DNA of 64,000 nucleotides from Agapetus fuscipes (lineage: Eukaryota > Arthropoda > Insecta > Trichoptera > Glossosomatidae). Below, piece after piece: positions 1 through 64,000 of this stretch. The notes below the pieces were generated by a model that worked only from the letters and a program-made list of their open reading frames with translations, was not told the DNA's origin and ran no database searches. The stretch covers positions 3,224,001 to 3,288,000 of the forward strand of contig OX637343.1 in assembly GCA_951799405.1 (NCBI GenBank), in the 5' to 3' direction. The translations under genes and the position numbers were made by a program. Positions within the stretch are counted from its first letter, which is position 1. Each line of letters starts with the position of its first letter.

Positions 1-88
1 AGAACTCAACTATGTAAAATCATAACAGTACATTTGTACCATATTGATTACCTGTATGGGATTCTCGCCCGTATGTGATACTACGTGC

Positions 89-304
89 ATCTAATGTAAT
101 CTAAGTTGCAAAGATATGTTACACTGGGGATTCACGTTATGCATGCCGCATGTGAACCTGCATGCAACATAAAAACCAAATCTCAAATGGACATACACCC
201 TGCAACTCCTGCCGACCTTCCCTAAAACAGGGGTGATATTGGCAAAGTGAACCATTTTCTACAGCATGGGTGGTCAGCCACATACCAACCTATAAGTCAA
301 GGAA
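89..304 (-). repeat. Repeat A (RTE-like LINE 3' end)
   Basis: Consensus read on the sense strand: CTTGACTTATAGGTTGGTATG, GGTTCACTTTGCCAATGTCA, CCCTGTTTCAGGGAAGG, GCATGTGTAAGCGCGAACTT and a 3' tail of ATCTTTGCAACTTAGATTA repeats. This copy has a single tail unit and lies just upstream of cuticle exon 1. Confidence 0.85.
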
Positions 305-316
305 TATACACAACAA

Positions 317-372
317 GAATTGGCGCTTTCTGTGGCAATGACCAAGCTCGCTCTTGAGGTGTGATTCTCACT
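317..372 (+). repeat. SINE B 3'-end scrap before cuticle exon 1
   Basis: AATTGGCGCTTTCTGTGGCAA to TTGAGGTGTGATTCTCAC matches the SINE B 3' region; about 50 bp before the exon at 421. A similar scrap lies at 31150-31230 and another at 16093-16178. Confidence 0.65.
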
Positions 373-420
373 TTTTGTGCATAATTTTGGTATTTTGTTT
401 TAATCTATCGTATTCCTCAG

Positions 421-558
421 ATGTCCAGATGCATCAGTCTCCTCCTCATCGCCCTTGGAGCCAGGACCATGGCCCAGAGCCACCAGCCGCGCTATGGACC
501 TCAGACCTTCGAGGGCAGCAGACAGCAGTCGCAGAACGTGCAGCAGTACAGAGCCCCT
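421..558 (+). CDS. Cuticle gene coding exon 1 (signal peptide)
   Basis: ATG at 421 follows a pyrimidine-rich acceptor-like TTCCTCAG; the donor is GTGAGT at 559. 46 codons, phase 0 at the end. Encodes a basic start, a hydrophobic core and a Q-rich mature start. If an upstream exon exists the ATG could be internal. Confidence 0.8.
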
Positions 559-3500
559 GTGAGTCAAACCATCATACTGCTACGAACTTGGAGTACCTAC
601 GTGCGACTGTACATGCATACATAGAACAGTCTGGCACTAGTATGATCCATGGTAGTATTAGTGCATACCAGTGGCGAAGGGTGCCATACAAGCCGATTCC
701 CATCGGTTTCCCATTTAAAATGAGGCAAAAATTATAATAAAGTAGACTGCATGGTTTCAATCGGGGAAACATACATAATATTGTTTTTCTACTCCCATTT
801 GGTAATTTACTAATTACAAAACGGCTAACGCAATCACAATGCCATACATTTCTACACCCGTTGCATAATGTTACATTATGCAACCGGTAACCGTGTTAAA
901 ATGAACATGTGCGCATGCGCATTGTCAGAATTGGAACCATTTTTTAATTTCAAATGTCAACCTTGTATGGGGGTATGAAGACCTGTCAATCCAAGATGGC
1001 CGCAAGCGATCAGCTGATTAGGCTTCATACAATATTAGTGATATTCGGTAGGTAGGAATTACCGTGGTGATGAGACTTTCAGCCCTGTTCAGATGAAAAT
1101 AAATAAGTATATTTTATGTGTAGTCAAATAAAAATTGTTAATAGTGCTAAAATTTATCGAATTTATTTATCGGATTGCTCCAAATAAAGCTTTCCTTTTT
1201 TCAATGGAAAATAAAAGGCTTGAAAGGAAAACAATACAAAAAATTTCACCGCAAAAAATAAACAAACTCAAAAAGTTACTTGGTTAATAGGTGAGTATGA
1301 GGTTGATCACCTATGCTGTACAAATTTGGTTCACCTGCCAATACAACTGCAGGGCATATGTTTATTTGAGTTTTGGGTTTGAATGTTTAAGCTTATATGC
1401 AGGATGTAAAAGCGCGACCTTATACATATGTGTCGGCTTGTGGGCATGAATTCAATATGAAACCTAAATATAATTTATTTTTACAACTTAGGTTAGATTA
1501 GATAATCGAAGGGAATGATAAATCACACGTTTTGACAAAGGTAAGGTTTTAATTACTTCAAATGGACGAGTACATTATAATGACTATTATTCACTATTTT
1601 GTTAATTCTCTCATGGTCGTAGAAAAAGTATTGTATGCCACTGCACGTAATTAGTCTTTGTAACACTCGTGCTTTCTATTGTGCCATTCGGCTGCGCCTC
1701 ATGGCACAAACTAGCACTCGTGTTAAAGACTATCATTACTTGGCAGTGGCATAAATAACTATTCTTTGGTTTTAAATGTATTTTTTTACTTTGTGCCTAT
1801 ATTTTTTAACTACTTTGTTACATCATTTTAAAAGGGAAGCCGATGGGAACCAGCTTGTATGGCCCTTCGCCACTGGTGCATGCGTGATCCTTATCACGCT
1901 GGTGGAACGCTGGAGAACAGTCGAGAACCGACCTTATGTCCGTATGAACGAGGATAAATGTAAACCGAAATTGTGTGCAGGCCAGAGGGCCGGTTAAACA
2001 TTCAGCCATGAAGTTTGAAAGCCAGAGCTTGATCAATTGTGGTAAATTGTGTAAAAAAAATACTGTTTAAATAAATCATTGCAGTGTAATTAAAAGAGAA
2101 GCCAGTAAAACGTAACAATAATGTTACGAATGTGTGATTGTGTTTCTGTGTGTTTTTACTTGTGTGATCTCTAGATGTAGGTGTTCAAATAATTTTACTT
2201 GTATTTGTTGAATAGTGGGAGCTCAAATATTTTAAATAGAATAAGCTGGGAAGATCTAGCATTGTTAATAGAAAAATTTGTCATGTCCCAGTTTCCAATG
2301 TTTCAAGAACCATCCTTATCTCATGCTATAAAGATGGCCAAAGCTGTCTGTAGCGTAACACTTGTATCGGAGCTAGCGAGGATAAACTACAAAAGTTAAA
2401 GCTGGGAAACCCCTACATCAATTTAAGTCGTTGGCGTAAGGTCGCCTCCTTACCTGTAAATATAATAAATACAAATGAATAGGTTCCATTCGTAGACAGG
2501 GTCCTAATGACACGAATCCTTTTGAAATTACGCAAAAAGTACTGAATAAAAGTAATATAATGAGTAGTCTAGTGGTTAACACTTCTTACTCATAAATGGA
2601 AGATTGTGGGTTTGAATCCCGGCGGAGCACAAAAAATATAGCATTTATATATTTTTCAAATATGCTCTTCGCTCGGTGAAAAATTCATGTACCTTTACCA
2701 AAGACTGGTCGCTAAAGGTCCATCCAGCCTTACAGCAACTGGGTTTTGCTTGAGTATTGATGCTTTGTACGACGAACAAGCTCGTAAACACCTCTGCGGT
2801 ACTACAACAAGTGTCATAGACCCATAGAAATAATAATAATAATAATAACCTGTTTCTTTAAAACCGTGCGAGCTTCCTTCGATCTTGTAAAAAAAAGCTG
2901 CAGACTGACGAAGACAGCCGAATACACCCGACTCTCGATTCCTGACGAAGCTATCGACCAGATAAACTATGGTATAAAATCCCACTTCACCACTGATACT
3001 CATCCATCTTCAACTATCTCTCTCATTGCCTTTCAGGAAGGTCCCAGAAGTCCTCCGTCAGCTATTCTTACTCACAAGCAAGCCGTTTCCGATGGTAAAT
3101 AAATATTTTCTTTCCTATATAATCTATGTTGTAAAAATATATTACATTTAAGAATCATATTAAATGCAGTCCTACAAGCAGACACGTATAAATTCGCGCT
3201 TACATATGCCGCATGTGGACTAACAATATAAAAACCCAAATCTCCAATGAACATACACCCTGCAACTTTTGCCGACCTTCCCTGAAACAGGGGCGATATT
3301 GGCAAAGTGAACCATTTTTTGCAGTATGCGTGATCAGCCTCATGCCAATCTATAAGTCAAGGAATAGGTAAAATGTTTTATCCAGGATTTCTCAAACAGT
3401 GAATCCGCACTCGGTCAGCTTAGGGCCTGTTGCACCAAACTCCTATCTAATCTAATCTAATCTAAGTTGCAAAGATATGTTACATTAGAGATTCACATTA

Positions 3501-6500
3501 CATGCATTCCCACAACCAGACACGTACAAGTTCGCCTTTGCACATGCCCCATGTGAACCTACAACATAAAAACCAAATCTCAAATGGACATACACCCTGC
3601 AACTCTTGCCGTCCTTCCCTGAAACAGGGGTGACATTGGCAAAGTGAACCATTTTTTACAGCATGGGTGGTCAGCCGCATACCAACCTATAAGTCAAGGA
3701 ATCCACTTCCTAGAAATATTTAACCGAGGTCCTTACCAGAATTAACGAATCAAATTTGATGTGTCAATCAAATATTGATTGGAGATTAGTGCAACAGGCC
3801 CTTAACCTTTAAGGTGGCGATATTTTTGCAACTTAGATAACAGATAGCCATAGATACTTACAAATAGCCATTGGTTCTCTACACTTCACTTATAAGATCA
3901 GCATGTTGAAACGAGGTTTTTTTTCTTCACAGTTTTTATGGCCACTAATTTTCTTCTTGTGCAGATGGCATCTTCAACTACGTATTCGCGGCAGACAACG
4001 GCCTGAAGCAGGGAGAGAGCATAGCCCCAGATGGCACCAGGATAGGCGCCTACCAATACATAGACCCCAACGGGAAGACCATCTCGGTCAAGTACACCGC
4101 AGGCAAGGATGGCTTCAAGGTATGTGCCCACTCCAATTCTCATCTCAATCATCAAGGATTTTTTTTGTGCACCACACTGTTGCCATTCCGGTAGATGTAG
4201 CCAAAACCTCTGCGGAAGAAAACCTCTTCTACACATATATCCTTGAATTCATTCATATCAATCACCTTTTTCATACATTTCCTTTTGTACATCCAGTTTG
4301 TTTGCCCCATTCTTTCATAATCTCCTCAATTTGATCACTCCATACTTTTCTAGGTCGTCCCTTACCTATTTTTTCTTTCGCGCATGCTCTGTATAATACT
4401 ATGAACTTTGTCAGTCTATCATCATTCATTTGGGCATGTGGATGCCCAAATGAATGACAAAGTGATGAAACAAAGACATGAAACCATCTCCAAATTAACT
4501 TTCACATCCTCTTTCAACCAACATTCTTTCTTCCCCCATTCATTCTTAAGAGGTCGCTTACAAAAATTATCCGTTGTTTTGAAAAATATTTTTCTTATAC
4601 ATTATGTCCTTAGTGAAATTAATGAAAAAATCGAGCGTCAAGCTCCACCAAACAAGATTTTAGTAAACGTGAAGAGTGCCCTCCAAATAGATACTCGTAG
4701 TATGAAATTTCATTTCGATCGGATAACAAACAAATAAACAAATCTGCCTTTTTGTTGCGTAATGCTGCCTCCTTCACTTGTGGGAAAGAATGATTCCATA
4801 TGGCGTAGTGAAACACGCTTGGTTTTTTTTAATATAAAGAGGTTTCCAATCTCATGACACTCCGAAACAATTCTCACGAGGTAAAATATGAATAAAGTAA
4901 TTGTTGCAGTTTAATAAAAATGATCTATTTACTGCATGATGGCTCGTTAACATACATATTTTCATTATATAACTGAGTGAATGCGTGCAGTGTAGGATTT
5001 CTCATATTTTTGTCGTACAAAACCTATTCAGATGAGGCGAGTGTGCGTGCGCTTAAAACGTAATTTGTCTTCTTCTTCAAAACGCAGTAAGAAGTTATAC
5101 TTTACGTGAAGCTTAGCAGCGTTTTTTTTTTATAAATATAAATTAAAAGTACCCTACCCTTGACTTATAGGTTGGTATGCGGCTGATCACCCATACTGTA
5201 AAAAAAATGGTTCACTTTGCCAATGTCACCCCTGTTTCAGGGAAGGACGGCAAGAGTTGCAGGACTTATGTTCATTTGAGATTGGGTTTGTATAATGTAG
5301 GTCCACATGCGGCATGTGTTAGAGCGAAATTATACATGTCTGCTTGTGGGAATGCATTTAATATAAATTTTAAATGATATATATCCTTGCAGCTTAGATT
5401 AGATTAGATAAGAAAAGTACAGTCGTGAGATATTATGTTCAGAAGCGTTATTCATCTAAATTCCTTACACAATTCTTTAAGCTCAATAGATAAAAAATCA
5501 CAGTTCACCTTATTTTTGGACACGAATCGCCAGCTCGTCGCCTTAAGGTCGTAAGGAATTTAGTAGAATAGCGCTTCAGAATTAAAAACGGATTTGAAGA
5601 ACCGACAAGTCGTATCCGACGTCATCAAAGAGAGGCCTCTTTCACGCCAAAGAGGCAAGAACTGTACTCTAATATAAAATATTGCTTAAATTTCATCTGG
5701 ATTGCGTAAATCCAAAATGAATGAAATGTACAACGCAAAATAATTTCGTTTTCTTGAATTTTTTCGATTTAAGCAATGTTTTCTATCAGGGGCACTGAAC
5801 TTGTTTTTGGCTTAGTACTTTCAAAAGGAAGCTGGTGGGAATCGAGATATTACGGCATTTCCCACAAAATGCCTGAGCACTTTGCCAATGTCACCCCTGT
5901 TTCAGGGAAGGCAAGAGTTGCAGGGTGTATGTTCATTTGAGATGGGTTTTTATATTGTACGTCCACATGCGGCATATTTAAGCGCGAACTAATACGTGTC
6001 TGCTTGTGAAAATGCATTTAATGTGAATCTTTAATGTTGCATTTCTTTGCAACTTAGATAAGATTAGATTAGATTTTCTATCAGGGGTACTTAACTTGTT
6101 TTTGGCTTAGTAATTTCAAAAGGAATCTGGTGGGAATCGAGTTATTACGGCATTTCCCACAAGATGCCTGTACCCTTAGTACGAGTTGCAAAACTTGAGT
6201 AATGTTAAGTTTACGGCAATTATTAAAGAGTGATTTCCCCCAAATTCTGCCGTTTTTGTTTGTTTGAACTTGATTTTCTTCATCACTGTAACTCATGTGC
6301 TAAAACCATAAAGTGTAAGGAACAAAAACGACAGATTTTGGGAGAAATCGCGCTTTAATATATTCCGTAAACTTTACTTTTCTTAAGTTTTGCAAGTCGT
6401 ACTAAGTATACTGAGCACTTGATATTTTTACTAGTCCGCTACAACTCGCTACTGTCTACTAGCTTCTTAGCAGCTCGCACCAACTGTGCAAGCCGCAAGA

Positions 6501-9500
6501 GTTACTTGCAACAAAACTCGGTTAAATAATTTTTTCACTCGACTGTGATCGATACCCTTATATAATAATAATAATCTATAATCTAAGTTGCAAAGATATA
6601 TTCATTTAAAGCTCTCAGATGTATGCCCACAAACCAACAAGTGTAGTTCGCGCTTACAAATGCTGAATGTGTACTTACAAATAAAATCCAAACCTCAAAT
6701 GAACATAAGCCCCACAACTTTTGCCGACCTTCCCTGAAACAGGGGTGACATTGGCAAAGTGAACCATTTTTTACAGTATGGGTGGTCAGCCTCATACCAA
6801 CCTATAAGTCAAGGAATATGAATAATAAATTACATTTAAATATAAAAAAGAACAAAACCTTACAAAGAAATCTATACAAAAAAAGTCAAAAATTTCCTAT
6901 GCAAAAAATGTAGCAAATGAATACACCAACATTAGAAATCAACATTGCAGATTAGCCGCCACTTCTTCCTGTCCTTGCATACTTCTTTCATTTCATCCAG
7001 AGTCATAACCTTTTTCATACAAGTCCTCCTTTTATTATGACTCTGGATATCCCATTCATTCGCTATTTCAGAGATTTGATCCTTCCATACTTTTCTCGGT
7101 CTTCCTCTACCACGACATCCATCTATTCTAGCAACATATACTTTCTTCGTCAATCTTTCATCACTCATTCTCTCCAAGTGCCCGAACCATCTTAACATAC
7201 TTCTTTTAATCTTCACTTTCACACTTTCCCTTACACCACATTCTTCTCTTACAAAATCATTCCTCACCCTGTCACTTCGTTTTTTCCCAATCATACTTCT
7301 TAGATAGTCCATTTCTACTGTATGGACTTTACTAATTTCCCTTTCACTCACCGTCCAGGCTTCACTTCCATACATCAAGGTTGGCACTAGTATACCACCG
7401 TGCACCGCCAATCTAACATTTTTTGAGAGATTTTGGTTCCTGGCGATGCAAGCGGTCGCACCCAGTACACACCTGCCTTTATAATGATCTAAATAAAAAT
7501 AATTGTACAAAATATGAGCTACAGGCTTGGGTGACTCGACTAATAGACTTCCGAAAAATGCACAACGTCAACAATTTCGTTTATTTTCATATTTTACGAG
7601 TCATTAGTGAAAACACTATTCACAATAGGGTAATTGCAGTGGTGGGGAAAACGGTTTAAAATACTATGGTTGTGTAGAGTACATTTCAAGGATCACAACC
7701 ATATAAATAAATAATAATAATATTAGGATGATTTATTTGGTGAGTGAGGTGTTTTTGTATGTATCACACCTCAAGAGCCCTCTGCGAGCTTGGTCGTCGC
7801 TGTAGAAAGCGCAAATTCTCAAGCAAGACCCAGTTGTTGTAAGGTTGGATGGACCTTTCAGTGACCGGTCTTTGGTAAAGGTTTATGAATTTTTCAACTC
7901 GGCGAAGAGCACATTCGAAATATAAATGGTATATTTTGTGCTCCGCCGGGATCCGAATCCACAACCTTCCATTTACGAGTCCGAAGTGTAGCCACCGGAC
8001 CGGTCCATATATTTTTTAAGTAGTAAAAATAAAGATATCATTGATCTATAATCTATAATTGAAGCTGCAAAGATATGTTAACATTCTAATCTAATCAAAT
8101 CTAATCTAATCTAAGTTGCGAAAATATGTTACATTGGGGATTCAAATTATACCTATGCATTCTCACAAGCAGAAACGTACAAAGTCGCGCTTGCGCATGC
8201 CGCATGTGAACCTACAACAACAAAACTCAAATCTCAAATGGACATACACCATGCAACTCTTGCCGTCCTTCCCTGAAACAGGAGTGACATCGGTAAAGTG
8301 AACCATTTTCTACAGCATGGGTGGTCGGCCGCATACCAACCTATAAGTCAAGGAACATACACGACAAATTACATTTTTTAAATCAATAAATAATATCATT
8401 GGACATCAAAACTAAAACAGAAAACAAATTCCAATTTAATAAACCCTAGCCGCCAACATTACAGATCAACCGCCATTTCTTTCTGTCCTTACATACTTCT
8501 TTCATTCCCTCCAGAGTCATAATCTTTTTCATACAGGCTCTTCTTTTATTATGACTCTGAATTTGATGTGAGAAATCACACTTAATTTTTATTTTTGTCT
8601 GATTGGAGTTCGGTGCAGCAGACCCTAAATGTTGTATATCTTTGCAACTTAGATTATAGATTATTAATCTGATGATTACGTAAGATTCAGTAATTGGTAA
8701 CTTTTTACTCTTTACAAAGATTAACGAACCAATCACTTTACTTCTATTCTATTGTTGTAAGAAGCTATAATTACTGGCAAGCCCATTTCCGCGACTTCAG
8801 TTTTAATTTTTCATCGCTAGAAAATCTGATTGGCAATATTAGTTTTTCCATAAAATTTCTATAAAGCTTCAACCTTTTTATTGACAAAAAACAACAAAAA
8901 TCTACGGATGTCTGAAGACGGAAAAACACAATAGATTCGTGTCACGACGTATCGGTAAAAGAGAACTCGTCCAACGACAGTTCGGCCATAGACAAATCGG
9001 TTACACGACACTTCGTCCACACGACTTTTCGGCCAAAGACAAATCGGTCAACGACAACCCGTCCAAAGACAACTCGGCCATAGACAAATCGGTCACACGG
9101 CACTTCGTCCACACGTCATTTCGGTCAATGACATTTCAGTCATATACAATATATTGTATTCAATCGGTCCGGAGTCCAGTGGTTTACACTTCTGACTCGT
9201 AAATGGAAGGTTGTGGGTTCGAATCCCAGCGGAGCACAAAAAGTGTCGTGTGGCCGATTTGTCAATGGCCGAACTGTCGTCGGACGAGTTGCCTATTACC
9301 GATATGTCGTGTAATCCACTAGATTATGTCGCTGGGATGGTCAAGGGGAAAAGGCGTTGTATCCGGTTCGAACCCCGCCTGCGTCATGTCCTATCGACAA
9401 TAACTTCGATCCTGGGGTGGAAGTCTCATCACCACGGTAATTCTTTCCTACCGAGTATCGGTAATATTTGTATGAAGACTAATCAGCTGATTACTTGCAG

Positions 9501-12500
9501 CCATCTTGGAGTGACAGGTCTTCATACAAATATTACCGATATTCGGTGGGTAAGAATTACCGTGGTGATGAGACTTCCAGCCCTGGTTCAACAGATGTCA
9601 TTGGGTAGTTATTTATTACTAACTCATTAAAATATTTTATTATGAAAATTGATAATGTCAATTCTTGTTTCTGGCCAGGTAAAATAGGTTGCCGAATTGC
9701 ATTCTATTATCTATTATCTAAGCTGCAAAGATATATTAACATTCAAAACTGATATCAAACACGTGTAAATTCGCGCTTACAAATTTATTTTATTTATTTA
9801 TTTATTTATTTATTCACAATCATACACCAACAGGCACAACATAAAAATAGCACATTAGGCAAATTAACAAAAGAAGAAATCATGTTGCACCCCATTACCG
9901 GTGTAAGCGTAATACAATGTGATAAAAAAAGCACACAAAAATATCAAAATGCTGAATGTGTGTGAACAAATTAAAATCCAAACCTCAAATCCATCCTCAA
10001 ATGTCCGGTCGATAGCTCAGGTGGTAGAGTGCTTGCATTTCATGCCGAAAGCTCGGGTTCGAATCCCACCGAGGGTGTCAGAAATGATTTCCCGTTTCGG
10101 TGTTTGTTTCAAACCCCAAAATAAATTACCGGTAAGGTTTACTCAGCCTTCACAAGAAATGAGTACCAGCACTCTCGGGAGCTGGGAAACCTCCACTTCA
10201 ACTGAAGTGGTTGGCGTAAGGCCGGCCTTCTTACCTGTAAAAATAAATAGGTTCAACTCGCCACATGCGACCCCTTCGGGGATAACGCGGCAAGAAGTTA
10301 CACTATATGTGTAGCTTAGTTGCGTTGCGTTAAATGAACAGAAACCCTTTAACTTTTACCGACCTTCCCAGAAACAGGGGTGATATTGGCAAAGTGGACC
10401 ATTTTTTACAATATGGGTGGTCAACCGCACACCTACTTATAGTCAAAGAATAGTGAAATTAAAATAGAATAGTGCAATGGAATAAATACGCCTAACTGAA
10501 AAAAATCTGTCTTTTCCAAATCGAATCAAAATTCAACACAAAAAATAAATACGTCATTCGACAAAGGAAAACATCTATTCACCACAAATTAATGTTATTT
10601 ATTTTCTAAATGAATTAAATTATATAAAAATCTGAATAAAAAGAAAGAGAAGACTTGAATTTAGTAACAAAATGCATGAACGCGGAACCAAATTCTTACT
10701 ATTGCACCGAAATAATAAAAAATAATAAAAAACAACACTCAACGGTACAAATCGAACTTGACTATCTGGTTTTTATTGCACATTGCTTGTAATTTTTTGT
10801 ATCTATTTTTTTTTTGCAAGAGAGAATATTTTCTAATAATAACACTGACAAGCTTCTCATTTTTTTTGCATGTTTTATTTATTTATTTGCAATTTTAAAA
10901 AATCTGTCGGACCGCGACGGAACGTGTAAGTGAGACATTAAGTCCCCCGAGAGCTTGTTTGGCCTATCTACCATTTGATTCAAAGATGACTTATTTAATC
11001 TAATCTAATCTGAGTTACAAATATATGTAACATTCACATTACATGCAGACACGTACAAGTTCACGCTTGCGCATGCCGCATGTGAACTTACAACATAAAA
11101 ACCAAATCTCACCCTGCAACTTCTGCCGACCTTCGCTGAAACAGGGGTGGCATTGCAAAAGTGAACCATTTTCTACAGCATGGGTGGTCAGCCACATACC
11201 AACCTATAAGTCAAGGAACATACACAATAAATAACATTTTGTTAAATCACAAATAGTAATATGTATAAACATCAAAACAAATACAGAATATAAAATTCTA
11301 ATTTAAAAAACCCTAGTCCTAGCCGCCAACATTACAGATCAACCGCCATTTCTTTCTGTCCTTACATACTTCTTTCATTTCATCCAGACCTTTCAAAGAA
11401 ATTGTCTTTAGGATCGTTCCTAAACTTATAGGTTGGTATGCGGCTGACCATCCATACTGTAAAAAAATGGTTCCCTTTACCAATGCCACCCCTGTTTCAG
11501 GGAAGGTCGGCAAGAGTTACAGGGCTTATATTCATATGACATTGGGTTTTTATATTGTAAGTCCACATGAGGCATGTGTAAGCGCGAACTTATACGCGTA
11601 TGCTTATGGGTATGCATTTAATATGAATCTTAAAGGTAATATGTCTTTGCAACCTAGATTATAGATCACATTCTATTCAAGCTGATTTTATATTAAAAAA
11701 AAAACCTCAAACACGATAATGTGAGAGCTGCTTTAAATATTTTTAAAATCAATTTCCAGTTTTCATAAGACACATTGGTCCAGTACACATGCAAACATTG
11801 TTCATGTGAAATTACCTCTGATGGACATAAGACAAACAAGCACTAAGGGGACGATTAGTCATTGTAAACTATTCCTGATTTACAAGTGTTTTTTAATTAC
11901 GCAATATTGTGATCGTTTGTAGTCTAGTTGCTAGTCGCTTCAGACTTGCAATTTGAACTGGGCTTTGATTTATATAGCTGAGCAAAAAAAAAATAGAACT
12001 TCGAACTGCTGCGTCTATAATCTGTAATCTAAGTTGCAGGGATATATAAAAATTCAAAGCTCGTATCAAATGCATGCCCACAAACAAACACGTGTAAGTT
12101 CGCGCTTACATATGCTGAATGCGTAGGTACTCACAAATTAAAATTCAAACCTCAAATGAACATAAACCCCGCAACTTTTGCCGACCTTCCCTGTTACAGG
12201 GGTGACATTGGAAAAGAGAACCATTTTTTACAGTGTCTAATCTAATCTAATCTAAGCTGCAAAGATATATGTATATCATTTAAGATTTATATTAAATGCA
12301 TTCCCCACAAGCAGACATGTATAATTTCGCGCTAACACATGCCGCATGTGGACTTACATTATAAAAACCCAATCTCAAATGAACATAAGCCCTGCAACTC
12401 TTGCCGTTCTTCCCTGAAACAGGGGTGACATTGGCAAAGTGAACCATTTTTTTACAGTATGGGTGGTCAGCCGCATACCATCCTATAAGTCAAGGAACAG

Positions 12501-15500
12501 TATAATGGTCGTTAACCGAGAAAGCGTGAGTCTTGTATGGGAGTGTCATCCTTAGCAACCAGGAAGAAAATATTTTTTTGCCTTTCCCCTAGCTTCCCGG
12601 CAGGGTGACGGCACAATATTGTCTATGTCAATTCACGTACGGACCTTTTTTACTTTCTTGCTATAGCCGAAGGCTATAAAGAAAGTTATGATTTGGTGTG
12701 AAAAAAAAATTTCGAGGTTTTCACGGAAATGAGTTGTCCTGGTGCAGGACATGCCAAAAAACACTATCTTTTAAAAACGTCCGTCTGTATGTATGTATGT
12801 ATGTATGTATGTATGTATGTATGTATGTATGTATGTATGTGTGTGTGTCACTTTCCAAAGTATAAGACCTAGAGATACCAAATTTTGGCTACATCAACTT
12901 TTTTGGACATGTATTAAGTATGAATAACATGGCATTACACCAACTTGAAAATTCAAGATGGCTGCCATACAAAAAAAACATAAAATTGCACTTTTCTCAT
13001 AAACGACTCCAAGAATTTTTCTTAAATTTTCAGAGTTGCCACTAATTAATTTTTAACTTAATAAATTAGTTATGACAACACTCTTACTAATCTGTGTCTA
13101 TGGGCTGCCATATGAAAAAAACAAACGATTGTGATTTTCTCGAAAGTTAAGGGGTCAACAAAAATATAATGTTCTACAATATTATGGACAACATAAATTT
13201 GCACAAATTTACAAAAAAAAATTTTTGAAAAAATAAATATAAAGCACCGTTTACACGACCTGAAATTTTAAATCGAAAATATTACAAAAACCTATTAAAA
13301 TGCAAGATATTTAAATTTGTTTTAGATTTGATAGAAAGAACAAGCTTATTAATTTAATTCGTAATCATTTTTTTTTTACTTTTTTGAGAATTCAAGATGG
13401 CTTCCGAAGAGCTGAAAATTTAAAATGCGATTTTCTCAAAAACGGCTCCGACGATTTTTCTTAATTTTTTTGTGAATCCATTTTTATAATAGTGCTATCT
13501 AATAATTATAATCATTTCTTCATCATAATCTCGGTTTAGGGAGTTGCCATATAAAAGAAAAAAATAATGGAAAAATTCTCGGCAGTTAGAGGGTTGATAA
13601 AAAAATAATGTAGCACAAATGTAAAACAATAATAATAACCTATATATTGCCATCATTATTTTTTCCAAAAAGTGAATCAAAAGTATAGCCGCCATACAAA
13701 GTGAAAATTTTCCATACAAAATGTATTAGCAATTTTCTTGGTAGTCAAAGGGTTAAAAATAGATAAAAGGCTGCGATTCTTGAAATTTTATAAATACCAA
13801 TAATAATCAGTCGTTACTTTTTCAAAATATAACTAAAAAGTGTACCCACCATACAAAGTCCTAGTTTGCATACAGAAGGGTTTAATGACCATCTATAATA
13901 ATCTAGAATATAAGTTGCAATGAAATATAAACATTCAAAACTAATATGAAATGCATGCCCACAAACAGGTACGTGTAAGTTCGCGCTTACGAATGCTGAA
14001 TTTGTACTTACAAATTAAAACCAAATCTCAAATGAACATAAAACCTGCAACTCTTGCCGACCTTCCTTGAAACAGGGGTGACATTGACAAAGTGAATTAT
14101 TTTTTACACTTTGGGAGGACTGAGAAATGCGAGAAAATTGAGATAAGACTGAATGAAAAAAGAGTGGAGGTCGTGAAAGAATTTGATTATCTGGGAAGCA
14201 AGTTTGAGTCGAATGCGAAATTGACGAAATAATTGGAAAAGCGCGCTAGTAGAGGAAGAAGTGTGATGGAAACGATTGGAAGAATTGCAAGAAATAGGAA
14301 ACTTACGAAGAATAAGAGATCGGCGGTCCACAATGGCATATTGGTTGGTGGAAGTGAGGCTTAATGAATGTGAGCTGAGTAAAGTACGGTTGAAATGGCT
14401 TACCTGAGAGCAATGGCTGGAAAGACACTGAGTGATAGAGTACGTAATGCTTGAGTGATGAACGAGTGTGGTATAAAAGAGAATATGAGAATGAAAGTAC
14501 AAAAAAGTACAATGAGATGGTTCAGACATCTTGAAAGAAAGGATGATGAACAACTAACGAAGAAAGTGTACAAAGGAAATGTCAGAGGAAAGCGCGGAAG
14601 GGGAAGGCTGAGGAAAGAATGGTTAGACCAAATAGGTGAGATTGCGAAAGAATGGATTCTGCAGAGTGAGAATAAGAGAAGAGTGTGTATGAAAAAGGTG
14701 ATGAATATTGAGGAAATAAAAGTGGTTTGTTAGGGCAGAAAAAAGTGGAGGCGCATCTGCAGAGGTACCGGTCACCCCTAGTGGAACGGCGGCAGGATAC
14801 AGTACAGTACAGTACAGAGGTCAGCTTCATACCAACCTATAAGTCAAGGATCTTTCTTGTGTAATTGGCGCTTTTTCCAGAGAAGACCAACCTTGCAGAG
14901 GGCTCTTGAGTTGTGATTCACACAAAACGGCGCTCACCAAATAAATCATCCAAATATTTTTTATTCACTTAATAATTTTAATGGCTTTATCCATATTGTA
15001 CGAGCATGCAGGTACACACCGCGGTGGAATAAAATTGATTTATTATCGATATATTATATTTTCATTGAAACTGCATAAGCTGGTAGATGATTCTAGCTTT
15101 ACATACGTCATACAGTGGGTTAATTTTTGCAAGAAAGTCGAGTACAGATTCTGTGCAATTTATTTTATTTATTTTTTTAGAATAGCATAAAAATTTTGGC
15201 ATTCAAAAATCATTTTTGACCAAAATTTCGCTTATGCCCTACTGCCATTTAACCGTCGATGTGTTTAAGCAGGTTTAAAATAATCGTCAAGATAACTTGA
15301 ACCAGCGTTGTTTTAATTCAAACACACTAGTCAAAGGTGATGATGACCTGTTGATTCCAGATCATAGAGGGCGACCACATCCCCCGGCAGCCGCAGCCCG
15401 TGGAGCCCATCCCAGAGTACCAGCCCCCGGAGTACAGGCAGAGGCTGCAGCAGCAGAGGGGCGAGGAGGAGCAGGGAGAGGAGGATGACGGCCAGTCGCA

Positions 15501-18500
15501 GCGTAGGCCCTACCAGCAGCCACAGCCACAGTCACAGCCACAGAGGTACACCGCGCAGCCGCAGCACAAGCCGCCCAAGCAACAGGTGACAATTACCCAA
15601 GACAATCAACCATTAGAATCTAATCTAATCTAAGTTACAAAATATACCAATATAACATTAAAGATTCACATTATATCGACTGCTCCAAGGAAGAAGGAAG
15701 TAACTCCGAAATTTAGGTTTTTGACTTATTTCCATTTCTGAAGGTAACAATTCATCATCTTCATTCCAAGATGACAGCCGTGTCTCTATCTCTTTTAAAT
15801 TCGTTAATAAATTAATGTAAAAAATAGTTTATCCATTGATCTCCATGGAATAAATAACATTCAATTGGCTTTCCTGCAAAACTATCTTTTTTGACTTATT
15901 AGTGCTGTCTTCCTTGGAGCAGTCGATATGCACTTTCACAAACAGACATGCACAAGTTCGCGCTTAAACATGCCTCATGTGATCCTACAATATAAAAACC
16001 CGAATCTCACATGGACATACACCCTGCAACTCTTGCCGACCTTCCCTAAAATTAGGGGTGACAAGAAACAAAATTTCACATATTGATTTATTTATTTACT
16101 AAAGGTCCATCCAGGTTTACACCACTTGGAACTTGCTTGAGAATTGGCGCTTTGTAGCGACGACCAATCTCCTAAAAAGAAGTCGGTCGATAGCTAGAAG
16201 TAGGTAGAATGCTTGCATTCTATACTGAGCGCAAGGGTTCGATCCCCACGGAGGCCTTGCTGTGATTTCCCGGAAAATATTTCCCGTTTCGGTGTTTATT
16301 TCAAATCCGAAAATGAAATAACGACAAGGTTTACTCAGCCTTCACAAGAAATGAGTACCAGCCTCCTTGGGAGCTGGGAAATCCACACTTCAAATAAAGT
16401 GGTTGACGTAAGGCCGGCCCCCTTACCTGTAAAAATAAATAGATCCCACTCGCCACATGCGAAACCTTTCAGGGATAACGCGGCAAGAAGTTGCTCTATA
16501 TGTGTAGCTTAGTTACGTTGTTGCGTACGAGATCTTTTAGAATCAGTGGTTCTCAAACAATGTAGTGTTTTTATTTTCTCGTAGACCTGGTGGACTCCCT
16601 ACCCAGGAATCAAAGGTCGTCAATCGGAGGGTGTAGAAACGCATTTAGTAAAATATCAACATTTTACCCAAAACCGTCATGACAAAAGATGTTGACACCT
16701 AAATTTTGGATTAAAAATCAACAACAAAAGTTCAAGCCTGCTACGCTAAAGACAAGATATAAATATTCATATTGTTACAGCAAAAACGTGGTATCCCGTG
16801 AAGGCTTCATGGCTGCTACGCTAACTGCAAGATACCTCGTCAAATAATAATATTACTAAAGGAAAACCATTGTAAACCTTGAAGGCTTTAAGGCTGCTAC
16901 GCCAACTGCAAGATATCTCGTCAAATAATAATATTACTAAAGGAAAACCATGGTAAACCGTGAAGGTTTCAAGGCTGCTACGCTAACTGCAAGATACCTC
17001 GTCAAATATTAATATTTCTAAAGGAAAACCATGGTAAACCGTGAAGGCTTCAAGGCTGCTACGCTAACTGCAAGATACCTCGTCAAATAATAATATTACT
17101 AAAGGAAAACCATGGTAAACCTTGAAGGCTTTAAGGCTGCTACACCAACTGCAAGATATCTCGTCAAATAATAATATTACTAAAGGAAAACCATGGTAAA
17201 CCGTGAAGGCTTCAAGGCTGCTACGCTAACTGCAAGATACCTCGTCAAATATTAATATTTCTAAAGGAAAACCATGGTAAACCGTGAAGGCTTCAAGGCT
17301 GCTACGCTAACTGCAAGATACCTCGTCAAATATTAATATTTCTAAAGGAAAACCATGGTAAACCGTGAAGGCTTCAAGGCTGCTACGCTAACTGCAAGAT
17401 ACCTCGTCAAATAATAATATTACTAAAGGAAAACCATGGTAAACCTTGAAGGCTTCAAGGCTGCTACACCAACTGCAAGATATCTCGTCAAATAATAATA
17501 TTACTAAAGGAAAACCATGGTAAACCGTGAAGGCTTCAAGGCTGCTACGCTAACTGCAAGATACCTCGTCAAATATTAATATTTCTAAAGAAAAACCATG
17601 GTAAACCGTGAAGGCTTCAAGGCTGCTACGCTAACTGCAAGATATCTCGTCAAATATTAATATTTCTAAAGGAAAACCATGGTAAACCGTGAAGGCTTCA
17701 AGGCTGCTACGCTAACTGCAAGATACCTCGTCAAATATTAATATTTCTAAAGGAAACCCATGGTAAACCGTGAAGGCTTCAAGGCTGCTACGCTAACTGC
17801 AAGATACCTCGTCAAATATTAATATTTCTAAAGGAAAACCATGGTAAACCGTGAAGGCTTCAAGGCTGCTACGCCAAAGACAAGATACCTCGTCAAATAT
17901 TAATATTTCTAAAGGAAAACCATGGTAAACCTTGAAGGCTTCAGAGTGCTACGCTAACTGCAAGATACCTCGTCAAATATTAATATTTCTAAAGAAAAAC
18001 CATGGTAAACCGTGAAGGCTTCAAGGCTGCTACGCCAAAGACAAGATACCTCGACAAATATTAATATTTCTAAAGGAAAACCATGGTAAACCTTGAAGGC
18101 TTCAAGGCTGCTACGCTAACTGCAAGATATCTCGTCAAATAATAATATTACGAAAGGAAAACCATGGTAAACCTTGAAGGCTTTAAGGCTGCTACGCCAA
18201 CTGCAAGATATCTCGTCAAATAATAATATTACTAAAGGAAAACCATGTTAAACCGTGAAGGCTTCAAGGCTGCTACGCCAAAGACAAGATACCTCGACAA
18301 ATATTCATATTGCTACATGAGAAACAATATATCCCGACGAATGTTCAAGCCTCCTCCGCCAACTCCAAGATACCTCGTCAAAAATGCATATTGCTACATC
18401 AGAAACAAGGTATCAAGGTTTCAAGACTTCTCCGCCAGGGTCGAAATACCATGTCAAAATTCAACGAGATCGATAACGCTCACATTGAACTATTCTTGCA

Positions 18501-20719
18501 GACCTGTGTGCGCAGTTGACATTTATCTAACATTCCTACAACTCGTCAATAACATTTCACTTGAATTTTCAGCTGTTCCAGCCAGCTCCATCTCCCAAGC
18601 AGCAGCAGCAATATCAGCAACAGCAGTATCAACAGCCTCAGAAACAGTACCAGCAGCAGGGAGGTCAAGGAGGATACGGAGGGCAGAGGCAGCAGGGTCA
18701 GGATGGAGGGAGGGCCATGCTGTACAACGTGGAGCAGAGACACAACCTCAACTACAAGAAGTACCAAGATAACGGCGAACCTGTGAGTGTCTGTTGTATA
18801 GACCCCTAGTGGGCGCGTTTGTGATGTCTCGAATTGACTATTGCTCAACGCTTTATAATGATCAGACAAAGAAGCAGTTCAACCGCTCTCAATCTGTGTT
18901 GAATTCGGTAGCAAGGCTCATATTTGGGATATCCAAATTCACTCACATCACTCTGCTGTTAAAAAAACTACATTGACTTCGTTTCCCGGAGAGGGTGGTC
19001 TACCGTGTTTGTTTGATGGTATACAAAGCCATTAATGGCTTGGCTCCACCTTATCTGACTGACATGATTTCGCCTGTTGTGATGGGTGTAAGGAGGCAGG
19101 CACTCAGATCCACGGGCGATAGAGCAGTCAATTTGGTTCAGCCGCGCCGTCAGATTCGTACAAATTTCGGAGACCGCGCTTTCCGGGCTGCGGGTCCGGT
19201 GGAGTGGAACAGACTGCCACCCGGAGTGAAGAACTCCAAATCTGTGGATGTATTTACATGGCACACCTTTTCAAAAAGTATTATCCGTGATCGGAGACGG
19301 TCCTTGAGGTCTTCTTCTTCGTGTCAGACACTACACTACTCTTGCCCAGTGTCGGGCAACATCCACTGCTTCACTATTACTCTCCATTAGGTCGGCCAGT
19401 GAGCAGCTTGTTGGGCAGGCCGGGCAGATCCGAAGATGATCCATTGAATGTTGGGCTTCGCATTCACAGAGCGTGGTTTCATCTTGATGAAGGATTCCCC
19501 AGGCCCTCATGTTACAGCGAGCTCTGCCAACACCCGTCTCAGCCTGTTGAGTGCTCTCCACACAGGCCACTCAAGATCCCGTCCAGGTGGGAGGCTCTCG
19601 CCTGGCTGCACAAAGTTTACAGCTCGCTCCAGATTCCACAAGTGCAATCTCTCACCCGCCGGCTCCGTATTCAAAGGGTGCACGGAGCTAAGGAAACTGC
19701 GGCGCGACTTCAAGCGTTGTGATGATGAGCCATTTTGTCCAAAAAGGCGGTGCTGTGAATTCTTCAGGGTTTTTGCTCTTTCAACCCTTGAAGCCACTTC
19801 GCGCCTGATGTCTGGTCCTTGAGGTGTGACACACATAAAAACGGCGCTTTCTTATCATTTGTAATTTAGAAGAAATAAGCCTGATATATCATCTGTGGCA
19901 GTAAGGAGGTCAGAGGAGATACAGAGATCAGTGGCAGCAGGGTCAGGATGCAGGCATATGGAGTAGAGACATCACGTCAACTATAAGTGGTACCAAGACA
20001 ACGGAGAGCCTGTAACAGTGCTATTCTTCGACATTTTGGTCGTCCGTTGAGCCCACGCTTTGACAAACTAATGATGCCTGGGCTGGAAGTCTCATCACCA
20101 CGGTCATTCTTACCTACCGAATTTTGGTAATATTTTTATAAAGAAGACTAATCAGCTGTTCGCTTGCGGCCATCTTGGATTGACAGGTCTTCATACAAAT
20201 GCATCATTACTTTGTCAAAGCGTGGGCTCAACGGACGACTAAAATATTTAAGAATAGCACCGTAATAAATTATAGTAGCAAGGAGGTCAAGAGAAAACGG
20301 AGGTCTAAGAATTGAAACATCTCAAACAATCCAAGATGGCCGCATGTAAACAGCTGATTAGTCTTCATACAAATATTACCGATATTCGGTAGGTAAGAAT
20401 TACCATTGGGATGAGACTTCCAGTCCTGTCCTCCGATACAATGCATACTTCGTTTAAAAATATTTGAGATCATTTAAAATTTTAAATCAATCATCCATTT
20501 GTAGAAAAAAATGGTCAATTTTATCCTGGCGTGTTTAAAAACACCCAAAGGGATTACTGGTGAGTCCTTTTTTAAACTTTTTTCCGAGTTTGAATTTTAT
20601 GTTTCTTTTTTTTGTTCCAGCTTGGAACATCCGATGGCTCTTACGACAGCACCAATAATGATCAGACTCCTCACACATTTGGACCTGGTCTAAACTTTGA
20701 GATTAAGGGCAGAAAATAA
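421..20719 (+). CDS. Cuticular protein with Rebers-Riddiford chitin-binding domain, six coding exons
   Basis: Secreted structural protein of the exoskeleton that should bind chitin fibres. Six exons join in phase (46 + 71 + 75 + 70 + 32 codons) to a 294-residue protein ending in TAA at 20717. Order: signal peptide (hydrophobic ISLLLIALGA, likely cut near TMA/QS); Q-rich linker; chitin_bind_4 domain from about residue 55 to 125, with DDGIFNYVF, GAYQYIDPNGK, YTAGKDGF and the closing GDHIP typical of RR proteins; P/Q/E-rich tail; Q-rich repeat segment; short C-terminus ending FEIKGRK. The order start-of-domain exon, domain exon, GDHIP exon fits CPR genes. Introns are very long (about 2.5, 0.9, 11.2, 3.0 and 1.8 kb) and full of transposons. 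A 5' non-coding or leader exon may lie left of the window, because an acceptor-like tract ends exactly before the ATG. RR-1 versus RR-2 was not decided. Confidence 0.88.
985..1088. repeat. Half copy of the fold-back MITE
   Basis: ATCCAAGATGGCCGCAAGC through ATTACCGTGGTGATGAGAC, right half only. Confidence 0.7.
1285..1503 (+). repeat. Repeat A, old diverged copy
   Basis: Recognisable from ATAGGTGAGTATGAGG to ACTTAGGTTAGATTAGATA, inside the hAT-like element. Confidence 0.65.
2563..2848 (+). repeat. SINE B, variant with different 3' end
   Basis: tRNA-like head (AGTCTAGTGGTTAACAC A box, GGGTTTGAATCCC B box), body TATTTTTCAAATATGCTCTTC and GGTCCATCCAGCCTTACAGC, but ends CAACAAGTGTCATAGACCC then (AAT)n rather than the CR1-type tail. 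Same variant at 45051. Confidence 0.85.
3037..3094 (+). CDS. Cuticle gene coding exon 2 (start of RR domain)
   Basis: Acceptor TTTCAG before 3037 and donor GTAAAT after 3094. 58 nt, leaving one base that completes an Asp codon with the next exon. Encodes EGPRSPPSAILTHKQAVSD; the I-x-x-x-x-x-x-x-D pattern is the usual entry to the extended RR domain. Too short to show as an ORF; found by phase logic. Confidence 0.85.
3117..3363 (-). repeat. Repeat A between cuticle exons 2 and 3
   Basis: Starts 22 bp after the donor of coding exon 2; ends TATAAGTCAAGGAA. Confidence 0.85.
3423..3801. mobile_element. Harbinger-like MITE split by repeat A
   Basis: Ends GGGCCTGTTGCACCAAACTC and inverted GTGCAACAGGCCC; TTA on both sides (3420-3422, 3802-3804). 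A minus-strand repeat A (about 3446-3702) lies inside. GGGCC termini with TWA duplication are the PIF/Harbinger style. Confidence 0.8.
3446..3702 (-). repeat. Repeat A inside Harbinger-like MITE
   Basis: (TCTAA)n tail on the left, AAGTCAAGGAA on the right. Confidence 0.87.
3965..4119 (+). CDS. Cuticle gene coding exon 3 (RR core)
   Basis: Acceptor CTTGTGCAG, donor GTATGT. 155 nt that with the carried base give 52 codons. Holds the aromatic-rich core (FNYVFAADNG, GAYQYIDPNGK, ISVKYTAGKDGFK) expected to lie on the chitin face. GC content is clearly above the surrounding intron. Confidence 0.92.
4175..4440 (-). pseudogene. Short RTE-like LINE fragment in cuticle intron 3
   Basis: The minus strand keeps KVWSDQIEEIMKEW-like and KKVIDMNEF-like words of the same LINE tail, with several breaks. 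Begins about 55 bp after cuticle coding exon 3. Confidence 0.6.
4480..5157. other. Intron sequence, nothing recognised
   Basis: AT-rich, only short shadow frames; a small palindrome at 4424-4459 precedes it. The same applies to 5410-5775, 6413-6569, 7511-7706, 8641-8939, 10453-10994, 11666-12017 and 16526-16730. Confidence 0.5.
5158..5409 (+). repeat. Repeat A
   Basis: CCTTGACTTATAGG to TTAGATTAGATTAGATA. Confidence 0.87.
5876..6074 (+). repeat. Repeat A, 5' truncated, between two 95-bp direct copies
   Basis: Begins at GCACTTTGCCAATGTCACC and ends in the TTAGATAAGATTAG tail. Flanked by TTTCTATCAGGGGCACT (5780-5874) and TTTCTATCAGGGGTACT (6076-6170). Confidence 0.8.
6171..6410. mobile_element. 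Palindromic MITE, CCCTTAGTACGAGTTGC ends
   Basis: Long imperfect inverted repeat: left TTAGTACGAGTTGCAAAACT, right AGTTTTGCAAGTCGTACTAA, with inner arms both carrying the GCCGTTTTTGTT-like and AAACTTTAC words. TA at both ends. Confidence 0.75.
6570..6931 (-). repeat. Repeat A continuous with LINE ORF
   Basis: Copy that runs on beyond the usual CTTGACTTATAGG start through about 110 bp of 3' UTR into the RTE-like frame at 6932. Confidence 0.88.
6932..7510 (-). pseudogene. RTE-like LINE, C-terminal end of reverse transcriptase ORF, leading into repeat A
   Basis: Open for 192 codons: VHGGILVPTLMYGSEAWTVS, KRSMLRWFGHLERMSDERLT, RGRGRPRKVWKDQI and ending DEMKEVCKDRKKWRLI. This is the recognisable tail of RTE-type LINE reverse transcriptases after the catalytic core, which is missing. 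On the minus strand its 3' flank continues without a break into repeat A (6816-6570), showing that repeat A is this LINE's 3' end. Confidence 0.85.
7707..8006 (-). repeat. SINE B, full length
   Basis: From ACCGGTCC head to TTGAGGTGTGATACATACAA and (AAT)n tail. B box region GGATTCGGATCCCGG is intact. Confidence 0.88.
8052..8354 (-). repeat. Repeat A continuous with LINE ORF
   Basis: (TCTAA)n tail, then full copy, then the UTR ACACGACAAATTACATTTTT leading to the fragment at 8457. Confidence 0.86.
8356..8560 (-). pseudogene. RTE-like LINE end joined to repeat A
   Basis: Minus strand SHNKRRACMKKIMTLEGMKE and VCKDRKKWRLICNVGG, then about 90 nt and repeat A at 8354-8052. A Harbinger-like MITE fragment follows at 8560-8640. 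Confidence 0.8.
8560..8640. repeat. Fragment of the Harbinger-like MITE
   Basis: GAGAAATCACACTTAATTTT and CTGATTGGAGTTCGGTGCAG match one end of the 47226 copy reversed; the other end is missing. Confidence 0.55.
8940..9310. repeat. Short-unit repeat (GACAAATCGGTCA type), inverted around a SINE head
   Basis: Units of about 13-14 bp such as CGGCCAAAGACAAATCGG and CAACTCGGCCATAGACAAAT run from 8940 to 9140; after the SINE B head (9159-9240) the reverse form GGCCGATTTGTCAATGGCCG continues to 9310. Confidence 0.75.
9159..9240 (+). repeat. SINE B head only
   Basis: TCCGGAGTCCAGTGG through GGGTTCGAATCCCAGCGGAG; lies in the centre of the 13-mer repeat region. Confidence 0.75.
9322..9650 (+). repeat. 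SINE D, split by a fold-back MITE
   Basis: tRNA-like piece with GGTTCGAACCCCGCC B box, then GATAACTTCGATCCTGG and TTCAACAGATGTCATTGG after the MITE; shared with 36382-36560. Confidence 0.65.
9415..9588. mobile_element. Fold-back MITE (TGGAAGTCTCATCACCACGG) inserted in SINE D
   Basis: 174 bp, nearly perfect palindrome: TGGAAGTCTCATCACCACGG to CCGTGGTGATGAGACTTCCA, with inner TATTTGTATGAAGAC / GTCTTCATACAAATA. CTGG occurs on both sides and removing it restores CGATCCTGGTTCAACAG of SINE D. Confidence 0.85.
9781..9815 (+). repeat. (TTTA)n microsatellite
   Basis: Seven to eight units interrupting a repeat A copy. Confidence 0.9.
10009..10335 (+). repeat. SINE C, full length, inside repeat A
   Basis: tRNA-like head (GATAGCTCAGGTGGTAGAGT A box, GGGTTCGAATCCC B box), body GATTTCCCGTTTCGGTGTTT, CACTTCAACTGAAGTGGTTG and CTTCGGGGATAACGCGGCAA, end TAGCTTAGTTGCGTT. 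AAATG flanks both sides. Confidence 0.88.
10995..11218 (-). repeat. Repeat A with internal deletion
   Basis: Lacks the GGACATAC stretch; runs on into a LINE end at 11219-11390. Confidence 0.82.
11219..11390 (-). pseudogene. RTE-like LINE end joined to repeat A
   Basis: Minus strand LDEMKEVCKDRKKWRLICNVGG-like end, then a spacer and repeat A at 11218-10995; same arrangement as at 8.4 kb. Confidence 0.75.
11424..11665 (+). repeat. Repeat A
   Basis: AACTTATAGGTTGGTATGCGG to ACCTAGATTATAGAT. Together with the copy at 10995-11218 it forms an inverted pair. Confidence 0.85.
12018..12498 (-). repeat. Two repeat A copies head to tail
   Basis: First copy 12018-12235 (cut at CCATTTTTTACAGTG), second 12236-12498 starting with a fresh (TCTAA)n tail exactly at the cut. 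Confidence 0.83.
12500..12646. repeat. Repeat E (old dispersed family)
   Basis: Shares words such as GAGTCTTGTATGGGAGTG, CTTAGCAACCAGG and GCACAATATTGTCTATG with 41890-42080, 46885-47120, 50540-50810, 51010-51165 and 60285-60400. About 170 bp, no ends defined. Confidence 0.55.
12786..12848 (+). repeat. (GTAT)n microsatellite
   Basis: About 14 GTAT units then GTGTGTGT; the twin in arm 2 (37651-37680) is much shorter. Confidence 0.95.
13898..14109 (-). repeat. Repeat A in arm 1
   Basis: AATATAAGTTGCAATG to AGTGAATTATTTTTTACAC; its inverted twin is at 24218-24425. Confidence 0.8.
14110..14770 (+). pseudogene. RTE-like LINE C-terminal fragment (in arm 1)
   Basis: Frameshifted and with stops; reads KCEKIEIRLNEKRVEVVKEF then later MRWFRHLERKDDEQLTKKVY and KRGRGRLRKEWLDQIGEIA. 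Ends in GTGGAACGGCGGCAGGATAC then (ACAGT)n. Confidence 0.8.
15361..15585 (+). CDS. Cuticle gene coding exon 4 (GDHIP end of RR domain, P/Q/E-rich)
   Basis: Acceptor TTGATTCCAG, donor GTGACA. Exactly 75 codons, phase 0. Opens with IIEGDHIPRQP, the conserved end of the RR domain, then proline, glutamine and glutamate-rich low-complexity sequence (EEEQGEEDDG, QPQPQSQPQ). It starts about 180 bp beyond the edge of inverted-duplication arm 1. Confidence 0.9.
15617..16070 (-). repeat. Repeat A split by a TIR element
   Basis: 15617-15676 and 15926-16070 join across the 249-bp insertion. Tail begins 31 bp after the donor of cuticle exon 4. Confidence 0.83.
15677..15925 (+). mobile_element. 249-bp TIR element inserted in repeat A
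   Basis: Begins CGACTGCTCCAAGGAAGAAG and ends CTTCCTTGGAGCAGTCG. ATAT lies on both sides, and joining the flanks restores repeat A (GATTCACATTATATGCA). No coding capacity. Confidence 0.85.
16183..16525 (+). repeat. SINE C
   Basis: Divergent head (GTCGGTCGATAGCTAG), full body and TAGCTTAGTTACG end. Confidence 0.82.
16731..18440 (+). repeat. Tandem array of an 81-bp unit, about 20 copies
   Basis: The unit runs CCATGGTAAACCGTGAAGG, then CTGCTACGCTAACTGCAAG, then CTCGTCAAATATTAAT and AAAGGAAAA, and repeats every 81 bp from about 16.8 to 18.3 kb with only a few changes per unit. Two subtypes differ in the AT block (AATATTAATATTTCT versus AATAATAATATTACT) and in GTGAAGG versus TTGAAGG. Degenerate units with small indels flank both sides (16731-16800 and 18300-18440). 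It lies wholly inside the intron between coding exons 4 and 5. Confidence 0.95.
18573..18782 (+). CDS. Cuticle gene coding exon 5 (Q-rich, GGQGGYGG)
   Basis: Acceptor TTGAATTTTCAG, donor GTGAGT. Exactly 70 codons, phase 0. Polyglutamine/tyrosine stretch, a glycine-rich GGQGGYGGQ segment, then an ordered-looking end LYNVEQRHNLNYKKYQDNGEP. A truncated CR1-like LINE begins within about 20 bp of the donor, and a decayed copy of this exon lies at 19897-20011. Confidence 0.88.
18795..19309 (+). pseudogene. CR1-like LINE, C-terminal reverse transcriptase fragment
   Basis: VMSRIDYCSTLYNDQTKK, SVLNSVARLIFGISKFTHIT, VCLMVYKAINGLAPPYLTDM, NFGDRAFRAAGPVEWNRLPP: the conserved tail of CR1/L2-type LINE reverse transcriptases. 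One stop and a frameshift. 5' truncated just after the donor of cuticle exon 5. Its 3' end resumes at 19825 after a second LINE insertion. Confidence 0.85.
19310..19813 (-). mobile_element. Different LINE fragment inserted in the CR1-like copy
   Basis: Flanked by an 11-bp duplication GGTCCTTGAGG (19299-19309 and 19814-19824). Minus strand reads LEWPVWRALNRLRRVLAELA then, shifted, TGVGRARCNMRAWGILHQD and CECEAQHSMDHLRICPACP, the W..LNRxRTGxGR...C.C...Q.M.H....C ending of another LINE reverse transcriptase. The 3' end is a (GAA)n tail on the minus strand. Long target duplication plus 5' truncation are typical of target-primed insertion. Confidence 0.85.
19825..19870 (+). mobile_element. 3' end of the CR1-like LINE
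   Basis: TGTGACACACATAAAAACGG and CGCTTTCTTATCATTTG continue the CR1-like copy after the nested insertion; the same end is seen at 49898-49975 and resembles the SINE B tail. Confidence 0.7.
19897..20011 (+). pseudogene. Decayed duplicate of cuticle exon 5
   Basis: Aligns by eye with the second half of exon 5 (GGTCAGGAGGATACGG-like start, GGCAGCAGGGTCAGGATG, then TACCAAGACAACGGAGAGCCT followed by GTAAC at the donor position). Small indels break the frame; the end keeps KWYQDNGEP-like coding. It sits between the LINE that follows exon 5 and a fold-back element, so it is a relic of a tandem exon duplication. Confidence 0.75.
20018..20260. mobile_element. Fold-back element, 59-bp arms
   Basis: Arms GTGCTATTCTTCGACATTTT... 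and inverted ...AAGAATAGCAC; between them most of a second fold-back MITE (GGCTGGAAGTCTCATCACC to CTTCATACAAAT). Sits between the exon 5 relics. Confidence 0.8.
20273..20309 (+). pseudogene. Second short relic of cuticle exon 5
   Basis: About 30 bp reading GCAAGGAGGTCAAGAGAAAACGGAGGTC resembles the glycine-rich part of exon 5. It lies just after the first fold-back element, as if the relic were broken by that insertion. Weak by itself. Confidence 0.4.
20318..20432. repeat. Half copy of the fold-back MITE
   Basis: AATCCAAGATGGCCGCATG through TGGGATGAGACTTCCAGTCC; right half only, next to the first fold-back element. Confidence 0.7.
20621..20719 (+). CDS. Cuticle gene last coding exon
   Basis: Long T-rich acceptor ending TTCCAG. 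32 codons plus TAA at 20717-20719. Encodes LGTSDGSYDSTNNDQTP and a GPGLNFEIKGRK end. Frame agrees with the phase-0 donor of the previous exon. Confidence 0.85.
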   Translation, partial: LGTSDGSYDSTNNDQTPHTFGPGLNFEIKGRK

Positions 20720-21048
20720 TTCATCATATTAATTATAGCATAATATTAAAAAAAACACTAGAATGCCTTTCTTCAGTAAAAAAAAAATACAAAAGAAAAA
20801 CAAACGGGAGGTAATGAAGGAGTTGAAATAAAAGAAGTAAAAAAAATGACTTCGCTGGATTGCTACTCAAAAAGTATTTTTTTGAGCAAGTTTTTATTAT
20901 TTTTTATATAAAGGTTATTTTTTAAGAACTCACATTATTTTGTAAAATAATTAGCTATAAGGAAAAAAAACTTTTAAAGGAAATAAAAAATAATAAAAAT
21001 ACATTTTTGTTTACATTTTTTATATTATATTTTATTTATATCCAAACA
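20720..21048. other. 3' UTR / flank of cuticle gene
   Basis: Extremely AT-rich with A and T runs; contains the candidate poly(A) signals, nothing else seen. Confidence 0.5.
20827..20832 (+). terminator. Candidate poly(A) signal of cuticle gene
   Basis: AATAAA about 108 bp after the stop codon. The following 150 bp are extremely AT-rich with further AATAAA-like words, so the cleavage site used is uncertain. Confidence 0.45.
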
Positions 21049-21291
21049 GTGCTATTGTTAGACATTTTGGTCGTCCGTTGAGCCTTCGCTTTGACAAACT
21101 AATGATGCCTGGGCTGGAAGTCTCATCACCACGGTCATTCTTACGTAGGTACCGAATATCAGTAATATTTGTATGAAGACTAATCACCTGTTAACTTGCG
21201 GCCATCTTGGATTGACAGGTCTTCATACAAATGCATCATTAGTTTGTCAAAGTGTGGGCTCAACGGACGACTAAAATGTCTAAGAATAGCA
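21049..21291. mobile_element. Fold-back element, second copy
   Basis: Same arms and centre as 20018-20260 with few changes. An isolated right arm is seen at 57340-57402. Confidence 0.8.
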
Positions 21292-21331
21292 TCGATAGAT
21301 ACAAAGTGGACTAATATTTTGTGTTAGTTTA

Positions 21332-21815
21332 GATTGGCGGTCCACAATGGCATATTGGTTCCGACATTGGTGTATGGAAGTGAGGCGTGGACAGTTAATG
21401 AATGTGAGCTGAGTAAAGTATGTACGGTTGAAATGGCTTACCTGAGAGCAATGGCTGGAAAGACACTGAATGATAGAGTACGTAATGATTGGGTGATGAA
21501 AGAGTGTGGTATAAAAGAGAATATGAGAATGAAAGTGCAAAAAAGTACGATGAGATGGTTCGGACATCTCGAAAGAATGGATGATGAACGACTAACGAAG
21601 AAAGTGTACAAAGGAAATGTCAGAGGAAAGCGCGGAAGGGGAAGGACGAGGAAAGAATGGTTAGACCAAATAGGTGAGATTGCGAAAGAATGGAACCTGC
21701 AGAGTGAGAATAAGAGAAGAGTATGTATGAAAAAGGTGATGAATATTGAGGAAATGAAAGTGGTTTGTAAGGACAGAAAAAATTGGAGACGCATCTGCGG
21801 AGGTACCGGCCACCC
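21332..21815 (+). pseudogene. RTE-like LINE C-terminal fragment
   Basis: Open for 161 codons, the best preserved relative of the arm 1 fragment: MAVHNGILVPTLVYGSEAWT, MRWFGHLERMDDERLTKKVY, KDRKNWRRICGGTGHP. 5' truncated; catalytic core absent. Confidence 0.85.
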
Positions 21816-22703
21816 CTAGTGGAACGGCGGCAGGATACAGAGAGTTTGATAAGAGGCTTAATAACAAAGACATGTGACGTTTGGGAAAAATCAAATACGC
21901 TGCATCCATGCCGAAAATGTTCCGAGTACATAGAAAAACGAAATAAAAAAACTACCTTTCTAGAAATAAAGAGACACCCCATCTCTCAGGTTCAGTCTCC
22001 CCTCCACTGACCCACGCCCTGTATATCCATCCCACCCGGGGATGTGTCACAGGACTCGCATGCAAAAGTTATGTGAGATGCGAGTGGCAGAAGGCCCTCC
22101 CGTGAAGCTACACTTTCCCAAGTGTTTACACAAAGCAAAGGAGGCTCAGAAATCACTGAAAGATTATAGCCGTGAGGGTTTAGGGCTCGAGGATTTTAAA
22201 TTTACAAACAAAAATTCAAAGTAATAAACAGAATAAAAAATAAAGAGACAGGTCACGGGCGTCGTTAGGTATTTATTTAGGAGCTGGCTGGGTAAAGATA
22301 CGGCTATATCCACGCCCATGGCCGCCACCTTTCCCGCCCTTTCCCAACTTGTGTCTGACAGCTAATTTGCAGTGAGAGGTCCTTGACACGCTTCCAGAGA
22401 CCGCCCGGCCGATATGACAGCAAATTATTTTATATTTATCAGCCTAGCGTGAGTCCCCACGTTATATGCTGAAGGTGTAGGTGTACTTTGATTAATGAGG
22501 TCGGAACATTGAAAAGGGCGCGAAAATAAACCTCAGTAATCGGCCGAATCACTTCCAAGTCTGACCACCAGAGGCGCTAGTCTCTCATCCATACTGTTAT
22601 GATTTTAGTTGGGTTATATTAATTAAACTGCAATTTATTTTTCAAGTTTTATTTAACACAATCTTCACGGCTCTATCAGTTTTTCAATCGACACTCATCT
22701 CTG
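21816..22703. other. Unassigned region after the RTE-like fragment
   Basis: Moderate GC, short frames only; could be 3' sequence of the LINE or unique DNA. 22900-22980 repeats words of the 1880-1940 segment in reverse (CTCGACTGTTCTGGA, TTGTTCCACCAGCGTG). Confidence 0.4.
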
Positions 22704-22879
22704 ATGGGGCTTCCACACGCTTGCCAACCCATCACAAGTCAAGCGCACAGTGTGTCGTCTAGAACATGCTAGCTGGACAAAATTAGTCCATTAGACAAAA
22801 TTTTGTCCAGCTAGCATGTTCTAGACGACACACTGTGCGCTTGACTTGTGATGGGTTGGCAAGCGTGTGGAAGCCCCAT
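22704..22879. repeat. Perfect 79-bp inverted repeat with 18-nt loop
   Basis: Left arm 22704-22782 (ATGGGGCTTCCACACGCTTG to AGCTGGACAAAA), loop 22783-22800, right arm 22801-22879 exactly complementary as read. No terminal target duplication noticed. A transcript across it would form a 79-bp duplex. Confidence 0.92.
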
Positions 22880-23559
22880 TATATAAAACGGTCCAAATAT
22901 ATAGCTTCCAAACGGACGTTTCTCGACTGTTCTGGACTGGATGATACCAGAGCGTTGTTCCACCAGCGTGATTAGAATCACGTATAGTGCAAGAGCCCGC
23001 CGCACGAAACCTTACCTCATTCAATACAAGGCAGAGACTAGTAAGAGGTGATGCTCCACAATAATTTCCTGCTTTTTGCATTAATAAAAATATTCCAAAC
23101 CTGGAGCGTTTTGAATGCGGTCATTTTTTGTCAAATATAAATAATGATCTTTTGAAGTAAGTTGTATAAGCTATGGAAATAAAGTAAAATAAATTGCACA
23201 GAATCTGCACTCGACTTTCTTGCAAAAATTAACCCACTGTATGACGTATGTAAAGCTATAATCATCTACCAGCTTATGCAGTTTCAATGAAAATATAATA
23301 TATCGATAATAAATCAATTTTATTCCACGGCGGTGTGTACCTGCATACCCGTGCGAGTATGGAAATAGCCATATAAATTCTAAGGTGAATAAAAAATATT
23401 TGGATGATTTATTTGGTGAGCGCCGTTTTGTGTGAATCACACCTCAAGAGTCCTCTGCGAGGTTGGTCTTCTCTGGAAAAAGCGCCAATTACACAAGAAA
23501 GATCCTCGACTCATAGGTTGGTATGAAGCTGATTTCTGTACTGTACTGTACTGTATCCT

Positions 23560-24217
23560 GCCACCGTTTCATTAGGGGTGGCCGGTACCTCCGCAGATGC
23601 GCCTCCACTTTTTGCTGTCATCACCTTTTTCATACATACTCTTCTCTTATTCTCACTCTGCAGGATCCATTCTTTCGCAATCTCACCTATTTGGTCTAAC
23701 CATTCTTTCCTCAGCCTTCCCCTTACACGCTTTCCTCTGACATTTCCTTTGTACACTTTCTTCATTAGTTGTTCATCATCCATTCTTTCAAGATGTCTGA
23801 ACCATCTCATCGTACTTTCATTCTCATATTCTCTTTTATACCACACTCGTTCATCACTCAAGCATTACGTACTCTATCACTCAGTGTCTTTCCAGCCATT
23901 GCTCTCAGGTAAGCCATTTCAACCGTACTTACATACTTTACTCAGCTCACATTCATTAAGCCTCACTTCCACCAACCAATATGCCATTGTGGACCGCCGA
24001 TCTCATATTCTTCGTAAGTTTCCTATTCCTTGTAATGCTTCCAATCGTTTCCATTACACTTCTTCCTCTACTAGCGCGCTTTTCCAATTATTTCGTCAAT
24101 TTCGCATTCGACTCAAACTTGCTTCCCAGATAATCAAATTCTTTCACGACCTCCACTCTTTTTTCATTCAGTCTTATCTCAATTTTCTCGCATTTCTCAG
24201 TCCTCCTAAAGTGTAAA
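23560..24217 (-). pseudogene. RTE-like LINE C-terminal fragment (in arm 2)
   Basis: Inverted copy of 14110-14770 with its own stops and frameshifts. The + strand 212-aa ORF here is a shadow. Confidence 0.8.
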
Positions 24218-24425
24218 AATAATTCACTTTGTTAATGTCACCCCTGTTTCAAGGAAGGTCGGCAAGAGTTGCAGGTTTTATGTTCATTTGAGATTTGGTT
24301 TTAATTTGTAAGTACAAATTCAGCATTCGTAAGCGCGAACTTACACGTACCTGTTTGTGGGCATGCATTTCATATTAGTTTTGAATGTTTATATTTCATT
24401 GCAACTTATATTCTAGATTATTATA
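24218..24425 (+). repeat. Repeat A in arm 2
   Basis: Inverted twin of 13898-14109. Confidence 0.8.
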
Positions 24426-25169
24426 GATGGTCATTGAACCCTTCTGTATGCAAACTAGGACTTTGTATGGTGGGTAAACTTTTTAGTTATATTTTGAAAA
24501 AGTAACGACTGATTATTATTGGTATTTATAAAATTTTAAGAATGGCAGCCTTTTATCTATTTTTAACCCTTTGACTACCAAGAAAATTGCTAATACATTT
24601 TGTATGGAAAATTTTCACTTTGTATGGCGGCTATACTTTTGATTCACTTTTTGGAAAAAAAAATGATGGCAATATATAGGTTATTATTATTGTTTTACAT
24701 TTGCCTACATTATTTTTTTATTAACCCTCTAACTGCCGAGAATTTTTCCATTATTTTTTTCTTTTATATGGCAACTCCCTAAACCGAGATTATGATGAAG
24801 AAATTATTATAATTATTAGATAGCACTATTATATAAATGGATTCACAAAAAAATTAAGAAAAATCGTCGGAGCAGTTTTTGAGAAAATCGCATTTTAAAT
24901 TTTCAGCTCTTCGGAAGCCATCTTGAATTTTCAAAAAAGTAAAAAAAAATGATTACGAATTAAAGTAATAAGCTTGTTCTTTCTAAAAATTTTAAAACAA
25001 ATTTAAATATCTTGCATTTAATAGGTTTTTGTAATATTTTCGATTTCAAATTTCAGGTCGTGTAAACGGTGCTTTATATTTATTTTTTCAAAAAAATTTT
25101 TTTGTAAATTTGTAGAAATTTATGTTGTCCATAATATTGTAGAAAATTATATTTTTGTTGACCCCTTAA

Positions 25170-26019
25170 GGGTGCGCTCCACGCATATTCAAGATTTTTT
25201 TTTTAAAGTATGTTTTCATTTATTTTTTTAGAGCATCATTAAGACATAAATTAATATTTCAAAAAATTACATAAGATTAATCAACATTTAAACTATATAT
25301 CATATTTTTTTCAAAAGTCAAATAAATTATTTACGTATATAAATCAAAGCTTAATCTGGACTTGTTTTTGCTAGTTGCGGAAAGAGCTTTGCTAAAAAGC
25401 ATATCCTCCAAAAACAAAAAAAAAATCTTAATTTTTTCTATGATAGAATAATTTTAAAAGAGTTTGTTGAAGGCATGATCAGATTACTTTTTTGAAATTT
25501 GATATTGTTTTCATTATTTTACCTTTTGAATATTGCAAAATTTCTTTTTTTTTTGTATTTTTCGTACACGTTTTTTTCCAACATTCAATGTTTAAAAAAA
25601 AAATGAAAAAAATCCCATGTAGACAAAGTCTTTTTTAAACCTATAACAACAAAACAAATAGTCAAAATATTTTTATTCATGGATTTTTTCTTTATTTCGC
25701 AAACCTTTAAAATTCTGTTCAAAATGAATCAGTCTCCCTTTGTTCTTCAAGGGGCTCGGACGTGGGATCTGTGCCGCTTGCTTGTCCAACCTCTCTACCG
25801 CACGGTACTTCTCCCTCACACACGCAGAGCATATGGGTTAAAGACAACGTGTATTACAAAAACTATCTCCTCGTCTGCTGCGATACGAGCGTAAAAAAAT
25901 ACGAATAAATATTGAAAATAACACATTAAAACTTTGAAGTCGGAAAGTTTTCTTTCTTTTATTAGTATTGTTTGTAAACACAAAGCAATTGTATGTGGTC
26001 AAATAGGTTCAAAACGCAC
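25170..26019. other. Left part of the TTAA element, non-coding
   Basis: Long A and T runs, then a slightly GC-richer 25740-25880 (GGGGCTCGGACGTGGGATC). No transposase-like frame. Confidence 0.5.
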
Positions 26020-26275
26020 ATCTAAATCTAAGTTGCAAATATATGTATCATTTCAGATTCATATTAAATGCATTCCCACAAGCAGACACGCATAATTTTA
26101 CACTCACACATGCCGCATATGGACCTATAATAATCTATAATCTACCTACAGTATAAAAAAACCCAATCTCAAATGAACATAAGCCCTGCAATTCTTGCCG
26201 ACCTTCCCTGAAACAGGGGTGACATATTGGCAAAGTAAACCATTTTTTACAGTATGGGTGGTCAGCCTCATACCA
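26020..26275 (-). repeat. Repeat A in the TTAA composite
   Basis: CTAAATCTAAGTTGC to GTCAGCCTCATACCA, with a small inserted tail-like piece at 26130. Confidence 0.8.
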
Positions 26276-26352
26276 AATAATAATAATAATATAAGGATGA
26301 TTTATTGGTGAGCGCTGTTTTTGTGTGTTAATTTTATTTATTGGTAAAATTG

Positions 26353-26515
26353 ACCGGTCCGTAGTTCAAATGGTAACGCTTCGGACTCGTAACTCGAAGG
26401 TTGTGGGCTCAAATCCCGGCGAAGCACAAAAAATATACCATTTATATTTTCAAATTTGCTTTCGCTGGTTGAAAAAATTCATAAACCTTTACCAAAGACC
26501 GGTCATCAAAAGGTC
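26353..26515 (+). repeat. SINE B 5' part, split by the CsRn1-like element
   Basis: Head and first part up to AAAAGGTC; continues at 31006 with GGTCCATCC. A 3'-end fragment of another SINE B lies reversed at 26275-26330. Confidence 0.88.
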
Positions 26516-26680
26516 TGTAAAGGTCTTTGAGTGTTGGGTGTTATTAAATAAAACTCTTGCATGCCCTTTTCTTACACGCAAATTTTTATTGTTTTTTCAA
26601 AAGCTATTGTTTTTGGGAACAAAAGAAGCAGCATTCTAAAATTCAAAATTAACAGCCCTGTTAGGTACAAAATCACTACA
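26516..26680 (-). repeat. 3' LTR of the CsRn1-like element
   Basis: 165 bp, TGTAAAGGTC...ATCACTACA on the + strand, matching the LTR at 30841-31005 throughout as read. Contains TTAAATAAAACT, usable as a promoter or poly(A) box. Confidence 0.92.
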
Positions 26681-26696
26681 GAGGTCCCCTCCAGCA
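26681..26696 (-). other. Polypurine tract of the CsRn1-like element
   Basis: Minus strand GGAGGGGACCTC directly before the 3' LTR, the expected position for plus-strand priming. Confidence 0.65.
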
Positions 26697-26756
26697 TTTG
26701 CCAAGGGCAGATGCGATGAAAGTGGTGATCGGTGAATCTTGACTTCTCTTAGGTTT

Positions 26757-29700
26757 TTAGTAGAATCTGTCTGGAAAGTGTACTTTTCGGCCCGATCTTG
26801 TTGTAGTGGTTGTAGTAGCAGGAGTCCCAGGAGTTGCAGGAGTAGCAGTTGTTGGTGTGTTTTCTCTAGCTACTACTGGTACTGGTTTTGGGTCTGCGTT
26901 TGTAGTTTCTGTTGTATCTTCAGGCATGTAAGCTGGTTTCAAACGATCTATGGTGATGTTTTTAGCTTGACCTTTTATCATTATTGAAAAGTATTTTTCA
27001 CTCTTTTTGGCAACAGAGAAAGGTCCCTCGTACGGTGCTTGTAGTGGAGTACGAGAAGCGTCAGTTCGCACAAACACATGTGTACAATCTTTCAGTGCTT
27101 TGTGTACAAAGGTCCGTCTTTTCCCATGATTGCCTGTTGGTGTTGGTCTTATATCTTGTAATGACTGCTGTAGTTCTCTTGCGAATGAACCTGGTTCTGC
27201 TGGTGTTGTATCTTGGAAGAAGTCACCTGGCAGTCGTAGGGTAGTTCCATACGTCAGTTCTGCTGGAGAGTGTCCAATGTCCTCGCGAATAGCATTCCGC
27301 AAGCCAAGGAGAATCATCGGGAGATGTTCGGTCCATTTCACTGTTGTGTGAGCTTTGATAGCAGCCTTGAGGGTACGATGCCATCTTTCAATTAAGCCGT
27401 TAGACTGAGGGTGATAGGCTGTTGTCCTGTTGTGTTTGATTCCTAGTGTTTTTGTGATTTCGAAAAATAGCTGGGATTCAAACTGTCGTCCTTGATCAGT
27501 GACAATAGTTGCAGGAACGCCGAATCTTGCTATCCAGTTTGTGATCAGAGCGGCAGCCACTGTTTTGGCTGTGATGTCACTTATTGGTATAGCTTCTGGC
27601 CATCTTGTATATCGATCGATGATGGTCAGACAGTAGGTTTGTCCTTGAGATGGTGGGAGTGGTCCTACCAAGTCTATGTGTATCCACTGGAATCTTTCGT
27701 CTGGTGTAGGAAATTCTTGCAGTGGACTTGTTGTGTGCCTGGATGTTTTAGTCCTTTGGCAACTGATACATGTCTTTACCAACTTTTTTATGTCACTTTG
27801 CATGTTGGGCCAAACGTACCTTGTTCTTATTGATTTGTACGTAGGCTTTGGTCCAGTATGACTGATATCATGGTATTGCTGTATAATATTTTTTCTCATA
27901 CTTCTGGGAACAAATGGTCTTATAGTTCCTGTTGATGTGTCACACCAAATCATTTTATTGCCTCCGGGAATTAATAGTTGTTTCATCTGGAGTGAAGAAT
28001 TTTCAGTGAAAAATGTTTCTAGTTCTGAATCTTGTTTTTGTTCTTCTGCCATTTGCTCGAAGTCGGTTTGCGGTGGAATTGCAATAGTTTCCACTCTTGA
28101 AAGTGCATCTGCAACAACATTTTCCTCACCTGGCACATATCTTATGTCCGTGGTGAATTGGGACACATAATCCAATTGTCGCTCTTGTCGTGGAGATGCG
28201 TTTTGTTTGTTTTTGTTAAATGCATAAGTTATGGGCTTATGATCCGTTTTAATATGGAAGCTTCTACCTTCCAACATTCTGCGGAAATATTTTACAGCTT
28301 CATATAGTGCTGTCAGCTCTCTGTCATATGTGCTGTATTTCAATTGAGCTGCTGAAAATTTCTTGGAGTAGAATGCCAGCGGAGACCATTGGTTGTGGGT
28401 CCATTGTTGCAAGACGGCTCCCATTGCAGTGTTGGATGCGTCCACCATGATAGAGATTTCTGCGTTTTCATCAGAGTGTATTAGCAATGTTGCGTTTGCC
28501 AGATCAGTTTTTGTTTGTTGAAAAGCGTGAATCATTTCTTCTGTCCATGTGATCGGTTTCTTGTCCCCTTTTTTCACTTTCGCGATGGAGTCGTAGAGTA
28601 TTTGCTGTTTTTCAATTGCCTTGGGGATGAATTTTCTATAGAAATTTATCATTCCTAAGAATCTTCTCAAGTCTTTTGCAGTTGTGGGCAACGCGTAATC
28701 ACAAATTGCCTTCACTTTCTCTTCAGCGGGCTTTATCCCTTGTTTGTTGATGAGTTGGCCTAAGAATTTTACTTCCTGAGCACCGAAGACACATTTGTCA
28801 GGATTGATCACAAGTCCATATTCGGTGAGTCTTGTGAACAGTTGTCTGAGATGATCTTTATGTTGCGTTGCATCTCTTGATGCTATGAGGATGTCGTCTA
28901 TGTAGACAAAACAGAATTCCAAGTCTTGCAGAACTTTGTGCATGAACCGTTGAAAACTCTGTGCAGCGTTGCACAATCCAAATTGCATCGCTTTAAATTC
29001 AAATAACCCGAACGGTGTGATTATTGCGGTTTTTTCCACATCATCATCTTCAATTGGAATTTGGTGGTACGCTCGAGTAAGATCAATAGTGCTGAAGATG
29101 CTCATTTTGTTCAATTTGTGTGAGAAGTCCTGTAAACTCGGGATCGGGTATCGATCCGGTATCGTTTGAGCATTCAACTGTCTATAGTCGCCGCATGGTC
29201 GCCAACCTCCATTGGGCTTACTGACCATATGCAGTGGGCTCGACCAGCTGCTCTTTGATGGTTGGCAGATACCTTGCTCACACATTTTTCTAAACTCCTC
29301 CTTAGCAGCTTCCAACTGTTTTGGTGCTAGTCGACGAGCTTTCGCAAAAACAGGGCGTCCAGTTGTTTGGATGGCGTGCTTGACACTATGTCGTGTAGAT
29401 GCATGATGGATTTGAGGTCTCGTGATGCTTGGGAACTGTTGAAGTATCATGTTATAATCGTCTTTGTTATTCACGTCAATAGTTGACAGGCCATCTGATG
29501 GGCCTAGCAACCGGTTAGCGATGGCTATGAGCCCTGTGGTACCATCGACGAGTTGTTTCTTCTTGAGGTCCACGAGAAGATTGTGGTGGCTTAAAAAATC
29601 CGCACCTATAATCGGTTGAGTGACGTCTGCAATGATGAACGTCCATGAAAAGAGACGGCGCAAGCCTACATCAATGGAGATGGTGTGCGTGCCATACGTC

Positions 29701-29927
29701 TGAATTCTTGTACCATTTGCAGCATACAGTGTTGGTGATGCTAGCTTATGAGGTGTATTTACTGTTTTTGGGATCGCTGATATGTCAGACCCAGTATCGA
29801 TCAAAAACCTTTTGTTGGACCGCTGGTCTCTGATGACAAGTCTGCAGCAATTTTTCTTTAGCTCCTCACTCGCTGCTACTGTGGGGGGCTTGTGAAGTTT
29901 CCCGGAAACTTGCAGGGTTCGGTGCAC
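26757..29927 (-). CDS. Pol polyprotein (PR-RT-RNase H-IN) of the CsRn1-like element
   Basis: 1056 residues without a stop. Order: aspartic protease with DTGS at 44-47; reverse transcriptase about 180-420 with YIDD at 342-345 and [14 protein letters not shown]; RNase H with [15 protein letters not shown] and [11 protein letters not shown]; integrase with an HHCC zinc region ([16 protein letters not shown]), DDE residues in [19 protein letters not shown] and NGLIERWHR; and a C-terminal GPF module (APYEGPFSV). This PR-RT-RH-IN order defines Ty3/gypsy. Every catalytic motif is present. The + strand ORFs opposite are antisense shadows. Confidence 0.95.
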
Positions 29928-30712
29928 TTGTACGCTTTGTTTCCGTACTTATTATGGAAGTAACAGTAACCTGTCTGCTGGTTCTGTTTCCCGTTCTGAT
30001 TATTTTTCAGGTCACGGTTGTGATTTCGGTTACGGCTCTGGCTGCGGTTTCGGTTGCACTGCTCAAGGCGCTCTAACCTTTTATTGATTGCTTCCAGTTG
30101 TTTAATTATATACTGCATGTTGGATTCTTCAGTCTTGGGTGACGTAGAAGATGCAGTGAGAGCGGAGGACTGGGAGGTCGCAGCAACAGTATGCTCGCTG
30201 TTCTGGTATACCTCCATGATCCGGTCTGCCGTTGCTGCCTGCTCTGACAGCGGTTGGTTATTTGACCCAGATAAGATAACTTGGACGGATTGTGTTAATC
30301 GATGTAACCACAGTCTTTTCACGATTGTGCTATCTGCTGAGTTTGTTCCCGCCAGCTGTTTCATTTTGAGCAGCATGTGTGATGGTTTTGTGTCTCCCAG
30401 GTGTATGTCATTGAGCAACCTTGTTATTCTAGTCTCTTCAGACTCGTGGAAAGCGTTTAGAAGTGCTTTTTTCAGAGCTTCGTATTTTTCTGTTGCTGGG
30501 GGCGCCGTCACAATATCAGCTACCATTGTGAGCGTTGCATCATCCAGACTCATTACCAAGTGGTCAAATTTTGTTATGTCCACAGTGATGTTGGCCTGGC
30601 GGAATTGTGTTTCCGCTCGGAGAATCCACAAAGCGGCATTCTCCTTCCAGAAAGGAGCTAGCTTGACGCTAACCGCCGCAACGCATGTGGTTGGATTTTC
30701 GCCGGTCGCCAT
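29876..30712 (-). CDS. Gag of the CsRn1-like element
   Basis: 278 residues, forms the capsid and binds the element RNA. The ATG follows an A-rich leader. The N-terminal two thirds look like a gypsy capsid ([40 protein letters not shown]). A basic Q/N/R-rich linker leads to a C-X2-H-X9-C-X3-C finger at residues 250-267 ([18 protein letters not shown]), not the usual CCHC knuckle. The end overlaps pol by 52 nt, with pol in the -1 frame, so Pol would need a -1 frameshift or reinitiation. Confidence 0.9.
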
Positions 30713-30821
30713 TTTTTTTTTTTTTTAACAAAATGGTTTTCAAACACTATTTTTGGTGAAAACTTGTTGACACTTGGTTGGAACACAATTTAATTGGAAT
30801 AACACCCTTTTTAACTGTTTA

Positions 30822-30839
30822 TTCAAGTCGGGGTCACCA
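30822..30839 (-). other. Primer binding site, tRNA-Trp type
   Basis: Minus strand TGGTGACCCCGAC followed by TTGAA, one base from the LTR. The first 13 bases complement the recalled 3' end of insect tRNA-Trp (GTCGGGGTCACCA). tRNA-Trp priming is the usage recalled for CsRn1 elements. Confidence 0.75.
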
Positions 30840-30840
30840 A

Positions 30841-31005
30841 TGTAAAGGTCTTTGAGTGTTGGGTGTTATTAAATAAAACTCTTGCATGCCCTTTTCTTAC
30901 ACGCAAATTTTTATTGTTTTTTCAAAAGCTATTGTTTTTGGGAACAAAAGAAGCAGCATTCTAAAATTCAAAATTAACAGCCCTGTTAGGTACAAAATCA
31001 CTACA
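30841..31005 (-). repeat. 5' LTR of the CsRn1-like element
   Basis: Second 165-bp LTR. On the minus strand it is followed after one base by the primer binding site and then by gag. Confidence 0.92.
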
Positions 31006-31140
31006 GGTCCATCCAACCTTACAACAACTGGGTCTTGCTTAAGAATTGGCGATTTCTATAGCGACGACCAAGCTCGCAGAGGGCTCTTGAGGTGTGATTC
31101 ACACAAAAACAGCGCTCACCAAATAAATCAGCCTATTTTT
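31006..31140 (+). repeat. SINE B 3' part, split by the CsRn1-like element
   Basis: GGTCCATCCAACCTTACAAC to GCGCTCACCAAATAAATCA, completing the copy begun at 26353. Confidence 0.88.
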
Positions 31141-31235
31141 TTTTAAGCCTACAGCTCCACAGTAATAGGGGCTTTCTTGAGAATAGGTGCATTCCATAGC
31201 GACGGTAAAGTTCGGCTCTTGAGGAGTGTTTCGCA

Positions 31236-31497
31236 TCACCTTAGAATAAACACAACTAAGCTGCACATATGGTGTAACTTCTTGCCTGCGTTAACCTCGA
31301 AAGGGTCGCATGTGGCGATTCGGGACCTATTTATTTTTACAGGTAAGGAGGCCGGCCTCACACCAACCAGTTTCAGTTGAAGTAGGGGTTTTCCAACCTC
31401 CGGCTGGTGCTCATTTCTTGTGAAGGCTGAGTAAATCTTGCGATCGAACCCTTGCTCTCGGCATGGAATGCAAGCATTTTACCAATTGAGTGATTCC
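31236..31497 (-). repeat. SINE C, head truncated
   Basis: AACTAAGCTGCACATATGG through TCGCATGTGGCGATTCGG to CAATTGAGTGA. Confidence 0.8.
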
Positions 31498-31735
31498 TTG
31501 ACTTATAGGTTGGTATGAGGCTGACCACCCATACTGTGAAAAATGGTTCACTTTGCCAATGTGTCAGGGAAGGTCGACAAAAGTTGTGGGGCTTATGTTC
31601 ATTTGAGGTTTGGATTTTATTTGTAAGTACACATTCAACATTTGTAAGCGCGAACTACACGTGTTGGTTTGTGGGCATACATCTGAGAGCTTTAAATGAT
31701 TATATATCTTTGCAACTTAGATTATAGATTATAGA
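31498..31735 (+). repeat. Repeat A in the TTAA composite
   Basis: CTTGACTTATAGGTTGGTATG to ACTTAGATTATAGATTATAG, with the CCCCTGTTTCAGG word partly deleted. Confidence 0.83.
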
Positions 31736-31739
31736 GCTA

Positions 31740-31975
31740 TCGACCTTTTTACGAGCTTGGTCGTCGTCGCTACAAAGTGCCAATTCTCAAGCAAGACCCA
31801 GTTGCTGTAAGGCGGGATGGAGCTTTTGTTACCGGTCATGAGTAAAGGTTTATAAATTTTTCAACCCAGCGAAGAGCAAATATGAAAATATAAATGGCAT
31901 ACTTGTTGTGCTCCGCCGGGATTCGAACCCACAAATTCCATTCCAGTCCGAAATGTCACCACTGAACTACGGACC
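31740..31975 (-). repeat. SINE B, 3' truncated
   Basis: ACCGGTCCGTAG head on the minus strand to GACGACGACCAAGCTCG; adjoins a repeat A end at 31739. Confidence 0.8.
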
Positions 31976-32221
31976 GGTCATCACCAGAATAATTTCTATT
32001 ATAAGGATTATGAAAAAAAAGACAATTTTTTGTGCAAAATATTTTACTATACTTTATTATAATATTTATCTATTTGGTCGTCATTGTAATATTATGTCTT
32101 TCAATGGAAATAGGATAATATGTTAAACAATGGTTCTTTGTTCAAATTTTACGTACCCCCATAAAAAGGATTCTCGATTTTTGAAAGACATTTTTCTATG
32201 ACTTATGCTTACCAAGTGATC

Positions 32222-32465
32222 TTATCTAAGCTGCAAGGATATGTTACATTGGGGATTCACATTATATGCATTCTCACAAGCAGACACGTACAAGTTCGCG
32301 CTTAAACATGCCGCATGTGTACCTACAATATAAAAACCCGTATTTCAAATGAACATAAGCCCTGTAACTCTTGTCGTCCTTCCCTGAAACAGGGGTGACA
32401 TTGGCAAAGTGAACAATTTTTACAGCATGGGTGGTCAGCCGCATACCAACCTATAAGTTAAGGAA
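32222..32465 (-). repeat. Repeat A in the TTAA composite
   Basis: TATCTAAGCTGCAAGGATATG to CTATAAGTTAAGGAA. Confidence 0.83.
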
Positions 32466-32511
32466 TATACACGACAAATTACATTTTTTAAATCAATTGT
32501 TAAAATTTGGC

Positions 32512-32604
32512 CAAACGCTATATTTTTTGTGCTCCGCTGGCATTCGAACCCGCAACCTTTCATTCAGAGTCCGAAGTGTTATCATTGGACTACGGACCGG
32601 TTTG
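32512..32604 (-). repeat. SINE B head fragment
   Basis: Minus strand ACCGGTCCGTAGTCCAATG through CGGGTTCGAATGCCAGC. Confidence 0.75.
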
Positions 32605-32627
32605 TTTTAAATAATATAAATTATATT

Positions 32628-32670
32628 CCTTTGCACTCCGTGGGGATTCGAACCCACGACCCTTCATGTC
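32628..32670 (-). repeat. tRNA-like B-box fragment
   Basis: TGGGGATTCGAACCCACGACC reads as a tRNA T-arm on the minus strand; no full tRNA can be folded, so SINE debris. A similar head-like piece lies at 63538-63612 (minus). Confidence 0.45.
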
Positions 32671-32963
32671 AATTTATTTATTTTTAGATTGCCGCCTTTG
32701 ATTCTATACGACTCATCTATAATAGACTTCAGGTAGAGTCTTTTGAATTACCAACAAAGAAATTAACAATACATTAGTCCGACAAGTTAAGCTGATTCCT
32801 AGAAAACCCTGTCTACCTTAGGACTCATTTTGTTGACATAATGACTTGTGTTTATAGTTACTTGCAGATTGTTTTTTTTTGTTTTCTGGTTTTTATTTGG
32901 TTGGCACTGTGTAACTGTATAGTCACAGATTTCATTTTTTAAAAAAGAAAAATATATTTTTTT

Positions 32964-33290
32964 CCGGTCGACAGAGTTGGTAGAGTGCTCGCATACTACC
33001 CCGTGAGCTCGGGTTTGAATCCCACCGAGGAGGGTGTCAGAAATGATTTCCTATTTCGGTGTTTATTTCAAACCCCAAAATAAAAATACCGGCAAGATTT
33101 ACTCAGCCTTCACAAGAAATGAGTACCAGCCCCCTCGGGAGCTGAGAAACCCCTACTTCAACTGAAGTGGTTGGCGTAAGGCCGGCCCCCTTACCTGTAA
33201 AAATAAATAGGTTCAACTCGCCACATGCGACCCCTTCGGGGATAACGCGGCAAGAAGTCACACTATATATGTAGCTTAGTTGCGTTTTAA
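32964..33290 (+). repeat. SINE C, full length
   Basis: TCCGGTCGACAGAGTTGG head to TAGCTTAGTTGCG; B box GGGTTTGAATCCC. Confidence 0.85.
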
Positions 33291-33391
33291 TCTAATCTTA
33301 TCTATATCAATAGGTACAAAATATTTTATTATGTATTTATCTACTTTTAATTAGTTACTCTATTCAAATGTCACTATGAAATATGTAATAT

Positions 33392-33844
33392 TGTTACGTT
33401 TTTCCTGGGTTCTTTTAATTAAAACACAAGTTTAACACAAGTTAGCCATACAGTTTATTTACACAGACTTTCTTACAATAGATTTATTTTAACAGACTTA
33501 TTCTAACAGATTTATTTTAACACACTTATTTATTTCGTACAGATTACATTTATTTTACACCTTATTGGTCGCCCTGGCAACTAGATACTCCTCTGTGTGA
33601 GTGCTTCGAAGACTCACTCGCTTCAGCCCATTGTCGCCCTTCTTATAGCGGAACCTAGGGGCCATTCCAGCCTGCCCTAGAAACTTCCACTACCACAGTT
33701 GTATAGACGATTCTGGACATATTTATTTCATGAAGAGTCCATTTCCTACCTACATACACACCTTACAATTACAATCGTCTGGGCCAGAACATTCTCTCAA
33801 AACACACGTACACCAATAAACATCTACCAGTGTATTTCGTTACA
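33392..33844 (-). repeat. 3' LTR of the DEK element
   Basis: 453 bp; matches 35917-36369 along its full length as read. Confidence 0.92.
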
Positions 33845-33881
33845 TTATCCCCCCCTTAGACTGTTCCGCCCCGGAACAGTC
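33845..33881 (-). other. Polypurine tract and 9-bp hairpin before the 3' LTR
   Basis: Seven Cs at 33849-33855 (minus strand AAGGGGGGGATAA) abut the LTR. Next to them GACTGTTCC-GCCCC-GGAACAGTC (33859-33881) is a perfect inverted repeat. Both lie inside the reading frame, whose stop codon is the last three bases before the LTR. Confidence 0.75.
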
Positions 33882-35545
33882 TTTTCTTTAAGAAGGTACG
33901 GGCAGTTTGACCCACAGTTGCATCCAGTGGTCAGGAAAAATGACGTTCCACGGAATTTTCCCCTTAGGGTTTTGCCCGTCATTGCTGGCTGGTGTGGGGG
34001 GGGGTGCTTTCCTCTTGGCGGCCGGCATGGGCGCCTTTCCTTGGCTGGGGGCACCGCTTTGCGTCCCCGGGCGGCCACCGCTCCTAGGCCCCGCTTGCTC
34101 GCCGGCGTCCAAGGATCAGAATCCTTGGTCGTCGGAGCCGCTCTCCTGCTCGGAAGCGAAGTTCTCACTCTCGCTCTCGTCCTCTGACTCGCTGAGTGGC
34201 TTCCTGCCGCGCCATGCTTGGGTCGTCCCTTCTGCTTGCTCTGCTTGGCTGAGCCCCTGCGGGCGGGGGCGCGGCGCCTGCGGGAGGGAGCGCCCCCCTC
34301 CCCCACTGACGGGTCAAAGTCAGAGTCCGCCTCCTGTCCGGAGCCACTCGGGTTGTACGAGCCATCTGAATCCCCTAATTCATCCCTGCTGACTTTGGGT
34401 CCCCGCACTTTGGTTTCCGGATCTGTTTCATACTCCTCGTTAGAGTAACCTCTCTTGACAATAGCAGCAGCGGACCTTCTGGGCCTGCCTCCCGTGGCCT
34501 CGCCGCAGTCAGTCACCGGCCTCTCCTTCATCAGCCCCCTGGCGTGCGAGGAGACCTGCTTTGGCAGCAGCAGGAAGCCCATTACCCTGCTGACCAGCTC
34601 CGTGGGCGCGCCCCTCTTGTCCAAGCCCAGCTTCTCGCACAGCGTCCGCAGCTGCTTGGGCTCCAGCTTCTGCACCTCCTCCAGCTTGGCCTTGTGCTCA
34701 GGCGTGTCCTTCTCAAACTCGTAGCCCTTGAACTTCTTTTTGTTGCGCTTGATGAGGTTCGTGCGGCACAATTGATTGTACCGGAACTTGAGGTCCTCCA
34801 TCTTGAACCTGGAGATGGCCACCTCCACGTCGGGGATGTGGTCGATGGGGATGCCCCGGCCCGCGGGCACGGGCACCGGCGGCTCCACGGCCTTCTTCTT
34901 CTTGGGAGCCTCCTCCACGGCCTCCTCCGCCTTCTTCTTGGGCGCGGGCTTCTTCTTCACACTGTTGGCCTTCTTGGCCTTGCCCTTCTTGTCCTTGGCG
35001 TCCTCCTCCTTGGCGTCCGTCTCCTCCTTCGCATCCTTGTCAGCCTTCACCTCGGCCGAGTCACTCTTGCCGTTTTCAGCCGACTTGACATCATCTTTGT
35101 CATCTTTGCTGTCAGCTGCGTCCTCAGCCTTGAGCTGGCCGTTGTTTTTGGCCTTCAGGTCTCCCTTCCCCAGTTTCTGAGACGACTCATCCTCAGTTGA
35201 CATATCGGCCTTTTTGTCATCCTGATTATCACTTAATTTTACACTATCAGTGTCCTCCGACATTTTTAAGGCTAGGTTTTTAGCCCTCTCCTCCTTCCAA
35301 CCAGCTAGGTCTTCCCTCAAGCTCTTGAAGTTGGCAGCCATCTTTGTTTTAAACTCTTCCACGGCTCGCTCGCGGTCCCCTCCAGACGCCATGACAAAAT
35401 ATGCCGGGTCTTCGCCTGCCTGTTCCAAGGCCTCTATGAGGCGTGCTTGTAAGGCTGCCTTTCCTCCTGAGGTCTCCAGGTCCCTCTCCAGAAGCTCATT
35501 CTTAAGCTCATAGGCTTTGAGGTCCTTGATGTTCACCTTAGCCAT
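33845..35545 (-). CDS. Gag-like leader fused to a DEK-like chromatin protein
   Basis: 566 residues. Residues 4-40 form a SAP-like helix-extended-helix (LKAYELKNELLERDLETSG, then KAALQARLIEAL) and 54-94 a helical KMAANFKSLREDLAGW stretch; I take 1-94 as the element's own gag-like start. From Met95 the protein reads like a complete DEK N-terminus: acidic and KDAKEE-rich (95-190), a K/P-rich basic tract (191-222), then PVPAGRGIPIDHIPDVEVAI, KKKFKGYEFEKDTPEHKAK and a DEK-type SAP (LEPKQLRTLCEKLGLDKRG... to GFLLLP, about 294-328). After it come GGRPRRSAAAIVKRG and acidic and basic tails. The DEK C-terminal domain is absent; the tail runs through element sequence to the LTR edge. No introns, so an mRNA was the likely source. 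Confidence 0.85.
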   Translation of the reverse strand: MAKVNIKDLKAYELKNELLERDLETSGGKAALQARLIEALEQAGEDPAYFVMASGGDRERAVEEFKTKMAANFKSLREDLAGWKEERAKNLALKMSEDTDSVKLSDNQDDKKADMSTEDESSQKLGKGDLKAKNNGQLKAEDAADSKDDKDDVKSAENGKSDSAEVKADKDAKEETDAKEEDAKDKKGKAKKANSVKKKPAPKKKAEEAVEEAPKKKKAVEPPVPVPAGRGIPIDHIPDVEVAISRFKMEDLKFRYNQLCRTNLIKRNKKKFKGYEFEKDTPEHKAKLEEVQKLEPKQLRTLCEKLGLDKRGAPTELVSRVMGFLLLPKQVSSHARGLMKERPVTDCGEATGGRPRRSAAAIVKRGYSNEEYETDPETKVRGPKVSRDELGDSDGSYNPSGSGQEADSDFDPSVGEGGAPSRRRRAPARRGSAKQSKQKGRPKHGAAGSHSASQRTRARVRTSLPSRRAAPTTKDSDPWTPASKRGLGAVAARGRKAVPPAKERRPCRPPRGKHPPPHQPAMTGKTLRGKFRGTSFFLTTGCNCGSNCPYLLKEKTVPGRNSLRGG

Positions 35546-35916
35546 TTTTTATTTTAACAAAAATTTAAATTTACTTCAAAATAATTTACTTCAAAACAAA
35601 TTATTTTACAAAAAAATATATTTTTAAATTTCAAATAATGATATTAGATAATGATTATTTACTTTGCTTCGCCAGATCGGCTAATGAGTATTTACTAACA
35701 CTATCACAATATTATTAACACGTTATTTATGTACACTTCAATCAAATTTTTAGCGGGTAACCACACGATCGTTTTTAATTCAAGTTTAACCAGTTTTATT
35801 TAAAACTTTTTTTTTTTTATTCATCAGTTTTTATTATGTTGTCCACATATATTTTTCAAAAGTCTCAAGCACAGTTTTTACTTGGTACTTGGTTTTAAAC
35901 TTCACACCGACACCAT

Positions 35917-36369
35917 TGTTACGTTTTTCCTGGGTTCTTTTAATTAAAACACAAGTTTAACACAAGTTAGCCATACAGTTTATTTACACAGACTTTCTTA
36001 CAATAGATTTATTTTAACAGACTTATTCTAACAGATTTATTTTAACACACTTATTTATTTCGTACAGATTACATTTATTTTACACCTTATTGGTCGCCCT
36101 GGCAACTAGATACTCCTCTGTGTGAGTGCTTCGAAGACTCACTCGCTTCAGCCCATTGTCGCCCTTCTTATAGCGGAACCTAGGGGCCATTCCAGCCTGC
36201 CCTAGAAACTTCCACTACCACAGTTGTATAGACGATTCTGGACATATTTATTTCATGAAGAGTCCATTTCCTACCTACATACACACCTTACAATTACAAT
36301 CGTCTGGGCCAGAACATTCTCTCAAAACACACGTACACCAATAAACATCTACCAGTGTATTTCGTTACA
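35917..36369 (-). repeat. 5' LTR of the DEK element
   Basis: 453 bp, second copy. On the minus strand it leads through one base into a TGGTGTCGG primer-like site (35898-35915), then a leader of about 370 nt before the ATG at 35545. I could not match the primer site to a particular tRNA. Confidence 0.9.
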
Positions 36370-36381
36370 ATATAATGTCGG

Positions 36382-36560
36382 TGTTATAGCCGCGGGGATC
36401 GAGTCAGGTTATTTGGAACCGGATAACGCTGGTTCGAATCCCGCGCCGATAACTTCGACCCTGGTTCAACAGATGCCGTTGCATGCACACAAGCTTCTGT
36501 TTTCGCATCAAGACAACTGGCCAGGTAAAATACGTTGGTGGATTGCATTCCTTTCCACAA
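36382..36560 (+). repeat. SINE D
   Basis: GTTATAGCCGCGGGGATCG, B box GGTTCGAATCCCGC, GATAACTTCGACCCTGG and GCCAGGTAAAATACGTTGG; the last word also occurs near 9676. Confidence 0.65.
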
Positions 36561-36599
36561 ATCTATTTAAAAATAAAAATAAAAATAATAATACTATAG

Positions 36600-36780
36600 T
36601 AGCCATTTATAAAAGTTCAATATATCTCAAATTCATAAACCTACCTGCATACATTTTCGGGATAAAAATAAGTACAAAGTGGAAATTATGGGAAGAAGCA
36701 ATGGATATAAATGAACTGAGATCAGTATGTAAGGATAGAAAAAAGTAGAGGAGACTTTTCTAGAGGCTCAGGCCACACTT
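36600..36780 (+). pseudogene. RTE-like LINE 3' scrap
   Basis: MDINELRSVCKDRKK followed by TAG and CTCAGGCCACACTTAATG, the end of a LINE ORF; nothing upstream is recognisable. Confidence 0.5.
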
Positions 36781-36838
36781 AATGTAAAGACGAAAGCGTT
36801 ATAATTTTTTTTTTTTTTTAAGAAATCCTGTCCTATAG

Positions 36839-37166
36839 TCCGGTCGATAGCTCAGGTGGTAGAGTGCTTGCATTCCATGCCGAAAGCTCGGGTTCGAATC
36901 CCACCGAGGGTGTCAGAAATGATTTCCCGTTTTGGTGTTTATTTCAAACCCCAAAATAAAATACCGGCAAGGTTTACTCAGCCTTCACAAAAAATGAGTA
37001 CCAGCACTCTCGGGAGTTGGGAAAACCCCACTTCAACTAAAGTTGTTGGTGTAAGGCCGGTCCCCTTACCTGTATAAATAAATAGGTCCCGAATGGCCAC
37101 ATGTGACCCCTTCGGGGATAACACAGGCAAGAAGTTACACTATATGTGTAGCTTAGTTGCGTTTTT
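36839..37166 (+). repeat. SINE C, full length with T-rich end
   Basis: TCCGGTCGATAGCTCAGGTG head to TAGCTTAGTTGCG then T12. Next to the right end of the TTAA element. Confidence 0.86.
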
Positions 37167-37349
37167 TTTTTTTGCGTGATGGGAGATCCACAAAAGTCGT
37201 ATGTAAAAAAAAATCTTCAAACGGCAATAGCAAGTCGAGCATATTTTGTGGGGCTCAATCCATACGGTCTGAGGCGAAAGGGGATGGGGGGAAACGGGTC
37301 GCAACTTTGACAGCTTTCGGCGCGGTGCAACATGAGAGCGCCCCCTTAA

Positions 37350-37813
37350 CTTTCGAGAAAATCACAATCGTTTGTTTTTTTCATATGGCAGCCCATAGAC
37401 ACAGATTAGTAAGAGTGTTGTTATAACTAATTTATTAAGTTAAAAATTAATTAGTGGCAACTCTGAAAATTTAAGAAAAATTCTTGCAGCCGTTTTTGAG
37501 AAAAGTGCTATTTTATGTTTTTTTTGTATGGCAGCCATCTTGAATTTTCAAGTTGGTGTAATGCCATGTTATTCATACTTAATACATGTCCAAAAAAGTT
37601 GATGTAGCCAAAATTTGGTATCTCTAGGTCTTATACTTTGGAAAGTGACACACACACATACATACATACATACATACAGACGGACGTTTTTGAAAGATAG
37701 TGTTTTTTGGCATGTCCTGCGCCAGGACAACTCATTTCCGTGAAAACCTCGAAATTTTTTTTTCACACCAAATCATAACTTTCTTTTATAGCCTTCGGCT
37801 ATAGCAAGAAAGT
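37350..37813 (-). repeat. Inverted segmental duplication, arm 2 (distal part)
   Basis: Reverse complement of 12647-13154. Contains a shortened (CATA)n run opposite the (GTAT)n of arm 1, and the words AAGTGACACACACAC and TAGCCTTCGGCTATAGC. Confidence 0.9.
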
Positions 37814-39785
37814 AAAAAATATGGTACGACATACATTACTAGTAGGTAATTAGAGGATAAACATACTACAAATTTGTAGTAATAAGAGGATATGAGTAGA
37901 TAATGGGTAGAACAATCTGGGAGTAGTCCATGATGGTGGTAGTGCATAGAACGGCGTTCTGGTGTGAACAAGAAATCGAAGAATGATCTGGAATATGCGA
38001 GAAAGATCTCTTTTGTACCTTTATATAGGGACTGCAATGGTGTGGAGAGGGATTAGTCTCTCCATTTTTTTTGTCGTGAAGACCAATAAGCAGAGATTAT
38101 CAATTATTGCAAATTCTGAAACAAACCGTGTAAAATAAATAATTGCAGTTTAATAAAAAGAGAACCCCAGTAAAATCGTAAGAAAAACATTTTTCTGATC
38201 AATCGACGCTGCGTCCAAGTTGGTAGCGTCAAGTGTCACTCCCTTGTTCTTCCTGGTGACGCATGAATAGCGTCATCTATTTTTATTTTTATTAATTAGT
38301 CTAAGAAGCGAATTTCATGTAAGTCTGTCACAATCTGAAAAAAGTGCGGATAAAAATCGCAAGATGTCGGTATCAACTTTTTTGACATCTGAGCAACGTG
38401 AGATTAGCAATGATGAAGACTTCCATTTCCGTCGTGTTCGCAAGTAGACACGTTTTTATATGTATCTCGACCGATTTGAAATTTACCCGTAAAAATCTGT
38501 GAGTGAGTGTGATTGTTGTACATATAACTTGCAAGTGTGGCAGTTTGTGAACAGAGCTCAGCACCACAGGATCCTGAGAAAACGAGCATCATCTTGGACC
38601 AGCAGAGCACAATTTGAGGTGAGTGGCGGTCCTTTTGATTTTCGCTTCTTTGGTACGGGAAAGTCGTCCAAAATTGAAAGCCACCTATTGAAGGTTGGCT
38701 TTTGTTTGAGAGAGAAAATACCATAGGCACTAGATCTATGTATTTCATATCTCGCATTGGAGAATACGTTGCAGTTTCTCCATTTGTTGTTTTTTTGTAT
38801 TTATATACTCCCTGAGGGGCAAAACTTACACCTTGCCCCTCCACTTCCTTTTTATAAACTGTGTACGCACGCAAGTTATCCGTCTTCCTCGAGCTTGCTT
38901 ACTGTCAATGCATCTATCCTTTACCTCTTGATAAACGCTTAAAGATATAAGTATATCGACCTATTGAAATTACATATCGACGGTTAAAAAGAAGTACATA
39001 TAAGCAACGAGTTATGAACGCTATCCTAATTAAAAATGTCCGCTCTTTCTAATGCGCTAACTCCCATTTAGCTCTACGACGATTTTTTTTGTTGTTTATG
39101 CCCAAGCAAACAACTGCGTTTTCGAAGTATCTACCTACCTATGGTTTTGGTGCAACCGACAAGATTTTGTGCTTTTTTGTCCTAAAGGCGCTTGTAACAT
39201 AAAAAAAATCGTAAAACATCGTAATACCACATTAATACTAATGCCAATAAATGCCTTCATTTTTTTTTAATTTTAGAGCTGTTTTGATTTTAACGATATG
39301 ATAAAAAAATAAAAAAGTTATGCCATTTTTTTGCAATATCAAACTTTAAACTGCTCTCCTGAACAATTTAGTTTTCTTCGCTTATGCCCTATTACGTTTT
39401 AATCGTCTATATGTAGGTAGGTAGGTAGGTATATACTGTGCTTATTGACAGAAAGGTTATATAATAAAAATAAATGTCATGTACTTACTCATGTAATTTT
39501 GTTATACTAACATTTAACCCGCTGAGCGGAAAAAATAAAATGTTTTATTTAATTTCCCGACAGAAATGTAGCTGGCTGGCAACACCGAGACAAGATGGTG
39601 GCCGGAAACGTGTCAAATGTCAAATAAACTCAATTATTGAAAGCATCCGCGTAACGGCAAACCTGCTGTCTGTACTTTTACATCTTATATTTTTATTTAC
39701 TTCGTAGTATTCTGTACAGAAAAAGTGTAGGGTGCGTGCATATAGGAACGCATACAGACATAAAAATCATTGCAATTTACACCGA
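37814..39785. other. Unassigned region
   Basis: No repeat family of this window and no recognised protein. The longest frame, 156 codons at 38404-38874 on the minus strand, has no domain I know and unremarkable composition. Confidence 0.4.
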
Positions 39786-39848
39786 GGCTCTGAAGAAACT
39801 GTTAAATAGCAGTGAAACGCCAACAAGCCAAAAAAAAAAAAAAAAAGT
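39786..39848 (+). repeat. Penelope-type hairpin followed by poly(A)
   Basis: CTGAAGAA-ACTG-loop-CAGT-GAAACG (39790-39819) followed by CCAACAAGCC and a run of 18 or more A. Same architecture as the fragment at 56179-56212 but + strand. Confidence 0.6.
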
Positions 39849-39942
39849 CCATAGGTACATACGAGTATATATATATGTATGAAAAATTTTTTTTTTTCAA
39901 AAACAGGGAACTAACTCACCTACTGAATACGAAAAATCATAA

Positions 39943-40415
39943 CTAAGCTGCACATATAGAGCAACTTCTTACAGCATTGTCCCCGAAGGAGTCGCTTACT
40001 TTTTTCACGGGTTGGGGGCTAGCCTTATGCCATTTGAAGCGGGGGTTACCCAGCTCCCAAATTGGCTGGTTCTCATTGATTGTGAAGGCCCACTAAAGCT
40101 ACAGATATCGTGTAGCTTCTTGCTACTTTTCCAAGAAGGGGTTGCATGTGACGAGTGGAACCTATTTATTTTTGCAGGGAAGGGATGTTCGCCATACGCC
40201 AACCGCTTCAGTTGAAGTGGGGGTTTCCCAGCTCCCACATGCCTGGTTCTCATTTATTGTGAGGCCGAGTAAACCTTGTCGGTATTTTATTGTGGGTTGG
40301 ATTTTTTAAGTAAACACGGAAACAAAAAAACAATTCTAACGTCTCCGGAGGGGATCGAGCCCTAGCTCTCGGGGCATATAATGCTATCACTCTACCAACT
40401 GAGCTATCGACTGGA
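39943..40415 (-). repeat. Two SINE C copies in tandem
   Basis: A 3' half (39943-40095) followed by a full diverged copy (40096-40415) ending in a CAACTGAGCTATCGACTGG head. Confidence 0.78.
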
Positions 40416-40435
40416 GTCTGGACTGATCTAGAATC

Positions 40436-40655
40436 TAAATTTCAATCTAAACTAAGCTGCAAAGATATACCTATATCATTGAAGATTCATATTAAACGCA
40501 TTCCCACAAGCCGACACGTATAAGTTTGCGTAACACATCATGCCGCATGTGGACCTACAATATAAAAACCCAATATCAAATGAACATAGGTAAGCCCAGA
40601 AACTCTTGCCGACCTTCCCTGAAACAGAGGTGACATTGGCAAAGTGAACCATATC
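40436..40655 (-). repeat. Repeat A, 5' truncated
   Basis: ATCTAAACTAAGCTGC to GGCAAAGTGAACCAT. Confidence 0.8.
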
Positions 40656-41159
40656 TATTTTCAATAAAATCCTAGATAACCGCCTTTGATTCTGCGCTGC
40701 TAAAACTAAAGTTTATCTTCTTCCTCTTTGTAAGTTTTGTGTAAAGCTCATCCTACGTGTAAAAGAAATCACAATATTAAAAGTGAGTACAGAACTTTTT
40801 TATTTTATTTTAAATATAACTATTCAAATCAATCTGGCATTTATCTTATTTTGCAATTTGTTCAAAATTGTATTGTTTAGTAAAAATATCTAGTAGAGTA
40901 GTGCCGAATGTAAATTTAAAAATTAGATTCACCCATCTCTCGGAAAATTATCAAAGCTTTTATTTATACTCGCTCGCTAGAAAGGATGGTTTAAAAAGAT
41001 TTTAAGATAAAATCACAGATGGCAGTAAAACCACTTTCCCTAATTATTATTTTGTTGAAGTATGACAGTAATGCCAGAAAAAACCGGTAAAATAAAAAAA
41101 AAACTATATAACAAACATCTTGAAGCAAAAAATATTGATTTTTATTAACAACACAATAT

Positions 41160-41705
41160 AGAATCTAATCTAATCTAAGTTGCAAATTAATAAGATTCAC
41201 ATTATATGCAATATGCATTCTCATAAGCAGACACGTACTTAGGTACAAGTTCGCGCTTGCACATGCCGCATGTGAACCTACAACTAAAAAATCCAAATCT
41301 CAAATCAACGAGGGGGCAAACGCCCAAGACTACACCTAGTCTCCTTTCTAAAAAACAATCTCAGGATTGAGACACAACAAAAAGACCTATATACCTATAT
41401 GTTTTATTTTAAGCTAAAATGGAAATACAAAAATCATGAGCAATCTTGTCTAGATCTAATCTAGGACAAAAAAATATTTAAGTACCCTCTAATTTTTCGG
41501 GATCAGGGAAAAATCTAAACTAACACTGTAAAAAAATGGTTCACTTTTTACATGAATTTCACCATTGTTTCTGAGAAAGCCGGCAAGGGCTGCAAGGCTC
41601 AATTTGTATTTTAAGTTTAAGCCATGCATCATGTGCAAGTGTAAACTTACACGTGTTGGTCAAGTGTTAAGTAATATATCTTTGCAACTTAGATTATAGC
41701 TTACA
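41160..41705. repeat. Two degraded repeat A pieces
   Basis: 41160-41310 minus (tail to CCAAATCTCAAATC) and 41520-41705 plus (AACACTGTAAAAAAATGG to ACTTAGATTATAGC). Confidence 0.65.
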
Positions 41706-41889
41706 CGGCCAGCTGACGATGATATTTCATCAACATCATCTTCTTCACTTCACTTTCGCTTTGAGAGAAGCCCATCGCAGTCATGGGCGAAACGTCCGGA
41801 ATCTCCAGCTTCCACAGTAGACCACCAAAACAGGGGTGACATTGGTAACTTCAACATTGAAAAAAAATGTAAAGTCATATGGGCGCGTT

Positions 41890-42080
41890 GTTAAGGAAGA
41901 GGCCAACAAATATTTTGTTTTTGTTTACAAGCCCTGAGGTTCGCACGTGAATTGCCATAGACAATATCGTGTCGTATCGGATTGCTAGGAAAAAGGCATA
42001 CAAGCATTTTATGATTGGTGTTATAGGACGGCAGTCCCAAACAAAACTAACGTATGCTCGCCGAGAAAAAGTTCCAAATT
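41890..42080. repeat. Repeat E
   Basis: CACGTGAATTGCCATAGACA, GGATTGCTAGGAAAAAGGC and CGTATGCTCGCCGAGAAAAA; reverse of the 12500 copy. Confidence 0.55.
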
Positions 42081-42171
42081 TAAAAATGTTCCTACCTCAT
42101 TACTTCACAGTTAGGTAATTAATTTTTTCGGATATTAGACGAAACGCTATAGAAGAACTTACATAGTTCTC

Positions 42172-42206
42172 GACGTTTCGTTGGCAACGTAGCCAACGTC
42201 TTCAGG
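42172..42206 (-). repeat. Penelope-type hairpin motif
   Basis: Minus strand CTGAAGAC-GTTGGC-TACGTT-GCCAAC-GAAACGTC, perfect 6-bp stem. A second small hairpin (AGAACT/AGTTCT) follows at 42150-42170. Confidence 0.6.
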
Positions 42207-43041
42207 ACGCACCCTCTCTGCACGACGACTGAGGATGAACGTTCATGATGATGGTCATCCTCAGTATGGCTACAGACAGTAGTTACATAGATCTGTGGTG
42301 TTGGCTAAGAAAAACCAAATTTTGAACATCTGTTCCGACTTCGCTGTAGAAAATCTTAATCGAATTTCCGTTTTAATTACTTATACGACGTACTGTACAA
42401 ACTTCAGACAGTTTCAAAGTAAATAAACCCGTCTGAGGATACTGAAAATCAATACATCAGCTGAAATAAAATAAAAATGCCTTCGATATCGTAATAGGTA
42501 GGTAAAAAAAGTAAAACAAAAAAGAAATCAAGTTGGCGACCATGATTTTATTTTCCACAACTTTGTTCCTTTTTTTAAAATATCCCCACATTCTCAATTT
42601 GAAATTTTACTCGGCACAAAAAAAAGTGAGCGAGCAGTAACTATTAATACCTATGTACATAATTTTATATTGCTATGGGTGGATGTATATTTTTATTATA
42701 GAAATTTGAACTTGCACGAATACTGCCGCATATTATAATATTATACGCTCTCATACACACACACACTGACAGATGGAAATAGTGTATGCATGCGGCAGTG
42801 TTGCCAGATCTCGAGCATTTTTATTTCAAGTAATTTTGAAAAATATTTTCGCCAGGGTCAAACTGCGAGAAGAATTTATACAAAAAAAAATGCTTTTTAT
42901 TTTCAATGAAATCTTACTAAAAGCAGGTTATTGCTGAAAGGACTCCGAACGAATGTAGAAGACAAAAAATGTATACCGTCGTACCGGGTTGCTAGCGAAA
43001 AGGAAAACAAATATTTTGTTTTTGATTGCTAAAGACTATTT
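42207..43041. other. Unassigned region with a small TIR-like pair
   Basis: ACTGCCGCATA at 42722 and ATGCGGCAGT at 42791 form short inverted ends around an 80-bp segment with (CA)n; otherwise nothing. 43975-44507 and 40660-41159 are likewise empty. Confidence 0.35.
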
Positions 43042-43295
43042 TTTGACTTATAGGTTGGTATGAGGCTGACCACCCATACTGTAAAAAAATGGTTCACTTT
43101 GCCAATATCACGCCTGTTTGCTAGGAAGGTTGGCAAAAGTTGCAGGGTTTATGTTCATTTTTGAGGATTGGATTTTAATTTGTAAGTACACATTCAGCAT
43201 TTGTAAGCGCGAACTTACACGTGTCTGTTTGTGGACATGCATTTGATATAAGCTTTGAATGTTGATTTATCTTTGCAACTTATATTATAGATTAT
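43042..43295 (+). repeat. Repeat A
   Basis: TGACTTATAGGTTGGTATGAG to ACTTATATTATAGATTATA. Confidence 0.84.
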
Positions 43296-43604
43296 AATAG
43301 TGTAGTGATTAACGCCTCGAGCTTGATACCAAAAGGTGTAAAGTTGCGAAACCCAAGCAGAGCTCAAAAATAAGCATTTAATTTTCAAGAAAAAAATTAC
43401 ACGAAGAAAGAAATCAGTGACCTTTATTAAAAACCGGTGACATGGATGGCATTGGCTAAAGTAAAACATTTTTTACAGCATAGGTGGTCAGCCTAATTCT
43501 TATCAAACGCGTGTATACGTCGTATAGAACCAAAGGCGGCAATTTAAGAGTTTCTTGAAAATTAGATTAGTGATAAATGTAAAATGTAATTTGTCGTGTA
43601 TGTT

Positions 43605-43970
43605 CCTTGACTTATAGGTTGGTATGCGGCTGACCACCCATGCTGTAAAAATGGTTATTGTAACTGTAACTCTGTCGCCATTCCGCTAGGGGTGGCCGGA
43701 GCCTCTGCAGAGCTGCCTCTATTTTTTTCCTATCCATACATACCTCTTTCAATTCATTCATATCCATCACCTTTTTCATGCCAATTTTACCCCTATTTCA
43801 GGGTAGGACGGCAAGAGTTGCAGGGTGTATGTCCATTTAAGATTTGGTTTTTATGCTGTGGGTTTACATGAGGCATGTGCAAGCGCGAACTTGTACGTGT
43901 CTGGTTGTGGGAATGCATGTAATTTGAATCTCCAATGTAACATATCTTTGTAACTTAGATTAGATTAGAT
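43605..43970 (+). repeat. Repeat A interrupted by an RTE-like LINE end
   Basis: 43605-43655 and 43785-43970 are repeat A; between them 43660-43784 is the 3' end of the second LINE subfamily reversed (CCGCTAGGGGTGGCCGG, CATACCTCTTTCAATTC). Confidence 0.8.
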
Positions 43971-44507
43971 GTATTTGAAAACTATAGAACGATATTTCCT
44001 GTGTGTCCATGTATTTACCTCATTTCAGAAATAAGTCTATAGATTACAGACTTTGGTTCTATACCACTCTTAAAGGCAATGAATAAAAAATAATAACAGC
44101 AACGACAAAAAAATATCGCTTGTATTTTATTTATTTTTTTATAATTTAAAAATAAATAAAACATTTGTGTACCCGAGTGCGCGCCTGCTTTTTTCACATT
44201 ACCACAATCAAAATGTCTCTACACACACATCCAAACGCCATCGATAATAAACGTCAACACATACAAACAAAGCCATACACACACTCAACTCGGCACTAAG
44301 AAAAATACCGTTCCATAAAAATCACAAAAAATACATGAGAAAAATTACTAATAAGTACTCTTACTTATAAAAGTATTCCTTCTTAGCTGAGATCAGCATT
44401 ATTATAATTACAAACTAGGCATTCTTTGACGAAAAATAAAATAAAATAAAAAAAAGATACATAATAAGAAATTCTTACAGCGTTGTTCCTTAGACTAACA
44501 TAGGTAC

Positions 44508-44705
44508 TTTGCCAATATCACCCCTGTTTCAGGGAAGGACGGCAAGAGTTGCAGGGCTTATGTTCATTTGAGATTGGGTTTTTATATTGTAGATCCACAT
44601 AAATGTGTTAGCGCGAAATTATACATGTCTGCTTGTGGGAATGCATTTAATATAAATCTTAAATGATATATATCTTTGCAGCTTAGATTAGATTAGATTA
44701 AATTA
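44508..44705 (+). repeat. Repeat A, 5' truncated
   Basis: TACTTTGCCAATATCACCC to TTAGATTAGATTAAATTA; truncated at nearly the same place as the 5876 copy. Confidence 0.82.
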
Positions 44706-44954
44706 AAAGGGAGCAGTCTTTCCGAGGGAAAAGATTCTCATTTCTTGTGAAAGCTGGGTGAGCCTTGCCGATACTTCGATTCGAGCTTGAAGAAAACATC
44801 GCAACGGGAACTTATTTTTGACACTCTTGTATTGTAGGGGTTCGAACCCTAGCTCTCTAGCGTTGTAAGCAAGAGTTTTAGCAACTGAGCTAACGACTGG
44901 ACTGAGTGAAGAAATGAAAATAAGGAATCGTTGATAGGAGAAATGTGAGTGAAC

Positions 44955-45047
44955 GATATGACGACGATACCATGTCTTATCAGATTACCGCGCGGATGCT
45001 ACTTGGATGGGTGACCACTCAGGTGCACCGCGTGCCGTTGGCATTTC
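44955..45047 (+). pseudogene. 5S rRNA-derived fragment
   Basis: TACTTGGATGGGTGACC then ACCGCGTGCCGTTGGC match the 3' half of 5S rRNA, including the intragenic GGATGGGTGACC box; CATGTCTTATCAGATTACCG before it resembles the middle, with about 20 bases of the A-box side lost. It directly abuts SINE B at 45051. Too short and changed to be a functional 5S gene. Confidence 0.65.
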
Positions 45048-45050
45048 TTG

Positions 45051-45320
45051 GACCGGTCCGCGTAGTCCAGTGGCAGTGCACTTCGGACTCGTAAATGAAA
45101 GGTTGTGGATTCGGATCCCGGCGGAGCACAAAAAATATACAATTTATATTTCCAAATATGCTTTTCGCTGGGTTGAAAAAAATCATATACCTTCACCAAA
45201 GACCGGTCACTAAAAGATCCATCCAGCCTTACAGCAACTGGGTCTTGCTTGAGTATTGGCGCTTTGTAGCGACGACCAAGCTCGTACATCTCCGCGGCAC
45301 TACAACAAGTGTCATAGACC
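45051..45320 (+). repeat. SINE B variant following a 5S fragment
   Basis: ACCGGTCCGCGTAGTCCAGTG head, GGATTCGGATCCCGGCGGAG B-box region, end CAACAAGTGTCATAGACCCC as in the 2563 copy. Confidence 0.85.
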
Positions 45321-45506
45321 CCTAGAGTCTAGAATATAGGGAGTCTCCCGCACAGGATTTCTTAAAAAATAAAATAAAAAAGGTTTGCAAAGATATAAGA
45401 AAGTGGAAGCAACTCTAGCCACCCATAGCAGAAAAGAGGCACAGATACTGTGATGGTTGCATGATAATATGAAGCTAAATGATTTCTTTGAAACATTATT
45501 AAAACA

Positions 45507-45838
45507 CACTACCAAGCTACACATATAGTGTAACATCTCGCCGCGTTTTTTTTCCCCGAAGAGGTTGCATGTGGCGAGTGGAATCTATTTATTTTACAGG
45601 TAAGAGGGGGGTCCTGACAGTCAACCACTTCAGTTAAAGTGTGAGTTTCCTAGCTCCCGAGGGTGCTGTGGTACTCTTTTCTTGAGAAGGCTGAGTAAAC
45701 CATGCCGGTATTTTATTTTGGGGTTTGAAATAAACACCGAAACGGGAAATCATTTCTGACGCCCTCGGCGGCATTTGAACTTGAGCTATCGGCATGGAAT
45801 GCAAGCACTTTACCAAATGAGCTATCGACGGGACAATC
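45507..45838 (-). repeat. SINE C, full length
   Basis: AAGCTACACATATAGTG to AAATGAGCTATCGACGGG. A diverged 3'-less fragment of the same family lies at 44738-44903. Confidence 0.82.
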
Positions 45839-45922
45839 GATGAGCGTTGCTTTTGTGAGAATCACACCTGAAGAGCCCTCTACGTCTTCTTGGCCCAATC
45901 CAATTCCTGTAAAGCTAGCTCA

Positions 45923-46145
45923 TATAATAATATTAGGATAATTTATTTGGTGAGCGCTGTTTTTGTGTGTATCACACCTCAAGAGCCCTCTGCGAGCTTG
46001 GTCGTCGCTGTAGAAAACGCTAATTCTCAAGCTAAAGCCAGTTTGCTGTAAGGCTGGATGGACCTTTAGTGATCGGTCTCGAATTCGAGCCCACAACCTT
46101 CCATTTACGAGTCAGAAGTGTTAATCACTGGACTACGGACCGGTC
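45923..46145 (-). repeat. SINE B with internal deletion
   Basis: Tail and body present, then the head GAGTCAGAAGTGTTAATCAC; the TATTTTTCAAATATGC part is missing. A tail fragment at 45838-45900 precedes it. Confidence 0.75.
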
Positions 46146-46390
46146 AGATATGGTGCAGTTCCACATTTTGCAACAAAAATGAGCAAAAAAAGAACCCCTG
46201 ATGGTAACCTAGTGGTTAAAGCTTCAAACTTGAAATCGGAGCATGTTGCCATTTGCTGCAGTAGTTTAGTAGGTAAAGCCTTGTAGGTGAGAATTATCAG
46301 TTGGGATTCGATTCCAGACCTCTCACAGGAAAAGAGGATGCCTTTGCCAATTAATGCCAAAATATTTTTTTTGCAAAAAGTAAATATTAT

Positions 46391-46640
46391 GTTCCTTGAC
46401 TTGATTTTCGGTTGGTATGAGGCTGACCACTCACACTGTAAGAAGATGGTTCACTTTGCCAATGTCTCCCCTGTTTCAGGGAAGGTCGGCAAGAGTCGCA
46501 GGGCTCATGTTCATTTGAAATTGAGTTTTTATATTGTAGATCCCATGCAACATGCGTTCGCGCAAACTTGTCTGCTTGTGGGAATGCATTTAATATGAAT
46601 CTCAAATGATATATATCTTTGCAACTTAGATTTAGATTAG
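46391..46640 (+). repeat. Repeat A
   Basis: TCCTTGACTTGATTTTCGG to ACTTAGATTTAGATTAGG. A minus-strand piece follows at 46745-46880. Confidence 0.82.
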
Positions 46641-46884
46641 GTACATGTATGTCCTATTTTAATAAGGGTGATAAAAGCGAAAAAAATATATTCCATAGGG
46701 ATGACCAACATCGTATCAATCTTTTACTTCCATATTTATAATTAATCTTTAATCTAAGTTGTAAATAAATACTAACATCTGATATTTCCACTTACACAAG
46801 CATACACGAGTAAGTTCATGCTTACACACACTGCATGCGGACTCAAAAAATAAATCCCAAACCTCAAATGAACCTACAAAATGG

Positions 46885-47120
46885 GGTCCACACGTGAATT
46901 GACATAAATTAAATTGTGTCGTCACCCAGCCGGGTTGCTTGGGGAAAAGCATACAAATATTTTGTTATTGGTTGCTAAGAACGGCAGTGCCATACAAGAC
47001 TGGCGTTTGCTCGCCGAGAAAAAGAAGTTTATAAATTCAAAAATGTTCGGACCTAATTTAGAAGCTCAGAAACTTCTGCCGTCCATCCCGAAAATATTTT
47101 TGATATTGGCAAGATACTCG
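46885..47120. repeat. Repeat E
   Basis: CACACGTGAATTGACATAAA, GGGTTGCTTGGGGAAAAGC, GGCGTTTGCTCGCCGAGAAA. Confidence 0.55.
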
Positions 47121-47225
47121 TAGCACAAAAGGGCTTAAAAAGTTTCAATAAGGGTGGCCAGCATCACATGGCTCTATTAGTAATTGGTAACTTACTTAAT
47201 TTAATTTAATTGTACGAGGCTTAAA

Positions 47226-47465
47226 GGGCCTATTGCACCAAACTCCAATCAGACGAAAATCAAAATTAAGTGTGATTTCTCCCTTTCAAATCAAACAATT
47301 GATTGCATATACGTAAGTCAGCTGATGTGAATCATATTTCCTGTTCAAATTCCATCACATTTTTACCAACTTTCGAGAAATATTTAACCGAGGTCCTTAC
47401 CAGAACTAAGCAATCAACTTTGATGTTTCAATCAAATATTGATTGGAGGTTGGTGCAACAGGCCC
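47226..47465. mobile_element. Harbinger-like MITE, uninterrupted copy
   Basis: 240 bp, GGGCCTATTGCACCAAACTC to GGTGCAACAGGCCC; interior shared with the copy at 3423 and the fragment at 8560-8640. No clear target duplication. Confidence 0.75.
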
Positions 47466-47765
47466 GATTATAGATATAGTCGCTTTTAAAAGTGAGTCAC
47501 AAGTCAGCCGTTTTCAATTTTTAATTTTCGATTAAAATACTTTTGGTGTCTTGACGAAACAAAAAAAAATGAAAGATAAAAACTCTAAAAAAACAATATT
47601 GAAAAATGGTGATAAAAAATTATCACCGTCAAGAGTTGAAAGTCGGTTATTACGGAATATAGAATGTGCTATATATATACACCGGCATTCTAGGTAGGTG
47701 TTTACAAATTTTGTGGAGCGCGATGACGATGCCGGATTTTAAAATAAACTAAATTTTTTACTTTA

Positions 47766-47975
47766 TTGATTTTTGTTATATTATTATGATTGTCGTGGTA
47801 GTGGAGTCAAAAAACGGCGTTGCCGCCTCGCGGGGCAAAAAACTTCCAAACTCGACGCGGCAACATTGCGAGTGCGTCCCCGAGGACGTGCCGCCAAAAT
47901 TTTGTATCGGAGCGGTGTGGCCATGCACTGGTAGCCGAATTTCCTGGCTCATGTCAAAAAATCCCCACTAAGTGG
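47766..47975. other. Isolated GC/CpG-rich island, no gene recognised
   Basis: Many CG dinucleotides (GCCGCCTCGCGGGGC, CGACGCGGCAAC, CCCCGAGGACGTGCCGCC) in otherwise very AT-rich DNA. A 61-codon + strand frame spans it but resembles nothing known to me. It could be part of a promoter or first exon of the BTB gene about 6 kb downstream. Confidence 0.3.
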
Positions 47976-49897
47976 CCCACAGATAAACTGTGATCTATTT
48001 ACCTACTCGGCTGAAACTGAACATGGTAAAAATCTGAGCCGATATCTCGTAAAATGGTATTTTTGACAGTTGGTACACAATCGTAAAGTTAGCGATGTTT
48101 GCCCAAATGAATAAAAAATGATGTGAAGTATTTTGTTACATAATATCGAGAGTATACTTACTTAACGCACAGATTACCGCCTTTGGTTCGACGAGTACTT
48201 ATATCAAATGTTTTAAGGGTTTCACGGCTGGCTTCAAATTCTTGAAAATGCTCTTTCAGGTCTTGACCGTGGTCTATCGTATTTTTTTATTATTATTGCT
48301 AACGTTTCTCTTTCATGGACTCCGTGTGACATACACCAAACAAACATTTTGGTATTTGACGGCCGCGTTGCTAGGGAAAAGGCAGACCATTAATTTATTT
48401 TTTGTTCCTAAGGAACGTAATCACATGGACTTGTGAAGTTTCTCTACAACAAAAATTCTGTATTATATAATTTCTTTGGAGCTCTGCTAACTCAATGAAA
48501 TAATTTCTTTCAAATAAGACTTACAATGAAAGGCAAAATTGAAAGTTGCAAATAAAGTTATATTTAACTAAAAAGAAAGAAAAAATATTTTATGATTTTG
48601 TATTGAAAGTTTCTTGTGAAAAAAATTGTTTGTGTATGTTTGTATTTTTATGTTATTCGCCATTACTGATCGTCAATGCCAGATATTCATAAAATTAAAC
48701 ACATCTTCAATCAAGTCCGCACACGAATTGACACAGAAAAAATAAAGCCGTCTCAAGGCCATATCATCAGGCGTTGCTAAAGGCCGGGTTTTTATGGAAA
48801 ATGACAACTAATATTTTAAAATGGATCCCATACACGTGAGACGTTTGCGCGCTGAGAAAAACGATATATATAATCAAATTTGTGCCGAGTCCAATGGCGA
48901 AAATTTAAAAGAAGAAGAATCAGTCACAATAAATTCCCTAATACTCGGGAAAACTTCTTACGCGCGGTATCCCCACTGATTTCAAAAAACGTCAAAATTG
49001 ACGCCGGTGTAAGATGACAGTTGTTGGAAATTCTATACTCGCTATTGGTGCGCCACTTCCTCATTTAATTTTTGTATTTGTGAATTTTCCAAATGAGTGA
49101 CCTCCCCTCGCGAAGTCATTAACATTAAAATTTCTTTAAACAAATACTCAAAAAACACATTTGAAACCGCTCATAGAAAACTTGTGAATAAGATACATAT
49201 TTCCCCTGAAGCTTTCTAAAATAAATAAATACACCAGTGAACGTAAAAAATAATGTAGGTACCTACCAAGTGTAATTGAAAATACCTATTAGGTAATGAC
49301 ATTTTGAATTTAGAACAAAATTTCAAATTCAGAACACTGCGCGTTCCAAGACAAAAGATTTTCACATTTTCGAAAAATCAAATTTTTTTGACAGTTCGAA
49401 ATTTTTTGTTTTGCCGTAAATCACTACCGCCATTATGCCTTTGTGACAAGTTTTATAGTGTTTTTATGACATTTTTTAATGAAATTTACACACAAATTTA
49501 TCGGCGACTAGACAAACTATCGATTTTTACATAAACTCAGTGTTATTTTGTAAATTTGAGCCGGCATCTTGCATGTTAGATGAAATAAATTTTTCGGAAC
49601 AGTTGTTTTAATTTTTTTAATCACCAATTATACTTATTTTACTCATCATTTATTGAATCAATCATCAAATCAGATGTGCTTTTAAACATCATTCGTGTGA
49701 ATCATTTTTAAAAATCTGTGATATAGATTTACATGAAACTAAAAAAATGTGTTTCCATTTCAAAGGATTTACATTTTGAAAGAAGTATGTAAGTACACAA
49801 TCTATTTTTACCATTTACATCATGATGAAATACGACTCAAAATACCATAATTGTTAAGGAAATATATTGGGATATATATATATATATATATATACAA
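47976..49897. other. Unassigned AT-rich region
   Basis: No coding frame of note; a (TA)n run at 49872-49896 is the tail of the CR1-like LINE. Confidence 0.45.
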
Positions 49898-50283
49898 GGA
49901 TAATTTATTTATAAGGTACGCATAATGAAAGAGCGTCGTTTTTGTGTGTGTCACACCTCAAGGGCCCTCTCAAATCACGGATAAGATTTTCTGTAAAGAT
50001 GCGTCTTTAGTGCTCCTTTAAAGACACCAACAGTTTCTGCCTTCCTCACATTAGGTGATAGTCTGTTCCACTCCATTGGGCCCGCAAACCGGAAAGCACG
50101 GTCCCCAAAATTAGTGCGTGTCTGACGTGACGGCTGGACTAAGTCAACCACCCCACACTCCGCAGATCTGAGAGTTTGGCGTCTCAAATCTATCTCAACA
50201 CGTGAGAACATGTCAGACAAGTATGAAGGAGCCATACCATTGACAGCTTTGTAAACCATCAGACAAACACGGTAGACCACCAC
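49898..50283 (-). pseudogene. CR1-like LINE 3' end with RT tail
   Basis: Minus strand: YRVCLMVYKAVNGMAPSYL, NFGDRAFRFAGPMEWNRLSP and KTHLYRKSYP stop, then a 3' UTR with CCTTGAGGTGTGACACACAC and ending in (TA)n. 5' truncated. Related to the 18.8 kb copy but not identical. Confidence 0.85.
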
Positions 50284-50487
50284 GTAAGTGATATGAATAC
50301 AGACATGTATTATCTAATTATTGTGTGTTTTTAACAAAATTCCAAGAAGCCATACTGATGTTTATATACCTACTTCGATGAAAGTACATACATAAGTAAA
50401 TTTCCAGCAGCTATTACTCATTTTTTAATATTTTGTAGTAGATATTCAACTAATGATTTTTTCCTTAATACCTATTTAAAAAAAAAA

Positions 50488-51168
50488 ACCTTGACTGATA
50501 GGTTAGTATGAGGCTGACCTCACACCTACTATAAAAATAGACTGCATGAAGTCCATAGACAACGAAATTGTGACGCCACACGTCCGAGTTGCTAGGGAAA
50601 AAGACCCAACAAATATTTTGTTCTCGGTTGTTCGGGACCCTAGTCACTTAAAAAGTGTGACGTTTACTCGCTGATAAAAAAGCTTTGCAATCAATAACAA
50701 AATATTTTTTCCTATTTCCTAGCATCCTGGCCAGGTGAAACAGGGTGGCATTGGCAAAAGTGAACGCAGTTTTTACAGCATGGGGGTCAACCTCATACCA
50801 GCCTATTCGTCAAGGAACATAATTTAAAAAATGCTCATATTTGCATGTGAAGACGGCAGACTAACTTTCCATCATTACGTAAATTAAAGTCAAAGAAACC
50901 TCCTACCTTACTGGGCTGACGTTTTTTTCCGTAAATGCATCGCAGCATCCAAAACAGGAATTAAACTTATGTCCACAAATTCACTTAAAACTTACACAGT
51001 GAGGTTGGAACATTTTTGAATTTTGAACTTTCTTCTCGTGCGAGCAAATGTCAGTCTTGTATGGGACTGCCGTTGTTAGCAACCAATAACAAATTATTTG
51101 TATTCCTTTTACCTAGCAACCTGCACCGGGCGACGAAACAATATTGTCTTGGCCAATTCACAAGCACA
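50488..51168. repeat. Two repeat E copies plus repeat A scraps
   Basis: 50488-50525 is a repeat A start, 50540-50700 repeat E (GAGTTGCTAGGGAAAAAG), 50735-50815 a repeat A scrap, 51010-51165 repeat E reversed (GTCTTGTATGGGACTGCC). Confidence 0.5.
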
Positions 51169-51171
51169 CCT

Positions 51172-51422
51172 AATCTAATCTAAGTTGCAAAGATATACAG
51201 TAACATTGGGGATTCACATTACATGGATTTTCACAAGCAGACACGTACAAGTTCGCGCTTGCACATGCCGCATGTGAACCTACAACATAAAAACCAAATC
51301 TCCAATGGACATACACCCTGCAACTCTTGCCGTCCTTCCCTGAAACAGGGGTGACATTGGCAAAGTGAACCATTTTCTACAGCATGGGTGGTCAGCGGCA
51401 TACCAACATATAAGTCAAGGAA
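51172..51422 (-). repeat. Repeat A
   Basis: (TCTAA)n to ATATAAGTCAAGGAAC. Confidence 0.85.
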
Positions 51423-51628
51423 CCACTTTTGGGAAACCATTACGGAGCCCTAAAATAAACAAACTCAGACAAGCAGCGTCCGTCTGGTGAACTGTCGTCC
51501 AGATATGTAGGAGAGGCATTTTTTTTTATCAGTTTTCTCGCGGAGCACTACAGAGGCTTTGCGGAACGAATAGGGCTCCGCGAATCACACTTTTGAATAT
51601 GGCTGGTCTATCAAATATCACTACACAA

Positions 51629-52246
51629 CAGTGGCGAAGGGTGCAATACAAGCCGGTTCCCATCGCTCTCCCGTTTAAAATGAGGCAGAAATGATAATAA
51701 AGTAGACTGCATGGTTTCAATGGGGAAAAAATATGTATTGTTTCTTTGGTTTTAAATGTATATTTTTACTTTGTGCCTATATTTTTTATCTACTTTGTTA
51801 TCTATAATAATCTACAATCTAAGTTGCAAGGATATATTCATTTAAAGCTCTCAGATGCATGCCCACAAACAAACACGTGTAGTTCGCGCTTACAAATGCT
51901 GAATGCGTACTTACAAATAAAATCCAAACCTCAAATGAACATAAGCCCCACAACTTTTGCCGACCTTCCCTGAAACAGGAGTGACATTGGCAAAGTGAAC
52001 CATTTTTTACAGTATGGGTGGTCAGCCTCATACTAACCTATAAGTCAAGGAATATGAATAATAAATTACATTTAAATATAAAAAAAGAACAAAACCTTAA
52101 AAAGAAATCTATACAAAAAAAATAAAAAATTTCCTATGCAAAAAATGTAGCAAATTAATACACCAACATTAGAAATCCACATTATCATATATCATTTTAA
52201 AAGGGAAGCCGATGGAAACCAGCTTGTATGGCACCCTTCGCCACTG
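51629..52246. mobile_element. hAT-like MITE with perfect 8-bp duplication
   Basis: Same CAGTGGCGAAGGGTGC terminus and long inverted ends as the copy at 669. Flanked exactly by CTACACAA (51621-51628 and 52247-52254). Interrupted by a minus-strand repeat A copy at about 51800-52185. Confidence 0.88.
51800..52185 (-). repeat. Repeat A with extended UTR, inside hAT-like MITE
   Basis: Runs past the usual start to GTAGCAAATTAATACACCAAC, matching 6816-6930 closely, then returns to MITE sequence. Confidence 0.85.
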
Positions 52247-52450
52247 CTACACAATTCTTATCACTTCACTTACATAGTTTCACATGTGATGAGTTTTCCA
52301 TTATTCTAATGTATTTGTTTCAATTTGGACTCAACACACAGAGCTCACTTGCAACATTAACACAACCGTACAACATCTTATACTTTTTTTCACTACTGCA
52401 TCATTATATCATACCTTCCTACCGTGCGACAATAGTTTCAATCATCTGAA

Positions 52451-52685
52451 CCCTTAGTACGAGTTGCAAAACTTAGAAAAGTAAAGTTTACGGAAAATAT
52501 TAAAGAGTGATTTCTACAAAAATCTGCCGTTTTTGTTTCTTACACTTTATGTTCTTAGCAAAAGAGTTACAGTGATGAAGAAAATCAAGTTCAAACAAAC
52601 AAAAACGGCAGATTTTGGGGGAAATCACTCTTTAATAATTGCCGTAAACTTTACTTTACTCAAGTTTTGCAACTCCAACTAAGGG
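52451..52685. mobile_element. Palindromic MITE, second copy
   Basis: CCCTTAGTACGAGTTGC to AACTAAGGG; same arms as 6171-6410 with a different centre. Confidence 0.78.
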
Positions 52686-52779
52686 TACTGTTCACTACCA
52701 TATAGTATTTGTCAATGTCACAATAATTTGTAGTGTGACATAAAAAGGTTTCATCTCATTTCTCAAATTGTTTTGATGA

Positions 52780-53027
52780 TCTATAATCTAAGTTGCAAGG
52801 ATATATTCATTTAAAGTTCTCAAATGCATGCCCACAAACAAACACGTGTAGTTCGCGCTTACACATGCTGAATGTGTACTTACAAATAAAATCCAAACCT
52901 CAAATGAACATAAGCCCTACAACTTTTGCCGACCTTCCCTGAAACAGGGGTGACATTGGCAAAGTGAACCATTTTTTTACAGTATGGGTGGTCAGCCTCA
53001 TACCAACCTTTAAGTCAAGGAATATGA
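52780..53027 (-). repeat. Repeat A
   Basis: CTATAATCTAAGTTGCAAGG to CCTTTAAGTCAAGGAA. Confidence 0.85.
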
Positions 53028-53117
53028 TGATATCTTAATATGGCGCCGTTTCGTAAAGATTGACACTCCAAGGGCGCTTGCTGTGCTTTCACGGTGAAGT
53101 AGTTAATAAACGCAAAC

Positions 53118-53418
53118 ACAACTAAGCTACACATATAGCGTAACTTCTTCCCGCGTTATCCCTGAAGGGGCCGCATGTGGCGAGTTGAACCTACTTATTT
53201 TTACGCCGACCACTTCAGTTGAAGTGGGGGTTTCCCAGCTCCCGAGAGGGCTGGTATTCATTTATTGAGAAAGGCTGAGTAACCTTGCCAGTGTTTTATT
53301 TTGGGGTTTGAAATAAACACCCAAACGGGAAATCATTTTTGACACCCTTGCTGGAATTTGAATCCGAGCTCACGGCATGGAATGCAAGCACTCTCCCAAC
53401 TGAACTATCGACCGGACT
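53118..53418 (-). repeat. SINE C
   Basis: AACTAAGCTACACATATAGC to GAACTATCGACCGGAC, with a small central deletion. Confidence 0.82.
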
Positions 53419-53997
53419 GTCTATATTGAATAGATTTTTCTATGTTGAATCAACAAATTAAGTTTCCTGATATTTTTTATGGACTACAATCGGTCATAAT
53501 TTACAGTGTAGGTAAATAAACAGCTGCTATCACCGTGTACCGTATTTATTTACATACGTACTTATAAAGTTCCCAACATATCTTTAATGCCGAGCAGAAT
53601 GGGAGAGGTGCATAGCATTGATCAAAATAAAATAAATAGATGGACATCAGAGCCCTTGGGCATACGAGCATAGAGTTTCTAGAGTTACATAGAGCATACA
53701 GTTACAGAGTTACAGTTACATAGGGCATTGAGACCTACGGGATAGAGTTAGTAAAATGAGGCATATGAGAACTGCCTAACTTAAATTGTTGTTTCCCCCT
53801 TTTCACACACTCTGGTTTTGGCGATAAAAAGTATGGCATCGCCAGACAATCTTACATAATTCCCCGTACACTGCTGGATTTCTGATCCGACACCGGACTG
53901 GATATGTAATAAGTGACTATTCTATCTTTTGAAACTGACTACCCATTGTAAAATTTCATTGTCGCCGACGTTTATCACTGATTTATTGATATTGCAG
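53419..53997. other. Region upstream of BTB exon 1
   Basis: Contains an irregular GTTACATAGAGCATA-type short repeat (53685-53735) and ends in the acceptor-like tract at 53997. No promoter elements that I would defend. Confidence 0.4.
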
Positions 53998-54155
53998 ATG
54001 CTATGAGCGTGGATGAGAAGCCTGTGGGCAGCCTGCGTGTCACTGTGGGTGTAGCAGTGCCAGCTCTCTCATAATGCAGCCGCAGCAGTACTGCCTGAGA
54101 TGGAAGTACCACAACACCAACATACAGTCCACCTTCTCCCAGCTGCTGGACAAGG
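53998..54155 (+). CDS. BTB gene exon 1: 5' leader and start (coding from 54074)
   Basis: Acceptor-like ATATTGCAG before 53998; ATG at 54074; donor GTGAGT at 54156. Coding part 82 nt, ending in one base that makes a Gly codon with exon 2. Encodes MQPQQYCLRWKYHNTN and on to LLDK. The leader holds an upstream ORF (separate entry). The promoter and any first exon lie further left and were not located. Confidence 0.8.
54003..54074 (+). promoter_or_regulatory. Upstream ORF of 23 codons ending in TAATG
   Basis: ATG at 54003 opens MSVDEKPVGSLRVTVG... and stops with TAA at 54072-54074; the last A of that stop is the first base of the main ATG. A one-codon-shorter possibility, ATGCTATGA, starts at 53998. 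A stop/start overlap is the arrangement used for termination-coupled reinitiation, so this could tune translation. Function is inferred only. Confidence 0.5.
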
Positions 54156-57100
54156 GTGAGTGCATTGTCATATAATGTAATGCAGCAGTACTGCCTGAGA
54201 TGGAAGTACCTCAACACCAACATACAGTCCACCTTCTCCCAGCTGCTGGACAAGGGTGAGTGGCCAACACTTTGTAAAAATATTAATCCCAAGTCAAGTG
54301 CAGCTCCTCCCTAAGGAACCAACTTGTGGAATAATTTTCTTTACATTTATTTAGCTTGAGCAAATCAATAAAGATGACCCTTGCCTTAGTGGAGAATCAT
54401 GATTCTGTATTCACAATCAATACAATTAGTAATAGTGTAATCCAAAATCAAGTACGTCACTTTCCTAACAAACTAACCTGTTGAAGCATTTGTTTCACAA
54501 TGCATTTGTTATTGTTAATAGGGAACAACGGGGTTCAAACTTGCTTTAATTTAAAAACGCTTTATTAAAAAATTTCAAGTACCAACGCATTATCTGCGTG
54601 ACTACAGTGTCAACAAAGGTAGCTTGAAAATTTCATTTGTTGTACCAACTGTAGTTGTCTCTCACCGGCCTGTAGATGGTTTAGCATGTCTTGCTTGCTG
54701 TGTTGCAGGCAGCTTTTGCGATGTGACGCTGTGGTGCGGGGGCACGGCCCTGTGCGCCCACCGCGCCGTCCTCGCCGCCTGCTCGCCGCTGCTGGCCAAC
54801 CTGCTGGCTGCGCACGACTGCCTCAGGATAGAGCCCGCGCTGGTGCTGGAGAGGACGGAGCTCATACACCTCCGCTACATCCTGGACTTCATGTACACGG
54901 GGGAGGTCAGCGTGCACCATGTGAGTGACATCTATAATCTGTAACCTGCTGGCCGCGCACGACAGCCTCAGGATACGGAAGTGGTAAACATGAGGGAAGC
55001 GATAAAGCGCTGGAAGGTTAAAAAAGATGGAGGGAAATAAAGATGATTTTCCAGCAATCAAGTTTTTTACCTGTAAAAAAAATACCCAAATCTTGGCCAA
55101 GACTACAAGCTATTTTCCCAGGCTATATAGGGAGGCCATTGAAATACATAAACATCAAAATTTCAATAAAAAAGAAGAGGGCATTAAATTGAATAAAATA
55201 TGGCGATCTGCGCTAACGTCGATAAAACAGGGTACCCTATACCGACAGCGCTGACCTGCCAACACCCGCGCATACACACACGCTGGGGCCTGCGCACCCC
55301 CCTGGGCACACGCCTGTACGCACGCCCGTGTGTACCCCTGCGCATGCGCAGCCACCCCCCCAACGCATCCACCCCGCCAATCACAATGAAGATACATGAT
55401 GACAGAGATAAGAAGAGCACTAGCAGCCAGCCAGTGGCCAAAAGTAAACGGAGGATATAGGTGCCCCGTTGCTTCGAGCCTTGAAAATGTTCCCCGCTCG
55501 AGGGAATTAAACGTTGGCAGGCAAAATTACTGCAAGTAGAACATGGTCTAACCCGAGAAAAACTATATCATTGAACACCGACCATGAAAGTGAAAGTGAA
55601 AGTTTAAAAGTTTATACATGATTTATATTGGTACAAAAACATAATTAATACAATTCAAAAGGTATCCAAATTTTGTTGTTAGATGTGGCTTTGCAAGAAT
55701 AGCCCGTCTTAATTAATGGCTTATATTGATTTGATTTCAGACGGAGCTGCCCGGCCTGCTGAAGACTGCGGAGGACCTGAAGGTGAAGGGGCTGGCCGAC
55801 GTGACGTGGAAGGATCCCTCGTCCGGCAGCCCCGAGGTGGCGGGCAAGCAGCCCAGCAAGACCTGCCACCCCCAGGGGAAGGCCATCAGCGTGTCCACTC
55901 CCACACACATCAACGGTGAGAGAGAGTCATCAGCATTCTGTACGCCACTTATATGCGTATAATAAGAATAATATTAGGATGATTTATTTGGTGGGCGCTG
56001 TTTTTGTGTGTATCACACCTCAAGAGCCCTCTGCGAGCTTGGTCGTCGCTGAGAAAGCGCCAATTCTCAAGCAAGATCAAGACCAGTCCGAAGTCTTTAC
56101 TTGGTACAAGTATTTACATACATTAAAATAAAAATTGCTTTGTTTTAATTCACATGAGTTTATTTTTGTACACGACCAGTTTCGGGAGAAGCAGTACCTC
56201 CCATCTTCAGGTGTAAATAGAAACTAACACAGAATACAGAATTACGAAGCAAGGATTTAAATTACAGAAGGGGAGGGGGAAGTTGTATGTGGGCGGGGCG
56301 TAATAGGAAACACAGAAAGTAGAGGTGAAGTGTTAGGAAATAGGATATTATTTAGGAGATTATTATCTGAATTTATATTTTTTTGGATTTCTAGGTTTTC
56401 AAAGTTGTTCATAACTTTACCTTTGTGGGGAATGGGGTGAAGGTTTTAACTTGTGAGTGTGGAAGGAATGGTTGGACTCAATAATGTGGTTGGCGAATTC
56501 AGAATGACCGTTGCTTGTTAGGCAACGGCGGTGTTCTTTAATTCTAGTTTTTAGATTTCTTGCAGTTTGTCCGATGTACTTTAGTTTAGTTTAGTTACGT
56601 CTTTAAGTACATGTTCGTTCCAGTATCGTCTTCGTTGTCTTCTCCATTTTACAATATCTTGCATCCGGCACCTTTTCCTAATTTCTGTTTAGTAAAGATC
56701 TAATCTAAGTTGCAAAGATATGTAACATTGGGGATTCACATTACATGCATTCTCTCAAGCACGATAATAATAATAATATTAGGATGATTTATTTGGTGAG
56801 CGCTGTTTTTGTGTGTATCACACTTCAAGAGCCCTCTGCAAGCTTGATTGTCGCTGTAGAAAGCGCTAATTCTCAAGTAAGATCCAGTTGCTGTAAAGCT
56901 GACTGGTCTTTGGTAAAGGATTATGAATTTTTCACCCAGGGAAGAGCATATTTGAAAATATAAATGGTATATTTTTTGTGCTCCGGCGGGATTCAAACCT
57001 ACAACCTTCCATTTACGAGTCAGAAGTGTTAACCACTAGACTACGGACCGGTATAATGCTACTTCAGTAATAATGGACCTCGAATATTTGAAAAGTTGAA

Positions 57101-60100
57101 GAATAGAATGATATCATTCGTCCGGGCTAGTTTCAAACTTCACTGCCAGAGGGGCTGGTCTCACATCTATACAAATCTTTTTATTTGTTAAATCTTTTGG
57201 AGGCTAGAATTTTAAGTTGTTTTTTTTATGCAAAATATTAAATTAAATCCTACATAATTGATTCAATCTGCAAAATAATTCAAAGATTATTTCATTTTAC
57301 TTTGGTTAATTTAACAATATAATCATTATTCATCATTAGTTTTTCAAAGCGTGGGCTCAACCGACGACTAAAATGTGTAAGAATAGCTCCCAATGATATT
57401 ATATTGACATTGTTTTGGTATAAATTACAGGTTCAGTGTCTGTACCGATGGCGACATCCACGCCTGAAGCAAAAGTGGTGGTGAATAATAATGAACCTGC
57501 AAGGAGGAAGCGGGGGCGCCCTCCTCTAGAGCCAAAGACTTCCAGCGACTGGTGAGACAGTGCCCCATTTACATTTGTTATACATTTGTGCTTGTTGTAC
57601 CTACTTGTGTCCAGCCGCCACGCTTTTTGTTCTGTCCTTGCACACTTCTCTCATCCCATGGGCGTAGCTAGGAAGGGGCAGAGGGAGGCGGGGTCAGCTG
57701 CCCCCTCCTGGAAGAGAAAAGTTTACCTAAATAATCCAAAATCGTTATCAAATTGTATTGCTATTACTGAGATGACCATTATTCGATCATGGCTTGCTCC
57801 CCCCCTAGAGGAAATTGTGTGCCTACTCCCCTCCACTCTGTCGATGATGTATTTTGGTGACGATGATCTTCAATTTTCCAAAACCTGACCCCCTAGGTTT
57901 GATCGTGGGTACGCTCTTGTCTCATCCGCTCGACATTCATCAATGCTCTTCAAAAAAATTGTTTTTATTTTTAATCTCTACTAAATTTTATACAACCAAA
58001 ATAATTCTGATTGAACACTGAACGTTTTATTTCACTCGATTTATTAATTTTATTTTAATTAATATACACTAACGTTTTCGATCTCTCGATCATCTTCAGG
58101 CACAATAAAATTAAAAAATGTCATTTAGGTATAGAAGGGCTGTTTTTTTAAATATATTTTTTTGTAGCAAAAGTTTTTAAGTTACGTTTAAAAAAATAAG
58201 TTTATAATTTAAGTACAAAATCGATGAGTAAACCTTATTTTTTCATTAATGTTACTCTTTTACACACGGAAATGCAACTGTGAAGTTCTTTGTTCTCTTT
58301 CTTACAAATCGACTGCTCCAAGGAAGACAGCACTAAGTCAAGAAAGATAGTTTTGCAGGAAAGCCAATTGAATGTTATTTATTCCATGGAGAACAATGGC
58401 TAAACTAATTTTTACATTCATTTATTAACGAATTTAAAAGAGATAGAGACACGGCTGTCATCTTGGAATGAAGATAATGATTTGTTACCTTCAGAAATGG
58501 AAATAAGTCAAAAACCTAAATTTCGGAGTTACTTCCTTCTTCCTTGGAGCAGTCGTAATGATCATTTTCGTAAGTAAGTTGAAACAGATATATAATGTCT
58601 ATTTTCGTTAAAATAATTTGTAATCCACAGATATCATTAGTCAATGGCAAAAATAGTGTACCTAGCGTCTGACTCGACGTGGAGAAAGAAGATAGGAAAG
58701 CAGTGCCATCTTATGTCTTATGAGCTTGGCAGCAACATTAGACTATTATGTTGTTATGTTGTTACATGTTGTTACATGTTGTGTGGTGTTGCAGTGATGT
58801 GGTTGGACCACCGAGCCCCAAGGTCACAAAACTGGATGTCCAAGCTCGGACAGCTACTCCGCCCATCATACTCAACAAGCTGTTCAAGGACAGGTAACAA
58901 CAATACTTGTAGCCAACCCTGCAAATATGACCCATTGACCAACTCGCAACTCGTAATTGCAACTCGCATGGGTTAAAAAAAAAACTCCCGTGAACTGTTC
59001 CTGTTTATAATTTTTAACGCTTTTAAACATGTGATCGAGCGAGATTTATTTTATTGAAAGGGGACTTAGATTTAAGACATACAATTTTCAAAACTTCTCA
59101 GTTTTATTTTCACTGGGAATATTATCAATGGTATTATTAACTGGCAAAATGATACTTTCATATAAAGAAAAGCACACTCGCAACCAAACAAAAGTCACTC
59201 GCAATTTGCGAGCTAGCGAGTAGAATTTTGGAGGGTTGCTTGTAGCTATAATCTATGTCGCAAAGATGCTTATTGCATGCATTTTTACAAGCAAACACGT
59301 ATAATAGGGTGTCCTGACTGCAAAAAAGAGACGCTAAAGAGAAATATCTTCAATAAATAAAACATTTTTTTGCTTTTAATATATTTCCCCATTATTTACA
59401 GATGTTTTGGTCTACTTTGACACTTAAGAATAGTAATAGAAAATTGAACTACCATCATATCTAGAATAAGTGAATTTCTCTAATTTTGAATAACTTTGAG
59501 GCCTCATCGGCACGGGTTAGAAGCATCGTAAAAATATGAAATTTCGTATCTGAATAGACCATAGTATTAATAAAAAAGTAAGGGGTATGCGTATTCAAAA
59601 ATTGAAAAAAATATTTCTTTGGTCATATAAGGGGCACTCTAGTGGTCAGCCTCATACCAACCTATAAGTCAAGGAATACAACTAATAAATTACATCTAAG
59701 TATAAAAACAACAGAACCTTAAAAAAAGAAAACTATTACAAATATCATTGTAAGAAAAAGGAAAGGAGAACATAAAAGTTAAGATGGACAATGGATGTAT
59801 GATTTTAGTGAACAGTATGGCGGAGCAATTAATGTCTGTGTGCTTCAGAAATGTTTTAAAAGCAGTGTATGAGACCGGTCCGTAGTCTAGTAGTTAACAC
59901 TTGACTCGTAAATGGAAAGTTGTGGGTCTGAATCCCGGCGGAGCACAAATAAAGATACCATTTATATTTTCAAATATGCTCTTCGCTGAAAAATTCAAAT
60001 ACCTTTACGAAAGACCGGTCACTAAAGGTCCATCCAGCCTTACAGCAACTGGGTCTTGCTGGAGAATTGGCGCTTTCTACAGCGACGACCAAGCTCGCAG

Positions 60101-63099
60101 AGGGCTCTTGAGGTGTGATACACACAAAAGCAGCGCTCACCAAATGAATCCTAATATTATTATTGTTTCCGCAGCACACCTGTAGTGATGCCGATAGAGT
60201 GGGACGGGCCGTCTACCAAGAAGGACAACAGCAATGAGGTATTTGTGGCTTCTTCATTTTCTATTCAAAAAATTCACAGACAGGCTGGGCAAACATCACA
60301 CTTGTACTGCACTACGCCCTTAGCAACCAATAATGAAATATTTGCCTTTCCCTAGCAGCTTGCATTGTTATAATTTTGTCAATCCATGTGTGGGCCTAAT
60401 TGAATTTGTTTTCAAAAAATTTGAAGCTTATATAGGTCCACAAATAGAAATTGGTTCACCCCTGTTACAAAGAAAGGAAGCAAGAGCTTTGATGCATGTG
60501 TACTTAACAAAATAAAGCCCAGACCTCAAATTAACAAACTCCGCATCTCTTCCCACCTTTCCCTGAAACAGGGTTGGCATTGGCCAGTGTTTTACTAATT
60601 TTTACAGTGTGCCGGGCAGTCAGCCCCAAACCAGCTTGTATTTTTTAGGAAATGAATGTGTACAAGGTGGACTCAAATGCCATAGGCAGCAAAATTGTGG
60701 TGTCACTTGGCTGGGTTGCTTGGGAAAGGCAAAATAATATTTTAGTATTGACATATTTACTTTTTTCTTGTTTTGTATCGGTGTTCTTGTTTTGGTAGTT
60801 ATTTTACTATTAGATTAACACCGACGTTTCGCTCATTACTTCGATGAGCATCTTCCAAGGTCAGCCAGACGCTTCGATCTCCTTAAAGGCGCCTTTTAGT
60901 ATTGCTTGCTAAGGACCCTTAGTGACATAGATGTTGCTTGCCAAAAAGGTCCCTTGGCTAGGATCCCCTCGGGGCCCTGTCCTGAATTCCCAAACTCTAT
61001 AATTTTGCATTACTAATCTGTCTTTCACATGGCCTAAATTGCCTTACCAATTGATAATGTTGTTATTAATGATGTGTGTTTAGGTGACACTGTTGGATGA
61101 GGAGCCTCCTCCTGAGGAGCTGTCCTCGGAGTACTCGGAGAACTCGCTGGACGGCCGGGACATGTCCCTGTTCCTGGAGACCATGATGGACGAGCCGGAT
61201 CCGGATGCCTCCAAGACTGACAGCAAGGATGGCAAGGGAGCAGGGAAAGGTGTGTAGCTCATTACCTGTGCCTATCTGTTTCACCCCTGTCACCCCTGAT
61301 TCAGGGAAGGACAGCAAGAGTTGCAGGGTGTAGGTCTAATCTAATCTAAGTTGCAAATATATGTAACATTAAAGATTCACATTATATGCATTTTCACAAG
61401 CAGACACGTATGAGTTCGCGCTTAAACATGCCGCATGTGTAACTACAATATAAAACCCAATCTCAAATGAACACAAGCCCTGCAACTCTTGCCGACCTTC
61501 TCTGAAACAGGGGTGACATTGGCAAAGTGAACCAACTTTAACAGCATGGGTGGTCAGCCTCATCCCAACCTAAAAGTCAAGGAAAAGAATTAATTTATTT
61601 TTTAAAAAGAAAAAGATAAAAAATCATAGAGTAATGAATATTTCAGCAGACACATCAGCCGCTGAAGACCCCCTGTCGTCCTCATCTCCGTCTTCTTCAT
61701 CCGCTGCGACTCCTGCCACTCCATCGTCATCTGCCGCCGCCACCAACACCAGCAGTGAGCCCAACCCCCTGTTTGCAGACGTGGTCAGGCTGTCCGACTA
61801 CCTGGTGAGGGGGCGCAGGCCGCAGTTCTGGGCAGAGGACTTTGTCAAGAGGGTGAGCCACCATCTATTCTGTATAAGGGTTGCTTTGAGTTTTCACCAA
61901 GGAGGACAGCCTTCTGTTAGTGCCCCGTTAGGTCCCGCAAACGTTGACTAGAAAAATCAGATCAATTTATTTTAATTAACATTACAAACGTTTTCAATCT
62001 TTTTGAACATCTTCAGGTAAGAATATATATATTTATATTTTTAAATGTCATTAGGGATAAACTTAGTCAGATAGGGAAAATTGGCTATTTTTGTTAAAAT
62101 AATTTCTAGTCCACAGATATCGTAAGTACATGATTTTTCCCTACGCAGTATATGGCCCAGATGTGAAATCTTCCGAAGGTATACGCTCCTTGTCTACTCT
62201 TTACATTAGATCGTCGCTATGGAAAGCGGCACGGACCCTTCGCAACGCAAAACACAACTAAGCTACACATATAGTGTAACTTCTTGCCTGCGTTGTCCCC
62301 GAAGGGGTCGCATGTGGCGATTCGGGACCTATATATTTTTACAGGTTAAGGGGCCGGCTTTACACCAACCACTTCAGTTGAAGCGGGGGTTTCCCAGCTC
62401 CCGAGGGGGCTGGTTCTCATTTCTTGTGAAGGCTGAGTAAACCTTAAGATCGAACCCTTGTTCTCGGCATGGAATGCAAGCATTCTACCAATTGATGAGG
62501 GATATATGAGTCGTATAACTGCAAACGTCGTCATCTCCAAATTTTATGTTTTATGAGATAAATATTGAATTTGATTCTGCCTAGTGTAACAAATGATTTG
62601 CTGTGTGCGATATAATGTAAACCTCACTTAATCCGTCGTAATTTTAATTGAAAAAGTATGATTTCGTGCAAACGCCATCATCTCCAACTGGTGTTGTCGT
62701 TTTACAAGTTTATTTTTCTCAAAATCATCGCGTAAGGAGCGGACGGCGTTTGCATTTATACGACTCATATATACCAATTGATGAGGGATATAATTATATA
62801 GTTGGATATTTTTTCCCTTGTGGGTGCCGTTTAGTGGCTCCAGCCACCCCAATGGCGCCCATCCTTCACTTGCTACTTGGAAAACATATAACTCTTCAAC
62901 TTTTTCTTGAAGTGTTCTTTACCGTTGATAGCATCACCTCTCATATCGTCATCATTTGAATGCTTGTGTTTCAGATAATGGAAGCGGTGTTCTGCAAGGA
63001 GCTGGAGATGAAGCAAGCGGCTGAGATGCTGGGGGTGTCATACGGCACGCTGTACGGCAGGTACAGGGACAACTTTGGCTGCATCAACAGGCCCTACAG
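54074..63099 (+). CDS. BTB / AT-hook / pipsqueak-HTH transcription factor (bric-a-brac-like), partial
   Basis: Nuclear DNA-binding regulator. Nine coding exons in this window join in phase to about 416 codons and the gene continues right. The BTB/POZ dimerisation domain spans the first three exons (QQYCLRWKYHNTNIQSTFSQLL, then FCDVTLWCGG, AHRAVLAACSP, LDFMYTGEVSV, LLKTAEDLKVKGLADVTW). Exon 4 has an AT-hook (RRKRGRPPLE). The middle is acidic and Ser-rich. The last exon seen carries a psq-type helix-turn-helix (KELEMKQAAEMLGVSYGTLYGRYRD) preceded by RPQFWAEDFVKR at the end of exon 8. Domain set and order resemble bric-a-brac type BTB-psq proteins; the exact orthologue is not settled. Exons are GC-rich in AT-rich introns full of SINEs and LINE ends. 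Confidence 0.88.
54180..54255 (+). CDS. Tandem duplicate of BTB first coding exon
   Basis: A second copy, about 100 bp downstream and nearly identical: ATG at 54180, MQQYCLRWKYLNTN..., same LLDK end and a GTGAGT donor in the same phase. Differences seen: one CCG codon missing near the start and His to Leu. Either copy could splice to exon 2, so it may be an alternative first coding exon or an unused duplicate. Confidence 0.65.
54709..54920 (+). CDS. BTB gene exon 2 (BTB core)
   Basis: Acceptor TGTGTTGCAG, donor GTGAGT. 212 nt, phase 0 at end. Encodes GSFCDVTLWCGGTALCAHRA..., LACSP-like AACSPLLANLL and LDFMYTGEVSVHH, the hydrophobic core of a POZ fold. Very GC-rich compared with its flanks. 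Confidence 0.92.
54943..54975 (+). pseudogene. 33-bp relic of BTB exon 2
   Basis: AACCTGCTGGCCGCGCACGA and the following CAGCCTCAGGATA repeat part of exon 2 (54797-54830) with two base changes, only 22 bp after the exon's donor. A stop precedes it, so it is not coding. Confidence 0.7.
54976..55740. other. BTB intron 2 with a CpG/CA-rich stretch
   Basis: 55240-55380 is rich in alternating purine-pyrimidine (CGCGCATACACACACGC, GCGCATGCGCAG). The rest is AT-rich; no repeats of the main families. Confidence 0.5.
55741..55915 (+). CDS. BTB gene exon 3 (end of BTB domain)
   Basis: Acceptor GATTTCAG, donor GTGAGA after 55915. 175 nt. Encodes TELPGLLKTAEDLKVKGL then ADVTWKDPSSGSPEV and a basic Ser/Pro linker. 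The LLKTAEDLKVKGL helix closes the POZ domain. Confidence 0.9.
55962..56095 (-). repeat. SINE B 3' end, 5' truncated
   Basis: (AAT)n, TTTATTTGGTGGGCGCTG and CAAGAGCCCTCTGCGAGC; ends near AAGACCAGTCC. Confidence 0.8.
56160..56580 (-). pseudogene. Penelope-like retroelement, GIY-YIG end and 3' hairpin
   Basis: Minus strand 56578-56417 reads YIGQTARNLKTRIKEHRR, then HSEFANHIIESNHSFHTHKL and a stop: the GIY-YIG endonuclease end of Penelope-like elements (YIGQT is the diagnostic start). The 3' flank carries CTGAAGATG-hairpin-CGAAAC (56212-56179) and an AATAAA-like word. 5' truncated at a TTTAG repeat. Confidence 0.8.
56763..57052 (-). repeat. SINE B, near full length
   Basis: Minus strand ACCGGTCCGTAGTCTAGTGG to the (AAT)n tail with a short deletion in the body. 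Inserted beside a truncated repeat A end (56700-56760). Confidence 0.85.
57340..57402. repeat. Solo arm of the fold-back element
   Basis: CATCATTAGTTTTTCAAAGC and GTGGGCTCAACCGACGACTA match the right arm of the 20018 and 21049 copies. Located 28 bp before BTB exon 4. Confidence 0.65.
57431..57551 (+). CDS. BTB gene exon 4 (AT-hook)
   Basis: Acceptor TAAATTACAG, donor GTGAGA. 121 nt. Encodes GSVSVPMATSTPEAKVVV then NNNEPARRKRGRPPLEPK; RKRGRPP is a classic AT-hook for minor-groove binding. Confidence 0.88.
58071..58100 (-). repeat. Penelope-type hairpin motif
   Basis: Minus strand CCTGAAGAT-GATC-GAGA-GATC-GAAAACG. Confidence 0.6.
58310..58555 (-). mobile_element. Second copy of the 249-bp TIR element
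   Basis: Reverse orientation of the 15677 copy with few differences; same CGACTGCTCC ends. Lies in the intron before BTB exon 5. Confidence 0.85.
58795..58893 (+). CDS. BTB gene exon 5
   Basis: Acceptor GTGTTGCAG after a (GTTACATGTT)n-like tract, donor GTAACA. 99 nt, keeps phase 2. Encodes a linker CDVVGPPSPKVTKLDVQ and on to NKLFKDR. No domain recognised. Confidence 0.8.
58894..59872. other. BTB intron 5
   Basis: Short repeat A scraps at 59243-59305 and 59643-59680; otherwise nothing recognised. 57552-58070, 60239-60820 (with repeat E pieces) and 62018-62254 are similar. Confidence 0.4.
59873..60165 (+). repeat. SINE B, full length, next to BTB exon 6
   Basis: ACCGGTCCGTAGTCTAG head to GCGCTCACCAAATGAATCC and (AAT)n. 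The tail stops within 12 bp of the exon at 60175. Confidence 0.88.
60175..60238 (+). CDS. BTB gene exon 6, acceptor next to a SINE tail
   Basis: 64 nt; acceptor TTGTTTCCGCAG, donor GTATTT. Encodes STPVVMPIEWDGPSTKKD and NSNE; phase 0 at end. The 3' tail of a + strand SINE B ends less than 12 bp before the exon, so part of the acceptor tract may be SINE-derived. Confidence 0.8.
60821..60857 (-). repeat. Penelope-type hairpin motif
   Basis: Minus strand GGAAGAT-GCTCAT-loop-ATGAGC-GAAACGTC; the stem is fully complementary though its sequence differs from the other copies. Confidence 0.55.
61084..61249 (+). CDS. BTB gene exon 7 (acidic)
   Basis: Acceptor GTGTGTTTAG, donor GTGTGT. 166 nt. Encodes VTLLDEEPPPEELSSEYSEN and MSLFLETMMDEPDPDAS, an acidic segment typical of activation or interaction regions. 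Confidence 0.82.
61334..61585 (-). repeat. Repeat A in BTB intron, with inverted scrap
   Basis: (TCTAA)n to CCTAAAAGTCAAGGAA; a + strand scrap CACCCCTGATTCAGGGAAGG lies at 61285-61333. Confidence 0.83.
61647..61852 (+). CDS. BTB gene exon 8 (Ser-rich; start of psq region)
   Basis: Acceptor ATATTTCAG, donor GTGAGC. 206 nt, phase 0 at end. Ser/Ala/Thr-rich, then NPLFADVVRLSDYLVRG and RRPQFWAEDFVKR, which leads into the psq domain of the next exon. Confidence 0.88.
61986..62017 (-). repeat. Penelope-type hairpin motif
   Basis: Minus strand CCTGAAGATG-TTCAA-loop-TTGAA-AACGTT. Flanks resemble the 58071 copy (TTATTTTAATTAA on the + strand side). Confidence 0.55.
62255..62500 (-). repeat. SINE C, head truncated
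   Basis: AACTAAGCTACACATATAG to CATTCTACCAATTGATG, in the BTB intron before exon 9. The edge word CCAATTGATGAGGGATATA recurs at 62774, a possible duplication. Confidence 0.78.
62975..63099 (+). CDS. BTB gene exon 9 (psq helix-turn-helix)
   Basis: Acceptor GTGTTTCAG, donor GTAACC. 125 nt, ends in phase 2. Encodes IMEAVFCKELEMKQAAEMLG then VSYGTLYGRYRDNFGC and INRPYR, a psq-type DNA-binding HTH. The coding region must continue beyond the window; the last bases (63991-64000) read TTTCAGAGTT, which could be the next acceptor. Confidence 0.9.
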
Positions 63100-63245
63100 G
63101 TAACCACTGCCCTACTACACCTGTTTACTTTACAAATAAATAAATCCTTCATCTGTTAACGCGACTCTTTCATGTCGACTGGACTGAGAAATGCAAGCTT
63201 GGCCTGATGTGGTCAAATGGGGAGCTTGTTTGTTCCCGTGTGTAT

Positions 63246-63500
63246 AATCTAATCTAATCTAAGTTGCAAAGATATGCAACATTAAGGATTCACGTTATAT
63301 GCATTTTTATAAGCAGGCATGTACAAGTTGCGTTTGTACATGCCGCATGTGAACCTTCAACATAAAAACCCAAACCTCAAATGAACATACACCCTGCAAC
63401 TATTGCCGACGTTCCCTGGAATAGGGGTGATATTGGCAAAGTGAACCATTTTCTACAGCATGGGTGGTCAGCCGCATACCAACCTATAAGTCAAGGAACA
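63246..63500 (-). repeat. Repeat A after BTB exon 9
   Basis: TAATCTAATCTAATCTAAG to CTATAAGTCAAGGAAC. Confidence 0.84.
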
Positions 63501-63612
63501 TATGCAACAATTTACATTTTTAAATAAAAGATAGGACACAGCGCAGGCTGGGTTTGAACTTGCGATTGTTTCAATAATGCGAATTTGAGTGCCGACGCCT
63601 TATCTCCGTCGA

Positions 63613-63930
63613 CCATCTATAATCTATAATCTAAGTTGCAAGGATATATTCATTTAAAGCTCTCAGATGTATGCCCACAAACCAACAAGTGTAGTTCGCG
63701 CTTACAAATGCTGAATGTGTACTTACAAATAAAATCCAAACCTCAAATGAACATAAGCCCCACAACTTTTGCCGACCTTCCCTGAAACAGGGGTGACATT
63801 GGCAAAGTGAACCATTTTTTACAGTATGGGTGGTCAGCCTCATACCAACCTATAAGTCAAGGAATATGAATAATAAATTACATTTAAATATAAAAAAGAA
63901 CAAAACCTTACAAAGAAATCTATAAAAATA
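63613..63930 (-). repeat. Repeat A with extended UTR
   Basis: Nearly identical to the 6570 copy, including GAACAAAACCTTACAAAG after the usual start; a young copy. Confidence 0.86.
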
Positions 63931-64000
63931 ATAAGACCATAATTGGAATAATTGAAAATATAGAATCGATAATAATTAAATTAATCAAAATTTCAGAGTT

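Follow-up and report, generated by a model that had tools for sequence, protein, structure and literature searches.

A non-autonomous LTR retrotransposon family transducing the host gene DEK in Agapetus fuscipes

The window analyzed here, a 64,000-nt stretch of the Agapetus fuscipes genome, carried a 2,978-bp LTR element on the minus strand at 33392..36369, and all features of the element given below lie on that strand. Its 5' LTR (35917..36369) and 3' LTR (33392..33844), each of 453 bp, agreed at 453/453 bases and were bordered by ATAT target-site duplications on the left (33388..33391) and on the right (36370..36373). A primer-binding-site-like sequence, TGGTGTCGGTGTGAAG, called from its TGG and its position only, occupied 35900..35915, one base beyond the 5' LTR, and the polypurine tract CTAAGGGGGGGATAA (33845..33859), which contains the stop codon, formed a G-run adjoining the 3' LTR, next to a hairpin at 33860-33882. 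A 5' untranslated leader spanned 35546..35916 and was present, whole or partial, in 38 of 40 fetched copies. The hallmarks of an LTR retrotransposon were therefore in place, with both priming sites on the correct sides, as an earlier note on this DNA had read them. Reverse transcriptase and integrase were absent from the frames of the element in frame and domain searches, so that the element is non-autonomous, and env was likewise absent from it. TRIM and LARD elements are defined by the absence of a coding interior; this identity was rejected considering the 566-codon frame and the 73 of 77 scored full-length matches without an internal stop. The PNMA-type gag described below and the 4-bp duplications, as the sole indications, point to the Ty3/gypsy superfamily.

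The single 566-codon frame, which runs from 35545 to 33845 (33845..35545), was found to be a fusion of gag, DEK, and pol-tail parts, all in one frame in the window copy. The gag-derived start (35264..35545; residues 1 to 94) comprised a SAP domain at residues 6 to 41 (Pfam PF02037, E value of 2.4e-9) and the beginning of a coiled coil. Residues 1 to 99 matched the gag protein P0008 (41% over 99 aa), which bears SAP and PNMA domains and is PNMA type according to precomputed Pfam PF14893, and 171 bases of the gag start were 95% identical to the gag of a long-frame relative at C15:8421923 (L062). From Met95 onward, the protein matched lepidopteran DEK (E value of 7e-63) and the solved human DEK structure in the PDB (1.3e-11), the alignment beginning at DEK's own start methionine, with DEK joined in frame to gag. 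Like DEK proteins, the DEK part had an acidic start, a SAP core, and later basic stretches; unlike them, it has a gag SAP domain ahead of it, its final exons are out of frame, and DEK_C is missing, the host exon encoding it (C11:946726-946574) being unmatched in those copies of the element that were compared. The frame ended in sequence from the parent element's 3' terminus (33845..33988), a remnant of the pol C terminus with a degenerate CCCH finger and 76% nucleotide identity to the 3' end of the C15 relative (L063). The last ∼40 residues were homologous, in frame, to the C terminus of that relative's long frame, and a trace of pol thus persists in the window element. Accordingly, the earlier description of a 94-residue gag-like start followed by DEK without its C-terminal domain agreed with these results, and that of one frame and no pol held for the frame and for the lack of reverse transcriptase and integrase but not for the pol remnant.

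The donor was identified within the same genome as a single DEK gene on the minus strand at C11:960416-946574, with at least 12 coding exons, introns, and DEK_C, the DEK_C query matching one genome place only. Its exons matched the element in the same order at about 92 to 97% nucleotide identity, lower in the contracted acid-rich part. The start-codon exon, with the final bases of its leader, lay at 35222..35270 (ATG at 35263; coding part, host C11:960416-960375) and was followed by exon 2 (35095..35221; 92.6% identity), the contracted acid-rich exon 3 (34930..35094; 74%, with 54 gap columns), and exon 4, where the core starts (34775..34929, placed by host alignment), the edges of these three being approximate; host exon 3b and the acidic beginning of exon 4 were mostly lost. 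Then came exon 5 with the SAP core, the part matching the PDB structure (34450..34774; 93.3%), exon 6 (34364..34449; 93.3%), exon 7 with its end deleted (34211..34363; 94.8%), exon 8, which is not in the DEK frame (34115..34210; 93.9%), and exon 9 (33989..34114; 95%), which stops at the exon 9 donor (CACACCAG). Introns were cleanly missing at joints 1/2, 2/3, 4/5, 5/6, and 6/7, and also at joint 8/9 in copies L020, L022, and L026, with joints 3/3b/4 and 7/8 obscured by the contraction and by a deletion that crosses joint 7/8. Spliced host exons thus stand between LTRs, and their intron-bearing parent, which the note had sought, occurs in the same genome: the element holds a spliced copy of the DEK transcript, start-codon exon through exon 9, with a gag N terminus ahead of it and a pol C terminus behind it. 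The GC richness pointed out earlier was also recovered, with 0.56 to 0.69 over 33900-35200 in 200-base windows, falling to 0.42 to 0.56 across the gag start, versus 0.39 for the whole window; GC3 of the core was 0.93, and the host DEK coding exons were also GC-rich (0.62). Two other readings were rejected, namely, an ordinary gag resembling DEK through lysine-rich composition, in view of the identity to host exons outside the acid-rich part, and the frame as the host's only DEK gene, in view of the intron-bearing DEK with DEK_C elsewhere.

A search of the genome with the LTR gave 1088 candidates, of which 40 near-identical LTR places were scored. The LTR end with its PBS-like site was found at 213 genome places with ≤3 mismatches (control, 0), and on C1 to C9, the exact DEK junction followed 37 of 39 exact LTR-end-plus-PBS places. 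The spliced exon 4/5 sequence was detected at 292 genome places with ≤2 mismatches (control, 0), the host DEK gene itself needing 3 mismatches to match this query. Of the 40 loci fetched, 36 showed the order LTR-leader-gag-DEK-tail-LTR, with certain parts incomplete in places. Among the 32 copies having both LTRs, 31 had matching 4-bp duplications, which differed from copy to copy, and 23 had LTR pairs without a mismatch. The gag-DEK chimaera has therefore multiplied to about 292 copies, many of them recent and with open frames, and the window element belongs to a non-autonomous LTR retrotransposon family transducing host DEK, in accordance with the capture of a spliced transcript followed by transposition that had been proposed. 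A DEK-less relative of the same LTR family was found at C21:1449040, its 1062-aa frame containing a capsid gag, and the C15 relative, sharing its gag start and 3' end with the chimaera, had a 1864-aa frame whose C terminus matched zf-CCCH (1.4e-5). Because this relative shares the LTR family and encodes gag, mobilization in trans is likely, and the chimaera copies were probably moved by the capsid and pol of such relatives. Where the note had asked for an autonomous parent, the analysis turned up this DEK-less member of the LTR family; the 3' sequence of the parent was not recovered. Taken as a whole, a DEK-transducing non-autonomous family that arose by template-switch capture and is mobilized by relatives, with a chromatin role as a tentative further part, is in our view a highly probable explanation.

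The chromatin role itself is put forward tentatively. A gag-DEK protein with two SAP modules might help to place the RNA or cDNA of the element on host chromatin, and the chimaera would have been favored for it; possibly, though we would not wager on it, the retrotransposon recruited a nucleosome-binding protein of its host as a functional component, with gag-DEK anchoring particles or cDNA on chromatin. If so, chromatin anchoring would have allowed the chimaera, which lacks pol and has an LTR subfamily of its own, to attain its present copy number, and the chimaera would pass between gag backbones within the germ line like a retroviral accessory gene or oncogene. An evenly balanced possibility is that, after the same capture, DEK was useless to the element and a DEK-bearing copy chanced to become the master, the open frame being kept solely through the youth of the copies. 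The mismatch-free LTR pairs agree with this, since they leave scant time for decay, as does the loss of the DEK frame in exons 8 and 9 in the copies read through. The selection tests on the DEK part, the dN/dS check called for earlier, gave a mixed overall result. Variants shared among 35 younger copies (6 synonymous and 16 nonsynonymous; p = 0.63) behaved as neutral, purifying selection not being seen, and singletons in these copies, chosen by DEK score, numbered 30 synonymous and 39 nonsynonymous (p = 0.006); over exons 4 to 7, the window copy differed from the host by 20 synonymous and 17 nonsynonymous changes. However, L019, the oldest-looking copy, differed from the host over the same exons by 22 synonymous and 3 nonsynonymous changes, and in the sample chosen by DEK score, 17 of 18 distinct indels in codons 95 to 424 kept the frame, but those that follow, at codons 425 (L023, −2), 426 (L020, +40), and 441 (L019, −64), break it. 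Also against a useless passenger, the DEK cassette was found on several gag versions differing in age; the gag and DEK halves of old copies showed very different divergence, suggesting that the cassette moved between backbones and leaving the first parent uncertain.

Capture of DEK in a related species, with later horizontal transfer or introgression into this genome, is unlikely. The synonymous divergence between host DEK and 11 compared copies (0.14 to 0.23) and the dN/dS of L019 versus host DEK (0.06, resembling two host genes compared) would fit it, but slow vertical capture with early constraint predicts the same numbers.

The joints bear on the route of capture. The gag side of the 5' joint was located at 16 places, including 3 known DEK copies and 8 more that were read, namely, 2 DEK copies and 6 DEK-less gags. 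Read-through and splicing have been proposed for acute transforming retroviruses; here, an element upstream of DEK would have been transcribed into it and a gag donor spliced to the start-codon exon. The 5' joint indeed falls exactly at a good acceptor-like site of host DEK (TTTCCCACAG/AG, the slash marking the joint), and the 3' joint coincides with the exon 9 donor, but all 6 DEK-less gags continue with AGACAATG past the joint, having AG rather than GT. The lack of a GT donor argues against splicing, which we regard as very improbable, and for template switching by reverse transcriptase; DEK and the parental gag also have six bases, ACAGAG, in common at this joint. Capture by two reverse-transcriptase template switches, in a particle with DEK mRNA and element RNA, is thus strongly suggested. 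The parent was an LTR element with a gag built from a SAP domain, a coiled coil, and a PNMA-type capsid; its particle would have packaged DEK mRNA together with element RNA, and reverse transcriptase would have switched into the DEK message close to the exon 9/10 joint and exited, via ACAGAG, where the start-codon exon begins on its 5' side. An assembly artifact, or separate LTR insertions flanking a processed DEK copy, for which nothing was found in favor, can practically be dismissed given the 292 places, the constant order of parts, and the duplications unlike between copies.

Gag-DEK recalls acute transforming retroviruses, in which a gag N terminus is fused to a host gene, pol is lost, and a helper is needed, and human DEK is known from a leukemia fusion; the present family differs as an insect germ line retrotransposon whose window copy has no env. 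In the maize element Bs1, too, host-gene parts are fused to gag. Bs1 is an LTR element with segments of three genes, none a full frame (PMC13317346), a likeness in having host-gene parts within an LTR element, whereas the insect family here has a single host gene, taken from its start codon through exon 9, and numbers about 292 copies. Similarly, host gene fragments lie between LTRs in maize, for which a survey gives 425 gene-capturing elements that trace to at least 189 captures, or roughly two for each (PMC2774510), and transduced host open reading frames in plant elements occur in one or a few copies according to a review (PMC7264820); by contrast, one capture here left about 292 descendants. 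Also similar is LTR-mediated retroposition in animals, in which LTR machinery sets spliced host mRNA between LTRs (Tan et al. 2016, as summarized in the review PMC8232201). Since one genome holds the DEK donor, the two joints, relatives without DEK, and all these descendants, the capture route (template switching versus splicing) is testable, as is whether a captured chromatin protein raises element success. For annotation, the best DEK matches in this genome may be element copies rather than the DEK gene: the 40 best, as read, were all element copies or remnants.

The LTR element was located on the minus strand at 33392-36369, flanked by ATAT, and the identity of its two LTRs (453/453) bore out the identical 453-bp LTRs and ATAT duplication described in the earlier note. 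Its single 566-codon frame was composed of three parts, namely a gag start, DEK and a C-terminus of the type found in a relative. The gag start (residues 1-94) contains a SAP domain and the beginning of a coil and resembles P0008, a 401-residue gag protein with SAP and PNMA domains and an end judged by eye to be zinc-knuckle-like. The SAP stretch was 95% identical over 171 bases to the gag of a relative in the same genome at C15:8421923 (piece L062), which carries an open frame of 1864 residues. Residues 95 to ∼520 derive from host DEK exons, and thus the proposed junction of a gag-like start (residues 1-94) with DEK from residue 95 was upheld by the SAP domain, the P0008 match and the host exons. 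Its final ∼40 residues are an in-frame match to the C-terminal end of the relative's long frame (piece L063), where Pfam identifies a CCCH zinc finger (1.4e-5); in the window's element, the first cysteine and the histidine of this finger are missing. A perfect hairpin at 33860-33882 (GACTGTTCCG-ggg-CGGAACAGTC) directly precedes the polypurine tract and may be a cis-acting 3' signal; the C15 relative carries a similar one.

The intron-bearing parent gene sought on the basis of the earlier note was found on C11, the contig that also holds the window (at 3.22-3.29 Mb). It comprises 12 coding exons (numbered 1, 2, 3, 3b, and 4 to 11) that form a single open frame 656 codons long, with the stop codon lying beyond the 15 kb read. 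The query with the DEK C-terminal domain (DEK_C) gave one place only in the 618-Mb genome, C11:946574-946732, and this separate gene rules out that the element's frame is the host's only DEK. Exons 1-9 occur in the element in the same order at about 92-97% identity, except for the acid-rich exons 3 to 4, which are contracted (gapped identity of 73-82% in the window copy and the old copy L019). Introns are cleanly missing at joints 1/2, 2/3, 4/5, 5/6, 6/7, and 8/9, the last seen whole in L020, L022, and L026, while joints 3/3b/4 are hidden by the contraction and joint 7/8 by a deletion. Since the host coding exons have a GC content of 62%, the element's GC richness relative to its surroundings, pointed out earlier, was inherited.

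Further copies with the DEK insert were numerous: the spliced exon 4/5 sequence was found at 292 places in the genome at ≤2 mismatches (control, 0), a count that leaves out host DEK itself, which needs 3 mismatches. The window protein was matched over its full length at 97-100% in 77 scored places among 2644 candidates, and 73 of these had no internal stop. Among the best 40 of 67 scored places, which were fetched by DEK protein score, a choice favoring open frames, 36 carried LTR, leader, gag, DEK, tail, and LTR in order (some parts partial), and L019, L030, L043, and L048 lacked some parts. Together with the window copy and L003 (locus cut), 32 of 42 copies had both LTRs near full length, with no mismatch in 23 pairs, one in 8, and 4 in one (L031); identical 4-bp duplications flanked 31 of the 32. 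In 34/42 copies the frame, counted from the gag start, was 528 codons or longer, and in 25/42 it ended in the pol-type C-terminus. In the sample chosen by LTR only, 7 of 16 LTR pairs were among full-length stop-free frames, the other 9 being seen incompletely. On C1-C9, the exact DEK junction followed 37 of 39 exact LTR-end plus primer-binding sites and adjoined 16 of 18 places of the LTR-only sample; therefore, the LTR subfamily is almost entirely DEK-bearing in that sample. Two copies at C26:9184012 and 9186545, separated by 2.5 kb and pointing the same way, look as if they were a tandem with a shared LTR, and L027 and L032 (frames of 662-665 codons) show an in-element duplication of part of DEK (exons 8-9 region). 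Of the 11 copies compared with host DEK, 9 had a synonymous divergence of 0.14-0.18; L020 and L023 had 0.22-0.23, the alignment being poor at the end of L020 at least. At a butterfly mutation rate near 3e-9 per generation, the divergence of 0.14-0.23 would date the capture to tens of millions of generations ago, and 0/453 LTR differences bound the window insertion's age to roughly a million generations.

The capsid query gave 150 scored places among 1217 candidates, most with frames of 425-490 residues and seven with 1841-1877. The capsid gags with these short frames are found in the genome in very large numbers and score almost alike; they may belong to a large and young family that either encodes only gag or keeps gag separate from pol. 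The C15 relative has a different LTR from the DEK element. At C21:1449040-1449480, an LTR of the DEK element's family (88.7% identity over 452 alignment columns, including 42 gap columns) has the same primer-binding site and is followed after ∼1.1 kb by a capsid gag whose frame has 1062 residues, and because of this relative we infer that the DEK copies moved in trans. In L019-L022, the gag halves were far more diverged from other copies (dS about 0.35 and more, alignment doubtful), while dS of the DEK halves was 0.03-0.09 over codons 95-445 and the LTRs were 78-98% identical to the window's. Therefore, the DEK cassette has probably been exchanged among related backbones, presumably when RNAs packaged together recombined. 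L019 (C1:18069500-18075000) has a different 3' tail beyond DEK, with a frame encoding YCLIVQDTDKK...MPKMGGGRINRDW, which we take to be reminiscent of a macro domain; a Pfam search of this tail gave no match.

LTR transcription would yield an RNA with the family's packaging and priming sites, capsid and pol would be supplied by relatives, and the frame's product would link the gag part (SAP and coil) with the SAP core of DEK; for human DEK, structures of this core on nucleosomes have been solved (PDB 9l1x, 8kcy). The most useful role of such a fusion would be keeping particles, RNA or cDNA on chromatin, a possibility we propose tentatively, at rather less than an even chance. The main rival is that DEK is a passenger without benefit to the element, and the sequence evidence for selection on the captured DEK is mixed. 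Toward constraint, comparison of the oldest-looking copy (L019) with host DEK gave 22 synonymous against 3 nonsynonymous changes in exons 4-7 (about 54 nonsynonymous expected if all were neutral). Had the capture occurred in a related species, this ratio may also be one between two host genes. Singleton variants (30 synonymous, 39 nonsynonymous; neutral nonsynonymous share, 0.715; P = 0.006) and the indels that 39 copies show in codons 95-424 (17 of 18 distinct events preserve the frame when gap runs within 18 bases of one another are counted as one) point the same way. Against constraint count the window copy's 20 synonymous and 17 nonsynonymous changes in exons 4-7 and the shared variants (6 synonymous, 16 nonsynonymous; P = 0.63), with ratios of 2:5 in the core alone and 1:6 in codons 346-445. 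Frame-breaking indels beginning at codon 425 (L023, L020, L019) and exons 8-9, which are out of frame with synonymous-to-nonsynonymous counts against the host of 3:1 (L019) to 5:13, likewise count against it.

As to the mode of capture, L019 reads GGAACAG and host DEK CCCACAG before the shared AGCTCTTAAAAATG at the 5' joint. The gag side of this joint occurred at 16 places in the genome at ≤2 mismatches, including 3 known DEK copies (L019, L021, L022); 8 of the other 13, read as 111-base pieces, comprised 2 DEK copies and 6 DEK-less gags with one mismatch to the pattern. All six DEK-less gags continue AGACAATG past the joint and none has a GT donor there, so splicing from gag to DEK is an unlikely source, and the ACAGAG common to gag and DEK fits a template switch. 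At the 3' joint, DEK ends with exon 9 and the element continues with CCAGCAATGACGGG, where host exon 10 begins CCAAAAAG; a search for the parental sequence of this joint found none. Younger copies, including the one in the window, retain a shorter piece of the DEK leader and carry a different gag backbone.

LTR elements are known to capture host genes in both plants and animals (PMC13317346, PMC2774510, PMC8232201, PMC7264820), and our literature search found no report of DEK inside a retrotransposon. What is unusual is that one capture has given rise to some 292 copies, in many of which the gag-host fusion is open.

Elsewhere in the window, a second LTR-type element (26516-31006) is bounded by two identical repeats of 166 bp (26516-26681 and 30841-31006) and encloses open frames of 278 codons (gag-like) and 1056 codons (pol-like), both named by eye. 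Repeats likewise named by eye as tRNA-like and SINE-type stand on both sides of the DEK element (32975-33288 and 36854-37165; 84-95% alike), with further inverted copies nearby. Fragments at 6932-7510 (minus strand) and 21334-21819 (plus strand) resemble the final part of non-LTR reverse transcriptase proteins (YGSEAWTV...).
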